Assembly: GCF_007644105.1 (NCBI RefSeq)
Contig: NZ_VFAC01000020.1
Location: 1 to 64,000 of the forward strand
Reading direction: 5' to 3'
Length of the DNA stretch: 64,000 bases
Origin: Elioraea rosea
Lineage (GTDB): Bacteria > Pseudomonadota > Alphaproteobacteria > Acetobacterales > Acetobacteraceae
In this document: piece after piece, positions 1-64,000 of the stretch
Layout: every line of letters begins with the position of its first letter
Position numbering within the stretch: position 1 is the first letter of the stretch
Made by a program: the position numbers and the translations under genes
Notes under the pieces: generated by a model
Databases searched by the model: none
The model's input: the letters and a program-made list of their open reading frames with translations, nothing else
What the model was told of the DNA's origin: nothing

Positions 1-403
1 CACCGCCGCCGCCGAAGTCGCGCCTGGGCGGCCGGTCGCCGAAGCCACCGCCGCCGAAGTCGCGCCTGGGCGGCCTGTCGCCGAAGCCGCCGCCGCCGAA
101 GTCGCGCCGCGGCGGGCGGTCACCGAAGTCGCGGCGCGGGCGCTCCTCCCCCTCGGGGATTGGCGCGGCGCCGAACTTCACCTCGATGATGCGCGTCACC
201 TGCCGGCCGCGCGGCACCTCGCCGACCTCGCAGACGAGCACGTCGCCCTGATCGACTGCCGTCTGCCCGATCGCAGTGAGGGAGCTGACGTGGAAGAACA
301 CGTCCTGCCCATCGGGGAGCGTTACGAATCCGAAGCCCTTCGCACGATTGAAGAACTTCACAGGCGCCTCGATCGCGGCGCCGCTCTCGGTATCGTCTTC
401 CAA
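1..403 (-). CDS. Cold-shock domain protein with RGG-like C-terminal repeats (3' end outside window)
   Basis: This is a nucleic-acid-binding cold-shock protein. The RNP1 motif KGFGFV and the RNP2 motif DVFFHVSSL are visible in the first 60 residues, as in CspA-type OB folds that bind single-stranded RNA or DNA. After the domain come an acidic-to-basic linker and a tail of 14-residue repeats of the type FGDRPPRRDFGGGG, resembling eukaryotic RGG/RG RNA-binding tails. The frame is closed by a stop a few codons upstream of 403 and has no ATG, so the start is placed at a TTG (401-403), which is the weakest part of the call. The gene runs off the left edge. It is divergent from the ligase gene at 644. 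Confidence 0.8.
   Translation of the reverse strand, partial: MEDDTESGAAIEAPVKFFNRAKGFGFVTLPDGQDVFFHVSSLTAIGQTAVDQGDVLVCEVGEVPRGRQVTRIIEVKFGAAPIPEGEERPRRDFGDRPPRRDFGGGGFGDRPPRRDFGGGGFGDRPPRRDFGGGG
14..139. repeat. 42-bp in-frame tandem repeats inside the cold-shock protein tail
   Basis: Copies begin at 14, 56 and 98 with a 42-bp period. The first two differ at only a few bases and the third is more diverged. Each copy encodes 14 residues rich in Gly, Arg, Asp and Phe. The period is a multiple of three, so copy-number change would keep the reading frame. The array probably continues beyond position 1. Confidence 0.85.
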
Positions 404-643
404 GGGAATAACCTGTTGTTGCCTGCCCGTAGTCACTCAAGCACGGAAGAATAGCGCAAGGAAAGCAAACCCTACAGCCCCATCTTCCTGCCCGTTCGAC
501 TCTCGGGACGTGGTGCCTGGACGGTCGCGTATCAATATGGCCGGGGGGTTCACCCGGCGGTTGCAGGAGGCCCGCGCCGGCCGCAGAGCGACTGCGCGAG
601 ACGCCGTTTCCGCCCGGCCGCGATCCGCAGTAAGCAGCGTCGC
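404..643. other. Divergent intergenic region
   Basis: These 240 bases separate the cold-shock gene (minus) from the O-antigen-ligase-like gene (plus). I see no convincing coding frame, hairpin with a T run, or strong -35/-10 pair. It presumably carries both promoters. Confidence 0.4.
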
Positions 644-1882
644 GTGACCCGAGTTTCCCTTCCCCTCGCCGTCATCGCCGCAGGCCTTGCCGCGGCGATG
701 CCGGTTGCGCTGATCCAGAACCGCGGCCTCGTCCCGCTCGCCCTCATCATGGCGCTCGCAGCCGTGCCGCTTCTGTGGCTCGCAGGCCGCGGCGCCTGGC
801 GGCGAGCCGCTCCGCTCGCCTGCGCCGGGCTGCTTGCTCTCTGGGCCATCGCCTCCTCGCTCTGGGCGATCGAGCCGTCCCTCGCTCTGCGCGGAGGGGT
901 TGCGCTGGCCGGTCTTGGGGCTGCGCTCGGCACGGTGCTGCTTGCGATGCGCCCGGCGGCCGAGGTGGCGCCGCGTGCCGTCCTGGTCGCGCTGGTGGCC
1001 ACCGTCGGTCTCGGTGCGCTGCTTCTGCTCGTCGAGCTGTTCGCCGGCGCGCCGCTCAACAACGCGGTGCGTGGGTTCCCCACCCCGCCGCGTAGCCCGG
1101 AAGGGACGAAGCCCGCAGCGACGCTGCTCGCACTTCTGACGCCACCGGCCATCCTTGCCGTGCATCGGCTCTGGGGCGGCAGGGCGGCTGCAGCGCTTGG
1201 CGTGCTCGCCGCGGCCGCCGTCCTCGCCAGCACCAGCGAGGCGGCCCGGCTTGCGCTGATCGCAGCGATCGGTGCGGCAGGCATCGCCTTTGCGTTCCCC
1301 CGGCTTGCCCGCCGCATCCTGCCGCTCGCCCTCGCGCTTGCCGTGCTCGCCGGGCCGCTCGTGCTGTTCCAGATCGCGGCCGGGGCAACGCGTGCGGGGC
1401 TGCTGCCTCTATCCGCCGTGCACCGGACCCTGATCTGGGACTACGCTGCCAAGCGGGCGGCGGAACGCCCGCTCGCCGGCTTCGGCATGGACGCTGCGCG
1501 CGCCCTTCCCGGTGGCCGGGACAATCCCGATGCAGCGCGGCTCGACCGGTTCGAGATCCGCGGCCCGATCCGCAACTTCTTCCTCACCGCGCCGCGCGGC
1601 GCCGCCGAACTCATTCCGCTGCACACGCATTCCATGCCTCTGCAGATCAGGCTCGAGCTCGGCTTCCTCGGCCTCGCGATCGCTGTCGTGTTTGCCTTCC
1701 TCTGCGGCCGGGCGGTGGCAGGGCTGCCTGGGCGCGAGCTTCTCGCCGCGGGCGCCGCCGTCGCGGCGTCAGCCACGGTCGTGTCGCTGCTCAGCTACGG
1801 CGCCTGGCAGCACTGGTGGTGGATCTCGGTGGCCTTCGCGGCGATGCCGCTTGCCCTCCTCAGCGCGAGGGGCGGCCGCTGA
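644..1882 (+). CDS. O-antigen ligase / Wzy-type polymerase family membrane protein
   Basis: A 412-residue, very hydrophobic protein with about ten predicted membrane helices and one long hydrophilic loop at roughly residues 270-330. The loop contains the segments HRTLIWDYA, GFGMD and PLHTHSMPLQ followed by LELGFLG. That arrangement (large periplasmic loop, xH[ST]xxLQ, then E/L-G-xxG) is the signature of the Wzy_C family, which either ligates O-antigen to lipid A-core (WaaL) or polymerises repeat units (Wzy). Sequence alone does not separate the two. The start is GTG at 644. It is convergent with the glycosyltransferase at 1860-2735, overlapping it by 23 bp. It is the only such protein in the window, so it likely acts on the glycan made by the locus. 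Confidence 0.8.
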   Translation: MTRVSLPLAVIAAGLAAAMPVALIQNRGLVPLALIMALAAVPLLWLAGRGAWRRAAPLACAGLLALWAIASSLWAIEPSLALRGGVALAGLGAALGTVLLAMRPAAEVAPRAVLVALVATVGLGALLLLVELFAGAPLNNAVRGFPTPPRSPEGTKPAATLLALLTPPAILAVHRLWGGRAAAALGVLAAAAVLASTSEAARLALIAAIGAAGIAFAFPRLARRILPLALALAVLAGPLVLFQIAAGATRAGLLPLSAVHRTLIWDYAAKRAAERPLAGFGMDAARALPGGRDNPDAARLDRFEIRGPIRNFFLTAPRGAAELIPLHTHSMPLQIRLELGFLGLAIAVVFAFLCGRAVAGLPGRELLAAGAAVAASATVVSLLSYGAWQHWWWISVAFAAMPLALLSARGGR

Positions 1883-2735
1883 GCCAGGCCAGCGTTCCCC
1901 TGAACCGGGCGGCATCGCGAAGGCCCTTGCCGCCGGGGTCGATCACCGCGTAGCCGGCCGCCTTCAGCCCATGCCGGATGAGCAGCGGCAGGCCGATGCG
2001 CCAGGCCGAGGCGCGGCCGCGCCACTTGGCCTCGATGTGCAGCCGCGACCAGGCCATGGCGAAGAACTTCTCCCGCCGCTTCTCCGGCGTCGGCGGGATC
2101 GACCCGCCGCCGAGGTGCGACGCCACGGCCGCCGCGACACGGACGAGGGCATGGCCCGCCTGGCGCACGCGCATGCAGAAATCGTCGTCCTCGTAGTAGA
2201 GGAAGATCGCCGGATCGAAGCCGCCGACCTGCTGGTAGACGCTGCGGCGGATGAGCATCACCGCGCCGGAGACGTACTCGGCGCAGATGTCGCCTTCCGG
2301 TTCGCTGTCGGTGCGCGGGCCGAGCGCGGGCCGGGCGAACAGCCCGACATCGTGCGACACCTCCCACTCCCCCTCCGGGCTGCGCAAGGCGGGGGCGAGC
2401 ACGCCGGCGTCGGGCCAGCGATCTGCGGCCGCGACGAGCAGGGGAACGCAATCGGGTGCGAGAACCGCATCGGGGTTGAGCAGCAGGACGAACTCGGTGT
2501 CAGCCTCCGCGAGCCCCTGGTTCGCCGCGTTGCCGTAGCCGACGCCGACGGTGTTGGCGATGACGGTGGCAGAGGGAATCGTCGCCCGCGCGATCTCGCG
2601 CGTGTCGTCCCCCGAGGCGTTGTCGACCACGATCACCCGCGCGGCCTTTGCCGCCGCCGCGAGGCAGGGGCGTATGACCGCGGCCGAGAAATGCGTCACG
2701 ACGACGACCGTCACGCGTGGCCAGATTTCGGTCAC
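1860..2735 (-). CDS. Family 2 glycosyltransferase (rhamnosyltransferase-like)
   Basis: A 291-residue GT-A enzyme. VVDNASGDD (36-44) is the nucleotide-sugar-binding loop, LLNPDA (85-90) replaces the usual DxD as in WbbL-type rhamnosyltransferases, and GGFDPAIFLYYEDDDFCMR (171-189) is the acceptor/catalytic region. No membrane segment is seen, so it should act on a lipid-linked acceptor at the cytoplasmic face. It is the last gene of the minus-strand run and overlaps the methyltransferase start by 4 bp (ATGA, 2732-2735). The donor and acceptor sugars cannot be read from sequence. Confidence 0.85.
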   Translation of the reverse strand: MTEIWPRVTVVVVTHFSAAVIRPCLAAAAKAARVIVVDNASGDDTREIARATIPSATVIANTVGVGYGNAANQGLAEADTEFVLLLNPDAVLAPDCVPLLVAAADRWPDAGVLAPALRSPEGEWEVSHDVGLFARPALGPRTDSEPEGDICAEYVSGAVMLIRRSVYQQVGGFDPAIFLYYEDDDFCMRVRQAGHALVRVAAAVASHLGGGSIPPTPEKRREKFFAMAWSRLHIEAKWRGRASAWRIGLPLLIRHGLKAAGYAVIDPGGKGLRDAARFRGTLAWLSGRPSR

Positions 2736-3517
2736 GGCAGTTCGAGCAGCCCGACGCGGTCATCGAGCGCGAGCGAGGCGCGGAACCGCTTGTCCTCGGC
2801 CAGCGCCCGCCAGCATGCGGCCATGTCGTCGGAGAAGGTGATGTCGTCGAGCAGGACCAGTGCACCGGGGGCGAGCCGCGGCAGGATCAGGTCGAGCTGC
2901 GCGCGCACGAACTCGCTGGTGTGGATCGCATCGATGAAGCAGAGATCGACCGGGCGGCCTCCCAGCGTCTCGGAAATCGCGTCCTCCATGGTGCGGGGGA
3001 CGGCGGTCGCGCGGGGAGAGATGCGGGCGATGTTGCCTTTGGCGATCGCGTGCCAGGTCTCGTTGGGGTCGAAGGTGACGACCTCGCCGGCACCAGCCTG
3101 CTCGAGCCCCGCCACCCAGTACATGCCCGAGATGCCGAAGGCGGTTCCGACCTCGACGATCACGCGCGGCCTGCGCGTCGCGGCGAGCCAGGCGAATACG
3201 CGCCCCATGCGCGGCTGCGACCGCACCTGCTCGCTCGAGCGGGTCATCGCCTTGCCGGCCCAGGGCAGGGCCGCGTCGCGCAGGTAGGCCTCGGCGTAGC
3301 CTTCCCACAGGGCCTGCTGCCCGAGTGCCTCCGTCTCAGCGGCGATCCGTTCGATCAATGCCGACTGCGGCGGTGCAGGTGGCCGGAAGGTCGTCCCTTG
3401 GAAATGGGCGGCCAGCCAGGATGCATCATCGCGCCTGACCCAGCCGACGGAGAGCGGCGCCCGCGCTGCAAGCTCCCGGCGGATGGGGCGCAACAGGCGG
3501 CGGAGGAACCCTGCCAT
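2732..3517 (-). CDS. Class I SAM-dependent methyltransferase (Methyltransf_24-like)
   Basis: A 261-residue protein with a Rossmann SAM site: EVGTAFGISG (122-131) is motif I, FDPNE (149-153) follows the second strand, FIDAIHT (194-200) is motif II and LLDDI (222-226) motif III. The FIDAxH and DDI acidic residues resemble metal-dependent O-methyltransferases. The position between an ABC exporter and a glycosyltransferase suggests sugar O-methylation, possibly a capping or decorating step. It lies 62 bp downstream of the ABC gene and overlaps the next gene by 4 bp. The substrate is unknown. Confidence 0.8.
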   Translation of the reverse strand: MAGFLRRLLRPIRRELAARAPLSVGWVRRDDASWLAAHFQGTTFRPPAPPQSALIERIAAETEALGQQALWEGYAEAYLRDAALPWAGKAMTRSSEQVRSQPRMGRVFAWLAATRRPRVIVEVGTAFGISGMYWVAGLEQAGAGEVVTFDPNETWHAIAKGNIARISPRATAVPRTMEDAISETLGGRPVDLCFIDAIHTSEFVRAQLDLILPRLAPGALVLLDDITFSDDMAACWRALAEDKRFRASLALDDRVGLLELP

Positions 3518-3579
3518 CGGCGCGTGCCTTCGTGGTTGGTGATCCGCGTGTGCCTCGAAGCGTTGCGATGCGCAAGCCG

Positions 3580-5304
3580 TCAGACGAGGCTGACGCGCCC
3601 CTCGGCAACGCGATAGACGCGGTCACAGCCTGCAAGGGCTTCTGGCCGGTGCGAGATCGCGATGATCGCCTTCTCCGCGCGCAGGCCGCCGAGCGCTGCG
3701 AGCAGCGCCGCCTCGGTCGCCTGGTCGAGCGCGCTCGTCGCCTCGTCCAGCACCAGGATCGGGCGGTCGAGATAGAGCGCGCGGGCGATGCCGATCCGCT
3801 GCGCCTCGCCTCCCGACAGCCGGGCGGCACGCTCACCAATGCTTGTATCGAGACCGTCGGGGAGTGCGGCGACGACCGGGGTGAGCTGCGCGCGGGCAGT
3901 CGCGTCGGCGAGGCGCGCGTCATCAACCGCACCCGCGCCGAGGGTGAGATTGGCTCGAAGCGTATCGTCGGCGATGAAGGGCGACTGCGCGACATAGGCA
4001 ACCGTGGCACGAAGCCTCGCGCGATCAGCCTCGTCAGCGATCGGCGTCCCGTCGAGTACGATCGTTCCCTTCTCCGGCGGAAGCAGCCCGAGCAGCATGT
4101 TGACCAGCGTGGTCTTGCCAGAGCCGGATGCGCCCACGATGCCGATCATCTCGCCGCGGCGCACGGCAATGTCGACGTCGCGCAGAACCGGGCGCTCACC
4201 ACCCGGATAGGTGAAGCCGAGGCCGCGACCCTCCAGCGTCAGCCCTTCCGAGGGCACTGCCCGAGCCGTGGTCTCGCCAGCCGCAGCGGCCTCTGCAAGC
4301 CCGGGCGCGACGGCGCGGAACCCCGCCCAGGCGTAGTGGATCATCAGCCCGCTGACGTAGAGGCGGTTCAGCGAGGGCAGCAGCCGATAGCCGGCCGCGA
4401 GATAGACGGCGAGCAGCGGAAGCGTCGCTGCTGCGGTGCCGGTCATCAGCGCGTGCAGGAACACCGCCAGCACGATCAGGATCGCCAGCGCCTCGAGCGC
4501 AACCCGCGGCACCACCTGCATCCAGCCGATAACGGTGACTGCGTGGCCATGCCGCGCGGCGGCGGTGGCGAAGCGCTCGAGAAGGGCAGGGGCGGCGCCG
4601 GCGATCTTCACCTCGCGGATTCCGGAAAGCCCGCTCTGCGCAAGCTTGAGCATTGCCGCCTGCGTCACTTCACGCAGCTTTCCCTCGCGTGCGCCGACGC
4701 GGCGGATGATCACCGCGCCGATGCCGAGCGCCACCGCGCCGGCGAGGAAGGCTCCGAGCGCCACGACGGGGTTCAGCCAGACGAGCACGCAGAGGATCAT
4801 CGCGACGACGAGGATCTCAGCCGATGCGGTGATGGACTGCAGGACGATGCTGTCGACGATCATCCGCGTCTCTGTCGTCACGTTCCGCTGCAGCACGGCC
4901 GAGTTCGTGCCCGCATGTCGAGCGAAGGGCATCGCCAGGTAGCCTGCGAGGATGCGCGTCGAGAGGTCGGCGTAGAAGGCCTGGGCGAAGCGGTGCGAGG
5001 CATAGCCCTGCGCGAGCGTCACCACCGCCTTTGCCGCGAACAGCACGGCAACGGCAGCGACGGCGGCCGGAACCAGGTACGCAGGCTCCGCACCGCCGAG
5101 CAGCGCGGCGAGGGCCTCGCCTGCCCGTGTGCCGGCGAAAGCCTCCGGCGACTGAAGCACGACGACGAGGGGGGCGATCGAGCCGACGCCGGCGGCCTCA
5201 AGCACAGCCATCGCGAAGGTGAGCAGCGCCAGCCGCACGAGGCGCCACGTCATCCTGCCCCGCGGCAGCAACAACCGCCAGGGCGAGGGAGAAGGCTCGC
5301 TCAT
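3580..5304 (-). CDS. ABC transporter, fused permease-ATPase (MsbA/PglK-type exporter)
   Basis: A 574-residue half-transporter. Six hydrophobic helices fill about residues 20-320. The ATPase domain follows, with Walker A GASGSGKTT, the signature LSGGEAQRIGIARAL, Walker B ILVLDEATSALD and the H-loop AISHR. Such homodimeric exporters flip lipids or lipid-linked oligosaccharides (MsbA, PglK). No Wzx flippase is seen in the locus, so this is the best candidate for translocating its glycan. The start is placed at ATG 5302-5304, making a 4-bp ATGA overlap with the upstream methyltransferase. A longer in-frame reading begins at 5445 but would run through the coding end of that neighbour. Confidence 0.88.
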   Translation of the reverse strand: MSEPSPSPWRLLLPRGRMTWRLVRLALLTFAMAVLEAAGVGSIAPLVVVLQSPEAFAGTRAGEALAALLGGAEPAYLVPAAVAAVAVLFAAKAVVTLAQGYASHRFAQAFYADLSTRILAGYLAMPFARHAGTNSAVLQRNVTTETRMIVDSIVLQSITASAEILVVAMILCVLVWLNPVVALGAFLAGAVALGIGAVIIRRVGAREGKLREVTQAAMLKLAQSGLSGIREVKIAGAAPALLERFATAAARHGHAVTVIGWMQVVPRVALEALAILIVLAVFLHALMTGTAAATLPLLAVYLAAGYRLLPSLNRLYVSGLMIHYAWAGFRAVAPGLAEAAAAGETTARAVPSEGLTLEGRGLGFTYPGGERPVLRDVDIAVRRGEMIGIVGASGSGKTTLVNMLLGLLPPEKGTIVLDGTPIADEADRARLRATVAYVAQSPFIADDTLRANLTLGAGAVDDARLADATARAQLTPVVAALPDGLDTSIGERAARLSGGEAQRIGIARALYLDRPILVLDEATSALDQATEAALLAALGGLRAEKAIIAISHRPEALAGCDRVYRVAEGRVSLV

Positions 5305-6185
5305 CCGCGCCCGATCGCCTTCTTCGCCAGGCGCCGCAGGATGGTCATCGGCCGCCCAACCAGGGCGTAGCGCAGGGGCCGCGAAACATGGCCCAGTCGT
5401 ATCATCCATGGCGACACGGGCGGCATAGGCGCGGCGCCGATGCACGCGGCGATGTGGATGCTGCCCTTGGCACGCCTCGTCGCGACCACGCGAAACCCGG
5501 CAAGCGTGATCGCGTAGGCCATCGACTGCCCGGTCGGAAAGAATGTGTGCACATAGGCCGGCTCGGTGCTGTCATCCCAGGCCATCACGTCCGCGATGGT
5601 GATCGCGAGAAGGCCGTCGGGCCGAAGCACGGACCTGGCGCGCGCGAGAAACGCCATCGGGTCGGTGACGAAATAGATCGCGTGGGCGCTGTGGACGATG
5701 TCCCACCCCCCTTCGAGATCGAGCGTCTCGACCTGGCCGATGCGCGAGGCGATGCCGAACTCCTCATGCACAGGCTTCGTCGCGGGATCGGCGTCGACGC
5801 CGAGTGCGTCCCAGCCGGCATCGGCAAAGGCACGTACCGTGCTGCCGAGGCCGCAGCCGATGTCGAGGAAGCGTCCCGTACGCACCGCTGCGAGTGGCCC
5901 GTAGAAGGCGACCGCGCGCTCGCCGCCGAGGCGTGCGATGCGCCGGCGCTCCGCCCAGAGAGCGGCAGCCTTGGCGGGATCATCCCGCGTTCGGTTCGCT
6001 TCCCAGATGCGGGCAAGCACGGCCAAGTCCTGCGTGAAGGCCGGGTAGCCATTGCCGCAGCGTTGGCAGAGGCGCCACGGCGTTGGGCCCGTCTCGCCGC
6101 GCTCGGCACGCCAGCGATCGACCTCCGGCTCACGTCGGCATGGGATTGGCCAGGAGGCGGCATGGCCGCAGATCGGGCAGGTCAT
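5301..6185 (-). CDS. SAM-dependent methyltransferase with N-terminal zinc-ribbon-like Cys pairs
   Basis: A 294-residue protein. Cysteine pairs CPIC (3-6) and CQRC (40-43) form a probable zinc knuckle. The SAM-binding motif FLDIGCGLGS (106-115) and an acidic second-strand end GVDAD follow, then ILRRLAKK-type basic residues at the C-terminus. This layout matches Methyltransf_23-type enzymes common in O-antigen and glycosylation loci. ATG at 6185 overlaps the upstream glycosyltransferase stop (ATGA). The acceptor is unknown; the zinc-ribbon start is a reliable family hint, but the position methylated is not predictable. Confidence 0.8.
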   Translation of the reverse strand: MTCPICGHAASWPIPCRREPEVDRWRAERGETGPTPWRLCQRCGNGYPAFTQDLAVLARIWEANRTRDDPAKAAALWAERRRIARLGGERAVAFYGPLAAVRTGRFLDIGCGLGSTVRAFADAGWDALGVDADPATKPVHEEFGIASRIGQVETLDLEGGWDIVHSAHAIYFVTDPMAFLARARSVLRPDGLLAITIADVMAWDDSTEPAYVHTFFPTGQSMAYAITLAGFRVVATRRAKGSIHIAACIGAAPMPPVSPWMIRLGHVSRPLRYALVGRPMTILRRLAKKAIGRG

Positions 6186-7108
6186 GCGTGCCCCATGAGT
6201 GCGGTGCGCAGGGTGAAGGCAGCGCGTGCGGCCGGGGCCGGCAGGGCGAGAAGCAGGCGCGCCGCGAGACGCCGGGCAGCGAAGGCGCTTCCCGCCTCGG
6301 CAAGTGCGGCACGCGCGCACGCCCTGTCGCCCCGCGCAAGGGCATCGAGCGTATGGGCAAGCGCAAGCCGTGAGCGAAGCGCGCGCAGTGCGTCCCGCCG
6401 CTCGGGCCTTGCAGCGGGAAGCAGTGCGTCGATCGCGCGCATGGCGGCGTCCGGCACGGCTACGGTCCGGCCAGTCAGCCCCGTTCCCGAGCGGCGATAC
6501 AGCGCGCCGGTCGACGTCGTTGCCGCGGCGCCATCCCGTTCCGACAGGCGGATCCAGAGTGCCATGTCCTCGCCGTGGCTTTCGCCTTCCGGAAACCCAC
6601 CCAGCTCGCGGGCCGCCTCCGCACGCACCATGCAGGAGGAGGTGAAGAAGGGTGGCATGCCCGATGCGGCCTCGGCCACGTAGTCGGCGCGGCGCAAATG
6701 TCCCTCCGGAGTCTCGGCACGCCTCGCGTCCTCGAGCGTCGCCTCTGCCGGCACGGGAAGGAAGTGCGCGCCGAACACCGCGGCATCGGGGAAACGCCCT
6801 GCCAGCTCGACGAGACCGGCGAGGTGGCCAGGGCACCAGAGATCGTCGGCATCGAGGAACGCGACGAAGCGCTGCGCCGCCGCGGCGAGGCCAGCGTTTC
6901 GGGCTGCGGCGACGCCGCGATTGGGCTGCGCGATCAACCGCGCCGTGTCGCGCGCCGCCACGATCGCCCCGCCGCCATCGGTCGAGCCGTCGTCGATCAC
7001 GATCGTCTCTGCGGGCGCGAGGGTCTGCCACGCGATGCTGTCGAGCGCTGCGCCGATGTGGCGGGCGGCGTTGTGAAGCGGGATCACGACCGAGACGGGC
7101 GCCGTCAT
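6182..7108 (-). CDS. Family 2 glycosyltransferase
   Basis: A 308-residue GT-A glycosyltransferase. VVIPLHN at the start, VIDDGSTDGG (37-46) and FLDADDLW (84-91, containing the DxD metal-binding triad) are typical. GGFPEGESHGEDMALW is the second conserved block with the catalytic acidic pair. The C-terminal ~90 residues are Ala/Arg-rich and helical. It overlaps both neighbours by 4 bp (6182-6185 and 7105-7108), so it is translationally coupled to the pyruvyl transferase and the methyltransferase. Confidence 0.87.
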   Translation of the reverse strand: MTAPVSVVIPLHNAARHIGAALDSIAWQTLAPAETIVIDDGSTDGGGAIVAARDTARLIAQPNRGVAAARNAGLAAAAQRFVAFLDADDLWCPGHLAGLVELAGRFPDAAVFGAHFLPVPAEATLEDARRAETPEGHLRRADYVAEAASGMPPFFTSSCMVRAEAARELGGFPEGESHGEDMALWIRLSERDGAAATTSTGALYRRSGTGLTGRTVAVPDAAMRAIDALLPAARPERRDALRALRSRLALAHTLDALARGDRACARAALAEAGSAFAARRLAARLLLALPAPAARAAFTLRTALMGHA

Positions 7109-8160
7109 GCCAGCGCGCGGGCGAGCGCGTCGGGTCCGCGCCTCGCCTCCTCGATGCAGCGTGCGAGTGCCTCGGGCGACGGTGACCGGCCCGCACCGTC
7201 CGCGATCGCTGCCGCGATCGCATCGGCCGTCGCCCGTTCCGGTGCGAGGCAGGGCATGGCGAAGCGGGCGCAGAGATCGGCGATCTTCGGGTCATGCGCG
7301 ATGCCGACGAAGGGCAGGCCGGCCTGGGCCGCGGCAAGCAGCGCGTGGAACCGCATGCCGCAGACGAGGCCGACCCCGTCGAACGACGACCCGTCCGGCA
7401 CCATGCGGCGACGTTCCGATCCTGGCAGCCCTGCGGAGAGCATGTCGAGAACCTGGCCGTCGCCTTCCGTCACGCCCGCTCTTTGCACTTCGAGTAGCAC
7501 AACCTCCCGGCCCTGCAGCGCCGCAGCGAGGCTGTCCGCGAGGCTCGTCGACCAGGCGTGCGGATACACCGCGACCGCGATGGCGCCGCCGTGCCGCGCC
7601 GGCGGAGGAAGCGGGGCGGTGAAGGCGAGGTCGGCGCCTGCGATCGCGGCGTTGCCGGCCGCGCTCTGCGAGGCCTCGTCGCGCACGGCGAACACGGAGG
7701 AACAGCGCACGATGACGGCCAGCAGGGCGCGGGCGGCGGCGCTCTCCGTCCCCTTGACGCCGATGCCGAGCGCCGCGACGCGCACGCCCCGCAACCGTGC
7801 GAGGATGCAGAGGAGCGCGTTGAGCGCGAGCGACGTCGTTCCTCCCGAGCCATGGAACTGGGTGCCGCCGCCGAAGACGAGCCAGTCGGCGCCGCCGAAC
7901 TGCCGCCACGCATCTGTGACATAGCGGCGCAGTCGGCTGAGGCGCGGCATGGTCTGATTACTGAGCACGCGCTCGCTGCCGGTGAAGATGACCTGGCCCG
8001 CGCCGTCGAGCGGCACAGCATCGCCATGGTCGCGCACGACGAAGCGCGCTCCTGGCGCCGCGCGCGCGATGGTACCGATGGCTGCCGAGAGTAGCCAGTC
8101 GTCACCGAAATTTCCGGTCCCGTAATAGCCTTGCAGCACGAACACGCGCGCCTTCCCCAT
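7105..8160 (-). CDS. Polysaccharide pyruvyl transferase family protein
   Basis: A 351-residue PS_pyruv_trans protein. The N-terminal GYYGTGNFGDDWLL (11-24), a mid-protein GGGTQFHG and the C-terminal GMRFHALLAA are the family's conserved blocks (compare CsaB, ExoV, WcaK). These enzymes move enolpyruvate from PEP onto a sugar to form a pyruvate ketal, which adds negative charge. It is the first gene of the lower operon and follows an approximately 460-bp gap. Its 3' end overlaps the GT2 gene by 4 bp. Confidence 0.85.
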   Translation of the reverse strand: MGKARVFVLQGYYGTGNFGDDWLLSAAIGTIARAAPGARFVVRDHGDAVPLDGAGQVIFTGSERVLSNQTMPRLSRLRRYVTDAWRQFGGADWLVFGGGTQFHGSGGTTSLALNALLCILARLRGVRVAALGIGVKGTESAAARALLAVIVRCSSVFAVRDEASQSAAGNAAIAGADLAFTAPLPPPARHGGAIAVAVYPHAWSTSLADSLAAALQGREVVLLEVQRAGVTEGDGQVLDMLSAGLPGSERRRMVPDGSSFDGVGLVCGMRFHALLAAAQAGLPFVGIAHDPKIADLCARFAMPCLAPERATADAIAAAIADGAGRSPSPEALARCIEEARRGPDALARALA

Positions 8161-8175
8161 GCTTCGTGCGCGCCG

Positions 8176-8328
8176 TCAGCTCTGGTACCGCGCCTCGTTC
8201 GGGCAGGGGCGTGTGGGCCAGCTCTGCCAGGTGCAAAGGCTGACGGCCTCCTCGAGCCTCCTGTCGCCAAGGCTGCGCGACCAGCCGCTGGCCGCGCCTG
8301 CGATCGCCTCGCGCATCGTATTGATCAC
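8176..8328 (-). CDS. Possible small protein (50 codons), unknown
   Basis: The frame opens just after an in-frame TAG, can start at GTG 8328 (AGGGG about nine bases upstream) or at ATG 8316, and ends with TGA at 8176-8178. From ATG it would give 46 residues ending in a Trp- and Cys-containing tail (CTWQSWPTRPCPNEARYQS). Third codon positions are almost all G or C, as in the neighbouring genes, which is the main support. It lies directly upstream of the pyruvyl transferase on the same strand. I know no homologue; it may be a chance frame or the 3' remnant of a lost gene. Confidence 0.3.
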   Translation of the reverse strand: MINTMREAIAGAASGWSRSLGDRRLEEAVSLCTWQSWPTRPCPNEARYQS

Positions 8329-8416
8329 CCGCCGATACCCCTAACCCGCCCAGCCAGCCGCGCTGTGCCGCATTGTCGGCGGCATGGCGTAGCATCCGAG
8401 CAGCGCAGGAGAGGCC

Positions 8417-8572
8417 ATGGTTCCCCGGCACTTCGTGTGCAAGGGATTACGTTATCACTTCGTTCCTTGGCCTCGTCAGGCGATCGACGAGCTCGTGCCC
8501 CGGGAAGCGCAGGCCGCGTGGGGACCGCGGGGCCGGCGCGACGGTGGCCGTCACAAGACCACCCGTCGGTGA
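8417..8572 (+). CDS. Possible small basic protein (51 aa), unknown
   Basis: ATG at 8417 is preceded by a good Shine-Dalgarno-like AGGAGAGG and the frame ends with TGA at 8570-8572. The product would start MVPRHFVCKGLRYHF and end in a run of Arg, Gly and His residues. Several early codons end in A or T, unlike real genes around it, which argues against coding. It is convergent with the PseF gene. Confidence 0.25.
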   Translation: MVPRHFVCKGLRYHFVPWPRQAIDELVPREAQAAWGPRGRRDGGRHKTTRR

Positions 8573-8620
8573 GGCTCCCGGCGCCGTACATGGCGCGCAA
8601 CACGGTGGCAGATGGTTCGG

Positions 8621-9313
8621 TCATCGCGCCGTCCGGCTCCCGAGGAAGAGCTTCTCGGCAAGCTCGAGATCCTCGGGCGTGTCGATGTCGACCGTCTTCC
8701 AACGCGCGACCGGGTGGCCGACCCAGACCGGTTTCGCTGCGCCCGCGACGAGCGCTGAACGCGGCAAGATGAGGAAGGTCCCACCATGATACCAGGCCTC
8801 GGGCAGGTCCTGGCTCCTCACCTGGTCCATGCCCGGCTGGATCGGCATCATCGTCCCGTCCTTGCTGCGGCGCATCGCCCACTCCACCGGAACGGGGAAG
8901 GTGGTCACGCCCAGTATCGGCCTGAGGCTGCCGTGGCGCTCGAACGTGGCATGCGCGGCGGCGAGGTCGCATGCCTCGATCAGCGGTGCGGTCGGCATCA
9001 GGAGTGTCACGCTGTCGAAATGCTCCTGACGGGCGTCGTACTGCGCGAGTACCCAGGCGAGCACTGGAAGCAGCGGCGTGTGATCGTCGGCCAGCTTGGG
9101 ATCGCGCGGGAAGTCGGGTGGGAACCCCTCGGCGGCGGCGACGGCGGCAATCTCGGGATCGTCGGTGGTGACGTGAATCTTCGTGAAGAGGCCGCTGTCG
9201 CGCGCTGCTCGCAGCGAATGAACCATCAGTGGCGCGCCACAGAATGGCACGATGTTCTTGCGCGGAATGCGCTTGGAGCCGCCGCGGGCGGGCATGACGG
9301 CGAGCCGATGCAT
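8621..9313 (-). CDS. pseF: Pseudaminic acid cytidylyltransferase (CMP-Pse synthase)
   Basis: A 230-residue acylneuraminate cytidylyltransferase-type enzyme. PARGGSKRIPRKNI (8-21) is the CTP-binding signature of CMP-sialic/pseudaminic acid synthetases. A C-terminal segment with DIDTPEDLELAEKLF is also typical of PseF. It would activate pseudaminic acid as CMP-Pse for glycosyltransferases. The specificity is assigned from the neighbouring PseB, C, GH and I genes; alone it could be a NeuA or LegF. The start ATG 9313 overlaps the PseI stop (TAATG), and a longer in-frame reading beginning at 9988 lies inside PseI and is rejected. Confidence 0.9.
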   Translation of the reverse strand: MHRLAVMPARGGSKRIPRKNIVPFCGAPLMVHSLRAARDSGLFTKIHVTTDDPEIAAVAAAEGFPPDFPRDPKLADDHTPLLPVLAWVLAQYDARQEHFDSVTLLMPTAPLIEACDLAAAHATFERHGSLRPILGVTTFPVPVEWAMRRSKDGTMMPIQPGMDQVRSQDLPEAWYHGGTFLILPRSALVAGAAKPVWVGHPVARWKTVDIDTPEDLELAEKLFLGSRTAR

Positions 9314-10371
9314 TATGGCTCCTCCGGCCCGATCAGCGACCACGCTATCGGCGTGCCCCGGGCGATCGGCAAGCGGGCGCGACGGCCAAGCACGTGGGGC
9401 AGATGGCGTGGCGCGAGGCCGTTCCCTGGCCGTATCGAACGTACGTTCTCTGCCGTGAGTCTTTCTCCCGAGGCTATGTCGGCGACAGCGTAGAGCGAGC
9501 GGCGGAATGGCCGCGAGGGTGTTTCCGAGGGCTTGAGCTCGTAGCTCACTCGCCCGACGGCCGCGGCCGCCTCCCGCACCGCCTGCGCCATCAAGGCGAA
9601 CTCGCCCGGCTCGAGCGAGAAGCCGGCGTCGGGCCCTCCATCGGCCCGCGCGAGCGTGAGGTGTTTCTCGATCGCGACGGCGCCGAGCGTTACGGCGGCG
9701 ACTGGAACGGCCACGCCCATCGTGTGGTCGGAAAGGCCTACCGGCACGCCGAAAGCTGCGGAAAGGCTTGTGAGCGTCAGGAGGTTCGCTTCCACTGCTG
9801 GCGTTGGGTAGCCCGATACGCACCAGAGAAGCATCAGTTGCGTACAACCCCCGCGTCGCGCTGCGCCGACGGCGGCCTCGATCTCGCCGAGCGTGGCCAT
9901 GCCCGTCGACATGATCATCGGCCCGCCGGCGCGCGCAACCGCTTCGATGAGCGGAAGGTCGACCAGCTCGAAGCTCGAAATCTTCCACGCGGGCGGATCG
10001 AGAGTTTGCAGGAAGTCGATGGCGGTGGTGTCGAAGGGTGTCGAGAAGCAGGCAAGCCCATGGTCACGCGCCCGCGCGAACAGCGCCGGGTGCCAGTCCC
10101 ACGGGGTGTGGGCCTCCCGGTAGAGGTCATGCATGCGCCGCCCCGCCCAGGGCCCCTTGGTGATCATGAAGTCGGGCGCGTCGCTGTCCAGCGTAATCGT
10201 GTCGGCGGTGTAGGTCTGAAGCTTGATCGCGTCCGCGCCTGCCTGGGCAGCTGCATCGACGAGAGCAAGTGCGCGGGAAAGCTCGCCGTTGTGGTTGCCC
10301 GACAGTTCGGCAATCACGTAGGGAGGACAGCCCGGCCCGATCGGGCGGCCTGCGATGGCAAAGGCGCTCAT
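9313..10371 (-). CDS. pseI: Pseudaminic acid synthase
   Basis: A 352-residue NeuB-type synthase that condenses PEP with 2,4-diacetamido-2,4,6-trideoxy-L-altrose. The TIM barrel holds EQ/ELSGNHNG near residue 25, IKLQTYTADT near 50 and EKHLTLARADGGPDAGFSLEP-like residues near 235-255. A SAF/antifreeze-like domain occupies the last ~60 residues, with RPGNGLAPRHL. NeuB-family length is about 340-350, so the start is set at ATG 10371, 16 bases after the PseGH stop. A longer frame to 10515 would be inside PseH. The GFSLEP motif and context favour PseI over NeuB. Confidence 0.9.
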   Translation of the reverse strand: MSAFAIAGRPIGPGCPPYVIAELSGNHNGELSRALALVDAAAQAGADAIKLQTYTADTITLDSDAPDFMITKGPWAGRRMHDLYREAHTPWDWHPALFARARDHGLACFSTPFDTTAIDFLQTLDPPAWKISSFELVDLPLIEAVARAGGPMIMSTGMATLGEIEAAVGAARRGGCTQLMLLWCVSGYPTPAVEANLLTLTSLSAAFGVPVGLSDHTMGVAVPVAAVTLGAVAIEKHLTLARADGGPDAGFSLEPGEFALMAQAVREAAAAVGRVSYELKPSETPSRPFRRSLYAVADIASGERLTAENVRSIRPGNGLAPRHLPHVLGRRARLPIARGTPIAWSLIGPEEP

Positions 10372-10387
10372 GCTCGTTCGAGCCCCG

Positions 10388-11872
10388 TCATGGAATGCCG
10401 CCGTGTCTCTGCCAGATCGTATCGCTGCACTGCTCATACCCGGCGGCCGAGAACAGCGCCCGAGAGGCGTCGTTCTTCGGCAGAATCTCGGCGACCAGAT
10501 CGTCCTGCGGAACAAGCCGCCGAGCGAGCCGCAGTGCCGCGGCGCCGATGCCCTGCCTCTGGTACTCCGGGGCGATCAGGATGCTCACTTCGTGACAGGA
10601 GCGCGCCTCGTCGGAGCGCCGGTCGAGCCTGAGCATGCCGGCAGCCTCCGATCCTACTGCGAGAATGGACAGGATGCGCTTCGGATCGGCAAGGCTGCGC
10701 TCAAGCCAGGCGGCGTGCTCTTCAGGTGTCGGCACCACCGGGTTGCGGGCATGGGTGCGAATTCCCGGGCTTCTCTGCCAGGCGAGAAGGCGGTTGCAGT
10801 CCTCCCGCCCGGCTGGGCGGAGCGTAACCGGCGCGCCGTCCCGAGATCGCTCCGGCGCGAGCGCAATGGCGACTCGGAGGGCACCGAGCCCGTCGCAGAC
10901 CCTCGTTGCTGCGTGCGACATCGCGGTGAGGCTGGGCGCATCACGAAGGCATGACTCGAGCGCATCGGCGATGCGATGCGGCGAGATTGTCTCGAGCGCG
11001 CCTAGCGGCCGCGCTGCGCCAGCCGCTACGAGGCCTGCGATCGCTTCGCGCTGGTTGTTGGCCACCTCGATGAGGAGCGATGGCAGGCCGAGACAGGCCC
11101 GCTCCAGCGCCGAGACGCCACCTGCTCCGATCGCAAGGTCGGCTCGGGCAATCAGCGCGGGCATGTCCGGCGGGTCGAGATGCAAGCGCGCTCTCGGCGG
11201 CAAGGCTGCGGTGACGGAGGCGCGGTTGGGAGCGCTCCCGCCGAGCACGACGTCCACACACCCCTCGAACCGGGACGCACGGATGCCCTCGATCGTACGG
11301 AGCGTCGCGTTGGCCGCATCGGTCATCCCCATCGCGACGAGGAGGTGCTCGGGGCGCCGCTGGCCGCGAGCGGCGAGTGCGGCGGCACGGGCCGCGCCAA
11401 AACGCCGCTCGAGTGGTGCCCAGGCGGCGCCAGCGAGGACAACGCAGGACCGTGGCACGATACCGCAGTAGGCGGTGCCCGCCCTTCCCGGCGTTGGATC
11501 GACCACCACATCGGAAGCGTGGGGGCGGGCGAAGTCGCCGACCACGGCGACCCGTTTCGCCCAGGAATGCACAGCTTCTTCCTCGCCCGTGGTCCAGCCA
11601 TAGTGATCAACGAGCAGCAGGTCGCACCCACCCGGCAGGGCGGACATCAGCGCGGCCGGTTCTTCGGCGATGGCTGCGCACCTGATGGGGACAACGGGCA
11701 GCGCCGCTGCGCGAGCCACCGTCTCGACCGTTCCGGGACGGGCTGCCAGAACAATGCGCCAGCCGGCGACCGAGAGCGCTTCACCGATCGCGAGGACGCG
11801 CGCCACATGGCCTCCGCCCGTCGAGGCCGAGGCGTCCGCGCGAAGCACTGCGAGCGGTCCCCTATGCTGCAT
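10388..11872 (-). CDS. Fused PseG-PseH: UDP-sugar hydrolase plus N-acetyltransferase
   Basis: One 494-residue frame joins two pseudaminic acid enzymes. Residues about 1-340 are PseG-like: DASASTGGGHVARVLA near the start (nucleotide-sugar hydrolase, GT-B fold), VDHYGWTTGEEE and GAGGVSALERACLGLPSLLI. Residues 349-494 are a GNAT domain of PseH type, with the acetyl-CoA loop RQGIGAAA at about 439-446. PseH acetylates the 4-amino group and PseG then removes UDP, so the fusion joins consecutive steps in one polypeptide, though in inverted domain order. ATG at 11872 is preferred, overlapping the upstream gene by 11 bp; an alternative start lies at 11917. Confidence 0.88.
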   Translation of the reverse strand: MQHRGPLAVLRADASASTGGGHVARVLAIGEALSVAGWRIVLAARPGTVETVARAAALPVVPIRCAAIAEEPAALMSALPGGCDLLLVDHYGWTTGEEEAVHSWAKRVAVVGDFARPHASDVVVDPTPGRAGTAYCGIVPRSCVVLAGAAWAPLERRFGAARAAALAARGQRRPEHLLVAMGMTDAANATLRTIEGIRASRFEGCVDVVLGGSAPNRASVTAALPPRARLHLDPPDMPALIARADLAIGAGGVSALERACLGLPSLLIEVANNQREAIAGLVAAGAARPLGALETISPHRIADALESCLRDAPSLTAMSHAATRVCDGLGALRVAIALAPERSRDGAPVTLRPAGREDCNRLLAWQRSPGIRTHARNPVVPTPEEHAAWLERSLADPKRILSILAVGSEAAGMLRLDRRSDEARSCHEVSILIAPEYQRQGIGAAALRLARRLVPQDDLVAEILPKNDASRALFSAAGYEQCSDTIWQRHGGIP

Positions 11873-13271
11873 TCTGATGCGCAAGCTCAGTTTCGAGAGC
11901 AGAAAGGAAGCGCGCAATGTTGCCGACGCGCATTACAGGTTCTCCGGGAAGGCCAGGCGGGCCCATCATGAAGCGGTGCTGGACGCTGAACAACTTGGCG
12001 ATCTTACGGATGACGGTGGCGTCGTCCGGCGGCGCGACGATCGCCTCGCGGATGCGCTCAGCGAGGCGGAGGATCGGCGTCGGGCCGCCGAGAGCAAAGG
12101 AGATAAGCGATGGCCCAAGCGTGAGGGCAGGGCGACCGAACAGGAAGGCTTCGAGCGTCGCGGAGCCGGTGACAGAAATGGTCACGGAAGCACGCTTGAT
12201 GATCTCGCGGCTGTCGAGGTCAACGCGCGCAACAACGACGCCGGATTTCTTGGCAAGCGATCGCACAAAGCCTACTGGGCGGACACCCGCAGCTGCCCAG
12301 TGCTCCTTCACCAGGAGGACGTGATCATGTGGCAGGGCATGGCGGATCGCATCGATCGACCGCATCTGGTCGACGAAGAAAGGAGCGGGAACGTTGATCG
12401 AGGCCTCGGGTGTATAATGCAGTGGGTAATAGACAAACTTCTTTGGAAGCGCCTCGAGCGTTCCGATGTCGAACTGCCGTGCAGCCCGGGCTGCCCGCAT
12501 CCGCCGTGTTGCTTTCAGTGCCCATAGATTGTTCCGCCAAAGGCTCGTTCTCAGGTGTTCGCGGTCAAACAAGTCAGGTCGTGCTGCAGCCCGACGGACG
12601 AAGTTCATCGCCCGCTTTGGCAGCGGCGGAGAGAAGCTCGGAAGGATGGAGCCGTCCGCCTCTGCATGATCGTTCCTACCCAGCGCGGAGGTGGGCTGCT
12701 CACGGAAGGCACGTATGAAGGCCTCAGCGCGCGTGCAGGCCTCTTGCGTTGCGGTGGCTCGCACCGGGAGCGATTGATAAGCGTCAGGCGCGAAGAATGT
12801 GCCGCCAAGATTGCGCATGTTCACGGGGACGAGAAGGCGGATGCCTAACTCAGCCGCCAGAGCGGCGAGGATCTTGCTTTCGAGCCCCTCAATATGCGCC
12901 ATCAGTATGTGGGTTGGCGCGATCTTCTCTACGAAGGCCTTGTACAGCGTGTAGATCTCGATCGCGGCGGCGAGCTGGGTGCGCGCAGGCAGATGCTTGA
13001 ACGCGAACTTCTCAGCGTCAATGTCGGCGTGGATTGAACCCGCGTAGGAGGTGAGCGCATCGAGCTCGAGTGGCAGCGCCGAACGGCGTGCCTGGTTATG
13101 CTCGAGGCAGAAGATCCGCCCGCGTGGGATCACCGCTGCCATGGTCTCGATGTGGTGGTCTGTCGGCAGGATGATCGACCATGTAATGCCCGGCGACACT
13201 TTCGCCGCGTGTTCGAGCAGGTGGCGAAATACGAAGCAGTAGGTGCCGAAGCCGTGGATGAGGATCCGCAT
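11862..13271 (-). CDS. Capsule-synthesis-like protein within the pse operon; candidate glycosyltransferase
   Basis: A 469-residue soluble protein between PseC and PseGH. The N-terminus MRILIHGFGTYCF and the later segments YYPLHYTPEASINV, LLVKEHW, and SVTGSATLEAFLFGRPAL resemble the C-terminal half of Capsule_synth (KpsS/KpsC, CMP-Kdo transferases) and related GT-B fold proteins. Those enzymes use CMP-linked nonulosonate-like donors, so a pseudaminyltransferase role is attractive, but that is inference. No motif proves activity. It overlaps PseC by TGATG at 13271-13273 and overlaps PseGH by 11 bp, so it belongs to the operon. Its base composition looks less GC-biased than its neighbours, which could reflect transfer. 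Confidence 0.65.
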   Translation of the reverse strand: MRILIHGFGTYCFVFRHLLEHAAKVSPGITWSIILPTDHHIETMAAVIPRGRIFCLEHNQARRSALPLELDALTSYAGSIHADIDAEKFAFKHLPARTQLAAAIEIYTLYKAFVEKIAPTHILMAHIEGLESKILAALAAELGIRLLVPVNMRNLGGTFFAPDAYQSLPVRATATQEACTRAEAFIRAFREQPTSALGRNDHAEADGSILPSFSPPLPKRAMNFVRRAAARPDLFDREHLRTSLWRNNLWALKATRRMRAARAARQFDIGTLEALPKKFVYYPLHYTPEASINVPAPFFVDQMRSIDAIRHALPHDHVLLVKEHWAAAGVRPVGFVRSLAKKSGVVVARVDLDSREIIKRASVTISVTGSATLEAFLFGRPALTLGPSLISFALGGPTPILRLAERIREAIVAPPDDATVIRKIAKLFSVQHRFMMGPPGLPGEPVMRVGNIARFLSALETELAHQNAA

Positions 13272-14476
13272 CAGATGCCTAGGCCCAGTGAAGCAGCGAG
13301 CGCGTCAACGACGCGGTCGACATCGCTGTCGGCCATGCCGGGGAAAAGGGGGAGCGACAGCGTGCGCGCGTAGTAATGCGCCGCTCCCGGCAGGTCGGGC
13401 AGCGCCTGGCGGCGCCGCCAGTAGGGCTGCCAAGGCACGGGAACGTAATGAACCTGCGTTCCGATGCCGGAGGCGCGGAGCGTTCGCATCACCTCTGTCC
13501 GGCTACGCCGCAGCGCTGCAAAGTCGATCCGCACCGCATAGAGATGCCAGGCTGGCGTGCAGGCCTCCGGCCGAACCGGCGGCAGGACGTGCGGCGCGAA
13601 GGGAGCAAGCAGCGAATCGTAGCGCGCTGCCAGCGCGGCGCGGCGGGCAACGAAACGGTCGAGCTTGGCGAGCTGGCTGCGGCCGAGGGCGCAGGCAAAG
13701 TCGGGCGCGCGGTAGTTGAAGCCTGGCTCTGGCATCTCGTAGTACCAGGGTGCCGGGGCGCCGGCCTCCGTGCCCTGTTCCGAGAGTTCCCACGCCGCCG
13801 GGTCATGCACCATGCCGTGGCTGCGGAACCGGCGCATTGCCTCCGCAATCGCAGGGTCATTTGTCGTCACGACGCCGCCCTCGCCCATCGCGATCGTCTT
13901 GACCGGGTGGAGCGAGAATGTCGCGATGCGACTGTGCGCGCATGCGCCGACCGTCGTCGACGCACCATTTGCGGTGTAGTGCGTTCCGAGGGCGTGGCAC
14001 GCATCCTCGATGACCGCAGCGCCGAGCCCCTCCGCCGCCTCGGCGATACCGGGAGGATCGGCCACGGGACCCTTCAGGTGCACCGGCAACACGGCCTTCA
14101 CGGGCCCGGGCGCGCGACGCGCCGCTTCGCGCACCGTCTCCGGTGTGATCGTTCCTGACTCAGGATCAACGTCGGCGAAAAGGACATCGGCGCCGACATA
14201 CACGGCGGCATTCGCCGTCGCGAGAAAAGTGATGGCAGGCACGATCACGCAGTCACCCGGACCGAGGCCGAGCGCGTGGGTGGCCATGTGCAGCGCCGCC
14301 GTGCCGGAATTGCAGGCAAGCGCATGCCTGGCGCCGACGGCCCTGGCGAAGTCGCTCTCGAACGCCCCGACGGCCGGGCCGGTCGTCAGCCAATCGCCGC
14401 GCAGCACCGCCGCGACGGCTTCGATGTCGTCCTCCTCGATGCACTGGCGGCCATAGGGAAGGAAGAGGCCGCTCAT
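13271..14476 (-). CDS. pseC: UDP-4-amino-4,6-dideoxy-N-acetyl-L-altrosamine transaminase
   Basis: A 401-residue DegT/DnrJ/EryC1/StrS aminotransferase. NSGTAALHMA (56-65) binds the PLP phosphate, IEDACHALG (156-164) supplies the ring-stacking and Asp residues, and K193 in SLHPVKTIAMGEGGVV is the PLP Schiff-base lysine. The N-terminal PYGRQ-I-DIEAV-VL-WLTTGP pattern is characteristic of PseC. It converts the 4-keto product of PseB to the 4-amino sugar. It overlaps PseB by 4 bp (14473-14476), as usual for pseBC pairs. Confidence 0.92.
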   Translation of the reverse strand: MSGLFLPYGRQCIEEDDIEAVAAVLRGDWLTTGPAVGAFESDFARAVGARHALACNSGTAALHMATHALGLGPGDCVIVPAITFLATANAAVYVGADVLFADVDPESGTITPETVREAARRAPGPVKAVLPVHLKGPVADPPGIAEAAEGLGAAVIEDACHALGTHYTANGASTTVGACAHSRIATFSLHPVKTIAMGEGGVVTTNDPAIAEAMRRFRSHGMVHDPAAWELSEQGTEAGAPAPWYYEMPEPGFNYRAPDFACALGRSQLAKLDRFVARRAALAARYDSLLAPFAPHVLPPVRPEACTPAWHLYAVRIDFAALRRSRTEVMRTLRASGIGTQVHYVPVPWQPYWRRRQALPDLPGAAHYYARTLSLPLFPGMADSDVDRVVDALAASLGLGI

Positions 14477-15492
14477 GCTGCGCTTGCCAGAAGGCTCAGC
14501 AGTCCGTCGCGGTCGAGCCAGTCGGTATTGATGTCACTCTCGTAGCGGAAGCCTTCCGGTACCGGAACGCCTCCGTGCGCGCGGAAATCGCCGCGGCCAT
14601 ACATGACGATGGCAGGCTCGATTACGTAACGGTCACCAAGGTCGAGCGTGGTCCGCGCATCGTCCGCCGTGATCATCGCCTCGTGCAGCTTCTCGCCGGG
14701 CCGAATGCCGACGACCTTCTGCGGCAGGCCCGGCGCCATGGCGGAGGCGAGGTCGGTGATCCGCATGCTCGGGATCTTCGGCACGAAGATCTCGCCGCCC
14801 GTCATCATCGACGCTGACGAACAGACGAAATCGACGCCCTGAGCGAGCGTGATCCAGAACCGCGTCATCCGCGGGTCGGTGATCGGAAGATGGTCGGCCC
14901 CTTCGGCGATCAGGCGCCGGAACAGCGGCACGACCGACCCGCGCGAACCGACGACGTTGCCGTAGCGCACCACCGAGAACCGGCAGCCACCCTTGCCGGA
15001 GAGGTGGTTCGCAGCAATGAAGATCTTGTCGGAGGCGAGCTTACTCGCACCATACAGGTTGGCCGGGTTCGCGGCCTTGTCGGTCGACAGCGCGATCACC
15101 CGCTGCACCCCTGCAGCGATGGCCGCCTGAACGACATTCTCGGCGCCGAGTACGTTTGTTCGGATGCACTCGAACGGATTGTACTCCGCGATCGTGACGT
15201 GCTTCAGCGCAGCGGCGTGGACAATGATGTCGATGCCTCGCAGCGCCTGGGTGAGGCGGGCGGCGTCGCGAACATCGCCGATGAAGTAGCGGAGCACGCC
15301 GCGTGGATCGCGGCTCGCGAACTCCTGCTCCATCTCATACTGCTTCAGCTCGTCGCGCGAGTAGATCACAAGCCGCCGGGGTGTGGCGCGCGTGAGCAGG
15401 GCGGCGACGAAGGCGCGGCCGAAACTCCCGGTGCCGCCTGTCACGAGCACGGCCTTGCCGTCGAAGAATCGTGCGGGATCGGCTTCGGTCAT
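14473..15492 (-). CDS. pseB: UDP-N-acetylglucosamine 4,6-dehydratase (inverting)
   Basis: A 339-residue short-chain dehydrogenase/reductase of the PseB/FlaA1 group. TGGTGSFG (18-25) is the NADP site, STDKA (136-140) gives the catalytic Thr-Asp-Lys, and YGASK (147-151) the Tyr/Lys pair; Asp-Lys instead of Asp-Glu marks the inverting dehydratase/5-epimerase. The cytosolic form lacks the membrane domain of WbpM/PglF. It catalyses the first committed step to pseudaminic acid. A 91-bp gap upstream is the largest between 8.6 and 25.5 kb and contains a TTGACC/TACGAG pair with 17-bp spacing (15587 down to 15559), so a separate pse promoter is possible but weak. Confidence 0.93.
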   Translation of the reverse strand: MTEADPARFFDGKAVLVTGGTGSFGRAFVAALLTRATPRRLVIYSRDELKQYEMEQEFASRDPRGVLRYFIGDVRDAARLTQALRGIDIIVHAAALKHVTIAEYNPFECIRTNVLGAENVVQAAIAAGVQRVIALSTDKAANPANLYGASKLASDKIFIAANHLSGKGGCRFSVVRYGNVVGSRGSVVPLFRRLIAEGADHLPITDPRMTRFWITLAQGVDFVCSSASMMTGGEIFVPKIPSMRITDLASAMAPGLPQKVVGIRPGEKLHEAMITADDARTTLDLGDRYVIEPAIVMYGRGDFRAHGGVPVPEGFRYESDINTDWLDRDGLLSLLASAA

Positions 15493-15583
15493 CGCGGTTC
15501 CGGATGTGATATGGCTTGGCGGGCGCGGTCCTGCTGCGTCGGATGGCGTCCTTGCGTGCTCGTAGCCAGGGGGTGCCGGGTGG

Positions 15584-16456
15584 TCAAGCCGCTCCTCCTG
15601 CCAGCGAGCGGAGGTGCTCCTCGAGGCTTCGCCGCGGCTGCCAACCGGGCAGCGGCGCGCCGCCGCGCCAGGGCATCATGATCTCGCCCGGGCGGTAGGG
15701 CAGCGTGCCCCATTGCGCGGGAACAGGGCGACCCAGCGCCTCAGTCACCGTGTCGGCCATCTCGCGCAGCGTCATCGGCATGGAAGAAGAGAGGGCGAAG
15801 CGGCTGCCGCTGGCAATCGTGCCGTCGAGCAATCCTCGTGCCGCGTGCAGGATGGCATCGACGACATCCTCGACGTGAACGAGATCGATCGCCTGGCCGC
15901 CCGGTGAAAGCGCCAGCGACGTGCCGGTTCGGGCTGCCTCTATCATCCTGTCGAGGATCTTGCCGCGCGTGTCGTTTGGGCCGAACGTGTCGAACACGAT
16001 CAACGTCGCGGTTGCGAGGCCGTTGCTGCGCGCGATGGCGCAGAGCACGGTCTCGAAGGCCTGCTTGCTCGCGGCATAGAGCGTGGCCGGGGTCGCGCCA
16101 TCGCCCGCATGCTGGGCGCCGGTGCCAAGCGTGACGAAGGCGCGCGTGCCGCACCGTGCGGCAGCGTCGGCAAGCCTTGCACCGAACACGATGTTCGCCT
16201 CGAGCATCGGCGCGATGTCGCCATGCGCGTGGCCATGCTGGTAGCGCGTGGCGAGGTGCAGCGCCGCCTCTGGCCGCACCGAGGCGAGCAGCGCGTCGAG
16301 AGGTCCGGCATCATGATGGACCGTGACGGAGCGCGGGAGACGCGTCGCATCGCTCATTGGGCGAAGGAGCGCGTGCGTGTCGTGCCCGTCGGCAACCAGA
16401 CGCGCAACGAGGTGGCGCCCGATGAAGCCTGTCGCGCCGGTGACCAGCACCTTCAT
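15584..16456 (-). CDS. NAD-dependent epimerase/dehydratase family protein
   Basis: A 290-residue extended SDR. VTGATGFIG (5-13) is the NAD-binding loop, TLGTGAQ holds the catalytic Ser/Thr position and YAASK the Tyr-Lys pair. The C-terminal region PLPGWQPRRSLEEHL is like GDP-/CDP-/dTDP-4-keto-6-deoxyhexose reductases. Lying after rfbF-rfbG and the C-methyltransferase, it may be the final 4-ketoreductase of the CDP-linked sugar. That assignment is by context only. ATG 16456 overlaps the AsnB stop by 4 bp; a longer frame to 16765 is inside asnB. Confidence 0.75.
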   Translation of the reverse strand: MKVLVTGATGFIGRHLVARLVADGHDTHALLRPMSDATRLPRSVTVHHDAGPLDALLASVRPEAALHLATRYQHGHAHGDIAPMLEANIVFGARLADAAARCGTRAFVTLGTGAQHAGDGATPATLYAASKQAFETVLCAIARSNGLATATLIVFDTFGPNDTRGKILDRMIEAARTGTSLALSPGGQAIDLVHVEDVVDAILHAARGLLDGTIASGSRFALSSSMPMTLREMADTVTEALGRPVPAQWGTLPYRPGEIMMPWRGGAPLPGWQPRRSLEEHLRSLAGGAA

Positions 16457-18339
16457 GGCTGCGCTGCTCCCGGGCGAGCGCCAAGCCAGGCCTGCACCAT
16501 CAGCACGCACCAGATCGTTGGCGCGGCCGTGCGCTCGCCGCCGAGCAGACGCGTCCAGAGCGCGCGCACGCGCGACACGTCGAATCCCAGCACGCCGCTC
16601 AGGCGCGCCGGGGTGAGCAGTGCCTCCGCCCAGTCCCGCAACGGCCCGGCGAGCCATCGCGCCAGCGGAACGCCGAAGCCCATCTTCGGACGGTCGAGCA
16701 GCGCGCGCGGGATGCGGCGCTCGGCAACGCGGCGGAGGATCGCCTTGCCGCCGCGCTGATCCCACAGCATCGCATCGGGCAGCGAGGCGGCAAAGGAGAG
16801 GATGCGGTGATCGAGCAGCGGCACGCGCGTCTCGAGCGCGACCGACATCGACGCGCGATCCACCTTGGCGAGGATGTCGTCCGGCAGGTAGGCGAGGGTG
16901 TCGTGCAGCATCGCCGCACGCCGGAGCGGCAGGTTCGGCCAGGGCGTGGCAGTTGCGGGCGTGGCGCCGGGCAACAGGGCGGCCGCCTCGGCGCCAGTTG
17001 CCATGAGGCGGGCGTAGAGATCGCCGGGGCTGCGCGCATCGAGCATTGCGAGCGCTCGGGCAAAGCGCGAGGCGGGGCGGATGCGCCGCATCACGCGGCC
17101 GGCGCCCGCGGCGAGAGGGCGGACCGGGCCGGGCACGCGATCGGCCAAGGCCGAGAGGCGGGCGAGCCAGCCATAGCGGTCATACCCCCCGAACATCTCG
17201 TCCCCGCCATCGCCGGAGAGCGCCACCGTCACGTGACGACGCGCGAGACGCGAGACGAGCACGGTCGGAACCTGGGAACTGTCGCCGAATGGCTCGTCAT
17301 AGAGCCGGCCAAGCTCCGGAACGATCGCGAGCGCCTCCTGTTCCGTCGCCGTCAGCGTCGTATGGTCGGTGCCGAGATGCCGCGCGACCGCTTCGGCATG
17401 CGGCGCCTCGTCGAAGCCTTTCTCTGCAAACCCGATCGTGAAGCTCCGTGCAGCGCCGTCGCCGCGCATCGCCGCGACCACGGTGGAAGAATCGATGCCG
17501 CCCGAGAGGAATGCGCCGAGCGGAACATCGGCGACGCGGCAGAGACGAACGGCATCGTCGATCAGCGCGGCGAGCCTCTCCTCGGCGTCCTCCGCACTCC
17601 CTGTGAACGGCGCGGCGCGGGCCGATGCGACCGTCTCATTGGCGGACCACCATGCCCTGGGTAGCGGCATCGTGCCGGCCGGCGCGTCGCCCGCGAGGGT
17701 GAGGAGCGTTCCAGGCGGAAGCTTGCGGATACCCGCATAGGCGCACAGCGGTGCCGGAACCGTGCCAGTCACGACCATCGTCGCGATCGCGTCACGATCA
17801 GGATGGCCGGCGAAGCCATCGTCTGCCTCGAGCGCGCCGAGCTCGGAGCTGAACAGGAAAGCCTGGCCGTTCCAGCCATAGGCGAGCGGCTTCTGGCCAA
17901 ACCGGTCGCGCGCGAGGCTGAGGCTACGGCGCCCGCGGTCCCACAGTGCGAGGGCGAACATGCCGTTCGCTGCATCGAGCGCGGCGGCGAGCCCGTCGCG
18001 CGCGATCAGCGCGAGCAGCACCTCCGTGTCGGAGCCGCCGCGGAAAGTTTCGCCACGCGCCTCGAGGCCGCGGCGCAGCTCGGCGTGATTGTAGATCTCG
18101 CCGTTGTAGGTGATGACGTAGCGGCCGCAGGCCGAGGGCATCGGCTGCGCGCCACGCTCGGAAAGGTCGATGATCGCGAGGCGCCGGTGCCCGAACGCGA
18201 TGCCGGCCTCTGCGTCTGCCCAGATCTTCTCTCCGTCGGGGCCACGATGGGCGAGCGCGCGCGTCATCGCCGTCACTCGCCGCGTGAGCTCGCCATGAGG
18301 CGCGCCGCCTGGAAGGAGGAGGCCGGCAATGCCGCACAT
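16453..18339 (-). CDS. Asparagine synthase-type glutamine amidotransferase
   Basis: A 628-residue AsnB-like protein. Cys2 of MCGIAG is the N-terminal glutaminase nucleophile, with RGPDG (32-36) and YNGEIYNH (78-85) for glutamine binding. The synthetase half has the PP-loop LSGGIDSS (278-285) and LSGDGGDEMFGGYDRY. Such proteins in O-antigen or capsule loci (WbpS-, VioA/AsnH-like) amidate sugar uronates rather than make asparagine. The nearby UDP-GlcNAc dehydrogenase would supply a uronic acid acceptor. It starts one base after the GT4 stop and overlaps the epimerase. Confidence 0.85.
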   Translation of the reverse strand: MCGIAGLLLPGGAPHGELTRRVTAMTRALAHRGPDGEKIWADAEAGIAFGHRRLAIIDLSERGAQPMPSACGRYVITYNGEIYNHAELRRGLEARGETFRGGSDTEVLLALIARDGLAAALDAANGMFALALWDRGRRSLSLARDRFGQKPLAYGWNGQAFLFSSELGALEADDGFAGHPDRDAIATMVVTGTVPAPLCAYAGIRKLPPGTLLTLAGDAPAGTMPLPRAWWSANETVASARAAPFTGSAEDAEERLAALIDDAVRLCRVADVPLGAFLSGGIDSSTVVAAMRGDGAARSFTIGFAEKGFDEAPHAEAVARHLGTDHTTLTATEQEALAIVPELGRLYDEPFGDSSQVPTVLVSRLARRHVTVALSGDGGDEMFGGYDRYGWLARLSALADRVPGPVRPLAAGAGRVMRRIRPASRFARALAMLDARSPGDLYARLMATGAEAAALLPGATPATATPWPNLPLRRAAMLHDTLAYLPDDILAKVDRASMSVALETRVPLLDHRILSFAASLPDAMLWDQRGGKAILRRVAERRIPRALLDRPKMGFGVPLARWLAGPLRDWAEALLTPARLSGVLGFDVSRVRALWTRLLGGERTAAPTIWCVLMVQAWLGARPGAAQP

Positions 18340-18340
18340 C

Positions 18341-19483
18341 TCAGGCGCTCATCGGCAGGACGGAGGCCGGCGCGCGGCCGGACGTGAGCGCAGCATAGAG
18401 AGAGACGTAATGCGCCACGCACGACTCGAGCCCGTAGCGGGCCTGCGCTCGTTCTGCCGCCGCTGCGCCAAGCGCCTCGCGCAGGTCATGATCGTTGCCG
18501 AGGCGGACAAGCGCGTCCGCGAGTGCCGAAGGCTCGCGCGGCGGCACGACGAGGCCGGCCTCGGCAACGGCTTCCGGGCTGCCGCCGACATCGGTGACGA
18601 TCGTCGGCAGCCCTGCAGCCATCGCCTCGATCACGGCGTTGGGCGAGCCTTCCTCATGCGAGGCGAGCGCGAAGACGTCTGCTGCACCGAGCAGGTCGGC
18701 GACGTCGTCACGCTGTCCCACAAGCTTCACCTGGTCGATCACCGCAAGCGCCTCGGCCTGCGCGGTGAGAGCGACGCCGTAGCCATCGTCGCGCCCAGCG
18801 CAGAGCAGCATCGAGCCTGGCGGCAGATGCGGCCGGGCCTTGGCGAAGGCCTCGATGAGGTCGGCGTGTCCCTTGTAGGGAATGAGGTTGGCGACGCAGA
18901 GGATGGCGATGGCACCCTCGGGGATGCCGAGTGCGGTGCGCAGTTCCGCCCGCGGTCGCGAGGGCGGGGCGGTGATCACGCCGTTCGGCAGGAGTGCCAC
19001 CCGTTCGGCCGGTGCGCCCTCGGCGAGAAGCTCCTCGCAGACCGCGCGGCTGTTGCCGATGAGCGCATCCATACGCCCGTGCAACCAGCGCTCCATGCGC
19101 GCGGCGCGGGGATGCGCGAGCTGATACGTGTTCAGGCTGCGGCGACTTGCGGCCCGTGGCCGCCGGCCGCTGAGCCAGCAGGCGAGCCCGCCGATGATCG
19201 TCGCCTCGGGGAGGAAGAAGTGAGACACGTCGGGCCGCCAGGCGAGCGCCTCGCGAAGCACCGCTGTGAATCCGGAGACGGACCCGCTCGCGTCGCGCAC
19301 CTCGACGCCGTCCGCCTCGAGCCTCGCCGCCATCTCTCCGCGTCCGCGAAGCGACACGACACGCACCGAAGCGCCGCGTGCGACGAGCGCGGGAAGCACG
19401 GCGGCGAGATGACGCTCCGTCCCGCCGAGCCCGAGCCCGGTGACGACGACGAGCAGCCGGAAGCCGCGCGGCAGCTCAGCCAT
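18341..19483 (-). CDS. Family 4 glycosyltransferase (GT-B)
   Basis: A 380-residue GT-B glycosyltransferase. [10 protein letters not shown] near residue 20 binds the acceptor/nucleotide cleft, LPNGV marks the interdomain region, and [17 protein letters not shown] contains the E-x7-E motif of retaining GT4 enzymes. No membrane segment. It overlaps the upstream acetyltransferase by 8 bp if started at ATG 19481-19483; a start 14 codons earlier is possible but lies deep in the neighbour. The donor is unknown. Confidence 0.87.
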
Positions 19484-20051
19484 CAGCTTGCCTCGCGGCT
19501 TCGAGGAAGGCTTCGACCGGCCCATAGAACGCCTGTTCGAACGCAGCGATCCGCGCGTCCGGCCAGTCCCACCAACAAAGGTTCAGCAGCGCAGAGATGG
19601 TCGGCTCATCGAACCGGTGCCGGATCAGCCGTGCGGGGTTCCCAACCATCACCGCATAGGGCGGAACGTCGCGCGCCACAACCGCGCCGGCGCCGATTAC
19701 CGCCCCGTCGCCCACGGTCACGCCAGAGAGGATAATGGCGCGCGCGCCGATCCACACGTCGTTGCCGATGGTCACGCCGCCGCGCGTCACGGCATCCGCA
19801 TTCCCGTGCCGTGGCCGAAGCAGCCTGCTTCGGAAGGGAAACGTGCTCGCAAGATCGGTGCGATGATCGGCCTCGCCGAAGATCAGGACGTCGGGTCCGA
19901 TCGAGCAGAAGGCGCCGACCCGGATCGGCGCGCGTGCTGTTGGCCGGACGAGATTGCGCGGGGCGAGGCCATAGCTGTGGCGCCCGATCTCGACATGGGC
20001 CGGCCAGCGTCCCGGGGCGCGGCCGCGCAGACGGTCCAGCAGTCCTCTCAT
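19476..20051 (-). CDS. Left-handed beta-helix O-/N-acetyltransferase (CatB/XAT type)
   Basis: A 191-residue hexapeptide-repeat acyltransferase. Isoleucine-patch turns run from about residue 90 to 145 ([28 protein letters not shown]), ending in the hallmark [19 protein letters not shown] around residue 65 carries the probable catalytic His of xenobiotic/virginiamycin acetyltransferase relatives. In this setting it most likely acetylates a sugar hydroxyl or amino group of the glycan precursor. ATG 20051 gives an ATGA overlap with the upstream gene; an in-frame GTG two codons earlier is less likely. Confidence 0.83.
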
Positions 20052-20590
20052 GCGCACGCCTCGAAGGGCGGGAAGGCGAGGTCACGCTCGCTGATCACGG
20101 AAGGTGCTGCCGGCCAGGCGATGCCGAAGGCCGGGTCGTCATAGCGCGCGCCACGGGCCAGGGCGGAGGCGTAGCGCGTGCCCATGAGGTATAGGATGGC
20201 GCACGCGTCGGCGAGCGTCAGGAACCCGTGCGCGAAGCCTTCCGGAATGGCGAGGGCGCGGCCATTCGCCGCGCTGAGCTCCTCAGCGTGCCAGCGCCGG
20301 AAGGTCGGGCTTCCGGGGCGGATGTCGATGGCGACATCCCAGATCGCTCCGGCGATGCAGCGAACGATCTTCGCTTCCGCCGCCGGCGCATCCTGCCAGT
20401 GCAGCCCGCGAAGCGTGTGGCGGCGATCGTTCGTCGAGAGATTGGTCTGCCGAACCGTCATCGCGAAGCCTGCCTCGGCCAGGGCCTCGGCGCAGTGAAG
20501 GCGCATGAAGCTGCCACGCCCGTCCCGCTGCGGAATCGAGTGCAGCAGGAGTAGCCCAGGCAACGGCGTCGGGGAAATCGCGAGGCTCAT
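20048..20590 (-). CDS. dTDP-4-dehydrorhamnose 3,5-epimerase-like protein
   Basis: A 180-residue cupin of the RmlC family. RGLHWQ carries the catalytic His, [15 protein letters not shown] the substrate strand, IPEGFAHGF the conserved cupin turn, and YLMGTRYA the catalytic Tyr region. It is adjacent to a CDP-glucose 4,6-dehydratase and a C-methyltransferase, not to RmlA/B/D, so its substrate is more likely a CDP-4-keto-6-deoxy sugar than dTDP-rhamnose intermediates. ATG 20590 overlaps the methyltransferase stop by 4 bp; upstream in-frame codons to 20692 fall inside that gene. Confidence 0.82.
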
Positions 20591-21858
20591 GCCGGGACGA
20601 ACACCTCGAGCCTTGGTACCGCGACAGCGAATCGCCCGCCCCATTCCGCGACGAACGCGAGGTCGGCCGCGATCTCGCGGCGCAGGTTCCACGGCAGGAT
20701 CAGAACGATGTCGGGCTTCTCGTCAGCGATCGCCTGAGGCGCCAGGATGGGAATGTGCGAGCCGGGCAGGTAACGGCCCTGCTTCGAGGGCGCACGGTCA
20801 ACCACGTAGGCGATGCGGCCATCCTCTGCGGTGATGCCGCAATAGTTCAGAAGCGTGTTGCCCTTGGCCGCCGCACCATAGGCGGCGACGCGCTTGCCCT
20901 CCGCGCGCATCGCGTCGAGAAAGGCGAGCAGCCCGTCGCGCACGGAGGCGCAGCGGGCCGCGTAGCCAGCATAGGCGGCATCGGTGTCGAGCCCCGCCGC
21001 CGCCTCCTTCGCACGAACCGCTTCGAGGCCAGGGCCAGGCGCGCGCTTCGCCGCCGCATGCGCGACGAAAAGGCGAAGCGAGCCGCCATGCGTCGGCAGC
21101 TCCTCGACGTCGAATACGGCAAGCCCCTGTGCCGCGAGGACGCGTTCGGCCGCGGCGAGGGAGAAGTAGCAGTAGTGCTCGTGATAGATCGTGTCGAACT
21201 GGAGCTCCCGCAGGAGGTTCAAGAGATGCGGAAACTCGAGCGTCAGCGTGCCATCGGGAGCGAGAAGGGCGGCGAACCCGGCGGCGAAATCATTCAGGTC
21301 CGGCACATGCGCGAAGACGTTGTTGGCAGCGATCAGGTCGGCCGGGCCATCCCTTTCGCGGATGCGCTCTGCTGTCGCGCGGCCGAAGAAGGCAACTTCC
21401 GTCGGCACGCCGCGCGACTGCGCCTCGGCCGCGACATTCGCCGCAGGCTCGATGCCGAGGCAGGGTATGCCCATCGCGACGAAATGGCGGAGAAGGTAGC
21501 CGTCATTGCTCGCGACCTCGACGACGCGGCTTGCCGGGCCGAGGCCGAGCCGATCACGCATCACCTGCGCGTAGCGCTCGGCGTGCGCAACCCAGCTTGT
21601 CGCGACGGAGGAGAAATACGCGTAGTCGGAGAAGATCTCCTCCGGCGGCACCGCTGCGCCGACCTGAACGAGCCGGCAGGCGCGGCAAACCCGTGCATGC
21701 AGGGGATAGCGCGGTTCGGGGCGGGAGAGCGCCTCCTTTGTGAGGTACGAATTGGCGAGAGGCTGCGCGCCGAGATCGACGAGCGAGAGAGAGAGAGCCT
21801 CGCCGCAGAAGCGGCAGGTGCGGTGGCCGTCACCGCCGATGGGGCGGAGAGCGCTCAT
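20587..21858 (-). CDS. Sugar C-methyltransferase (TylCIII/NovU family)
   Basis: A 423-residue protein with the three-part layout of NDP-hexose C-methyltransferases. The N-terminal zinc domain has CRFCG and CRACRLVQ; the middle SAM domain has VVEVASNDGYLLRHF; the C-terminal Rossmann-like domain has AYGAAAKGNTLLNY. The YHEHYCYF segment supplies the His/Glu base typical of the TylC3 group, and FPHLL precedes it. Such enzymes methylate the carbon next to a 4-keto group. Directly downstream of rfbG, it probably acts on a CDP-4-keto-6-deoxyhexose to give a branched sugar. It overlaps both neighbours by 4 bp. Confidence 0.85.
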   Translation of the reverse strand: MSALRPIGGDGHRTCRFCGEALSLSLVDLGAQPLANSYLTKEALSRPEPRYPLHARVCRACRLVQVGAAVPPEEIFSDYAYFSSVATSWVAHAERYAQVMRDRLGLGPASRVVEVASNDGYLLRHFVAMGIPCLGIEPAANVAAEAQSRGVPTEVAFFGRATAERIRERDGPADLIAANNVFAHVPDLNDFAAGFAALLAPDGTLTLEFPHLLNLLRELQFDTIYHEHYCYFSLAAAERVLAAQGLAVFDVEELPTHGGSLRLFVAHAAAKRAPGPGLEAVRAKEAAAGLDTDAAYAGYAARCASVRDGLLAFLDAMRAEGKRVAAYGAAAKGNTLLNYCGITAEDGRIAYVVDRAPSKQGRYLPGSHIPILAPQAIADEKPDIVLILPWNLRREIAADLAFVAEWGGRFAVAVPRLEVFVPA

Positions 21859-22925
21859 GCCGCGCGCCTGTTGCATCGTGCCATGTGCGCGTCGAGTGCC
21901 GCATCGGCAAGCCGCGCTGCGTCTTCGCCCGCCGCAAGCGCGCGGTAGAAGCGCGCGGCATCGTCGATCGCCTCCGCCGCGCCGTGCAGCGCGTGCCAGC
22001 CGAGAGTCGCCAGCGCCCGGGAGGGGTCCAGCGAGAGGGTGCGCTTCTCTGCGATCGCGGCGGCAGCGTCATGCACCGGAGGCGGCGCATCGAATGCCAC
22101 GGCAACGCGACGCGCGACCTCCTCGGCGGTAAGGCGCGGCGCGGAGGGGGCGGGGCCGAAATTCAGCGCCTGTGGCGCATCGCCACGCAGGAGCGCCTCG
22201 GCGTGCAGGATGTAGCCGCGCAGGCAGTCCCGCACGTCCTGCCAGGGGCGGGTCGAGCCTGGCGCGCGGAGGATCACGGCCCGCCCCTCGCGCGCAGCCC
22301 GCACGGTGTCGGGGATCAGGCGTGCGGCTCCGAAGTCGCCGCCGCCGACGACGTTGCCGGCGCGGGCGGATGCCACCGCCGCCCCTCGCTTGGCGAGCAG
22401 GGCGGCGTAGGAGGGGAGCAGAACCTCGCAGGCCGCCTTGCTCGCGGAATATGGGTCGTCTCCGCCGAGCGGTGCAGCCTCGGCGAAGGCTGTTCCCGTG
22501 TCGTCGTTCCGGTACACCTTGTCGCTGGTCACGACCAGCACGGCCTTGGGCCCATCCGTGCGGCGAAGCGCATCGAGAAGGCCCATCGTGCCGATGACGT
22601 TCGTCGCCACCGTTCCGGCCGGGTTGTCCCAGCCGCGCGGCACGAGCGCCTGCGCGGCGAGATGGAACACGGCCGAGGGTTCGGCCTGCGTCACGGCGGC
22701 CGCAACCGCATCGGGCTCTCGCAGGTCGCCAATCGTTTCGGTCACGCCGGCGCGAAGCGGATCGAGCGCGGCGGCTTCGCCTTCCGGTGCGAGCGCGAAG
22801 CCGTGCACGCGCGCGCCGAGGCGCGTGAGCCAGCGGGCAAGCCAGGCGCCCTTGAAGCCCGTGTGGCCGGTCAGCAGGACGCGGCGGCCAGCCCAGGCGC
22901 GCGGATCGGGCAGCGCCTGCGTCAT
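21855..22925 (-). CDS. rfbG: CDP-glucose 4,6-dehydratase
   Basis: A 356-residue extended SDR. LTGHTGFKGAWL near residue 17 is the distinctive NAD loop of CDP-glucose dehydratases, VVTSDKVYRN holds the Thr-Asp-Lys active site and DPYSASKAACE the Tyr-Lys pair. RPWQDVRDCLRGY is also conserved in the family. It makes CDP-4-keto-6-deoxyglucose from the product of the adjacent RfbF. ATG 22925 overlaps the RfbF stop by 4 bp; a start 12 codons earlier would lie further inside that gene. Confidence 0.92.
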   Translation of the reverse strand: MTQALPDPRAWAGRRVLLTGHTGFKGAWLARWLTRLGARVHGFALAPEGEAAALDPLRAGVTETIGDLREPDAVAAAVTQAEPSAVFHLAAQALVPRGWDNPAGTVATNVIGTMGLLDALRRTDGPKAVLVVTSDKVYRNDDTGTAFAEAAPLGGDDPYSASKAACEVLLPSYAALLAKRGAAVASARAGNVVGGGDFGAARLIPDTVRAAREGRAVILRAPGSTRPWQDVRDCLRGYILHAEALLRGDAPQALNFGPAPSAPRLTAEEVARRVAVAFDAPPPVHDAAAAIAEKRTLSLDPSRALATLGWHALHGAAEAIDDAARFYRALAAGEDAARLADAALDAHMARCNRRAA

Positions 22926-23695
22926 TGCCACACGGCCCATGGCGCGCGGCCTGACCGCCACTGCTCCTCGATCACCGATTTGTCGCGCAGCGTATCCATC
23001 GGCTGCCAGAAGCCGTCATGGCGGAAGGCGCGCAGCTCGCCGCGCGCGGCAAGCGCCTCGAGCGGCCCCGCCTCCCACACCGTGCCGTCGCCCTCGATCG
23101 CGTCGAGAACGGAGGGCTCGAGAACGAAGAACCCGCCATTGATCCACCCGCCATCGCCGAGCGGCTTCTCGACGAAGCGTGTCACCGCGCTGTCGGCGAG
23201 CTCGACGGCACCGAACCGTCCTGGCGGGCGCACCGCCGTCAGCGTCGCCGCCTTGCCGTGCGCGCGATGGAAGGCGAGAAGCGCGCCGATGTCGATGTCG
23301 GCCACGCCGTCGCCATAGGTCATGCAGAATGTCTCGCCGGGCGTGAGATGCCGTGCCGCGCGCTTCAGGCGCCCGCCGGTCATCGTCGCATCGCCCGTCT
23401 CGGCGAGCGTCACGCGCCAGGGCTCTGCCGGTGCGTCATGGTAGGTGATGCTGTTCGCGGCGAGGTCGATCGTGACGTCGGCGCGGTGCAGCGTCCAGTT
23501 GGCGAAGTATTCCTTCACCATGTAGCCCTTGTAGCCGAGGCACACGACGAAGTCGGTCATCCCGTAATGGGCATAGATCTTCATGATGTGCCACAGCATG
23601 GGCTGGCCGCCGATCTCGACCATCGGCTTCGGCCGCACCACGGTCTCTTCGGCCAGGCGCGTGCCGAGGCCGCCAGCGAGGATGACGACCTTCAT
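22922..23695 (-). CDS. rfbF: Glucose-1-phosphate cytidylyltransferase
   Basis: A 257-residue nucleotidyltransferase. LAGGLGTRLAEET (6-18) and RPKPMVEIGGQPMLWHIMK (22-40) are the CTP- and Mg-binding signature of RfbF, and TYGDGVADI gives the metal-binding Asp. It forms CDP-glucose. It lies 6 bases downstream of the aminotransferase and overlaps rfbG by 4 bp. Confidence 0.94.
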   Translation of the reverse strand: MKVVILAGGLGTRLAEETVVRPKPMVEIGGQPMLWHIMKIYAHYGMTDFVVCLGYKGYMVKEYFANWTLHRADVTIDLAANSITYHDAPAEPWRVTLAETGDATMTGGRLKRAARHLTPGETFCMTYGDGVADIDIGALLAFHRAHGKAATLTAVRPPGRFGAVELADSAVTRFVEKPLGDGGWINGGFFVLEPSVLDAIEGDGTVWEAGPLEALAARGELRAFRHDGFWQPMDTLRDKSVIEEQWRSGRAPWAVWQ

Positions 23696-23701
23696 GGGCG
23701 C

Positions 23702-24850
23702 TCAGGCGAGAACATCGCGGACGGCGGAGATGATCCGGTCCTGCGTCGTCTCGTCGAGATACGGGTGGAAGGGCAGCGCGAACACCTCCCCCGCCAGCCG
23801 CTCACTCACGGGCAGGCCGTTCCCCGCCACGGGGTGCTTGGCGTAGGCCTTCTGGTGGTGCAGTGGCTTAGGATAGTAGATGGCCGTCGGGATGCCGCGC
23901 GCCTTCAGGCCGGCGAGCACCGCGGTGCGGTCCCGCCCCGGCGTGCGCAGCGTATACTGCGCCCACACCGAGACGTTGTGCGGCGCCACCGTCGGAACGA
24001 TCGCGACGTCTGCGAGCGCTGCGTTGTAGCGGGCCGCCACCGTCTGCCGCGCTTCGATCTCGGCCGGGAAGACGCGAAGCTTCTCGAGCAGCACCGCGGC
24101 CTGCACCGTGTCGAGCCGCCCGTTCATGCCGACGCGGATGTTCTCGTACTTGTCTTCGTTGTTCTGCCCGTGCACGCGCAGGGACTGGAGCACATCGAGC
24201 GTCTCGGGGTCGTGGCAGAACACCGCGCCGCCATCGCCGTAGCAGCCGAGCGGCTTGGCAGGGAAGAAGCTCGTCGCCGCCATGTCGCCGATCGCGGCGA
24301 CGTGCTTGCCGTGATGCGTCGCCCCGAAGCTCTGCGCGGCATCCACCAGAACCTTCAGTGCGTGCGCGCGCGCGATGGGAAGCAGCGCGTCGTAGTCGGC
24401 CGGCTGGCCGAAGAGGTCGACGGTGATGACCGCGCGCGGCCTGAGCCCCATCCGCTTCGCGGTCTCGATGCCGGCCTCGAGGCTTGCGGGGTCCATGTTG
24501 AAGCTGTCCTCACGCACGTCGACGAACACAGGCGTGGCGCCGAGCCAGGCGACGACCTCCGCGGTCGCTGCGAAGGTGAAGGAGGGGCAGAGCACCGCGT
24601 CGCCCGGCCTGATCTCCCAGGCCATCAGCGCGAGCGCGAGCGCATCGGTTCCGTTCGCGCAGGAGAGCGTGTGCGGAACGCCCGCGAAGGCCGAAAGCTC
24701 CGCCTCGAGCTGCGCCACTTCGGGGCCGAGGATGAACCGGCAGGACCGCACCACCTTCAGGATCGCCTCCTCCATGCGCGGGCCGATCGCGCGGCGCTGC
24801 GCATCGAGGTCGATGAAGGCGATCGGCGGGGCGACGTTCGTGTCGGGCAT
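23702..24850 (-). CDS. DegT/DnrJ/EryC1/StrS sugar aminotransferase (WecE/WbpE-like)
   Basis: A 382-residue PLP enzyme. ANGTDALALAL (63-73) binds the PLP phosphate, VDAAQSFGA the ring, and SFFPAKPLGCYGDGGAV contains the Schiff-base lysine; NGRLDTVQAA is the second substrate block. It resembles 3-amino-sugar transaminases such as WbpE or FdtB. It lies next to the UDP-GlcNAc dehydrogenase but no WbpB-type oxidoreductase is visible, so the substrate could instead be a CDP- or dTDP-keto sugar. The start overlaps the regulator stop by one base (TGATG). Confidence 0.87.
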   Translation of the reverse strand: MPDTNVAPPIAFIDLDAQRRAIGPRMEEAILKVVRSCRFILGPEVAQLEAELSAFAGVPHTLSCANGTDALALALMAWEIRPGDAVLCPSFTFAATAEVVAWLGATPVFVDVREDSFNMDPASLEAGIETAKRMGLRPRAVITVDLFGQPADYDALLPIARAHALKVLVDAAQSFGATHHGKHVAAIGDMAATSFFPAKPLGCYGDGGAVFCHDPETLDVLQSLRVHGQNNEDKYENIRVGMNGRLDTVQAAVLLEKLRVFPAEIEARQTVAARYNAALADVAIVPTVAPHNVSVWAQYTLRTPGRDRTAVLAGLKARGIPTAIYYPKPLHHQKAYAKHPVAGNGLPVSERLAGEVFALPFHPYLDETTQDRIISAVRDVLA

Positions 24851-25542
24851 CAGGGGTTCTCCTCGGGGGCGGCGGGGGCGGCGACCACGCGCGCCAACTC
24901 GGGCATGACGATGGCGTCGGCCGGCAGGCCGAGGCGGGAGGCAAGGCGCTCGGCCTCACGGCGCAGCGCGCCGTCGGCGTCGGCGTCGGCGATGACGATA
25001 GCGTCTGCGGCGATGCTGCCCGGCGCCTCCGTGAGCACGGCATGCCCGGCGCAGCGGCGGTTGCGCCCGGACGGGTCGAGGATGGCAGCGACCGCGAGGC
25101 CCGAGTCGGTGGCGCTGAGCACCAGCACCTCGGCGAGGTCACCTGCGCCCACGAGAAGGATCCGTGTCCGGTTCCGGCGCGCGAGCTCGTCGGTCAGCTC
25201 GGTGCAGGCGGCGCGGGCGCGGCGATAGAAGCCCATGCTGTCGGTGAGGTACTGGGCGGTGAGGCGCCCCTTCTCCGTCATGCCCCTTGGCGTTAGGTAG
25301 TACGCGTAGCGGCGGAAGGGGGCAGAGCGCACCTTGACGAGCCCCTTGCGCACGCAGCGCTTCAGGTAGGCGTTCGTCAGGCCGAGGGCGATGCCGAGTT
25401 CGCGCGCGAGGCCGCGCTGCGTCTGCGATGGCGAACGCTCCACCGCGGCGAGCAGGCCGAGAAGGATAGCGGGGTCTTCCGCCTCCTCACGCCGGCTGGG
25501 GGGGCGGGAGGGCGACAGGCGCTCTGCGTGTGTGTCGGGCAC
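24850..25542 (-). CDS. Winged-helix regulator of the glycan operon with C-terminal Rossmann-like domain
   Basis: A 230-residue protein in two parts. Residues about 25-110 form a winged helix (SQTQRGLARELGIALGLTNAYL, wing near FRRYAYYLTP, then GMTEKGRLTAQYL) that matches MarR-type EPS-associated regulators. Residues 125-215 begin RILLVGAGDLAEVLVLSA, a dinucleotide-type Gly-rich loop, followed by AAILDPSGRNRRCAG. The second part could sense a nucleotide or nucleotide sugar; that is inference. It is the first gene before the aminotransferase. Two palindromes 20-60 bases upstream look like its own operators. Confidence 0.75.
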   Translation of the reverse strand: MPDTHAERLSPSRPPSRREEAEDPAILLGLLAAVERSPSQTQRGLARELGIALGLTNAYLKRCVRKGLVKVRSAPFRRYAYYLTPRGMTEKGRLTAQYLTDSMGFYRRARAACTELTDELARRNRTRILLVGAGDLAEVLVLSATDSGLAVAAILDPSGRNRRCAGHAVLTEAPGSIAADAIVIADADADGALRREAERLASRLGLPADAIVMPELARVVAAPAAPEENP

Positions 25543-25562
25543 GACGGTGAAGGGGCTACACC

Positions 25563-25601
25563 GTTCACATCGTGAACGTCAAGGGTGTTCACAGGCTGAA
25601 C
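25563..25601. promoter_or_regulatory. Paired palindromic operators upstream of the glycan regulator
   Basis: A perfect 15-bp palindrome GTTCACatcGTGAAC lies at 25563-25577 and a near-perfect copy GTTCACaggCTGAAC at 25587-25601. Centres are 24 bp apart, close to two or more helical turns, so two dimers could bind one face or cooperate. They sit between the dehydrogenase stop (25613) and the regulator start (25542), where the operon promoter must be. Confidence 0.7.
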
Positions 25602-25612
25602 GGCCAGCCGCC

Positions 25613-26959
25613 TCAGGCGAGGACCAGATTGGGGCCGGAGGCACCCGCCCGGCGGCAGGCGTTGCGGGTATCGACGACGAGCGGGCAGGCGGCGAGGAGG
25701 CCGGCATAGTCCACGCCGTCATGGTCGGTCACCACCATCGCTGCGTCGTAGAGCGCGAAGGAAGCGGTGTTCCACGGCACGGAGCGGCGGCCGGCGAGGT
25801 GTGGATACTCGCGTGAGCGACGAATCTCGGGAACGTAGGGGTCGTGGTAGTCCACCGCGGCGCCGCGCTCCTCGAGAAGCTCGATTATCTTGAGCGTCGG
25901 GCTTTCCCGCATGTCGTCCACGTTCTTCTTGTAGGCGGCGCCGAGCAGAAGGATCCGCGCGGCCTTCAGGCCCTTGCCTGCGCGGTCGTTCAGCGCGTCG
26001 GCGAGCTTCTGCACCACCCAGCGCGGCATGGCCGTGTTGATCTCGCCGGCGAGCTCGATGAAGCGCGTCGCCACCTCGTGCTCGCGCGCCTTCCAGGTGA
26101 GGTAGAACGGGTCGATCGGGATGCAGTGCCCGCCGAGGCCCGGGCCCGGCCAGAACGGCATGAACCCGAACGGCTTGGTGGAGGCGGCCGAGATCACCTC
26201 CCACACGTCGATGCCCATCGGCGCGTAGATCTGCTTCAGTTCATTCACCAGCGCGATGTTCACCGCGCGGAAGATGTTCTCGGTGAGCTTCACCGCCTCC
26301 GCCGTCGCCGCCGAGGAGACGGGCACGGTGCGCGGAACCACCGCGTCATAGAGCGCCAGGGAAAGGCTCAGCGCCTCCTCGCCCTCGGCGCCGACGACCT
26401 TGGGGATGCGGCTGGTCGAATGGTCGATGTTGCCTGGGTCCTCGCGCTCCGGAGAGTAGGCGAGGAAGATGTCAGTGCCGGAGCGGAGCCCGCCGCGCTC
26501 CAGGATCGGCTTGACCACCTCGGCCGTCGTTCCCGGATAGGTGCTGCTCTCGAGGATCACGAGCTGGCCCGGCCGCAGGGTCGCGGCGATCGTTTCCGCG
26601 GTCGCGACCACATAGGTCATGTCCGGCTCGCGATGGCGGGTCAGCGGCGTCGGCACGCAGATGAGAAGCGCATCGGCCTCGCCCAGCCTGCCCGGGTCGG
26701 CCGTCACGGCGAAGCGGCCGGTGGCGTTCATCGCCCCGATTACCTCCCCGCCGATGTGATGGATGTAGGACCGCCCGGCTGCCAGCGCCTCCACCTTTCC
26801 CGGATCGGTATCGAAGCCGAGCACGGGAAAGCCGCGCTCGACGAAGATCCGGGCAAGCGGCAGGCCGACATAGCCGAGCCCTATGACGCAGACGGTGGCC
26901 GTCCGGGCGGCGATGCGGGCAGAGAGGGCGGCGGCGTGGGGGGACGCGGGGGCGTGCAT
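25613..26959 (-). CDS. UDP-N-acetylglucosamine/UDP-sugar 6-dehydrogenase (WbpA-like)
   Basis: A 448-residue nucleotide-sugar dehydrogenase. GLGYVGLPLA (27-36) is the NAD loop, GFDTDP the adenosine-ribose Asp, ESSTYPGTT the middle block and GPGLGGHCIPIDPFYLTWK carries the catalytic Cys. The sequence around ARTATVCVIGLGYVGLP and GRSYIHHI is closer to UDP-GlcNAc dehydrogenases (WbpA/Vi TviB class) than to UDP-glucose dehydrogenases. Product would be a UDP-N-acetyl-hexosaminuronate, a possible acceptor for the AsnB-like enzyme downstream. It is separated from the regulator by 70 bp that hold the operators. Confidence 0.88.
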   Translation of the reverse strand: MHAPASPHAAALSARIAARTATVCVIGLGYVGLPLARIFVERGFPVLGFDTDPGKVEALAAGRSYIHHIGGEVIGAMNATGRFAVTADPGRLGEADALLICVPTPLTRHREPDMTYVVATAETIAATLRPGQLVILESSTYPGTTAEVVKPILERGGLRSGTDIFLAYSPEREDPGNIDHSTSRIPKVVGAEGEEALSLSLALYDAVVPRTVPVSSAATAEAVKLTENIFRAVNIALVNELKQIYAPMGIDVWEVISAASTKPFGFMPFWPGPGLGGHCIPIDPFYLTWKAREHEVATRFIELAGEINTAMPRWVVQKLADALNDRAGKGLKAARILLLGAAYKKNVDDMRESPTLKIIELLEERGAAVDYHDPYVPEIRRSREYPHLAGRRSVPWNTASFALYDAAMVVTDHDGVDYAGLLAACPLVVDTRNACRRAGASGPNLVLA

Positions 26960-27063
26960 GGCCGGGGCGGGTAGGGCGCGGCGGGTGCCCTGTCAACTGC
27001 GGCCTGCTGCCTTCCGCCTCGGGTCGGTGCCTGCCCCCACTCCTGCAACGTTTGTTACGAGAT

Positions 27064-27092
27064 TTGACATATGTCGCTCTGTGACGATGTTA
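27064..27092 (+). promoter_or_regulatory. Candidate sigma-70 promoter for glycogen phosphorylase
   Basis: TTGACA (27064-27069) is a consensus -35 element. At 17 bp spacing the -10 position is ATGTTA, and at 18 bp TGTTAA; both are moderate. The local sequence is notably AT-richer than the surroundings, and the element lies about 60 bp before the glgP start in the divergent gap 26960-27154. Confidence 0.4.
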
Positions 27093-27154
27093 ACCTCGTG
27101 TGCATCGCGCCATCGCTAGAGTGTTCACCGAGGCAGGCATCGGATTTTCCACGC

Positions 27155-29641
<2,487 letters not shown>

Positions 29642-29663
29642 CGGCCGACCGGCACGCCGATCG

Positions 29664-30935
29664 TCACTCGTATCCGACGGCCTCCGCAAGAATGCGCCGT
29701 GCCGGAACTCCGCCCTGGGCCAGAGCGGCGCGTGCCGCGGCCAGCATCGCCGGGCGGCCATAGATGACATGGACCCAGGAGGTCTGCGGTTCGCGGCAGA
29801 AGCGCGTCAGCACCGTCGCGTCCAGCTTTCCCGTCACGCCCGTCCAGCCGCGCGGCGGCTCCGCTAGCACCTCCGCGATCGTGAGGTCGAGCGTGCGGCG
29901 CAGCGCTGCAAGCTCGGCGCGGGCGATCAGGCCTTCCTCGCGGCGTGCGCCGACGATCACCAGCATCGGCCGCCTGTCGCCGCGCGCCTCCGCCTCGCGC
30001 AGGATGGAGAGGATAGGTGCGACACCCGCTCCCTGCGCGATCAGCACGAAGCCGCGCGCCTTGCGCGACAGAGGCATCATCCCGCCATAGGGACCGTCGA
30101 GCCAGGCGCGCGCGCCTGGCCTGAGCGTGCCGATCGTGTTCGTGAAGTCGCCCTCGCCAGCGATCAAAATTGTCAGACGCGTCGGATGCGATGGCGCGGA
30201 GGCGATCGAGAACGCATGCTCGCGAAGCGAGAACGGCCCGCGATCGAGGATCAGCCACACGAACTGCCCGGCCTCGAAGCGCAGCCCCGAATGGCCGACC
30301 GCCTCGATCGTCACCGCCCAGACGCCCTGCGTGTCGGGACGCACCGCGACGACGCGCCAGGGCCGTCCTCGGCGTGCCAGTGGCCGGAGGAGATAGACGT
30401 GCAGCATCGTGGCGGCGGCGACTGAAGCGAAGCCGAGCCAGACCCACATCAGCGCCGGGTGCGCATCGGCCGGCGCCTCGATCGCATGCAGCGTCCCGAC
30501 GCCCGCGACGGCGAGCGCAGCGGTGCCGTGCATCAACCGCCACGTCTCGTGCCTGAGCGGCAGGCTGCGCCGGGTGAGAGCGGCGGCGAACAGGCCCGCG
30601 AGCAGAACGGAAGCGGCGATTCCGCTCCCCTCGGCGACGCCGTGCGGATCTGGGACGTTTTCATACAGGAACGGATGCAGGAGCAGGATCGGTACGGCGA
30701 CATAGGCAGCGCGGCGGTGCAGCCGCATCACCGTATCGAGACCGAACGTCACGGTAACGGGCCGAATCCGTCCGGCGAGCAGGAACTGCGCGAGGAGGAC
30801 GGCAAAGGCGAGACGCGTCAGGGCGGAGACGACCTGGTCGCGTAGGCTTCGCTCATCGTGCATCAGCGCGGCGGGCCCGAGTGCGCACGTCGCGTAGAGC
30901 AGGACCGGCAGGAGGCGACGGGAGCCGAGCATCAT
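29664..30935 (-). CDS. Ferric-reductase-like flavocytochrome (transmembrane heme domain plus FAD/NAD(P)H domain)
   Basis: A 423-residue membrane oxidoreductase. Residues about 1-200 contain six hydrophobic helices with conserved His (LHRRAAYV, LLHPFLY, MHGTAAL, TLHAIEA), fitting the Ferric_reduct heme-b domain. The rest is a ferredoxin-NADP reductase module: EHAFSIASAP binds FAD, DGPYGG the phosphate, and QGAGVAPILS plus the terminal IYGRPAML the NAD(P)H. It would pass electrons from cytosolic NAD(P)H across the membrane. A possible FNR-type box lies 33 bp upstream of the start. Confidence 0.85.
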   Translation of the reverse strand: MMLGSRRLLPVLLYATCALGPAALMHDERSLRDQVVSALTRLAFAVLLAQFLLAGRIRPVTVTFGLDTVMRLHRRAAYVAVPILLLHPFLYENVPDPHGVAEGSGIAASVLLAGLFAAALTRRSLPLRHETWRLMHGTAALAVAGVGTLHAIEAPADAHPALMWVWLGFASVAAATMLHVYLLRPLARRGRPWRVVAVRPDTQGVWAVTIEAVGHSGLRFEAGQFVWLILDRGPFSLREHAFSIASAPSHPTRLTILIAGEGDFTNTIGTLRPGARAWLDGPYGGMMPLSRKARGFVLIAQGAGVAPILSILREAEARGDRRPMLVIVGARREEGLIARAELAALRRTLDLTIAEVLAEPPRGWTGVTGKLDATVLTRFCREPQTSWVHVIYGRPAMLAAARAALAQGGVPARRILAEAVGYE

Positions 30936-30967
30936 CCTAGGATCGCAACCATTGCGTGGGCGCCGCC

Positions 30968-30981
30968 TTGTCCTGGATCAA
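30968..30981 (-). promoter_or_regulatory. Possible FNR/FixK-type binding site
   Basis: On the minus strand this reads TTGATccagGACAA, a match to TTGAT-N4-ATCAA with two mismatches in the second half. It is placed 33 bp upstream of the ferric-reductase-like gene, where an activator of a redox gene could act. Confidence 0.4.
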
Positions 30982-30993
30982 GCGCAATCACCG

Positions 30994-31551
30994 TCAGCGT
31001 AGCGGCACGCCACGCAGGGAGGCCTCGAGCGTCCGTCGCGTGCGTGCCGAGCCCTCGGTTCCATCCACGGCGAAGGCGGCCAGCGTCGCGAGGAACGCGG
31101 CGGTGAGCGCGACTTCCTCGACCATGCGTGCGACGCCGCCGCGGTCGAGCAGCGCTGCTTCGCGGACCCAATGGATCAGCCGCGACAGGTTGAACACCAT
31201 CGGCACCCAGGTGTGCGGGTGGCTCGGCCAGGCCTTCACCGCCAACATCCCGGTGATCGCGCGGCGGTGCGGCGCTGCGGCAGCGAACCAGCGCCACATC
31301 ACCTCCTCTGTCCGTGCGCGCGGGGCGAGGCTGGCGAAGCCGGCGGGATCTTCCGGGCTGGCCAGCATCGCCCGCAGCAGCCGGTCGAAGGCGGCGTCGG
31401 CCAAGGCATCGGCGTCCCGGAATGTCGCATGCAGAGATGTAAGCGGAATGCCGAGCTCCGCCGCCACGTCATGCAGGCGCACTGCGTCCCAGCCATCGCG
31501 ATTCGCCCGCGCAAGCGCGGCGTCGAGAATGCTGTCGGCGAGCCCGGTCAT
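30994..31551 (-). CDS. TetR/COQ9-like regulator
   Basis: A 185-residue all-helical protein. Residues about 1-50 read as a TetR helix-turn-helix (ILDAALARANRDGWDAVRLHDVAAELGI then LTSLHATFRDADALADAA), but the core and C-terminal part (FNLSRLIHWVREAALLDRGG) also recall COQ9-type lipid-binding proteins. A longer frame exists to 32001 but it runs inside the TpsB gene, so ATG 31551 is used. It follows TpsB by 41 bp and precedes the ferric-reductase-like gene by 58 bp on the same strand. It may regulate either neighbour. Confidence 0.7.
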   Translation of the reverse strand: MTGLADSILDAALARANRDGWDAVRLHDVAAELGIPLTSLHATFRDADALADAAFDRLLRAMLASPEDPAGFASLAPRARTEEVMWRWFAAAAPHRRAITGMLAVKAWPSHPHTWVPMVFNLSRLIHWVREAALLDRGGVARMVEEVALTAAFLATLAAFAVDGTEGSARTRRTLEASLRGVPLR

Positions 31552-31592
31552 CCGTCGGACTTGGTTGCGCGGGTGGAACCGCGCAAGCGGCG

Positions 31593-33359
31593 TCAGAATC
31601 TGACGACCGTCGATAGATACAGCCGCGGCTCGTTGCCGCTGTTGCCCGCAAGCACCTCGGCCGCGACGTCGCGCGTCAGGGGCTTGGCAAGCTCGACAGC
31701 CGCCGCGACCGCCTCGCCGAGCCAGAGGCGGATGCCGAGCCCGGCACTCGCGAGGCTCTGCGAGGCCTGGCCTGCCGTGGCGTTGGAGACGATGCCAACG
31801 TCGTAGAACAGGTAGGGCTGCACCGTCGCCTCGCGTCCGAACGTGTACCAGCCGGGCAGGAACCCGGCCGACCATTGCAGCTCGACCGATGCGGCGATGC
31901 CGTTGTCTCCCGCGATCTCGGAGGGGTCGTAGCCGCGGCCGAAGCGCGCGCCGCCAAGGCCGAACTGCTCGAAGGCGACGAGGGGCGCCCCAAAGGACCA
32001 TTGCCCCCGGGCCGCAACGAACACGCCGAACCCCGGATAGAGCGCATCGAGCGCCTGGGTGCGCGAGGCCTCGACGACGAGCCTGGTGAAGCGCGAGCGT
32101 GCCCCGGGGCGCGAGGCGTTGGTGCGGTTCTCCGGCGATGCGCCAAGCGCATCGAGGCCCTGCGACAGCTCCGCTGTCGCGAAGTTGAACCCGCCCCAGC
32201 CATCGGCGAGGTCGTAGGAAAGGGCCGCGCGCAGCGGGCGGATATTGTCGTCGTAGGCGGGGGCCACGTCGCTCCGGCCAAGCACGTCGTTCGTGCTGTC
32301 ATACGGCGTGAAAGCGAAGCTCGCGCGGAGGTTCTCCGCCCGGCTGCGGACGATCGGGTAGCTCGCGCCGACCGAGACGCCGACCGATTGGCCCTCGACA
32401 TCGAGCGGGGCGAGGGTGAAGCCGGGCTGCGAGCGCGAGAGGAAGGCCGAGGCCGCGATCACCCAGCCGTCCGGCCCCACCGGCGTCTCGTAGCCGATCT
32501 CGCCGTAGCGAAGCTCCCGCAGTGGCGAGGCACCGACGACGCGAAACGCCATCCGGTCATAGGCGCGGATGACGGATGACACTGATCCCCCGGCCGAGGC
32601 CTGCCATGGCCCGACATAGCGGCTGCCGCGATTGTCGAGCGCGAGATACCCGTCCCAGGCCCGTCGGCTTTCCGCGGTGACGGCGAGCCGCGCGGCTCCC
32701 GGCGGGCCGGAGGGTGCAGGCTCGATCATCCCCTGCGCGCGGACGCCGGGAAGGTCGTTCAGCAGGAGGATCGAACGCTCGAGCGCGCGCAGCGTCAGCG
32801 GCCGCACGGCCATCGCCGCACGCTCCGCCCGCGCGGCGAGCTCTGGCTCAGCGGCGCCGGTGACCGACACCTCCGCCACGAACCCCTCGACCACGGCGAG
32901 CCGCGCCGCGCCGCCCTCGATCCGCTGGGCCGGAACGAGCGCACGGCTGATTATGTAGCCGTCCGCGCGGTAGCGTTCCGTGATGGCATCGGCGATGGCG
33001 TAGAGATCGGCCACCGCGACCTCCGTGCCGAGCAGATGCGCGAAGAGCGGCGCGAAGGTTCCGGGCGGATAGGCGGTTACGCCCTCGATCTCGAGCGCTG
33101 TCAGCGTGAAGCGGAGCCTCTCGGCGCCGACCGGCGCGCCGGGCGAGGGGGCGATGGGCGCGACGGGCTCGGGCGGGAGCGCCCCAGGCACCTGCGGTGC
33201 TGCCGGCGCCTGGCCCGGCAGGCGCGCGGGGTCGACGCCGGCGGGAAGCTGCGCCGGAACCTGGCCGAATGCCGGCAGCGAGGCGAAGAGTGCCGCGCCG
33301 AGCAACGCGGGGGCGAGAGCCGCACGCCCACGCCTTCCGGGTGCGGCGCGCGGCGTCAT
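31593..33359 (-). CDS. Two-partner secretion outer-membrane transporter (TpsB; ShlB/FhaC family)
   Basis: A 588-residue outer-membrane protein with a signal peptide (hydrophobic core to about residue 32, cleavage after AFG-Q or nearby) and a Pro/Ala-rich linker. One POTRA_2 domain spans about residues 83-165 (LTALEIEGVTAYPPGTF ... IISRALVPAQ). The remaining ~370 residues are alternating beta strands of the ShlB barrel, ending in the terminal aromatic YLSTVVRF. The VRGY/IRGY-like motif appears as FGRGYDPSE. It would export the TpsA adhesin encoded 32 bp upstream. Confidence 0.9.
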   Translation of the reverse strand: MTPRAAPGRRGRAALAPALLGAALFASLPAFGQVPAQLPAGVDPARLPGQAPAAPQVPGALPPEPVAPIAPSPGAPVGAERLRFTLTALEIEGVTAYPPGTFAPLFAHLLGTEVAVADLYAIADAITERYRADGYIISRALVPAQRIEGGAARLAVVEGFVAEVSVTGAAEPELAARAERAAMAVRPLTLRALERSILLLNDLPGVRAQGMIEPAPSGPPGAARLAVTAESRRAWDGYLALDNRGSRYVGPWQASAGGSVSSVIRAYDRMAFRVVGASPLRELRYGEIGYETPVGPDGWVIAASAFLSRSQPGFTLAPLDVEGQSVGVSVGASYPIVRSRAENLRASFAFTPYDSTNDVLGRSDVAPAYDDNIRPLRAALSYDLADGWGGFNFATAELSQGLDALGASPENRTNASRPGARSRFTRLVVEASRTQALDALYPGFGVFVAARGQWSFGAPLVAFEQFGLGGARFGRGYDPSEIAGDNGIAASVELQWSAGFLPGWYTFGREATVQPYLFYDVGIVSNATAGQASQSLASAGLGIRLWLGEAVAAAVELAKPLTRDVAAEVLAGNSGNEPRLYLSTVVRF

Positions 33360-33391
33360 GCCGGTCCGGTCATGCCGTCTCCGGGCGGCGC

Positions 33392-36300
33392 TCAGCGCAG
33401 CGGAGGCGGCGCGACATAGCCGGCAAAGTACGGCACCGGTGCGGGGGCCAGGCCCTCGATCTGCTCGGCGAGCAGGGCGTTGGCGAAGACCTCGCTCGGG
33501 TCCTCGCCGTCGACCGAGACGGAGGCGGCCTGGAAGCCCTGCGTATCCCCGAGGCTCGCGGGAGTGAACCCGCCGGTGCCGGAGGCGAGGGAGGTGGTCA
33601 CGAGCTGCGGCGCGCCGGGTGCGGTGATCAGCCGGAGCGCGTTCGTCCCCGGATCGGGCGCGTTGGCTACGGCAGGGCCGGCCGTGCCGCCCGTCGCAGG
33701 CGGGGCCGGAGGCGGCACGAGGGCCAGCACGATCTCGCTGCCGACGACAGCGAGCTGCGCGCCAGCCGCGAGCACGGATTGGTAGCGGGGCGAGGCGGAG
33801 AGGCTGTCGTTGACGGCACGCAAGTCCTGCAGAGAGATGGCGATCGTGCCGGGCGGTCCTGCGAGTGCGATCGCGGAGGCCGCAATCGTCTGGTTCGCCG
33901 CACCTCCCGCCTCGCCTGGCGCGGTACCGGGCATGGATTGGATCGTGGTGCTGCCGGCCGTCACCGGCCCCGTCGGCGACGTCTCGCTCAGGCCGAGAGG
34001 CGTCGCGCCGGGGCTGGCGATGAGGGTGAGCGTCTCCTCGGTCCGCACTGTCTGCGGTCCGCCGCGGGCGCGGATGAACGCGGCCGCTCCTGCCCCCTGG
34101 AGCGTGATGCCGCGCGCGGCCTCGATCGACTGGCCGCTGCCTGCGGCAGCGATCCCCGCATTGCCGCTTCCAGACCCGGCGCGGACCGTTAGCGTCGTCG
34201 CCGCGGTCACGCTCTGCGCCCCTCCGATCACCTCGATCGACGCCGCGCCATTCGCCGCACCGGTGAGCGTGACCGCGCCGCCGGAGCGGATCGTCTGGTC
34301 GCCGTTGATGGCCTCGATCGCGACCGTCGCGCCGGGCTGGGCGACGAGCTGCACGTCGCCCGTCTCGATCGTCTGCGCGCCTTCGGTGGTGGTGACGGTC
34401 GCGCCGCCCGAGCGCGCGAGAAGCGCAAGCCGCCCGGTCGCTGTGATCGTCTGCTCGCCGGCGGAGGTGGCGATGCGCGCACGCGAGCCGCTGCTGCTCC
34501 CGCCGTTCAGCGTCACGCCGCCGCGCGAGGTGAGAGCCTGCCCCGATCGAGCCGTGATCGCCGCCTCGCTTCCATTCGCCGTCACGGTGATGCCGTTCGC
34601 CTCGATCACCTGGGTGCCGCCGGAATGGACCAGCGACGTGGCGTTCGCGCCGCCTGACCGAACGAGCAGTGCGCCACCGGCGCGGATCGTCTGCATCCCC
34701 GCGCTCGTTTGGAGGCGGGTGTCGTTCGCCTGGGCCATCGCCGTGGTGCCGCCGAGGCCGACCCGCACGTCGCCGCCTGTATCGACCGTCATGCCCAAGC
34801 CGGCGAGGACGTGGGCGTATGCATCGCCGCTGCTGCCCGTGCCGGCCTCAAGCCGGACATTGCCGCCTGCCTGAAGCGATACCGTTCCGCTACCAGACTG
34901 GATGCGCGACCAACCGCCCGGCGTGTTCTCCTCGCTCGTGCTTGCGCCGCGGACGATCAGGTCCTGGCCCGCCGAGACGGTGACGGGTCCAGTGCCGCTC
35001 TCGACGCGCGCCTGCGCGCCCGCGGCCGTGGCGGAGATGATCACGTCGCCGGTTGTCGCGGCGACCCGGACGGGCCCGGACGTGCTGGCCGCGACCACGT
35101 GCGCGCCGCCGCCGATGCGCACCGATGCACCCTGAATGTCGAGCGCCCCGGCCGCGAGGGTGATCGAGGAGCCGATGCTCGCCGCGCCGGTCGCCCGCAC
35201 GACGAAGCCACCCGAGCCCGAGGCCGACACCGGCTGGAGCACGTTCACCGCACCGCCGGAGGTGAGCCGAAGCGTCCCGGCGCTTGCCCACGCGACCGGT
35301 GCGGCGATGGTGATCGTGCTGGTGGCGAACAGCTCGACATTGGAGAAGCCGAGCTGCGAGACGACCGCCGAGGCGTTCAGCGCGATGTTGCCCGGCGTCG
35401 ATGCGCCGGGGATGGTGCTGGTGCCGCCGGAGGAAACGACCGTGAGCGTCGTCGGATCGAGGAGAAGCGTTCCCCACTGGCCCGAGGGTGCGCGCAGGTC
35501 GGCTGTGCCGGCGAAGCTCAGCGCCTCGCGCCCCGAGACCTCTGCGAACCCGCCCGCGCCGCTGCCCGCGCCGCGCGCGGTGATGGCGCCGGAGAACTGC
35601 GTCGCCTCCTCCGACCAGAGCACCACGGAGCCGCCCGCGCCGGAAATGGTCGCGTCAGCGGCAAGCACCGCGCCCTGGTCGACGCGTGTCGTCCGCGCCG
35701 CGCGGGTGCCGGACGCGCCGCGTGCCGCGCCGCCGAGGTGCACCGAACCGCCGCCGGCCGCGCCGGAGACATCGATCCGCGAACCGGAAGCCACGGCCAC
35801 CCTGTCGCCGAGCACCGACACCGTGCCGCCGCGCTGGCGCGCACCTGCGCCGGTGGCGTCCACACGTCCGGTGACCGTGACGGTCGGCCCCTCCGCCTCG
35901 ACCGTGCCGAGGGTGATGCTGCCGCCATCCGCCGTGACGCTGCGCGCCTCGATCACGCCGCCCATGTTCACCGCGCCCGCGAGCACGCCCCGCGCCTCGG
36001 CCACGGAGAGGCGCACGCGCCCGCCATCGGCCGAGATGCGCCCGGTGTTCTCGGCGATGGCGCCGGGAGCAGCGCGCACCGAGATCAGCCCGTCGCCGTC
36101 GAAATCCACCGTCGCCGCCGAGCCGCCGGCGATCTGCACCCGCCCGAGCCGGGCCTCGATCGTGCCGCTGTTGCGTGCCGTCGGGCCGACCAGCGCGGCA
36201 AGGCCCCCGCCCTGGACGGCAATGCGCCCCTCATTGACGACCGCCGCGCCCGCAGCGGCCGGCTGGTCGAGCCGCACCTGGCCGTCGGCCATGAACTGCC

Positions 36301-36724
36301 CGACCGCGTCTGGGCTCATCCGCCCCGCGGCCGCGGCGATGCCTGCGGCATCGACCTTCGCGTCAGGCCCGAACCAGATGCCGTTCGGGTTGGCGACGAC
36401 GACACGGCCGTTCGAGGACAGCTGGCCGAAGATGCGGCTCGGGTCGTTGCCCTGGACCTGCTGGACGGAGATCGAACCCGCCCCGGGCTGGCGGATGTCG
36501 ACCGAGGCGCCGGAGCCGATGGAGAAGGACTGCCATCCGATCACCGCACGGTCCGACCCCTGGGTGACCTGCATCCTGTTGGGTGCGGTGGTCGCGATGC
36601 TTGCCTGGCCGGCGATCACGGCGCCACCGGTCGGCAGCGTCGACGGGGCTGGCGGTTGCGACAGAGCCGCTGCGGGAGCGCAGAGAGCCGTTCCTGCCAG
36701 CAGCATAAGGCGGGGCACACGCAT
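33392..36724 (-). CDS. Filamentous-haemagglutinin-type exoprotein (TpsA)
   Basis: An 1110-residue secreted beta-helix adhesin. A signal peptide covers about residues 1-22 (cleavage near ALS-QP). The TPS domain follows at about 30-270, with NRMQVTQGSDRAVIGWQSF, VQGNDPSRIFGQL and the NPNGI motif (112-116), which is required for recognition by TpsB in this family. The rest is Gly/Ala/Thr-rich beta-helix, with a series of imperfect repeats around 'QTI' between about 34040 and 34700. It is much shorter than classical FhaB and has no obvious toxin module at its C-terminus. ATG 36724 has AAGGAG eleven bases upstream; a frame extending to 36760 is less likely. Confidence 0.9.
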   Translation of the reverse strand: MRVPRLMLLAGTALCAPAAALSQPPAPSTLPTGGAVIAGQASIATTAPNRMQVTQGSDRAVIGWQSFSIGSGASVDIRQPGAGSISVQQVQGNDPSRIFGQLSSNGRVVVANPNGIWFGPDAKVDAAGIAAAAGRMSPDAVGQFMADGQVRLDQPAAAGAAVVNEGRIAVQGGGLAALVGPTARNSGTIEARLGRVQIAGGSAATVDFDGDGLISVRAAPGAIAENTGRISADGGRVRLSVAEARGVLAGAVNMGGVIEARSVTADGGSITLGTVEAEGPTVTVTGRVDATGAGARQRGGTVSVLGDRVAVASGSRIDVSGAAGGGSVHLGGAARGASGTRAARTTRVDQGAVLAADATISGAGGSVVLWSEEATQFSGAITARGAGSGAGGFAEVSGREALSFAGTADLRAPSGQWGTLLLDPTTLTVVSSGGTSTIPGASTPGNIALNASAVVSQLGFSNVELFATSTITIAAPVAWASAGTLRLTSGGAVNVLQPVSASGSGGFVVRATGAASIGSSITLAAGALDIQGASVRIGGGAHVVAASTSGPVRVAATTGDVIISATAAGAQARVESGTGPVTVSAGQDLIVRGASTSEENTPGGWSRIQSGSGTVSLQAGGNVRLEAGTGSSGDAYAHVLAGLGMTVDTGGDVRVGLGGTTAMAQANDTRLQTSAGMQTIRAGGALLVRSGGANATSLVHSGGTQVIEANGITVTANGSEAAITARSGQALTSRGGVTLNGGSSSGSRARIATSAGEQTITATGRLALLARSGGATVTTTEGAQTIETGDVQLVAQPGATVAIEAINGDQTIRSGGAVTLTGAANGAASIEVIGGAQSVTAATTLTVRAGSGSGNAGIAAAGSGQSIEAARGITLQGAGAAAFIRARGGPQTVRTEETLTLIASPGATPLGLSETSPTGPVTAGSTTIQSMPGTAPGEAGGAANQTIAASAIALAGPPGTIAISLQDLRAVNDSLSASPRYQSVLAAGAQLAVVGSEIVLALVPPPAPPATGGTAGPAVANAPDPGTNALRLITAPGAPQLVTTSLASGTGGFTPASLGDTQGFQAASVSVDGEDPSEVFANALLAEQIEGLAPAPVPYFAGYVAPPPLR
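34040..34700 (-). repeat. Degenerate beta-helix repeats in TpsA centred on 'GxQTI'
   Basis: At least seven copies of a unit of roughly 25-35 residues carry a core such as AGMQTIRAGG, GGTQVIEANG, AGEQTITATG, EGAQTIETGD, NGDQTIRSGG, GGAQSVTAAT and GGPQTVRTEE. DNA-level identity is low, so this is structural repetition within the protein, not recent tandem duplication. Confidence 0.7.
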
Positions 36725-37086
36725 CTGGCCGCGCACTCCTTCCGGTCCCCTGCGACGCAACGCACGGCCGGCATCGATCCGGAAGCGCGGCCTTCTGCCG
36801 CCACCACGGCGCGGGGTCGTTCCTCTCGGAACGGCCTGCGCCGGAGCTGTCTGGCTGGCTGCCTCGGATGATCAGAGTGCGCGAGGCTGAGATAACCTCC
36901 ACGTGAGAAGACGAACAAGCGATTTTTTTAGAAAGCGTTCATGCTTGGCCTGCAACCAGGCGATGCGCTCGCCTACGACATACGCAGTGATGCCTGTGTA
37001 TGCAAATAGTCCTTCGCGCTGGACAAAGGGGTCGAACCGGGTCTTGCCCGCTTTACGGGTTTATCCTCGTGCGGGGTGCGCGCTCG
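36725..37086. other. 362-bp region upstream of TpsA
   Basis: No gene is supported. A short AT-rich stretch with a run of seven T at about 36924-36930 is unusual for this genome. On the minus strand TTGTTC (36918-36913) sits 17-18 bp from a weak -10 (TTATCT), a possible TpsA promoter. Around 37040-37065 a small CCCG/CGGG hairpin follows the stop of the 37087 gene without a T run. Confidence 0.35.
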
Positions 37087-37479
37087 CTATCCCTTCTGCG
37101 GAAGCGTCCTGTCCAGCTTGGCGAAATGCTTCCGCGCCAGCGCGCACACCTGCCCGTCGGAGGGATGGTCGGCTGCCTCGATGCCGACGATGCGGCTGCG
37201 GAAGGCAGGGTCATGCGCCTCGATGTGCCGGATGAGCTCGTTCTTTGCCTCGCCCGGGCCGACGATCAGCCATTCCTGTGCGCCCGCGAGGGCCTCCACG
37301 ACCTTGTGCAGGTAGTCCTGGTCGGCATGGGTGTGCTCGCGCGACCGGGCACTCGGCCCGTGCACGTGCCTGTCCGGCTTGCGGTCGCGGACCGTGATCT
37401 TCTCCGCCTCGGTCTCGGTGATGTGGAATACGCGTGCCTCGTGCCCGTCGAGCCATACGACGGCGTGGTAGTGCGCCAT
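37087..37479 (-). CDS. Conserved 'translational machinery' family protein (eRF1/pelota-like fold)
   Basis: A 130-residue protein. It starts MAHYHAVVWLDGHEARVFHI and contains DYLHKVVEALAGAQEWLIVGPGEAKNELIRHIEAHDP and IVGIEAADHPSDGQVCALAR. This pattern is shared by small proteobacterial proteins annotated as 'translational machinery protein', related to the release-factor/ribosome-rescue fold (baeRF group). A real ribosome role is not established. It sits 42 bp downstream of the 37522 gene on the same strand. Confidence 0.65.
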   Translation of the reverse strand: MAHYHAVVWLDGHEARVFHITETEAEKITVRDRKPDRHVHGPSARSREHTHADQDYLHKVVEALAGAQEWLIVGPGEAKNELIRHIEAHDPAFRSRIVGIEAADHPSDGQVCALARKHFAKLDRTLPQKG

Positions 37480-37521
37480 GGGTGGGGTTCCTTGTTGCTT
37501 CGCGCCGCTCGTCCGCGGTGC

Positions 37522-37881
37522 CTATCGAACGCTGACGATGCGGAAGGTGAGCGCCTCGCCGTCGGTCTCCCGGACGGTCACATACTCGCCGGGGCGGAAC
37601 ACATGGCCGTCGAGCTTGAAGAGCGGCTCGTCATCCGCCTCGCCCGGCTCATAGCTGAACGCCCACCCATGCCGCCCGTGCACGAGCTCGCCCTGCTTGT
37701 CGGGCTCCTCGTGCCAGAAACGCCTGACGGTGCACTCCGACCGGCGGGCCCGCCAGGTTTCGGCATCGAGGTGACCATCCGGCGTCAGCGGCACGTGCAG
37801 CTCGTAGCCTCGCTCGCTCGAGCCTTCGGGAAAGCCTGGGTTGCGGGCAAGCAGCATATGCACCGTATAGAGGCGTGGCAT
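37522..37881 (-). CDS. Conserved hypothetical protein (119 aa)
   Basis: A soluble, charged protein: MPRLYTVHMLLARNPGFPEGS at the N-terminus, a Trp-rich middle (WRARRSECTVRRFWHEEPD, HGRHGWAF) and a C-terminal beta-rich FRPGEYVTVRETDG. I do not recognise a catalytic motif. It precedes the eRF1-like gene with 42 bp between, so the two may be co-transcribed. A degenerate FNR-like site lies about 54-67 bp upstream. Confidence 0.6.
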   Translation of the reverse strand: MPRLYTVHMLLARNPGFPEGSSERGYELHVPLTPDGHLDAETWRARRSECTVRRFWHEEPDKQGELVHGRHGWAFSYEPGEADDEPLFKLDGHVFRPGEYVTVRETDGEALTFRIVSVR

Positions 37882-37934
37882 GGCTCGCGTTCCTCCTTCG
37901 CCGGGAAGTCTCGCCCGCCATGACGCGCCCGGAC

Positions 37935-37948
37935 ATGAGATGGATCAA
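37935..37948 (-). promoter_or_regulatory. Degenerate FNR-like half-palindrome
   Basis: Minus strand TTGATccatCTCAT. The first half is perfect for FNR/FixK and the second half poor. It lies just upstream of the 37522-37881 gene and overlaps the stop of the MFS gene. Confidence 0.2.
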
Positions 37949-39156
37949 GTCCTGGCCGCTTCGGGGATGCGTCGGAGGCTTCTGAGGGCCGAGGTGGCCA
38001 CCGCGCCGAGCGAGAGGAGGAACAGGAGCGCCGCAAGGCCAATGCCGTATTCCGGCCCGTGCAGCGCCGAGATCGTTCCGCCCGCGATTGCCCCGAGCGG
38101 CCGGACGCCATAGATCGCCACCTGCAGTGCCGCGCCGACGCGGCCGAGCAGCGCCCGCGGCGTGACGGCCTGGCGGATGCTCTGCTGGCAGATCAGCCAC
38201 ATCATCGGCCCGAACCCGATCAGGAACTGCGCGGCCAGCGCCGCCGCGAGGGGTGCCGCGGCATGGGGGGCGAGAAGCAGGAGCAGGGGGGATGCGACCG
38301 AGAGTGCGGGGCCTGCGACCAGCACCGCATTGGCGCCGAGCCGCGTGATCGCCATCGGTGCGGCAAGCGCCCCGAGAAGCAGCCCCGCGCCATAGCCGCC
38401 CTGCGCGAGCCCTGCCTCCGCGGCGCCGAGCCCGAGCGGGCCGAGAGCGAACGGGACGAAGGCGGCAAGCAGGGCGAAGAACCCGGCGTTCCAGCACAGC
38501 GCGCAGGCAGCGATCCCGCGCAGAAGCGGCTCGCCCAGAAGGAACCGCACGCCTTCGCCGAGCGCGTTCCAAGCGCCGCCGCCGCCCGACGGCGCGGGCA
38601 GGTCCGGCACGCGACGGAGCGAGGCAAGCGCCAGCAGGGCGAACGCCGAGGCCAGCCCGAAGGCGAGCGCCACCTCGCCTCGCGCAGCGAGCAGCCCCGC
38701 GATGGGCGGCGCGGCGAGGGTTGCGAGCGCCCGGGCAAGCTCGAGCCGCGCATTGGCACGCGGCAGGGTGCCAGGTGCCGCGATGTCCGGCACGGCCGAG
38801 GCCGCGGCGAGCACGAAGAGAACCGTTCCGGCCGAGCCAACGAACACCCCGGCGGCAAGCAGCCCCGCCGCACCAGACGCAATGCCCGAGGCTGCACCGG
38901 CGAGGCCGAACACCGATAGGGCCGCGGCGGCCCTGAGCACGCCGCCCCTCCCGAACCGGTCGACCGCGAGCCCGGCCGGCAGGGACAGGGCAAGCCAGGC
39001 AAGCGCCTGCGCCGCGACAAGCAGCCCGACAAGCCGCGCATCGCCGCCGAACGCGAGCAGGGCAGCGAGGGGAATGGCGGCAAGAGCGAGCTGGTCCGCG
39101 GCGTGCAGCCCGGCTGCGCCGCCGAGCAAAGGTGTCAGAGAGCCTCTCTTGGTCAT
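37945..39156 (-). CDS. Major facilitator superfamily transporter
   Basis: A 403-residue integral membrane protein with about twelve hydrophobic segments. The loop between helices 2 and 3 has PAGLAVDRFGRGG, a form of the MFS motif G-x-x-x-D-R-x-G-R. The central loop near residue 200 is Pro/Gly-rich (PAPSGGGGAW). It looks like an MFS_3-type drug exporter; the substrate is unknown. It is divergent from the MacA-like gene with 169 bp between. Confidence 0.85.
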   Translation of the reverse strand: MTKRGSLTPLLGGAAGLHAADQLALAAIPLAALLAFGGDARLVGLLVAAQALAWLALSLPAGLAVDRFGRGGVLRAAAALSVFGLAGAASGIASGAAGLLAAGVFVGSAGTVLFVLAAASAVPDIAAPGTLPRANARLELARALATLAAPPIAGLLAARGEVALAFGLASAFALLALASLRRVPDLPAPSGGGGAWNALGEGVRFLLGEPLLRGIAACALCWNAGFFALLAAFVPFALGPLGLGAAEAGLAQGGYGAGLLLGALAAPMAITRLGANAVLVAGPALSVASPLLLLLAPHAAAPLAAALAAQFLIGFGPMMWLICQQSIRQAVTPRALLGRVGAALQVAIYGVRPLGAIAGGTISALHGPEYGIGLAALLFLLSLGAVATSALRSLRRIPEAART

Positions 39157-39325
39157 CGGGTCATGTCCTCGTCCCTGCTGTCGAGGAGCGCCTGATGGCA
39201 GGGACCGACGGCAGGCCGCGCCGCGCCGCTTGCCGCCGAAGCGTCGGGCGAGGCGGCGGCCCGCCGTTGCACGCCGTTACGAAGTGGACATGCCGCCGAC
39301 ACCCGCCCGCCGCTACAGTGGCCCC

Positions 39326-40942
39326 ATGCCAAGCCGCGCCATTTCCCTCGGGGCCGTTCTTCTCGCCGCCACCGCGCTCGGCGCCGGGCTGGTCGCCCGC
39401 GACCGGAGCGACGGCACCGAGGCGCCCGCCTACCGCACCGCGACGATCGATCGCGGCGCGATCACCGCGAGCGTCTCGGCCACCGGCACGGTGAACCCGA
39501 TCGTCCTCGTCGAGGTGGGGAGCCAGCTTTCCGGCCAGATCCGCGCCCTGCTCGCGGACTACAACGCGCACGTGAAGGCCGGCCAGCCGATCGCGCGGCT
39601 GGACACCGACCTGATCGAGGCGCGGCTTCGCGCGGCCGAGGCCGACATTGCCGCCACCGAGGCAGGGCTCGCCGTCGCCCGCGCCGGCGCGGAGAAGGGC
39701 CGGGCCGATATCGACACGGCACGCGGCAATCTCGCCGCGGCAGAGGCCAACGCCGTCCGTGCCGAGGCCGCGCTGCGCGACGCGGAGGCCGATGCCCGCC
39801 GCAAGCGGGAGCTTCGCGCCCGTGGCGTCGGTGCCGAGGCCGATGCCGAGCGGGCGGACTTCGCCGCGCAGGTCGCCCGCGCATCGCTCCGTGCTGCCGA
39901 GGCGCAGGCGCTTCAGGCGGCTGCGCAGGTCACCGCCGCCGAAGCCGCGAGCCGCACCGCGGACGCGCAGGTCGATCGCGCCGAGGCCGAGGTGGGCAGC
40001 CGCCGCGCCCAGCGCGCGCAGGTCCAAGTCGATCTCGATCGTGCAACGATCCGCGCGCCGATCGACGGGGTGATCGTCAGCCGCAACGTCAATCTCGGCC
40101 AGACCGTCGCCGCCTCGCTGCAGAGCCCGACGCTGTTCACCATCGCCGACGATCTTTCCCGCATCGAGCTCTGGGCGACGGTGGACGAGGCCGATATCGG
40201 CCGTGTCGCGCCTGGCCAGGGGGTTGCCTTCTCCGTCGCAGCCTGGCCGGGGCGGGAATTCGCCGGAACGGTGAAGGACATCCGCCTCGCCGCGCAGACG
40301 GTGCAGAACGTCGTCACCTACACCGTGGTGATCGAGGCGACGAACGAGCGCGGCCTGCTCCTTCCTGGAATGACCGCGACGGTTCGCGTCGTCACCGCGC
40401 GGCGGGACCAGGTCCTGCGCGTGCCGAACGCCGCGCTGCGCTGGCGGCCGCTGGCTTCGGCGGGCCAGGCGGAGGCGCCGCCGCCCTTCGCTGCCTCCTT
40501 CGCCACGCTTCCGGAGACGCTCGGCCTCGATGCCGCGCAGCGCGGCCGGCTCGAAGCCCTGGTGGCAGAGGCGCAGCAGGGCCTTGCCGCCGCCGGCTCC
40601 GACCCCGACGCGCGGCGCAGGGCGCTGGCCGCCGCACGGCAGACCATCATGCAGCGGCTATCCGAGACGCTGACGCCGGAGCAGCGCGAGAAGGCGCGCA
40701 CGCTTCGCGCCGCACGGGCCGCCGCCCCGGCGGAAGCGAGCCAGCCTGGGCAGGTCTACGTGATCGATGCTGCCGGCGCGCCGCGGGCCGTGCCGGTGCG
40801 CACCGGCATCGGCGATGGCAGCGTGACTGAGCTCGTCGCGGGCGACCTGCAGGAGGGAAACCGCGTGATCATCGGCCTGCCGCGTGGTGGCACCACGACG
40901 CGCCCCGCCTCGCCAGGCCTGATGCCGCGCTTCGGATTCTGA
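39326..40942 (+). CDS. MacA-type periplasmic adaptor with an unusual C-terminal insertion
   Basis: A 538-residue membrane-fusion protein. A single N-terminal membrane helix (about 6-24) anchors it in the inner membrane. GTVNPIVLVEVGSQLSGQI and APIDGVIVSRNVNLGQTV are the two halves of the lipoyl domain, flanking a long Ala/Glu/Arg-rich coiled coil (about residues 95-235). Residues about 385-466 form an extra helical segment with LGLDAAQRGRLEAL and LTPEQREKAR, reminiscent of LTxxQ/CpxP-like sequence. MacA partners the two ABC genes directly downstream. ATG 39326 is preferred; an in-frame ATG at 39290 is possible. Confidence 0.88.
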   Translation: MPSRAISLGAVLLAATALGAGLVARDRSDGTEAPAYRTATIDRGAITASVSATGTVNPIVLVEVGSQLSGQIRALLADYNAHVKAGQPIARLDTDLIEARLRAAEADIAATEAGLAVARAGAEKGRADIDTARGNLAAAEANAVRAEAALRDAEADARRKRELRARGVGAEADAERADFAAQVARASLRAAEAQALQAAAQVTAAEAASRTADAQVDRAEAEVGSRRAQRAQVQVDLDRATIRAPIDGVIVSRNVNLGQTVAASLQSPTLFTIADDLSRIELWATVDEADIGRVAPGQGVAFSVAAWPGREFAGTVKDIRLAAQTVQNVVTYTVVIEATNERGLLLPGMTATVRVVTARRDQVLRVPNAALRWRPLASAGQAEAPPPFAASFATLPETLGLDAAQRGRLEALVAEAQQGLAAAGSDPDARRRALAAARQTIMQRLSETLTPEQREKARTLRAARAAAPAEASQPGQVYVIDAAGAPRAVPVRTGIGDGSVTELVAGDLQEGNRVIIGLPRGGTTTRPASPGLMPRFGF

Positions 40943-40945
40943 GCG

Positions 40946-41683
40946 ATGGCAGCATTGATCGAAACCGAGCACCTGTCCCGCTCCTATCGCCTCGGCGGTG
41001 TGGAGGTTCCGGCATTGCGCGATGTCACCGTCTCCGTTCCGCATGGCCAGTTCATCGCGGTGATGGGACCTTCCGGCAGCGGCAAGAGCACGTTCCTGAA
41101 CCTGATCGGCTGCCTCGACCGGCCGAGCGGCGGCACCTATCGCCTAGACGGCGAGGACGTCAGCCGTCTGACCGCTGATGCGCTGGCTGCCGTGCGCTCG
41201 CGCAAGCTCGGCTTCGTGTTCCAGGGCTTCCATCTGCTGCCACGCGCCGATGCGCGGGCCAATGTCGAGCTGCCGATGGTCTATGCCGGGCTTGCCCGCC
41301 GCGCCCGCCGCGAGCGCGCCGAGCGCGCGCTCGCACGCGTCGGCCTCGGCGCGCGCATGCACCATCGCCCGAACGAGCTCTCCGGCGGGCAGCAGCAGCG
41401 CGTCGCGATCGCGCGCGCCATCGTCAACGAACCGGTGCTCCTGCTCGCGGACGAGCCGACCGGCGCGCTCGACACGCGCACGAGCCTCGAGATCATGGCG
41501 CTGTTCCAGGAGCTCAATCGCGGCGGGCTGGCGGTGCTGCTCGTCACGCACGAGCCTGAGATGGCACGCTTCGCCGAGCGGCTGCTTCGCTTCCGCGACG
41601 GCCGGCTCGTCGATGACCGGATGCAACGGCCGGAGAGTGCTGCCGCGGCGCTCGACGCACTTCCAGCGGCCGATGCCGCATGA
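40946..41683 (+). CDS. ABC transporter ATP-binding protein (MacB/LolD type)
   Basis: A 245-residue ATPase: Walker A GPSGSGKST near residue 41, Q-loop FVFQGFHLLP, signature LSGGQQQRVAIARAI, Walker B LLLADEPTGALD and H-loop VTHEPE. The wording around LNLIGCLDRPSGG is typical of MacB/LolD subfamily ATPases. It lies 3 bases after the adaptor and overlaps the permease by 4 bp, so the efflux pump is encoded as split ATPase and permease, unlike the fused E. coli MacB. Confidence 0.92.
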   Translation: MAALIETEHLSRSYRLGGVEVPALRDVTVSVPHGQFIAVMGPSGSGKSTFLNLIGCLDRPSGGTYRLDGEDVSRLTADALAAVRSRKLGFVFQGFHLLPRADARANVELPMVYAGLARRARRERAERALARVGLGARMHHRPNELSGGQQQRVAIARAIVNEPVLLLADEPTGALDTRTSLEIMALFQELNRGGLAVLLVTHEPEMARFAERLLRFRDGRLVDDRMQRPESAAAALDALPAADAA

Positions 41684-42951
41684 GCAGCCTCGCCATCGGA
41701 AGGGCGCGGCGCGGCTCGATGGGGCTCGGTACGGCGCTCGCCGGCGCGCTGTCGGCGATCGCCGCGAACCCGCTCCGCGCCGCGCTGACGATGCTCGGCA
41801 TCGTCATCGGCACGGCCGCGGTGATCGCGACCGTCGCAGTCGGCTCGGGCGCGCGGGAGGTCGTTCTCGCGCAGATCAGGAGCCTCGGTTCGAACCTCAT
41901 CATCATCCTTCCCGGCGCGCAGAGCACGGGCGGCGTGCGCACGGGAACCGGATTCAGCCAGACGCTGACCTATGACGATGGCACGGCCATCCTGCGTGAC
42001 GTGCCGTCTGTCGCGCTCGCCGTGCCGGGCGTTCGCTCGACGCAGCAAGTCGTCGCCGGCGGGGCGAACTGGAGCACGACCGTCCAGGGCACGACGCTCG
42101 ACTTCCTCGAGGCACGGGAGTGGGAGATCGCCGCAGGCAGGGCCTGGACGGCAGAGGAGGAGGCGCGGGCGGCAAAGGTCGCGCTGGTCGGCGAGAGCGT
42201 CGCGGTTGCCCTGTTCGGCGACGCCGACCCCGTCGGCGCGCAGATCCGTATCCGCAACGTTCCCTTCGAGGTGGTCGGCCTTCTCGCCCGCAAGGGCCAG
42301 GCCTCGACCGGGCTCGACCAGGACGATCTCGTGCTCACCCCGCTCTGGACGGCGCGGCGGAGCATCATCGGCGCGAGCCGGGCCAATGCGCGCGCGGTCG
42401 GCACCATCCTCGTCAAGGTGCATGAGGGCGAGGACATGGCGGCGGTGGAGGAGGATGTGCGCGCGCTTCTGCGCCAGCGCCACCGCCTCGCTGCGACCGA
42501 GCCGGACGATTTCTCGATGCGCAACCTTGCCGAGATCGCAGCGACGCGCGATGCCTCCGCCCGCACGCTCTCGGTCCTGCTCTCCTCCGTCGCGACCGTC
42601 TCGCTTCTCGTCGGCGGCATCGGCATCATGAACATCATGCTCGTTTCCGTGACGGAGAGGACGCGCGAGATCGGCCTACGCCTCGCCGTCGGCGCGCGGC
42701 GGCGCGACATCCTTCTCCAGTTCCTTCTCGAGGCGGTGACGCTCTCGCTCATCGGCGGGCTGGCGGGGATCGCGCTCGGCGTGGCGGCCGCGAATCTCGC
42801 CGCAGCGTCTGCCGGCTGGCCCGTGCTGATCGAACCCGCCGCGGTTGGCATCGCCGTTGGCTTCTCCGCGCTCGTCGGCATCGTGTTCGGCTTCTATCCT
42901 GCGCGCCGCGCCGCCACGCTCGACCCCATCGCGGCGCTGCGCCACGAATAG
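41680..42951 (+). CDS. ABC transporter permease (MacB/FtsX type)
   Basis: A 423-residue permease. One membrane helix near residues 30-52 (ALTMLGIVIGTAAVIATVAV) is followed by a large periplasmic MacB_PCD domain (about 55-290) and three C-terminal helices in the FtsX domain, with GGIGIMNIMLVSVTERTREIG and the final GFYPARRAATLDPIAALRHE. Mechanotransmission by this family extrudes peptides, siderophores or macrolides from the periplasm through TolC; the TolC partner is not in the window. Confidence 0.92.
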   Translation: MSSLAIGRARRGSMGLGTALAGALSAIAANPLRAALTMLGIVIGTAAVIATVAVGSGAREVVLAQIRSLGSNLIIILPGAQSTGGVRTGTGFSQTLTYDDGTAILRDVPSVALAVPGVRSTQQVVAGGANWSTTVQGTTLDFLEAREWEIAAGRAWTAEEEARAAKVALVGESVAVALFGDADPVGAQIRIRNVPFEVVGLLARKGQASTGLDQDDLVLTPLWTARRSIIGASRANARAVGTILVKVHEGEDMAAVEEDVRALLRQRHRLAATEPDDFSMRNLAEIAATRDASARTLSVLLSSVATVSLLVGGIGIMNIMLVSVTERTREIGLRLAVGARRRDILLQFLLEAVTLSLIGGLAGIALGVAAANLAAASAGWPVLIEPAAVGIAVGFSALVGIVFGFYPARRAATLDPIAALRHE

Positions 42952-42960
42952 GGAGACGGC

Positions 42961-43434
42961 ATGGAGGGCGATGCGGACATGATGCGCGAGGCGATCGCCC
43001 TGTCTGTCGCCTCGGTCGCCGAGGGCGGCGGACCGTTCGGCTGCGTCATCGTCAGGGATGGCCGCGTCGTCGGGCGCGGTGCCAACCGCGTTACGCTCGA
43101 CCATGACCCCACGGCCCATGCCGAGATCGTCGCGATCCGCGATGCCTGCGCGAGGTTCGGTACGCACCAGCTCGACGGCTGCGATGTCTACGCGAGCTGC
43201 GAGCCATGCCCGATGTGCCTCGCTGCCCTCTACTGGGCCCGGCCAAGGCGCGTGTTCTACGCCTCGACCGCGGCCGATGCCGCTGCGGTCGGCTTCGACG
43301 ATGCGTTCATCGACGCCGAGCTCGGGCGACGCCCGGCGGCACTGCGCGCCTTGCCGCTTCGGCAGATGCTGCGCGAGGAGGCGCTTGCCGCCTACGAGGC
43401 GTGGCGTGCGAAGGAAGACCGCACGCACTATTGA
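42961..43434 (+). CDS. Nucleoside/guanine deaminase (CDA superfamily)
   Basis: A 157-residue zinc deaminase. HAEIVAIRDA (His and catalytic Glu) and CEPCPMCLAALYWAR (two zinc Cys) are the active-site motifs. The length, the FYASTAADAAAVGFDDAF segment and the C-terminal YEAWRAKEDRTHY resemble GuaD-type guanine deaminases more than TadA. It would convert guanine to xanthine. It starts 9 bases after the permease on the same strand and overlaps the next, convergent gene by 7 bp. Confidence 0.83.
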   Translation: MEGDADMMREAIALSVASVAEGGGPFGCVIVRDGRVVGRGANRVTLDHDPTAHAEIVAIRDACARFGTHQLDGCDVYASCEPCPMCLAALYWARPRRVFYASTAADAAAVGFDDAFIDAELGRRPAALRALPLRQMLREEALAAYEAWRAKEDRTHY

Positions 43435-44273
43435 ACAGGCGCGACCCCAAGCGCGGCTTCGGCGATGCTGCGGAGGTCGGCGCGCCCGCCGCTGTCGGCA
43501 GCGTCGATCATCCTGCGGGCAATCGTGACGGGCCCCACTTCGGCGATGGCGCGCGCTGCGAGGCGGCGCGGCATGCGGCTCTCGTCGGCCAACATCGCAA
43601 GCACCGCGCCGGGATGGACCATCGCAGGCGCGAGCCTGGACAGCGCGTCGGCCAGGGCGGTGGGCGCGAACGGCGCGCTGCGCCAGGCGCCAAGCACGAG
43701 CATGGCCTCGTCGTCGCGCCGCTCGGGATTCCACGCCGGACCGGCAGGCACCACGACGGGCAGCCCCGTTCGATCAGCCGCTTCCTGCGCGGCCGCCCGC
43801 CGCACGGCCTCCTCCGCAAGCGCACTGCGCGCGTCGGCCCCCGCTGCCAGCGCGAGCTCGGGGGCAGGGCGCTCGGCCAGACGCAGCGCGAGCACGTCCT
43901 CTCCCGGATTGCCGCGGCCGACCGCGTCGAGCTCAGCGAGGCGAAGCCCGCCGCGCGCGGCCTGGCGCAGCCACCAGCCCGGCGTGATGCCGCGCGCCGC
44001 GAGCGCCGGGGCGAGAAGCGCGGGCCACAGAAGAGCGGCGAAGCCTGCATGATAGGCCTCGGCCCCCGCGGCCGAGCCCTGTCCGAGCGTGCGGCGGCTG
44101 TCGCCCACCACGAGCGCGGCCTCCGCGCCCTCGCGCAGAAGCGTGATCTCGACCGGGGCGAGCCCATAGCAGGACACGAGCGCGGCGATCTCCGCCGACG
44201 CCGCATCGCGCACGGCGTACGCCTCGCCCGGCGCAACCGTTGCGGGGATGACGAGGACGACGCGCTCCCTCAT
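43428..44273 (-). CDS. Unknown protein, third gene of the FlhA_C-like operon
   Basis: A 281-residue Ala/Arg-rich soluble protein that I do not recognise. Residues about 4-64 (RVVLVIPATVAP, then IAALVSCYGLAPVEITLLREG and AALVVGDSRR) show a strand-helix-strand pattern similar to the first subdomain of the FlhA-like protein encoded just upstream. This similarity is weak and judged by eye. The rest is helical with no motif. It overlaps the FlhA_C-like gene by 4 bp (44270-44273), so the two are translationally coupled and probably work together. Confidence 0.6.
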   Translation of the reverse strand: MRERVVLVIPATVAPGEAYAVRDAASAEIAALVSCYGLAPVEITLLREGAEAALVVGDSRRTLGQGSAAGAEAYHAGFAALLWPALLAPALAARGITPGWWLRQAARGGLRLAELDAVGRGNPGEDVLALRLAERPAPELALAAGADARSALAEEAVRRAAAQEAADRTGLPVVVPAGPAWNPERRDDEAMLVLGAWRSAPFAPTALADALSRLAPAMVHPGAVLAMLADESRMPRRLAARAIAEVGPVTIARRMIDAADSGGRADLRSIAEAALGVAPVQ

Positions 44274-46327
44274 CGGAGCACCTGCCGCTCGCTATCGGCC
44301 AGAATGGGTAGGTGTGAGCAGCGCGGCGTCAGCGCCGCGGCCAGCTTGATACGGAGGGACTGGTCGGTCACAACAAGGACGGGCTCAGGCACATTCCGCA
44401 CGAGCGCCCCGACAGCCGATTCCAACCGCGCCTGAGCCTCCGCGCCAAGCGGCCACGCTGCCTCCGGCAACAAGGCTTCCTCCTCCTTCGCATCGAGCCG
44501 AACGGGCGTGCGCCACGGCTCGTTTCCCCAGAGATGGCGTCGGAACCCGGGTGCTGCCCTCAGCCGCGCGACGATCGCTGCCGGATCGTCGCCCGCATGC
44601 AACCGCTCGCGCAACAGTGCCGACATCTCTGGCAGGCCGACAGGCATGCGCTCGGCAATCAGAGCCCGCAGCGCATGCACCGCCCGTGGCAGCATGGCGG
44701 CGGGCAGGCCTGGCAGGATCGTCGCGGCCTCGTCGAGGCCGAGATGCGTCGCCATGCGGCGAACAAACGCATCTTCCAGCAGGCCGATCAGCACGAAATC
44801 GGCGGGGAGCACGTCGCGGCCACGGGGCGTGGCGCTGCCTGGCGACCAGCGATACGGCTCGCCCTCGATCAGCGGCGCAGGCGCCCCGCCCGGAGACGCC
44901 GAAGCGGCCTCGAGGTGGGAGTCGGCAGGGATGGCGAGCGTCAGCGCCTCCTCGCCGTCGAGGATGACGCGCGCCGATCCCGGATCGGCGCCATCGCCGC
45001 GCAGCCGCACGCTCGGCAGAGCAAGGCCGTAGCGTTCCCGGAGACGGTCGCGCAGTCTCCTGATGCTCGGCAGCACCTCGTCGTGCAGCAGGCGGTTGGC
45101 GAGCGCACCGTCGACAAGCAGCGGCGCGGCGGCACCGACGACGATCGGTTCCATCGGAAGGGGCATCGCAACGCGGCCTTCCTCGCGCCAGGAGGACGCG
45201 GTTCGGGAAAGGACATCAAAGGCGAAACGTTCCGTCTCCTCCACCGGCTCGCCCGCGAGCAGGGCCAGCGCGGCCTGCCGGGGCGGCCTGCCGATTCGCA
45301 CCCAGTCGCGAAGCCTCTCGGCCATCGCCTCGCCCTCGGTCTCCCCTGTCTCGGCGAGCCGGCGCGCGGCAAGCACCGGCCGGCCTGCGGACAGCGCGTG
45401 CTGGGCCGCGAGCCGCAGCGCGCTCCGCCGCCAGTTCCCGATCGCCTGCGCGGTGTCGGCGGGAAGCGTCGCCGTCGTGGCCGCAAGGGCGCCCGCCCGT
45501 GTGAAGCGCCGTGCCGCGACGCCGGCGAACTTCCGTGCCGGAACGACGTCCCGGGCTGCAAGCAGGGCGCGCATGTAGGCGACGCGTCCGGCGTGGAAGG
45601 CGACGAACCAGAGCCAATCGCGCACCGCCACGTCATGCCGGCCACCGTCCTTCGGGCCATCGTCCCGCCCCGGAGCGAGAAGTGGGGCGACGAAGGTCGC
45701 CTCCGCACGCTCGAGGACGGTGGCGTCGTCGGACGCCGCGGCGGCATCCATCGCGGCTGCGGCGAGCTTCATCCGCATCGGCGGCGCTGCGGTGAGCGCG
45801 CGCGCCTCGAGAAGGAGCGCGAAGGCGGAAGCCGCCTTGCCGCGCTCGACGAGGAGCTCGGCGTGCTCGAAATGGAGATGAAGCTGCATCGGCTCGCGCG
45901 CGACGGCCTCGGCGGCGATCGCGTCTGCCGTGCCGAGCTCCGGCCACACCCTGTCGCCAAGCCCCGCGCGCACCGCGCTGCGTGCCAGAAGCATCATCGC
46001 GAGCGACCGGCAGAGGCGGAGGTGCCGCGCGGCATCGTCGGACTCATCCTCGGGCGTGGGCATGTCGAGGACGGCGCGGTGGAACGCCTCCGCGGCGCGG
46101 TCGTGCCTCTTCTCGAAGGCATGGCGGTGGCCTTCGAGCGCCGCTGCGATGCCTGGCGTGCCGCCGAGCCCCTCGCCGCGAGCTTCCTGCGCCGCGAAGG
46201 GAAGCGACGGGTCGGTCAGGTAGGCCGCGAGGCGGCGGCGCTGTTCCTCGCGTTGCCACGCCTCGCCCGGCGTTGGCTTGGGCATTAGCCGCGATCGCAG
46301 CCGCTCGATCAAGGGGGGAGGCGCCAC
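44270..46327 (-). CDS. Soluble TPR-like protein with an FlhA/SctV cytoplasmic-domain-like C-terminus
   Basis: A 685-residue protein with no membrane helices. Residues about 60-380 are Ala-rich helical pairs of TPR type. From about 393 on, the order of segments follows the cytoplasmic domain of the type III export gate FlhA: PIVVG, then SIRRLRDRLRERYGLALPSV (421-440, compare 'RIRxIRxxxxxxxGfxxPxV' in FlhA), VILDGEE (454-460), LIAERMPVGLPEMSALL (556-572, compare 'LLAEKVPIRDMRTILE'), PAAIVARLRAAPGFRRHLWG and PVLVVTDQSLRIKLAAAL (649-666, compare 'PVLLVNHALRPLLARFL') ending near LPILADSE. FlhA's eight-helix gate is absent. The function is unknown. It follows the membrane-protein gene by 3 bp and overlaps the next gene by 4 bp. 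Confidence 0.7.
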   Translation of the reverse strand: MAPPPLIERLRSRLMPKPTPGEAWQREEQRRRLAAYLTDPSLPFAAQEARGEGLGGTPGIAAALEGHRHAFEKRHDRAAEAFHRAVLDMPTPEDESDDAARHLRLCRSLAMMLLARSAVRAGLGDRVWPELGTADAIAAEAVAREPMQLHLHFEHAELLVERGKAASAFALLLEARALTAAPPMRMKLAAAAMDAAAASDDATVLERAEATFVAPLLAPGRDDGPKDGGRHDVAVRDWLWFVAFHAGRVAYMRALLAARDVVPARKFAGVAARRFTRAGALAATTATLPADTAQAIGNWRRSALRLAAQHALSAGRPVLAARRLAETGETEGEAMAERLRDWVRIGRPPRQAALALLAGEPVEETERFAFDVLSRTASSWREEGRVAMPLPMEPIVVGAAAPLLVDGALANRLLHDEVLPSIRRLRDRLRERYGLALPSVRLRGDGADPGSARVILDGEEALTLAIPADSHLEAASASPGGAPAPLIEGEPYRWSPGSATPRGRDVLPADFVLIGLLEDAFVRRMATHLGLDEAATILPGLPAAMLPRAVHALRALIAERMPVGLPEMSALLRERLHAGDDPAAIVARLRAAPGFRRHLWGNEPWRTPVRLDAKEEEALLPEAAWPLGAEAQARLESAVGALVRNVPEPVLVVTDQSLRIKLAAALTPRCSHLPILADSERQVLR

Positions 46328-46330
46328 CGC

Positions 46331-47509
46331 TCAGCCTCCGCCTGCCGGCGCGGTGGCGGCGGGCTTCCCGGCCTCGCCGCTGTCGCTCGGCTGCGGCGCG
46401 GGCGCGGCCTCGCCCGGCGGCTCGGGCGCCGCGCCAGCGCCGCCGAGCGGCGAATAGAAGCTCGAGACCGAGCGGCTGAGGCGGATCGTCTCCTCTGCGC
46501 GCGGATCGAGCACGCCCGGCCAGCCCCCTGTCGTCACCGCAGCGTCGCGGCGCAGGAGCTTCCGGGCCTTGGCACGCAGCCCCCTGTCCTGGTGCCAGAC
46601 GGCGTGGAGCAGGGCGAGCTCATGCGTCAGCAGCTGCGAGAAGGCATGCAGGCTGTCGGCCGCGTCGGCGACGGCGGCAGGCTGCGTGCGCAGCCACTCT
46701 GCGTACCGGGCGCGGGCGCGGTCGAGGTCGCGCGCGATGTCGGCGACATCACGGTCGGCGGCCGCTGTCCGAACGCGCGTCTGCCCGGACATGACGGTGA
46801 ACCACTCGGCCTCGTCGAACTGCGGAGAGCCGAGATCGAGCCGCGGGTCGTCGCGTCCGTCCTTGTCCTTCAGCGTCAGCTTGCGTTCGACAGCGAGGCG
46901 GATCGGCGTCAGCGAGGCGTTCAGCTCGTCACCGAGGCTCTCGACGAAGCGATTGTAGAGCCGCCGAAGCGTCTCGCCGGCGGCATGATGCGGCAGGAGA
47001 TAGGTGTTGCTGCCGCGGAACTGGAAGCGCTCGAAGGTGTGCAGGACGCGCACGAAGGCGATGAAGCTCGCACGCGCGGTATCGTCGGCGATCTCACGCA
47101 GGCGGGCCTGGAGCTGCGCCGGCTCGCTCCACGAGACGAGGAGATGTGCATCGACGCGGCGCAGATGGTGTGTCAACGGCCGTGCGAGCATGCCCGTGGC
47201 GTTCGCAAGCGCCCAGTAGTGCGACCAGGCGAGATCCACCACGCGCTTGCCGGTGTTCTCGACGAAGTCCCGTTGCTTGGCGCGCTTGGCGGAAAGCTGG
47301 TCGAAGCCCCATTTGAGCGCCGCGCCGAGCAAGGCACCGCCGCCGAGAAACAGCACCGAGGCACCGAAGGAGCCGACACTTTCGCGCAGGATACCGTAGA
47401 GATCGCCCGTCGCCGTCGGCGCGCTTCCCTGGGCCACCGCAGCGCCGGGCAGCAGCAGCGCGAGGCCGAGGAACAGGGTGTGAGCACGCTCTCGGCCGCC
47501 ACGCATCAT
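46331..47509 (-). CDS. Unknown signal-peptide/membrane-anchored helical protein
   Basis: A 392-residue protein. The N-terminus (TLFLGLALLLPGAAVAQG) is a good signal peptide with cleavage after AVA. A second hydrophobic stretch at about 45-65 (GASVLFLGGGALLGAALKW) is probably a membrane helix. The remaining ~300 residues are charged and helical (helical pairs with RHRDxD-like segments), and the last ~50 are Pro/Ala/Glu-rich. I find no family. Three clustered ATGs (47518, 47509, 47506) make the start uncertain; 47509 has the best spacing to GGCGGGG. It leads an operon with the FlhA_C-like gene. Confidence 0.65.
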   Translation of the reverse strand: MMRGGRERAHTLFLGLALLLPGAAVAQGSAPTATGDLYGILRESVGSFGASVLFLGGGALLGAALKWGFDQLSAKRAKQRDFVENTGKRVVDLAWSHYWALANATGMLARPLTHHLRRVDAHLLVSWSEPAQLQARLREIADDTARASFIAFVRVLHTFERFQFRGSNTYLLPHHAAGETLRRLYNRFVESLGDELNASLTPIRLAVERKLTLKDKDGRDDPRLDLGSPQFDEAEWFTVMSGQTRVRTAAADRDVADIARDLDRARARYAEWLRTQPAAVADAADSLHAFSQLLTHELALLHAVWHQDRGLRAKARKLLRRDAAVTTGGWPGVLDPRAEETIRLSRSVSSFYSPLGGAGAAPEPPGEAAPAPQPSDSGEAGKPAATAPAGGG

Positions 47510-47526
47510 CCCCCGCATCCCCGCCG

Positions 47527-47541
47527 TTAACCCCTGGTAAC
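47527..47541. promoter_or_regulatory. CtrA-like binding site in a divergent promoter region
   Basis: The sequence TTAACccctgGTAAC matches the alphaproteobacterial CtrA site TTAAC-N5-TTAAC in nine of ten specified bases. It lies between the membrane-protein gene (start 47509, minus) and the CheZ-like gene (start 47678, plus). CtrA-family regulators often control flagellar and chemotaxis genes in this class. Confidence 0.45.
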
Positions 47542-47677
47542 GATGCCAGCGCGGGACGGTGCGCCGCAAGGGCGGCCGGGCGGCGGTAATGCTGTCTTCA
47601 CCCCTCGGATGCAAGGTCGCGCGGCGGAGCCATGGCGGATCAGGCCGTGCCAGGGCTCGAGGAGGCTCGGATCGGAG

Positions 47678-48280
47678 ATGGACGCTGCCCTTCAGGACAC
47701 GCTGCGTGCGGCGGTTCGTGCCGAGCTCGAGCCGCTGTTCGCCGATCTTCGCCGCTTTGTCGACCGTCGCATCGCCGAGCTCTCGGCCGAGCTCGACGCG
47801 CATGTGCAGTTGTCCGACATGAGCGAGGAGAAGCTGACGCGCGAGCTGCACCGCGTTCAGGAGACGATCGCGAACCTCGTTGCCGTGCCCGCGGCACAGA
47901 CGCGCAACAGCGGCGTCGAGCTTGAGGCGGTGGTGGAGAAGACCGAGGAAGCGACCAACACGATCCTCGAGGCCGCGGAGGAGATCCAGGCGCTCATCGA
48001 CAGCGGCCATGCCGATGCCGAGGCAGCACCGGTGCTCGCGCAGAAGGTCAACACCATCTTCGAGGCGTGCAGCTTCCAGGACGTGACGGGCCAGCGGATC
48101 CGCCGTGCGATCCAGCACCTCCAGCAGGTGGAGGACGTGCTCGCGCAGCTCCTGCCGGCGGACGAGCCGCGGCAGGCGCCCAAGCTCGAGGTGAATGCGC
48201 TGATCTCGACGCTCGAGGGCGTGCGCCCGGCCGGGACCGACCTCGGCCAGGCGGCCATCGACGCGCTCATGAACGGCTGA
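47678..48280 (+). CDS. CheZ-like protein phosphatase
   Basis: A 200-residue, almost all-helical protein. The long hairpin (GVELEAVVEKTEEATNTILEAAEEI, then IFEACSFQDVTGQRIRRAI) carries the CheZ signature. D135 and Q139 keep the four-residue spacing of the D143/Q147 pair that CheZ of E. coli uses to dephosphorylate CheY~P. The C-terminus (LGQAAIDALMNG) resembles the CheY-binding tail. No che or response-regulator gene is nearby, so its partner must be encoded elsewhere. The start ATG 47678 has AGGAGG about 13 bases upstream. The frame extends to 47543 but the upstream part shows no domain. Confidence 0.82.
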   Translation: MDAALQDTLRAAVRAELEPLFADLRRFVDRRIAELSAELDAHVQLSDMSEEKLTRELHRVQETIANLVAVPAAQTRNSGVELEAVVEKTEEATNTILEAAEEIQALIDSGHADAEAAPVLAQKVNTIFEACSFQDVTGQRIRRAIQHLQQVEDVLAQLLPADEPRQAPKLEVNALISTLEGVRPAGTDLGQAAIDALMNG

Positions 48281-48426
48281 CCGGCCCTCGCAGCTCCAGC
48301 CGGAGGGCTGATACAAACAACACGAAACGCTTTCGCGCCTGACACGCGGGCGAAAAGCGCCGCCGTCATTCCTTCCGCCGCGCACCGATGGCCGGGGCGC
48401 CATGCGCAACGCGGAAGGAAACGACG

Positions 48427-50139
48427 ATGCCGACCTACAAGGGAACGATCTCAGCGGACTTCATCAAGGGCTCGATGACGAACGACATCATCGAGGGCCT
48501 CGACGGGAATGACAGCCTGTACGGCGAGGGCGGCGCCGACACGATCAAGGGCGGCAACGGCAACGACCATATCTACGGCGGCATCGGCGACGACGTGCTC
48601 CATGGCGACGCGAACGACGACTACCTCGAGGGTGGCGCTGGCGACGACGTGCTGCGCGGTGGCACGGGCAATGACAGCCTCTATGGCGGCGTCGGCTACG
48701 ACACGATGGAGGGTGGCACTGGCAACGACACCTACTACGCGTTCGATGGTACGACCGCGGCGGAGTGGCGCGAGACCGGCCTTGGCCTCGAGTGGTACGA
48801 CTATCTCGGGATGGTGCTGACCGGCGGCTTCTCCATGCCCGCCTATCTCGACGACGAGTACGTGCCGCCCGGCCTGACCGACCGCATCCTCGAGAACGCA
48901 AACGAAGGCATCGACACGCTGGCGGTGAAGTCGGGCATGGTCGCGAGCCTCGGCAGCAATGTCGAGAATCTGCGCGTGCACTGGGAGAACGACACGGGCG
49001 CGGGCAGTATCCTGTTCGGCAACGTGCTCGACAACACGATCTGGGGCGGCAAGGGTAACGACGAGATCGACGGCCGGAAGGGCAACGACACGCTCTACGG
49101 CGGTGCCGGCAACGATGCGATGTCGGGCGGCGAAGGCAACGACGTGCTCGACGGCAACGAGGGCGCGGATGCGATGGCAGGCGGCGTCGGCAACGACACC
49201 TACTACGTCGACAGCACCGGCGACACGACGGTGGAGCGTGCCGGCGAAGGCAACGACACGGTGCATACGACGCTCGCGAGCCACACCCTCGCCGCCAACG
49301 TCGAGAACCTCTGGTATGCGGGCTCAGCCAGCTTCATCGGCCAGGGCAATGGCGAGGACAACCAGATCGTCGGCGGCTTCGGCAATGACTGGCTCTACGG
49401 CTTCGATGGCAACGACCACCTGATCGGTGGTCTCGGTGCCGACATGCTCTGGGGCGGCAACGGCAACGATGTGCTCGAGGCCGAGTTCGGCAACGACACG
49501 CTCTACGGCGCGCTGGGCAATGATCGACTCGAGGGCGGCGCGGGCGACGATACGCTCGACGGCAGCGGCGGGCTCGACTTCCTGTGGGGCGGCACCGGCA
49601 ACGACAAGCTGTACGGCGGTGCGGGCGAGGACATCCTCCGCGGCGAGGACGGCAACGACCAGCTCTGGGGCGGCGATGGCCATGACCTGCTCGACGGCGG
49701 GGCCGGCAACGACACGCTGCGCGGCGATGCCGGCAACGACACGCTGACCGGCGGCGCAGGGGACGATGTCCTGATCGGCGGCATGGGGATGGATACGCTG
49801 ACCGGCGGTGCGGGCAAGGACAAGTTCGTCTGGACGAGCACGCAGGAGACCCGTGGCATCGTGCTCGACCAGGTGAAGGACTTCGCCCGCGGCGTCGACA
49901 TCCTCGACTTCTCCGCCATCGACGCCAACACGACCATGGCAGGCGACCAGGCCTTCACCCTGCGCGGCACGAGCGGCTTCAGCGGCAAGGCAGGCGAGAT
50001 CATCTGGAGCCATGGCCAGGATGCCGCAGGCAACGGCACCACGCTGCTGATGGCCGACACGAACGGCGACACGCTGGTCGACATGGCCATCCGCTTCGAC
50101 GGCACCCACGCCTTCACGCCCTCCGACTTCATTCTCTGA
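48427..50139 (+). CDS. RTX calcium-binding protein (serralysin C-terminal-like), probable type I secretion substrate
   Basis: A 570-residue acidic protein made largely of RTX nonapeptides GGxGND(x)L: one block at about residues 20-100, others at about 200-265 and 310-470. These fold as calcium-loaded parallel beta-rolls outside the cell. The last ~110 residues (DFARGVDILDFSAIDAN ... FTPSDFIL) match the Peptidase_M10_C/serralysin C-terminal domain, which holds the type I secretion signal. No protease HExxH motif or other catalytic domain is seen, so it may be a structural or adhesive surface protein. Start ATG 48427 has a strong GGAAGGAA site. The type I exporter genes are not in the window. 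Confidence 0.87.
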   Translation: MPTYKGTISADFIKGSMTNDIIEGLDGNDSLYGEGGADTIKGGNGNDHIYGGIGDDVLHGDANDDYLEGGAGDDVLRGGTGNDSLYGGVGYDTMEGGTGNDTYYAFDGTTAAEWRETGLGLEWYDYLGMVLTGGFSMPAYLDDEYVPPGLTDRILENANEGIDTLAVKSGMVASLGSNVENLRVHWENDTGAGSILFGNVLDNTIWGGKGNDEIDGRKGNDTLYGGAGNDAMSGGEGNDVLDGNEGADAMAGGVGNDTYYVDSTGDTTVERAGEGNDTVHTTLASHTLAANVENLWYAGSASFIGQGNGEDNQIVGGFGNDWLYGFDGNDHLIGGLGADMLWGGNGNDVLEAEFGNDTLYGALGNDRLEGGAGDDTLDGSGGLDFLWGGTGNDKLYGGAGEDILRGEDGNDQLWGGDGHDLLDGGAGNDTLRGDAGNDTLTGGAGDDVLIGGMGMDTLTGGAGKDKFVWTSTQETRGIVLDQVKDFARGVDILDFSAIDANTTMAGDQAFTLRGTSGFSGKAGEIIWSHGQDAAGNGTTLLMADTNGDTLVDMAIRFDGTHAFTPSDFIL

Positions 50140-50163
50140 CACCGCCTTCGACTGATGCTGCGG

Positions 50164-50190
50164 CCGCGGGGGAGCATCGCTCCCTCGCGG
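50164..50190 (+). terminator. Rho-independent-like terminator after the RTX gene
   Basis: A 12-bp stem (50164-50175 with 50179-50190, one G-T wobble) closes a three-base loop and is followed by a TTCGTCGTT stretch. It begins 25 bp after the RTX stop. Confidence 0.65.
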
Positions 50191-50265
50191 TTCGTCGTTC
50201 TGGGGTAACCTCGGCCCACCCGGGCGCGAAGCCTGTTGCGACGATCCCGCCGGAGAGATGCGACC

Positions 50266-51735
50266 GTGACCGACCCTGCGCCCGAAGCCATGCGCCCCGC
50301 CCGCCGCCCCTCGCGGAAGGACGGCGTGCTGCACGCCGATCTCTGCATCATCGGCGCGGGCTCTGCCGGGCTGTCCGTCGCCGCCGGCGCGACGCAGATG
50401 GGCGCGGCCGTGGTGCTGATCGAGCGTGACCGCATGGGGGGCGACTGCCTGAACACCGGCTGCGTTCCGTCCAAGGCGCTGATCGCCGCGGCCCATGCGG
50501 CGGAGGCGATGCGCGGCGGGGAGCGCTTCGGCGTGGGCGGCCACGCGCCCGAGATCGATTTCGCGCGCGTCCACGCGCATGTGCACGGCGTGATCGGCGC
50601 GATCGCCCCGCATGACAGCGTGGAACGCTTCGAGGGCCTTGGGGTGACGGTTCTGCGCGCCTCGGCCCGCTTCACCGGTCCGGAGGAGGTCGAGGCCGGC
50701 GGTGAGCGCATCCGCGCGCGGCGCTTCGTGATCGCGACCGGCTCCACGGCCGCGATCCCGAAGCTGCCGGGGCTCGCCGACGTGCCTTACCTCACCAACG
50801 AGACGGTGTTCGAGCTCACCGAACGGCCAGCTCACCTCCTCGTTGTGGGTGGCGGGCCGATCGGCGTCGAGATGGCGCAGGCCTTCCGTCGCCTCGGAGC
50901 GGACGTGACCCTGTTCGATATCGGACCGATCCTGCCACGCGACGAGCCCGAGGCCGTTGCCGTGCTTCGCGCGAAGCTCCTCGCAGAGGGCATCGTGCTT
51001 CGCGAAAGCGCGACGGTCGAGGCGGTTGAGCGTGCAGCGAAGGGCGTGGCGGTTACGCTCGCGGGGGGCGAGCGGATCGAGGGAACGCATCTTCTCGTCG
51101 CGGCGGGGCGTAAGGCGAATGTCGAGGGGCTCGGGCTCGAGGCGGCGGGAATCGGCTACACACCGAAGGGTGTCACGGTCGATTCGGGGCTGCGTACGTC
51201 GAACCGGCGCGTCTTCGCGATCGGCGATGTCGCGGGCGGGCCGCAATTCACCCACGTCGCGGGCTATCACGCCGGCCTCGTGATCCGGAGCGCGCTGTTC
51301 GGCCTTCCCGTCAGGACGGACTATGCCGCCCTTCCGTGGGCGACCTACGCAGACCCCGAGCTCGCCCATGTGGGGCTCACCGAGGCCGAGGCGCGCAAGG
51401 CCGGCGGGGAGGTGAGCATCCTTCTCGAGCCGCTTGCCGGCAACGACCGTGCGCAGGCCGAGCGCGAGACCGAGGGGCTGATCAAGGTGGTGCTGGGCCG
51501 CCGCGGGCGCATCCTCGGCACCACCATCGTCGCGCCGCGGGCGGGCGAGATGATCGGGCTGTGGGGGCTCGCGATCCAGAACCGCCTGCGCATCGGCGCG
51601 ATCGCGTCCTCGCTCGCCCCATACCCGACGCTGTCGGAGATCTCCAAGCGCGCCGCCGGGCGCTACTACACGCCGACGCTGTTCGGCCCGCGCACCCGCC
51701 GCCTGGTCGGGCTGATCCAGCGATTCCTGCCGTGA
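50266..51735 (+). CDS. FAD-dependent pyridine nucleotide-disulfide oxidoreductase (MerA/Lpd-like)
   Basis: A 489-residue flavoprotein. IIGAGSAGLS (28-37) binds FAD, CLNTGC (61-66) is the redox-active disulfide, VVGGGPIGVEMAQ the NAD(P)H site, and FAIGDVAGG the second FAD site; the C-terminal dimerisation domain is present. It lacks the extra Cys pair of true mercuric reductase and the lipoamide-enzyme context, so the substrate is unknown. GTG 50266 is chosen because GGAGAG lies nine bases upstream. Its stop overlaps the TVP38 start by 4 bp (GTGA). Confidence 0.88.
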   Translation: MTDPAPEAMRPARRPSRKDGVLHADLCIIGAGSAGLSVAAGATQMGAAVVLIERDRMGGDCLNTGCVPSKALIAAAHAAEAMRGGERFGVGGHAPEIDFARVHAHVHGVIGAIAPHDSVERFEGLGVTVLRASARFTGPEEVEAGGERIRARRFVIATGSTAAIPKLPGLADVPYLTNETVFELTERPAHLLVVGGGPIGVEMAQAFRRLGADVTLFDIGPILPRDEPEAVAVLRAKLLAEGIVLRESATVEAVERAAKGVAVTLAGGERIEGTHLLVAAGRKANVEGLGLEAAGIGYTPKGVTVDSGLRTSNRRVFAIGDVAGGPQFTHVAGYHAGLVIRSALFGLPVRTDYAALPWATYADPELAHVGLTEAEARKAGGEVSILLEPLAGNDRAQAERETEGLIKVVLGRRGRILGTTIVAPRAGEMIGLWGLAIQNRLRIGAIASSLAPYPTLSEISKRAAGRYYTPTLFGPRTRRLVGLIQRFLP

Positions 51736-52472
51736 CCCGCCCGTCCTCGATCCTGCGCGACCGGAGGCTCTGGCTCGCGGTTGGCGCGCTCGGCGCGATC
51801 CTCGCGCTCCGCTTCTCGGGTCTGGCCGACGTGCTCTCGCTCGAGACGATCGCGCGGCACCGCGAGGCGCTTGCCGGTTTCGTCTCTCAGAACTGGCTTC
51901 TCGCCGCGTTCGGCTATGTCGCGATCTACGTCGCGGCGGTCGCGTTCTCGGTGCCTGGGGCGGTGTTCCTCACCCTCGCGGGCGGGCTCCTGTTCGGCGC
52001 GGTCGCTGGAACCGCGCTCACCGTGGCGGCCGCGACGATCGGCGCGACGGCCGTGTTCCTGCTCGCGCGGACGATCTTCGGCGCGGATGCGCTGTCGCGG
52101 CTCGGGCCGCGCGCCGAGGCGCTGGCCGAAGCGATCCGCCGGAACGCTGCGTCCTACCTTCTCGTTCTGCGCCTCGTTCCGCTTTTTCCCTTCTTCCTCG
52201 TCAATCTCGTTCCCGCCTTCGTCGGCGTCCGGCTCGCCACCTATGTCGTGACGACCTTCTTCGGCGTCATTCCCGGAACGGCGGTGTTCACCCTTGCCGG
52301 AGTGGGGCTCGGCGATGTGCTTGCGCTTGGCGGTGCGTTCGACGTGCGGTCTGTCCTGACGCCGGAGATCCTCGGCGCGCTGATCGGCCTCGCGCTCCTG
52401 TCGCTCGCCGCCATTCCGCTGAAGGCACGCTTCGCGAAGCAGGAGGATGCCAACCGTGCCGACGCGCCGTGA
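51732..52472 (+). CDS. TVP38/TMEM64 family membrane protein
   Basis: A 246-residue protein with about six hydrophobic helices. The family core is visible as VPGAVFLTLAGGLLFG, RLVPLFPFFLVNLVPAF and GVIPGTAVFTLAG (the VTT/SNARE-associated domain). Members such as YdjZ or DedA relatives are thought to handle lipids. It is translationally coupled to the flavoprotein, an arrangement common in proteobacteria, and overlaps the next gene by 26 bp. GTG start at 51732. Confidence 0.87.
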   Translation: MTRPSSILRDRRLWLAVGALGAILALRFSGLADVLSLETIARHREALAGFVSQNWLLAAFGYVAIYVAAVAFSVPGAVFLTLAGGLLFGAVAGTALTVAAATIGATAVFLLARTIFGADALSRLGPRAEALAEAIRRNAASYLLVLRLVPLFPFFLVNLVPAFVGVRLATYVVTTFFGVIPGTAVFTLAGVGLGDVLALGGAFDVRSVLTPEILGALIGLALLSLAAIPLKARFAKQEDANRADAP

Positions 52473-53241
52473 GGCTCTTGCCGTGCTCGCCTGCGCGCTT
52501 GCCGCGCCTCGTGCCGCCGCCGCCGCCGCCGCCGTGAGCCTCGAGGCGCTTCTCGCGCGCTACGTCGTCCCGCATGAGGACGGCATCGCGCGCGTGCGCT
52601 ACGCCGCCTGGGCCGCAAGCGCGGAGGACCGCGCCGCCCTTTCTGCCTGGATCGAGGCCGAGGCTGCCCGCGCGCCCTCGCGCATGCCGCGCGAGGAGGC
52701 CTTTGCGTACTGGGCCAACCTCTACAACGCGCTGACGCTGAAGGAGGTGCTCGACCACTTTCCCGTCCGCTCCATCCGTGACATCGCCTCGCGCGGCGTT
52801 CCGTTCGACCCGAAGGGCTGGTTCGGCCCGTGGCGCACGCGGCTCGTGACCGTCGAGGGGCGCAGGCTGTCGCTCGACGACATCGAGCACGGCATCATGC
52901 GCCCGACCTTCGGCGATCCGCGCGTGCACTACGCCGTCAACTGCGCCGCGCTCGGCTGTCCCAACCTGAGGCCGGCGCCATGGCGCACGGCGAGCCTCGA
53001 GCGTGACCTCGACGAGGCAGCGTCGGCCTTCGTCAACCACCGGCGCGGCGTGACCGTGCGGCCCGACGGTGGCCTGCGCGTCTCCTCGATCTATGTGTGG
53101 TTCGCAGAGGATTTCGGCGGCCGTGATGCCGTGCCTGCGCATCTTCGCCGCCATGCCGCCCCGCCGCTCGCCGCGCGGCTCGGACCGGATGCGCGCATCG
53201 CCGAGGATGCGTATGACTGGTCGCTGAACGCCGCGGCGTAG
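52447..53241 (+). CDS. DUF547 domain protein, probably exported by Tat
   Basis: A 264-residue protein. The N-terminus PTRREALAVLACALAAPRAAAA has twin Arg and a hydrophobic core, fitting a Tat or Sec signal peptide. The DUF547 core shows FAYWANLYNALTLKEVL and, most diagnostic, HYAVNCAALGCPNLR with two conserved Cys. Function is unknown. It overlaps the TVP38 gene by 26 bp, which argues for a common operon with the flavoprotein. Confidence 0.85.
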   Translation: MPTVPTRREALAVLACALAAPRAAAAAAAVSLEALLARYVVPHEDGIARVRYAAWAASAEDRAALSAWIEAEAARAPSRMPREEAFAYWANLYNALTLKEVLDHFPVRSIRDIASRGVPFDPKGWFGPWRTRLVTVEGRRLSLDDIEHGIMRPTFGDPRVHYAVNCAALGCPNLRPAPWRTASLERDLDEAASAFVNHRRGVTVRPDGGLRVSSIYVWFAEDFGGRDAVPAHLRRHAAPPLAARLGPDARIAEDAYDWSLNAAA

Positions 53242-53318
53242 ACGCGCACGCGGCGGGCTGTTGCATGCCCGGAAGAAACGCGACAGGGTGCAGGCCATAA
53301 CGAACGAGGGGGGACAGG

Positions 53319-54038
53319 ATGCGCGGCGCATTGTCAGGCTCGCTTTCCCGTTTCGGCGCGATGGCGCTTCTCCTTTCCGTTGCGGCCTGCGGTCCGACGC
53401 AGCAGGCGAGCCACCGCGCAGCCCCGAGCGGCTTCCTCGGCCCCGAGATCCGCGCGCTGATGCAGCCCGGCACGCGGCCGGACCAGGCGCAGCAGTTCTA
53501 CGTCCGTCCCGGCGCCGATATCCGCCGCTACACCAGCATCGTCGTCGAGCCCGTGCAGGTCTGGCATGAGCCTGGCCGGCCGGAGGACCTGGCGCCTGAC
53601 CAGCTCCAGTTCGCGGCAGACCTGTTCTACGCAGCCATGCGTGAGGAGTTGGCCAAGGATTTCCGCCTCGTCAGCACGCACGGGCCCGAGACGCTCGTGC
53701 TCGCGAGCGCGATCACCCAGGTGAGCGAGGGCGGGCCGCCGGCGCTCGCCACCGTCTCGAGCTTCGTGCCGCTCACGCGCCTGCTGCGCCGCGGCGCGAG
53801 CGTGATGACCGGAAGCGACCCGCTGACGGGAGCCGCAACGGGGGAGATCAAGGTCACCGATGCGGAGACGGGCGAGCTTCTCGGCGCGGCGATCGACAGC
53901 CGCGAGGCGCGCACCCGCGCCGCCGTCACGACCTCACGCTGGGACGACGTGCAGTCGATCGCCCGGTACTGGGCGGAACTCGTCCGCTTCCGCCTCTGCC
54001 GCGGGCAGCAGCGGGAGAACTGCGTCGCGCCTGCCTGA
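53319..54038 (+). CDS. DUF3313 family lipoprotein
   Basis: A 239-residue secreted protein. The N-terminal MALLLSVAACG is a signal peptide with a lipobox ending at Cys24, so it should be lipidated and membrane-anchored. The DUF3313 features SGFLGPEIRALMQP, RYTSIVVEPVQVW and FRLVSTHGPETLVLASAITQV follow. Members are periplasmic or outer-membrane lipoproteins of unknown function. It lies 77 bp after the DUF547 gene. Confidence 0.85.
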   Translation: MRGALSGSLSRFGAMALLLSVAACGPTQQASHRAAPSGFLGPEIRALMQPGTRPDQAQQFYVRPGADIRRYTSIVVEPVQVWHEPGRPEDLAPDQLQFAADLFYAAMREELAKDFRLVSTHGPETLVLASAITQVSEGGPPALATVSSFVPLTRLLRRGASVMTGSDPLTGAATGEIKVTDAETGELLGAAIDSREARTRAAVTTSRWDDVQSIARYWAELVRFRLCRGQQRENCVAPA

Positions 54039-54049
54039 GGACATGCACC

Positions 54050-54193
54050 TCACCGAAGCAGGAACCATAGCGACGCGAGCGCGAGCGCCGTCACCGCCGC
54101 CTTGTGCAGCACGGAGAGCACCTTCTCAACCCGCTGCAGCCGCAGCATCACCTTGTCCGCGCGATGCCCTTCCTGGGCACGGCCGTGCTCCAT
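54050..54193 (-). CDS. Small tail-anchored membrane protein (47 aa)
   Basis: ATG 54193 is preceded by a strong purine-rich site (GGAGAGAAGGGG) and the frame ends with TGA at 54050-54052. The product has a charged, helical first half (MEHGRAQEGHRADKVMLRLQ) and a hydrophobic C-terminal helix (AVTALALASLWFLLR). That makes a small single-span membrane protein plausible. It is divergent from sdhC and convergent with the DUF3313 gene. No known family. It is short enough to be missed by most gene callers. Confidence 0.5.
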   Translation of the reverse strand: MEHGRAQEGHRADKVMLRLQRVEKVLSVLHKAAVTALALASLWFLLR

Positions 54194-54308
54194 GACCCCT
54201 TCTCTCCCCGTCTTCCGGCGTGTCGATGTTCTGTATTTGTTCCTACCACAACGGACACGATTCCCATAGGCGCGCTGGCGGCCGCCGCGTCACGAATTGC
54301 CGCGTGCG

Positions 54309-54337
54309 TTGACGCTGCATCGCAGCAGGCGTAACAC
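54309..54337 (+). promoter_or_regulatory. Candidate promoter of the sdh operon
   Basis: TTGACG (54309-54314) and TAACAC (54332-54337) are spaced by exactly 17 bp, about 150 bp upstream of sdhC. The -35 is strong and the -10 only half-matching. Confidence 0.4.
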
Positions 54338-54489
54338 TCACGCCGCCGAGAGAAGGGCGCGCGGGGTGAAGCTCACGCGTCCTTTTTCATCGCCGGCCAC
54401 GTGACGATGCAGCACGCCGCGCCGGACCACGACGCGCCCGCGGAGCACGAGGCGCGCGGGGCCTGGCCGGCGCGACGAGGGGAATGCCG

Positions 54490-54921
54490 ATGGACGCTCG
54501 CGAGGCCCTGATGACGGGCACGACAAGCGACGGCAAGCTGGTGCGGAGGCCGCTCTCGCCGCACCTGCAGGTCTACAAGCTACCGCTCACCGCCATCACG
54601 TCGATCAGCCACAGGATCACGGGCGTCGCGCTCGCGATCGGCACGGGGCTGCTCGTCTCGTGGTTGATGGCGGCCGCCGCGGGGCCCATCGCCTTCGCCG
54701 AGGCGCAGGCCTTCATGGGCTCCTTCCTCGGGCGGCTGATGCTGTTCGGCTGGACGCTCGCGCTCTTCTATCACTTCTGCAACGGCATCCGGCACCTCGC
54801 CTGGGATGCCGGGTACGGGTACGACATGGAGACGGCGACGCGCACCGGCTGGCTCACCATCGGCGGCGCCGTCGGGCTGACGCTGTTCGCCTGGATCCTC
54901 GGCTACGCGCTGCTGGGCTGA
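54490..54921 (+). CDS. sdhC: Succinate dehydrogenase cytochrome b556 subunit
   Basis: A 143-residue membrane anchor. RPLSPHLQVYKLP is the SdhC N-terminal signature, SISHRITGVALAIG and the third segment HFCNGIRHLAWD (heme-ligand His region) follow, and three hydrophobic helices fit the family. It anchors SdhAB and binds heme b and ubiquinone. ATG 54490 is preferred because GAGGGG lies seven bases upstream; ATG 54484 would leave only one base. Confidence 0.93.
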   Translation: MDAREALMTGTTSDGKLVRRPLSPHLQVYKLPLTAITSISHRITGVALAIGTGLLVSWLMAAAAGPIAFAEAQAFMGSFLGRLMLFGWTLALFYHFCNGIRHLAWDAGYGYDMETATRTGWLTIGGAVGLTLFAWILGYALLG

Positions 54922-54932
54922 GGGAGGCGAGG

Positions 54933-55334
54933 ATGGCAGGCACACAGAAACTCACCCGCACCACGCTGCGCTCTGGCCTCGGCCGGGTGCGCGGCCTCGG
55001 CTCGGCGAAGGAGGGCGTGCAGCACTGGTGGGCGCAGCGCGTCACCGCCATCGCGCTCGTGCCGCTGACGCTGTGGTTCGTCGCCTCCGTGATCCTGCTC
55101 GCGGGCGCGGACCACGCGACCGTCTCGGCCTGGATCGCGCGGCCGCTGAACACCGTTCTGCTGATCGCGCTCGTCGCTGCCACGTTCTGGCATGCCGCCC
55201 TGGGCTTGCAGGTCGTGATCGAGGACTACATCCACACGGAGGGCACCAAGCTCGTGGTGCTGCTCGCGGTCAAGGCGCTGCTCGCGCTGGTGGGTCTCGC
55301 CGGCATCGTCGCGGTCCTCCGGGTCGCTCTCTAG
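54933..55334 (+). CDS. sdhD: Succinate dehydrogenase hydrophobic membrane anchor subunit
   Basis: A 133-residue protein with three membrane helices. GLGSAKEGVQHWWAQRVTAIAL and HAALGLQVVIEDYIH are the standard SdhD blocks and include the second heme ligand region. It starts 11 bases after sdhC with GGGAGG as ribosome site. Confidence 0.93.
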   Translation: MAGTQKLTRTTLRSGLGRVRGLGSAKEGVQHWWAQRVTAIALVPLTLWFVASVILLAGADHATVSAWIARPLNTVLLIALVAATFWHAALGLQVVIEDYIHTEGTKLVVLLAVKALLALVGLAGIVAVLRVAL

Positions 55335-55392
55335 CGGCACGGCGGATCGCAGCGCGCGGGCGGGAATTCGAGGAACGAGGACGTAGAACCCC

Positions 55393-57201
55393 ATGAACGC
55401 CATCTCCATGCCGTCGCGCGGCGCCTACCGGGTGGTCGACCATACCTATGACGTGGTGGTGGTCGGCGCGGGCGGGGCGGGGCTTCGCGCGACGCTCGGC
55501 CTCGGCGCTGCGGGGCTCAAGACCGCCTGCATCACCAAGGTGTTCCCGACGCGCAGCCACACCGTCGCCGCGCAGGGCGGGATCGGCGCGGCGCTCGGCA
55601 ACATGGGCGAGGACGACTGGCGCTGGCACATGTACGACACCGTGAAGGGGTCGGACTGGCTCGGTGACCAGGATGCGATCGAGTACATGTGCCGCGAGGC
55701 CATTCCGGCCGTCTACGAGCTCGAGCATTTCGGCGTGCCGTTCAGCCGCACGGAGGATGGGCGCATCTACCAGCGGCCCTTCGGCGGCCACATGAAGGAC
55801 TACGGCAAGGCCCCGGCGATGCGTGCCTGCGCCGCGGCGGACCGTACCGGCCATGCCATCCTGCACACGCTCTACCAGCAGAGCCTCAAGCACGAGGCGG
55901 AGTTCTTCGTCGAGTACTTCGCGCTCGACCTCATCATGGACGAGGACGGCGCCTGCCGCGGCGTCATGGCCTGGAACCTCGAGGACGGCACGATCCACCG
56001 CTTCCGCGCGGCGATGACGGTGCTGGCGACAGGCGGCTACGGCCGGGCCTATTTCTCCTGCACCTCCGCCCATACCTGCACGGGCGACGGCAACGCGATG
56101 GTTCTGCGGGCCGGCCTGCCGCTGCAGGACATGGAGTTCGTCCAGTTCCACCCGACGGGCATCTACGGCGCGGGCTGCCTGATCACCGAGGGCGCGCGCG
56201 GCGAGGGCGGGTACCTGACGAACAGCGAGGGCGAGCGCTTCATGGAGCGCTACGCGCCGACCGCGAAGGACCTCGCGAGCCGCGACGTCGTCTCCCGCTC
56301 GATGACGATCGAGATCCGCGAGGGCCGCGGCTGCGGCCCGCAGAAGGACCACATCCTCCTGCATCTCGAGCATCTGGGCGCCGACCTGCTGGCCGAGCGG
56401 CTTCCGGGCATCAGCGAGACGGCGCGCATCTTCTCCGGCGTCGACGTCACGCGCGAGCCGATCCCCATCCTGCCGACCGTGCACTACAACATGGGCGGCG
56501 TGCCGACGAACTATCGCACCGAGGTGATCACCCACGGGCCGGACGGTGATCGCGTGGTGCCTGGCCTGATGGCGGTGGGCGAGGCCGCCTGCGTGTCGGT
56601 GCACGGCGCGAACCGCCTCGGCACCAACTCGCTTCTCGATCTCGTGGTGTTCGGCCGGGCAGCGGCGCATCGCGCGGCCGAGATCGTCAGGCCTGGCCAG
56701 AGCCAGCCGCCGCTGCCGCCGAAGGCCGGCGAGTCCGCCCTCGAGCGGATGGACCGCATCCGCCATGCCAAGGGCGGGTCGAGCACGGGCGAGATCCGCC
56801 TCGGCATGCAGAAGACCATGCAGAACCATGCCGCCGTGTTCCGCACCTCGGCCAGCCTCGCAGAGGGCGTCGAGCGGATGCGTGGGCACTGGAAGCACAT
56901 GGACGACCTCAGCGTCACCGACCGCTCGCTCATCTGGAACACCGACCTCGTCGAGGCGATGGAGCTCGACAACCTGATGGGCAACGCGATGACCACCGTC
57001 GTCTCGGCCGAGGCGCGCAAGGAGAGCCGCGGCGCGCACGCGCACGAGGACTTCCCCGACCGCGACGACGTCAACTGGATGAAGCACAGCCTCGCCTGGT
57101 GCGGCGCCGACGGGACCGTCCGCCTCGGCTATCGCGGCGTGACGCTGACGACGCTGACCAACGAGGTGCAGTCCTTCCCGCCCAAGGCGCGCGTGTACTG
57201 A
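55393..57201 (+). CDS. sdhA: Succinate dehydrogenase flavoprotein subunit
   Basis: A 602-residue flavoprotein. [13 protein letters not shown] near residue 25 binds [20 protein letters not shown] carries the His that is covalently flavinylated, and HPTGIYGAG and RDVVSRSM (catalytic Arg) complete the succinate site. It oxidises succinate to fumarate in the TCA cycle and respiration. It follows sdhD by 58 bp and precedes sdhB by 30 bp. Confidence 0.97.
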
Positions 57202-57231
57202 GCACGGCGGGAAGCACGGAGAGGACGACAG

Positions 57232-58014
57232 ATGGCGACGTTCACGCTGCCCGCGAACAGCCGCATCGGCGAGGGCCAGACCTTCGAGGCTCCCGCCGGC
57301 GCGACCCGGGTGAAGGAGTTCAAGATCTACCGCTGGAACCCCGATGACGGGCAGAACCCGCGGACCGACACCTACAGGATCGACCTCGATGCGTGCGGGC
57401 CGATGGTTCTCGATGCGCTCATCAAGATCAAGAACGAGGTCGACACGACGCTGACCTTCCGCCGCTCCTGCCGCGAGGGCATCTGCGGCTCCTGCGCGAT
57501 GAACATCGACGGGTCGAACACGCTCGCCTGCCTGAAGCCGATCGACGAGGTCCAGGGCGCGTGCAAGATCACCCCGCTGCCGCACATGCCGGTGGTCAAG
57601 GACCTTGTTCCCGACCTTTCCCAGCCCTACGCCCAGCTTCGCTCGATCGAGCCGTGGCTCAAGTCCGACACGCCCGCCCCGCCCGACGGGGAGCGGCTGC
57701 AGAGCGTCGAGGAGCGGGCGAAGATCGACGGGCTGTGGGAGTGCATCCTTTGCTTCTGCTGCTCCACCTCCTGCCCATCCTACTGGTGGAACGGTGACCG
57801 GTACCTCGGCCCAGCCGTGCTTCTCCAGGCCTATCGCTGGATCGCCGACAGCCGCGATGAGGCGACGGGCGAGCGCCTCGATGCGCTCGAGGACCCCTTC
57901 AAGCTCTACCGCTGCCACACGATCATGAACTGCACCAAGGCCTGCCCAAAGGGGCTGAACCCGGCCCAGGCGATCGGCGAGATCAAGAAACTGATGGTCG
58001 AGCGGCGCGGCTGA
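57232..58014 (+). CDS. sdhB: Succinate dehydrogenase iron-sulfur subunit
   Basis: A 260-residue protein. [15 protein letters not shown] binds the 2Fe-2S cluster; [16 protein letters not shown] and [17 protein letters not shown] bind the 4Fe-4S and 3Fe-4S clusters. It relays electrons from SdhA to ubiquinone in SdhCD. The order C-D-A-B is the usual proteobacterial one. Confidence 0.97.
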
Positions 58015-58017
58015 GGC

Positions 58018-58035
58018 CGCGTTCGCCACAACGCG
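58018..58035 (+). terminator. Possible weak hairpin after sdhB
   Basis: CGCGTT (58018-58023) and AACGCG (58030-58035) form a perfect 6-bp stem with a 6-base loop just after the sdhB stop, but no T run follows. Confidence 0.3.
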
Positions 58036-58044
58036 CCGGCGGGA

Positions 58045-58058
58045 TTGACGCACGTCAA
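58045..58058. promoter_or_regulatory. FNR/FixK-type binding site upstream of the fasciclin gene
   Basis: TTGACgcacGTCAA is a full 5-4-5 palindrome matching TTGA-N6-TCAA, the consensus of FnrL/FixK-type regulators. It lies 122 bp upstream of the fasciclin gene and just beyond the sdh operon. Confidence 0.6.
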
Positions 58059-58179
58059 GCACCGGCTTCCGGCGTGCTGGCGCGGCGCCGGCGCAACCGC
58101 GAGACTTCCTTCGCGTTCAGAACGAGCGCAGCCGCCGGCCATGACGAGGCGGCGGCACCAAGAAGGGAGTTCAACGCAC

Positions 58180-58806
58180 ATGCCCGCTCATTCCATTCCC
58201 CGCCGCTTCCTTGCTTTCGGCGGTGGCGCGCTGCTGCTCACCGCATGCGGCACCACCACCACCACGACGCAGCAGGCGGCGGTTCCTGCCGCCCCGGCCC
58301 AGCAGGCCGCGCCATCGACCGTCGGCGTTACGCCGCAGCGCAGCATTGCCACGTTGCTGTCGTCAGATTCCGACCTGAGCCGCTTCACCGACGGGGCGCA
58401 GCGCACCGGCATCTACCAGGCCTTGAACAGCCAAGGCACGTACACCGTGTTCGCGCCAACCAACAACGGCTGGGGCGAAATCCCGGCGCAGATCCGCAAT
58501 GACGTGCTGCCGCCCAACGCTCCGGCCGACCCGATCCGCGGTCGCGGACTGATTGCGGCCCATGTCGTCGAGGGAAGCTATCCGCTCTCCTCGCTCTCCG
58601 GTCGGCGCACCACGCTGACGACGATGAACGGCAACCGCATCATCGTCGACGCGACCAATCCGTCGCGCGTGACCGTCGAGTCCGACGGCGGTGGCGGCTT
58701 CAACGCCGGCGGCGGCTCGATCTGGGGTGCGTCGACGGTGTCGCGCGCGGATCTCGCGGCGACGAACGGCATCGTGCACATCGTCGACAAAGCCGTCCTG
58801 CCCTGA
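58180..58806 (+). CDS. Fasciclin-domain lipoprotein
   Basis: A 208-residue secreted protein. A signal peptide ends in the lipobox LLTAC (Cys23), followed by a Thr- and Ala/Gln-rich linker. The fasciclin (FAS1) domain runs from about residue 60 to the end, with YTVFAPTNNGW (H1 box) and IVHIVDKAVLP (H2 box). FAS1 proteins act in adhesion and in some cases in biofilm. GGGAG precedes the ATG. An FNR-like palindrome is upstream. Confidence 0.88.
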   Translation: MPAHSIPRRFLAFGGGALLLTACGTTTTTTQQAAVPAAPAQQAAPSTVGVTPQRSIATLLSSDSDLSRFTDGAQRTGIYQALNSQGTYTVFAPTNNGWGEIPAQIRNDVLPPNAPADPIRGRGLIAAHVVEGSYPLSSLSGRRTTLTTMNGNRIIVDATNPSRVTVESDGGGGFNAGGGSIWGASTVSRADLAATNGIVHIVDKAVLP

Positions 58807-58809
58807 TCG

Positions 58810-59658
58810 TCAGATCCCGGTCGAGTGGGCGAGGGCGGGGAAGCGCGCGAGCGCTTCCCCGATCTCGTTCGCGGCCGCGCGCAAGGCGGGGAGCCTGGTA
58901 GCCAGCATCTCCTCGTCCCGCGTGCGCATGCTGTCGGCAGAGCAGTTGATCGCGGCGAAGACGCGCCCCGCCGCGTCGCGGATCGGTACCGCGAGCGCGA
59001 GCACGCCGTACTCGATCACGTCGCGCACCAGGGCATGGCCGTTCGCCCGGGTCGCGTCGCACAGCGCCTGCAGCGTCGCGGCATCGGTCGGCGTATTGGC
59101 GGTGAAGGACGGGAAGGGCGCCTGCGCGAGATAGGCCGCCCGCGCCGGATCCGGCAGGTGCGCGAGCAGTACGTGGCCGGTCGAGGCGGCGTGGGCAGGG
59201 AGCCGTGACCCGACGCTCTGGCGAAGCCTGCGCTCGCGCTTCTCCATCGCCGCGTGAGCGAGATAGACGACGTCGTTTCCTTCGAGGACGGTGAGCGAGG
59301 ACGCATCGCCGAAGCGCGCGTTCAGCGCCTGCAATTGCGGCTGCACCAGGTCCTTCAGGTTCATCGACGAGAGATAGGCGGCGCCGAGGCGCAGCACCTT
59401 GCTGCGCAGCACGAAGCGGCGGCGATTCTGCCGCACGTAGCCGAGCGCCTCGAGCGTGAGCAGCGCGCGGCGCGCCGTGGCCGGCGTCAGCCCAGTTCGG
59501 GCGGCGACCTCGGTGAGCGTCAGCTCTGGCGCATCGGTGCCGAAGCATTCGATGACGGCGAGGCCGCGCGCGAGGCCGCCGACGAACTCGCGATCCGCCT
59601 GGCCGCGCGTGTCCGCGGGGCGGCTTGACTCGGCAGGCCTGTCTGGGACATTCTCCAC
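58810..59658 (-). CDS. IclR-family transcriptional regulator (PcaR/PobR type)
   Basis: A 282-residue regulator. The winged helix-turn-helix is at about residues 28-85 (LTEVAARTGLTPATARRALLTLEALGYV), and the IclR effector domain follows, with AASTGHVLLAH and INCSADSMRTRDE. It is divergent from the citryl-CoA-lyase operon, with its operator candidate in the 77-bp gap, so it probably controls that operon and itself in response to an organic-acid effector. Convergent with the fasciclin gene. Confidence 0.9.
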   Translation of the reverse strand: MENVPDRPAESSRPADTRGQADREFVGGLARGLAVIECFGTDAPELTLTEVAARTGLTPATARRALLTLEALGYVRQNRRRFVLRSKVLRLGAAYLSSMNLKDLVQPQLQALNARFGDASSLTVLEGNDVVYLAHAAMEKRERRLRQSVGSRLPAHAASTGHVLLAHLPDPARAAYLAQAPFPSFTANTPTDAATLQALCDATRANGHALVRDVIEYGVLALAVPIRDAAGRVFAAINCSADSMRTRDEEMLATRLPALRAAANEIGEALARFPALAHSTGI

Positions 59659-59661
59659 ATA

Positions 59662-59677
59662 GCGAAATTATTTTCGC
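59662..59677. promoter_or_regulatory. Palindromic operator for the IclR regulator
   Basis: GCGAAAttatTTTCGC has perfect 6-bp arms and an AT-rich centre, like IclR-family operators. It is in the 77-bp divergent gap, just upstream of both genes. Confidence 0.6.
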
Positions 59678-59735
59678 AAAGCAAAAAAATCAAGTCCCGC
59701 GATCACGGTCCGGGGCAGGGGAAACGAGAAGCGCC

Positions 59736-60521
59736 ATGCCACCGCCGCCCTTCACGACGGCCATCAGCGACGTGCATGAGGACCGCATCGTCATCCGCGG
59801 CCATGATCTCTGCGCCGACCTGATCGGCCGGATGGGCTTCACCGAGTTCTTCCTCCTCCTCCTGCTCGGCAAGAGCCCTGACGCGGTGCTCGTGCGTGCG
59901 ACCGATGCCGCGCTGCTCGCGATCGCCGAGCACGGCTTCGTTCCCTCCATTCAGGCGGCGCGGATGACGCTCGCCGGCGCGCCGGAGGCGATCCAGGGCG
60001 CGGTCGCCGCAGGCCTGCTCGGGGCGGGCAGCGTGGTGCTCGGCGCCTCCGAGGTCGCGGGTAGGCTGCTGGCCGAGGTCGCCTCCGACGCGGAGGGCAA
60101 CGACGTCGACACCGCCGCCCGCGAGGCCCTCGCCGCGCTGCGCGCTGCGAAGAAGCCGCTTCCAGGCTTCGGCCACCCCACCCATCGCAAGGGCGATCCG
60201 CGTGCCGCACGCCTCGTCGCGCTCGCGCATGAATGGGGCGTGGCAGGCCGCCATATCGCCGCGCTCGCCGCGCTCGAACGGCATGTCGAGCCTGTCTACG
60301 GTCGCGCCCTGCCGGTGAACGTCTCAGTGGCGATCCCGGCGCTTCTTCTCGATTGCGGCTACCCGGCCGATGCGCTGAAGGGCATTCCGCTGCTCGCCCG
60401 TTGCGCCTCGCTGATTGCGCACATCGCCGAGGAAGGCGGGCGGCGCCTCGGCTTCCGCCTGGCCGACGCCGCGATCGCCGACCTCGCCTATGACGGTCCT
60501 GCCGAGGCCTCCCGCCCGTGA
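59736..60521 (+). CDS. Citryl-CoA lyase / citrate-synthase-like protein
   Basis: A 261-residue protein. It is much shorter than citrate synthase (about 430) and represents only the small plus part of the large domain. GFGHPTHRKGDPRAARL contains the His of the citrate-synthase active site, and a second block is NVSVAIPALLLDCG. Such short homologues cleave citryl-CoA or related acyl-CoA thioesters. It is coupled by 4 bp to a CoA ligase, which would make its substrate. The start is ATG 59736. Confidence 0.8.
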   Translation: MPPPPFTTAISDVHEDRIVIRGHDLCADLIGRMGFTEFFLLLLLGKSPDAVLVRATDAALLAIAEHGFVPSIQAARMTLAGAPEAIQGAVAAGLLGAGSVVLGASEVAGRLLAEVASDAEGNDVDTAAREALAALRAAKKPLPGFGHPTHRKGDPRAARLVALAHEWGVAGRHIAALAALERHVEPVYGRALPVNVSVAIPALLLDCGYPADALKGIPLLARCASLIAHIAEEGGRRLGFRLADAAIADLAYDGPAEASRP

Positions 60522-62152
60522 GCGACCGCCTCGCGCCGCTCGAGGTCATCCGCCGCTTCCGCGCCCATGACTTCACGCTGGCCGACTTCCTCGCCGCGCG
60601 GGTCGAGGCGCGGCCCGAAGACACGTTCCTCGTCTTCGAGGGACGGAGCTGGAGCTACGCCGCATTCGCGCGCGAGGTTGCGCGCCTCGCCGCGTGGCTT
60701 GCCGCGAAAGGCGTGCGCGCGGGTGACCGGATCGGCGTGCTCTCGACGAACCACCCGACGACTGCGGCGCTGCTCTTCGCTACCGCCCGGCTCGGCGCGA
60801 TCATGGTTCCCGCCAACCCCGATTACGGGCCGGCGGAGGCGGGCTACGTGTTCGGCCATGCCGGCATCTCCGGCCTCGTCGCCGGGCCAGGCCAGGTGGC
60901 GGTCGCCGTTGCCGCGATCGGGGGCCTCTCGCCATCGCCATGGGTCGTTTTGAACGAGGAGGCGGAGGGTGCCGCGCTGCCGACGCTCGAGGCCGGGACG
61001 CAGGGCCTCGATGCCGCGGACGTGCCGCCCGCATGCGGCGGGGCGGACGATACGTGCCTGCTCATCTACACCTCCGGCACCACCGGGTTCCCGAAGGGCG
61101 TGATGCATGCGCAGCGGTCGGTCGTGCTGACGGGTGAGGCCTTCGTCGGGCGCATGCATCTCCAGCCGGACGACCGGCTGATGTGCGTGCTGCCGCTCTT
61201 CCACATCAACGCGCTGTTCTACTCGCTCTGCGGCGGCATCGCCTGCGGCGGGTCCGTCGCGCTCGTCCGCCGCTTCTCCGCCTCCGGATTCTGGCGCACC
61301 GCCGCCGAGACGGGCGCGACGGAGGTGAACCTGATGGCCGCGGCGGCGCGCATCCTCATGTTGCGCGACCGGTCAGAGTTCGTTGCTGGACACCGCCTGC
61401 GCAAGGCCTTCATCGCGCCGCTGACGGCCGAGATGCACGCGGCCTTCACCGGGCCGTTCGGCCTCTCCGACATCATCGAATGCTACGGCATGACGGAGAT
61501 CCCCGGCGTGATCGGCAACCCCTTCGCCGGCGAACGGCGCCTTGGCAGCATGGGGATGATCACCCCCCACCCCGATCCTGCCATCGCACGGCCCGAGGCG
61601 CGCATCGTCGACGAGGACTTCCGTGACGCGCCGGCGAATGTTCCCGGCGCGCTCGTCGTCCGCACGCCGACGATCATGCAGGGCTACTGGCACGCGCCGG
61701 AGGCAACGCGCGATGCCTTCCGCGACGGCTGGTTCCTGACCGGCGACATCGCGCGCCGCGACGAGGACGGCTACTTCCACTTCGTCGCGCGGGCCAAGGA
61801 CATCATCCGGCGCCGCGGCGAGAACGTGTCGGGCGCGGAGCTAGACCGGGTCGTCACCTCCCATCCCGCTGTGGCGGAGGCCGCGACCATTGGCGTTCCC
61901 TCCGCGATGGGGGATGAGGACATCCTCGTCGCCATCGTGCCGCGCCCGGGCGCGGCGCCGAGGGCGGAGGAGATCGCCGAGCATGTCCGTGCCCGGCTCG
62001 CCGCCTTCAAGGTGCCGCGCTACGTCGCCTTCGTCGATGCGCTGCCGCAGACGGCGACGCAGCGCATCGAGAAGTACAAGCTGAAGCAGGACCCCACGCT
62101 GCTTGCCCGGGCCGTCGATCTCGAGGCGGCGGCAGCGCGGGCGGAACGATGA
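60518..62152 (+). CDS. AMP-dependent acyl-CoA ligase
   Basis: A 544-residue adenylating enzyme. YTSGTTGFPKGVMHAQ is the ATP-binding core, ECYGMTEIPG motif A5, GWFLTGDIARRDEDGYFHF A8, and VARAKDIIRRRGENVSGAEL the hinge/A10 region. It most resembles carnitine/crotonobetaine-CoA ligase-type enzymes. Substrate is probably an organic acid imported by the TctC-type system encoded next. GTG start at 60518 overlaps the lyase stop by 4 bp (GTGA). Confidence 0.88.
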   Translation: MSDRLAPLEVIRRFRAHDFTLADFLAARVEARPEDTFLVFEGRSWSYAAFAREVARLAAWLAAKGVRAGDRIGVLSTNHPTTAALLFATARLGAIMVPANPDYGPAEAGYVFGHAGISGLVAGPGQVAVAVAAIGGLSPSPWVVLNEEAEGAALPTLEAGTQGLDAADVPPACGGADDTCLLIYTSGTTGFPKGVMHAQRSVVLTGEAFVGRMHLQPDDRLMCVLPLFHINALFYSLCGGIACGGSVALVRRFSASGFWRTAAETGATEVNLMAAAARILMLRDRSEFVAGHRLRKAFIAPLTAEMHAAFTGPFGLSDIIECYGMTEIPGVIGNPFAGERRLGSMGMITPHPDPAIARPEARIVDEDFRDAPANVPGALVVRTPTIMQGYWHAPEATRDAFRDGWFLTGDIARRDEDGYFHFVARAKDIIRRRGENVSGAELDRVVTSHPAVAEAATIGVPSAMGDEDILVAIVPRPGAAPRAEEIAEHVRARLAAFKVPRYVAFVDALPQTATQRIEKYKLKQDPTLLARAVDLEAAAARAER

Positions 62153-62178
62153 CAACCAACAACCGAGGGAACACGTCC

Positions 62179-63153
62179 ATGAAGCGTCGCACACTTCTCG
62201 GCGCGGCCGCCGCGCTGCCGTTCGCCGCCGGCACCGCCCCTGCCCAGGGTTCCTGGCCGAGCGAGCGGCCGATCCGCATCGTCATCACCTATCCGCCAGG
62301 TGGCACGAGCGACTTCGTCGCCCGCACCTTCGCCAACCAGCTCGGCCAGCAGCTTGGTCAGAGCGTGGTGGTGGAAAACCGCTCGGGCGGCGGCGGCGTG
62401 ATCGGCTGGACGAACGTCGTCCGCTCCGCGCCCGACGGCTACACCTTCCTGCTGACCGACAACTCGCTCGCCACCGCGCCGGCGCTCCTGCCCAATCTCG
62501 GCTTCGACATCAATGCCGACCTGACCCCCGTGTCGCTGCTCGTCGACTATCCCTGCATCGTCGTCGTCGGGCCGGAGGTGCAGGCGAGCACGATGGGCGA
62601 GTTCGTCGCGCTCGCGAAGTCGCGCCAGAACGACCAGCTCTTCTACGGCTCGATGGGCAACGGCTCCTCGCCGCATCTCTATGCCGAGCTGCTGCAGGAC
62701 CAGTCGGGCATGAAGATGACGCACGTGCCCTATCGCGGCATGGGCCCGGCCTTCACCGACCTGCTCGCCGGCCGCGTCGCGCTTCTGATTGCAGCACCGG
62801 CGACGGTGATGGCGGCGATCAAGGCGGGCCGGGTGAAGGCGCTCGCCATCGGCACGCCGGGAGAGCGCATCCCCGCATTGCCTGACGTGCCGACGCTGAA
62901 GGAGCTCGGCTTCGATTTCACCTACAGCTTCTGGTACGGGCTGCTCGCCCCGAAGGGCCTGCCGCAGCCGATCGCCGCGCGCATGCAGGCCGAGGTGAAG
63001 AAGGCCTTCGAGGTGCCCGAGTTCCGCAACCGCTTCGTCGAGCAGGGGGGCGTGCCCGTTGCCGGAGACGGCGAGGCACTCGCGAAGGTGATGCGCACCG
63101 ACTACACGGTCTGGGGCGGCATGATCCGCGAGCGGAACATCAAGCCCGATTGA
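62179..63153 (+). CDS. Tripartite tricarboxylate transporter substrate-binding protein (Bug/TctC family)
   Basis: A 324-residue periplasmic binding protein. The signal peptide (RRTLLGAAAALPFAAGTAPAQG) contains twin Arg. The Bug family motifs are present: YPPGGTSDFVAR, ENRSGGGGVIGW, and PDGYTFLLT. It would deliver a carboxylate to TctAB, which are not in the window. ATG 62179 has GAGGGAAC about eleven bases upstream; the in-frame ATG 62149 overlaps the ligase stop by 4 bp and is the alternative. Confidence 0.88.
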   Translation: MKRRTLLGAAAALPFAAGTAPAQGSWPSERPIRIVITYPPGGTSDFVARTFANQLGQQLGQSVVVENRSGGGGVIGWTNVVRSAPDGYTFLLTDNSLATAPALLPNLGFDINADLTPVSLLVDYPCIVVVGPEVQASTMGEFVALAKSRQNDQLFYGSMGNGSSPHLYAELLQDQSGMKMTHVPYRGMGPAFTDLLAGRVALLIAAPATVMAAIKAGRVKALAIGTPGERIPALPDVPTLKELGFDFTYSFWYGLLAPKGLPQPIAARMQAEVKKAFEVPEFRNRFVEQGGVPVAGDGEALAKVMRTDYTVWGGMIRERNIKPD

Positions 63154-63197
63154 CCGCCCTCTGACCGCCGCGTGAGTGGCGGCTCCATGCTCGCCGC

Positions 63198-63226
63198 TTG
63201 ACTTCCCGGGCGACCGGGCTGATAGT
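63198..63226 (+). promoter_or_regulatory. Strong promoter giving a leaderless ArsR transcript
   Basis: TTGACT (63198-63203) and GATAGT (63221-63226) are separated by 17 bp. The transcription start would fall at about 63233, one base before the ArsR start codon at 63234, so the mRNA would have no leader. Confidence 0.55.
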
Positions 63227-63248
63227 TAACCTCATGGTTAACCATCAG
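63219..63248. promoter_or_regulatory. 30-bp palindromic operator overlapping promoter and start codon
   Basis: Arms CTGAT and ATCAG enclose two GTTAAC half-sites (63225-63230 and 63237-63242). Only a few positions break the symmetry. It overlaps the -10 element and the first codons of the ArsR gene. The ArsR protein most likely binds it to repress itself and the downstream gene. Confidence 0.65.
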
Positions 63249-63566
63249 CCCGGCTCGCTCGATGCCGTTTTCGCGGCCCTGTCGGACCCGACACGGCGTG
63301 CCCTGCTCGAGCGCCTGACGGGGGAGGACGAGCTCTCGGTCTCCGCCCTCGCCACGCCTCTGCCGATGTCGCTTCCCGCGGTGATGAAGCATCTCGACGT
63401 GCTCGAACAGGCCGGGCTCGTGGCGCGCCGGAAGGTCGGACGCACGGTGCGGTGCCGCATCGAGGCCGCGCCGATGGAAACCGCGATGGAGTGGCTGGCC
63501 CGCTACGAGCGCTTCTGGACCGAAAGTCTCGACCGCCTTGCCACGCTCGTGGAGCGTGACGAATGA
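63234..63566 (+). CDS. ArsR-family winged-helix repressor
   Basis: A 110-residue dimeric HTH regulator: FAALSDPTRRALLERLTGEDELSVSALA is the ArsR N-terminal half, LPAVMKHLDVLEQAGLVARRK the recognition helix and wing. There is no cysteine metal site, so it likely does not sense metals. It is coupled to an SRPBCC gene, a common pair in Proteobacteria. Its start codon lies inside the predicted operator. Confidence 0.9.
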   Translation: MVNHQPGSLDAVFAALSDPTRRALLERLTGEDELSVSALATPLPMSLPAVMKHLDVLEQAGLVARRKVGRTVRCRIEAAPMETAMEWLARYERFWTESLDRLATLVERDE

Positions 63567-64000
63567 GCGACGCAATCCCGAGCATCACCCTCGTGCGCCG
63601 GCTGAAGGCGCCGCCCGAACGGGTCTGGGCCGCCTGGACCGAGCCTGCACTGATGCTGCTCTGGTTCGGCCCGCAGACGGCGCACGCGGAGCAGGCGGAG
63701 GCCGATCTCCAACTCGGCGGGCGGTTCCGCGTGGTGCTGCGCGAGGATGGCGGCGACCGCCACGAGGCACATGGCCGCTACGATGTCATCGAGCCGCCGT
63801 CCCGCCTGGTGTTCGCCTGGAACTGGGCGAGCACGCCCGAGCGCGTCTCGCGCGTCACCGTCGTTCTGCGCGCGATCGCCGACGGCACCGAGCTCACCCT
63901 GACGCATGACCGCTTCGCCGATGCGGACGCCGCGCGGGCCCATGAACGCGGCTGGAGCGGCTCGCTCGACCGTCTCGAAGCCCTCGCAGCCAGCCTATGA
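63563..64000 (+). CDS. SRPBCC/AHSA1 domain protein
   Basis: A 145-residue small START/AHA1-type protein. RLKAPPERVWAAWTEPALMLLWFGP is the N-terminal signature, and LVFAWNW and GWSGSLDRLEAL the C-terminal part; the fold has a hydrophobic ligand pocket. It is coupled to the ArsR repressor by a 4-bp overlap and ends exactly at the window edge with a TGA, so the gene appears complete. Confidence 0.88.
   Translation: MSDAIPSITLVRRLKAPPERVWAAWTEPALMLLWFGPQTAHAEQAEADLQLGGRFRVVLREDGGDRHEAHGRYDVIEPPSRLVFAWNWASTPERVSRVTVVLRAIADGTELTLTHDRFADADAARAHERGWSGSLDRLEALAASL

Follow-up and report, generated by a model that had tools for sequence, protein, structure and literature searches.

The window, which is the whole analysed stretch of 64,000 nucleotides, held a polysaccharide and glycan gene cluster on the minus strand, a setting of the TIGR04176 type. 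Its regulator gene lay between a nucleotide-sugar dehydrogenase gene and the further glycan genes. Two 15-bp palindromes were located directly upstream of the regulator. In reading direction, the features were as follows.

25613 to 26959, minus strand: nucleotide-sugar dehydrogenase by profile matches, the gene upstream of both sites
25587 to 25601, no strand: distal candidate operator GTTCACAGGCTGAAC, which fits GTTCA-N5-TGAAC and precedes the proximal one by 24 bp
25577 to 25582, minus strand: -35 box TTGACG, overlapping the proximal site by its last base; an exact TTGAC precedes 97 of the 217 perfect sites in relatives
25563 to 25577, no strand: proximal candidate operator GTTCACATCGTGAAC, a perfect palindrome in the -35/-10 spacer of the minus-strand promoter, at the same place in relatives
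25553 to 25558, minus strand: presumed -10 box TAGCCC, weak, with an 18-bp spacer, placed by the position of TA in relatives
24850 to 25542, minus strand: regulator of 230 aa with a winged helix (HTH_24, MarR_2; MarR_EPS-like) and a Rossmann-like C-terminal half, from profile matches and predicted structure
23702 to 24850, minus strand: DegT/DnrJ-family aminotransferase by profile matches, the next gene, its ORF sharing 1 base with that of the regulator
22922 to 23695, minus strand: glucose-1-phosphate cytidylyltransferase (TIGR02623, 433.9 bits against a cut-off of 300.25)
21855 to 22961, minus strand: CDP-glucose 4,6-dehydratase (TIGR02622, 335.7 bits against a cut-off of 278.45)
20587 to 21876, minus strand: C-methyltransferase of glycan type (profile match to Methyltransf_13/14)
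13271 to 20692, minus strand: more glycan-type ORFs with mechanical ORF bounds, presumably of the same operon

The ORFs in the last stretch comprised a 3,5-epimerase, a hexapeptide transferase, a glycosyltransferase, a protein of asparagine-synthase type, an epimerase, Polysacc_synt_2 and a second DegT aminotransferase. Read along the minus strand, the order was distal site (25601-25587), a link ending in TTGAC, proximal site (25577-25563), TAGCCC (25558-25553) and the GTG start of the regulator at 25542. The proximal site was 20 bp from this start, and 11 bp separated the distal site from the end of the dehydrogenase ORF. Compared with the perfect form GTTCACNNNGTGAAC, the distal 15-mer showed a single mismatch and the proximal one none, and the two started 24 bp apart. 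The two palindromes, their distance and their place before the regulator gene, all taken from the preliminary description, were thus reproduced. Its claim of phasing did not hold. A distance of 24 bp corresponds to 2.3 turns of B-DNA, which is no whole number and leaves strict helical phasing unsupported, and spacings varied among relatives.

Within the window, a scan allowing up to two mismatches gave five matches against 1.07 expected, and five were reached in none of 100 shuffles. The preliminary description had proposed a genome scan for other copies, and this found the perfect form GTTCACNNNGTGAAC once in the 4,487,661-base genome and its backwards control not at all. With one mismatch, GTTCACNNNGTGAAC occurred at five more places elsewhere in this genome. 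The pattern GTTCA-N5-TGAAC was present at five distinct places in the 4.49 Mb, two of which were the pair in the window, and none lay before the nucleotide-sugar dehydrogenase gene. The remaining three lacked the TTGAC box. Two of them were within ORFs, and the third stood 67 bp ahead of an ORF that does not belong to the glycan cluster. The latter place (around position 1500 of locus L214, G000:C1:346281) precedes an ORF of 295 aa and is possibly a chance match. The idea that the window genome has a larger regulon was rejected, as TTGACGTTCANNNNNTGAAC with up to two mismatches gave seven places, of which one was exact.

The regulator matched TIGR04176 MarR_EPS over residues 29-120 with 66.2 bits and an E value of 2.3e-18 (68.1 bits in the genome search), under the curated cut-off of 88 bits. 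It passed the gathering score of Pfam MarR_2 (28.5 against 27 bits) and stayed below that of PF01047 MarR (13.4 against 24.6 bits). The closest named relative among the best 80 of 229 was encoded in a MAG of Elioraea sp., with 77% identity. The third genome of the genus, G002, held neither the regulator nor an exact pattern match. The predicted structure of the regulator (pLDDT 83.6, pTM 0.63, residues 111-220 mostly above 90) comprised a winged helix, a long helix at residues 85-122 and a Rossmann-like domain. In VIA-align, which covered the top chains of Foldseek so that absence from its list excludes nothing, the first part of the model aligned with Lrp/AsnC winged helices (4pcq_A, Z 9.5, 54 residues, 2.7 Å). 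The C-terminal half aligned with Rossmann domains of glycan enzymes, namely 3nkl_B (Z 9.4, 96 residues, 3.6 Å), 8t53_A WbaP (Z 9.0, 89 residues, 2.6 Å) and 4eaa (Z 9.0, 84 residues, 3.5 Å). Periplasmic binding proteins scored equally or higher (7ylt_A, Z 10.5, 100 residues, 3.1 Å). Chains of the redox-sensing repressor Rex reached Z values of at most 8.5 (3wg9_B, Z 8.5, 89 residues, 2.7 Å), tied with others. Foldseek itself gave no match under E 0.001 with the regulator model, and a PDB sequence search with profile A3 returned weak matches only, the best being a designed protein at E 0.042. The model thus suggests a weak resemblance of the C-terminal half to Rossmann domains. Since the Rossmann matches were tied across many proteins and Foldseek returned nothing under E 0.001, any ligand named for this half is a guess.

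Conservation of the palindrome was followed across related regulators. The motif was read from the window and the seven seed loci L003-L009 and then tested on further relatives. Of 160 upstream regions counted as distinct by the first 150 bases of the matched gene stretch, 149 had a profile score above 140 bits and were kept. The locus sample comprised 30 loci and 58 further regions; the rest were mostly fragments or weak matches, G162:C376 and G100:C106 were also left out, and L238-L240 were not used. In raw counts, uncorrected for shared ancestry like all locus and genome counts given here, a perfect GTTCA-N5-TGAAC was present upstream in 126 of the 149 distinct regulator regions, 79 of which held at least two sites. 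With the window and the seed loci set aside, 119 of 141 regions carried a perfect site, compared with 0 in 100 mononucleotide shuffles. Upstream regions showed 217 sites in 53,362 bp and the rest of the same loci 9 sites in 1,138,727 bp, a difference in density of about 500-fold. None of eight controls (three permuted half-sites, a reversed half-site and four other spacings) had a match upstream. One control half-site matched 15 times outside the upstream regions, where the real motif matched nine times, and never inside. A scan of spacers from N0 to N9 upstream of the regulators found N5 only, save for two cases of N0. The flank 5' of the -35 box was near background, with no base above 0.41 from -35 to -7, which argues against a general conservation of the upstream region. 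No perfect site was found in 23 of the 149 regions, some of which held a version with 9 of 10 bases. At matched positions, the loci L104, L107, L131, L154 and L020 showed a variant GTTCG half (CGAAC on the other strand), which may be linked to a changed recognition helix.

The position of the sites relative to promoter elements was also conserved. At the -10 place of an 18-bp spacer, TA was found for 89 of the 97 TTGAC-linked perfect sites and for 6 of the 120 other sites. The mirror-image GTCAA followed none of the 97. The bracketing by TTGAC and TA in relatives indicates that the proximal operator sits in the spacer of a promoter. The palindrome thus lies between promoter boxes ahead of the regulator's own gene, the arrangement of an autoregulatory sigma-70-type operator and, more generally, of spacer-embedded autoregulatory operators; a strict consensus scan reported no promoter at the window locus, where the -10 box is poor. 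This presumed box was located just 10 bp before the GTG (25542-25558), with similar arrangements in L003, L004 and L009, so that the transcript of the regulator may be nearly leaderless.

Under a relaxed match, with minima of 8 of 10 and 4 of 5 bases, 114 relatives had a promoter-embedded site. Of these, 56 had a second site, defined by at least 9 of 10 bases at a distance of 15-60 bp, downstream only, 26 had it upstream only and 11 had one on either side; 21 had none. The window belonged to the upstream kind with its second site at -24, an offset found in 12 of the 114. Perfect neighbouring sites in relatives were mostly spaced 21-25, 27-28 or 33 bp. The comparison did not support a fixed pair as basic unit, as the congener L003 carried the proximal, promoter-embedded site alone and the 21 relatives just mentioned had no second site in this range.

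Regulator and motif also co-occurred across genomes. The regulator was present in 94 of 385 class genomes using profile A1. The TTGACGTTCANNNNNTGAAC pattern was present in 38 of the 385, at 44 places, with one match for its backwards control. All 38 genomes were among the 94 with the regulator (Fisher p 6e-27, uncorrected for relatedness), and 37 of the 44 places were on the strand of the regulator, no more than 200 bp ahead of it. The strict promoter pattern was absent in 56 of the 94 regulator genomes. Away from the regulator, five of the seven places preceded glycan-type genes, encoding Polysacc_synt_2 dehydratases (two), an RmlD-type reductase, a nucleotidyl transferase and an ABC transporter. 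One of the other two reached the contig end and one had no ORF of 80 aa within 400 bp. Nine perfect sites in the 149 loci fell beyond the 360-bp upstream stretches. They included one before a class III aminotransferase (L150, with a similar ORF in L143) and one before a NusG-like gene (L160); no glycan target was identified for the remaining ones. The NusG-like protein of L160 (7471-7992) was checked by Pfam and assigned to PF02357.

A NusG-like ORF was a frequent neighbour of the long-form regulator. It was found nearby on the same strand in 132 of the 149 loci, and in 56 of the 58 loci of at least 9 kb. The window held no NusG-like ORF and its genome one NusG only, so that in this lineage the switch seems to operate with no NusG-like partner. 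The arrangement in relatives resembles the RfaH/NusG-like antiterminators of polysaccharide operons; it differs from them in that the window lacks such a gene and in that the NusG-like protein is a neighbour and no part of the operator.

The TIGR04176 loci used from the phylum were of two kinds: 17 short forms, each scoring above the cut-off, and 11 fused forms, of which seven scored above and four below it. The fused loci L202 and L203 were near-identical, and the fragmentary L201 and L213 were excluded. The short members showed the N5 site upstream in 14 of 17 cases. All 11 fused forms (L202-L212) were preceded by GTTCA-N4-TGAAC and none by the N5 version. They came from one alphaproteobacterial family (f23). 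Over 13 whole fused-form genomes, GTTCANNNNTGAACA gave 40 matches and its backwards control seven, and a coordinate comparison placed an N4 site just before the fused gene in all 13. Two of the fused proteins were annotated and carried a winged helix together with PUA_2, ATP-sulfurylase and APS_kinase (L236:330-2411, minus strand; L237:553-2631, plus strand). A CapD-like enzyme had been considered for the fused proteins of about 694 aa and was discarded in view of these Pfam assignments. The winged-helix core could be aligned across the three regulator forms. N4 or N5 spacing went with the type of regulator, an argument for the regulator as the binder. From its sequence, the fused winged helix-ATP sulfurylase/APS kinase protein is a candidate for a self-regulating trigger enzyme.

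In its domains and surroundings, the window protein resembled TIGR04176 MarR_EPS, given the winged-helix match, the glycan locus and the shared GTTCA-N5-TGAAC upstream of the short members. It was set apart by its score below the cut-off and by an extra Rossmann-like half outside the model of 105 positions. Rex operators have a different sequence. Rex shares the succession of winged helix and Rossmann domain, and its chains were among the VIA-align matches; the C-terminal match was weak and tied with many Rossmann proteins, and no Rex model was among the Pfam or NCBIfam matches of the regulator.

The proposal of the preliminary description that the palindromes are candidate operators of the adjacent regulator gained strong support from the comparison, by the regions beyond the seed loci and by the presence of the regulator in 38 of 38 pattern genomes. 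Judged from sequence, the pair very probably serves as docking sites of the cluster's own regulator. It is highly likely that the palindromes are operators of the downstream regulator, which would repress both its own gene and the glycan operon until released by a ligand. A dimer of the regulator would bind GTTCA-N5-TGAAC. The proximal site would fill the spacer of a sigma-70-type promoter reading the regulator and then the glycan genes, and a dimer bound there would keep RNA polymerase out. Its place between the -35 and -10 boxes points to autorepression of a regulator-first glycan operon. Affinity or cooperativity would be gained from the distal site. Derepression would follow when the Rossmann half binds a small ligand, perhaps a nucleotide sugar or dinucleotide. 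What the comparison shows directly is the site, where it lies, how well it is conserved and its association with the regulator and the regulator subtype. We infer the sign of regulation from the position of the site and the ligand from the fold.

With the same sites and the same regulator, activation would be conceivable, either by MerR-like bending or untwisting of the spacer or from the distal site. The site in the spacer, the slightly long 18-bp spacer, the poor -10 box of the window and a second site upstream of the -35 box, as in the 26 relatives with an upstream site only, are consistent with an activator. MerR promoters have spacers of 19-20 bp, longer than the 18 bp found here, and the 56 relatives with a downstream site only carry it just past the -10 box, the usual seat of a repressor. 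Activation is accordingly rather improbable. It is much less probable still that the palindromes are real operators recognised by a different protein, such as the NusG-like partner or a DNA-binding protein whose gene lies elsewhere. Binding of the regulator to the sites is predicted, and the NusG-like ORF is common next to it. However, every pattern genome held the regulator, the N4 or N5 spacing went with the regulator form, and the window has the sites yet no NusG-like neighbour and a single NusG in its genome.

That the palindromes arose by chance, or serve the dehydrogenase gene upstream as an RNA hairpin or terminator, can hardly be seriously considered. The short distance of the distal site from the end of the dehydrogenase ORF would suit a terminator; no terminator-like site was detected in 25400-25800, and promoter boxes bracket the proximal site in relatives. 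Chance is excluded by the conservation, as seen in the upstream density and the shuffles.

Repression by the regulator at its own promoter is an ordinary mechanism as such; the specific operator is what the literature searched lacks. In that literature, which included few subscription journals, no GTTCA-N5-TGAAC operator or DNA target of this regulator family was described. For Acidithiobacillus caldus, the excerpt of PMC10599003 mentions a gene for a MarR family EPS-associated regulator that was upregulated under high salt.

A broader reading is tentative, and its truth appears slightly less plausible than its failure. GTTCA-N4/5-TGAAC would be the ancestral operator of a whole MarR_EPS superfamily. 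In many alphaproteobacteria, a regulator with its own Rossmann sensor for a metabolite, encoded beside a NusG/RfaH-like antiterminator, would form a two-tier switch acting on initiation and elongation of glycan operons. One alphaproteobacterial family would have a self-regulating trigger enzyme, in which the winged helix is joined to ATP sulfurylase/APS kinase, with a one-base shift in operator spacing. The frequent pairing of regulator and antiterminator would tie initiation to elongation control in glycan operons. The one-base spacer shift together with a domain fusion provides a natural experiment on dimer geometry and operator spacing. A little-studied, widespread family of surface-glycan regulators thereby gains a probable DNA target, along with a precise and testable operator, the geometry of its promoter and candidates for the regulon.
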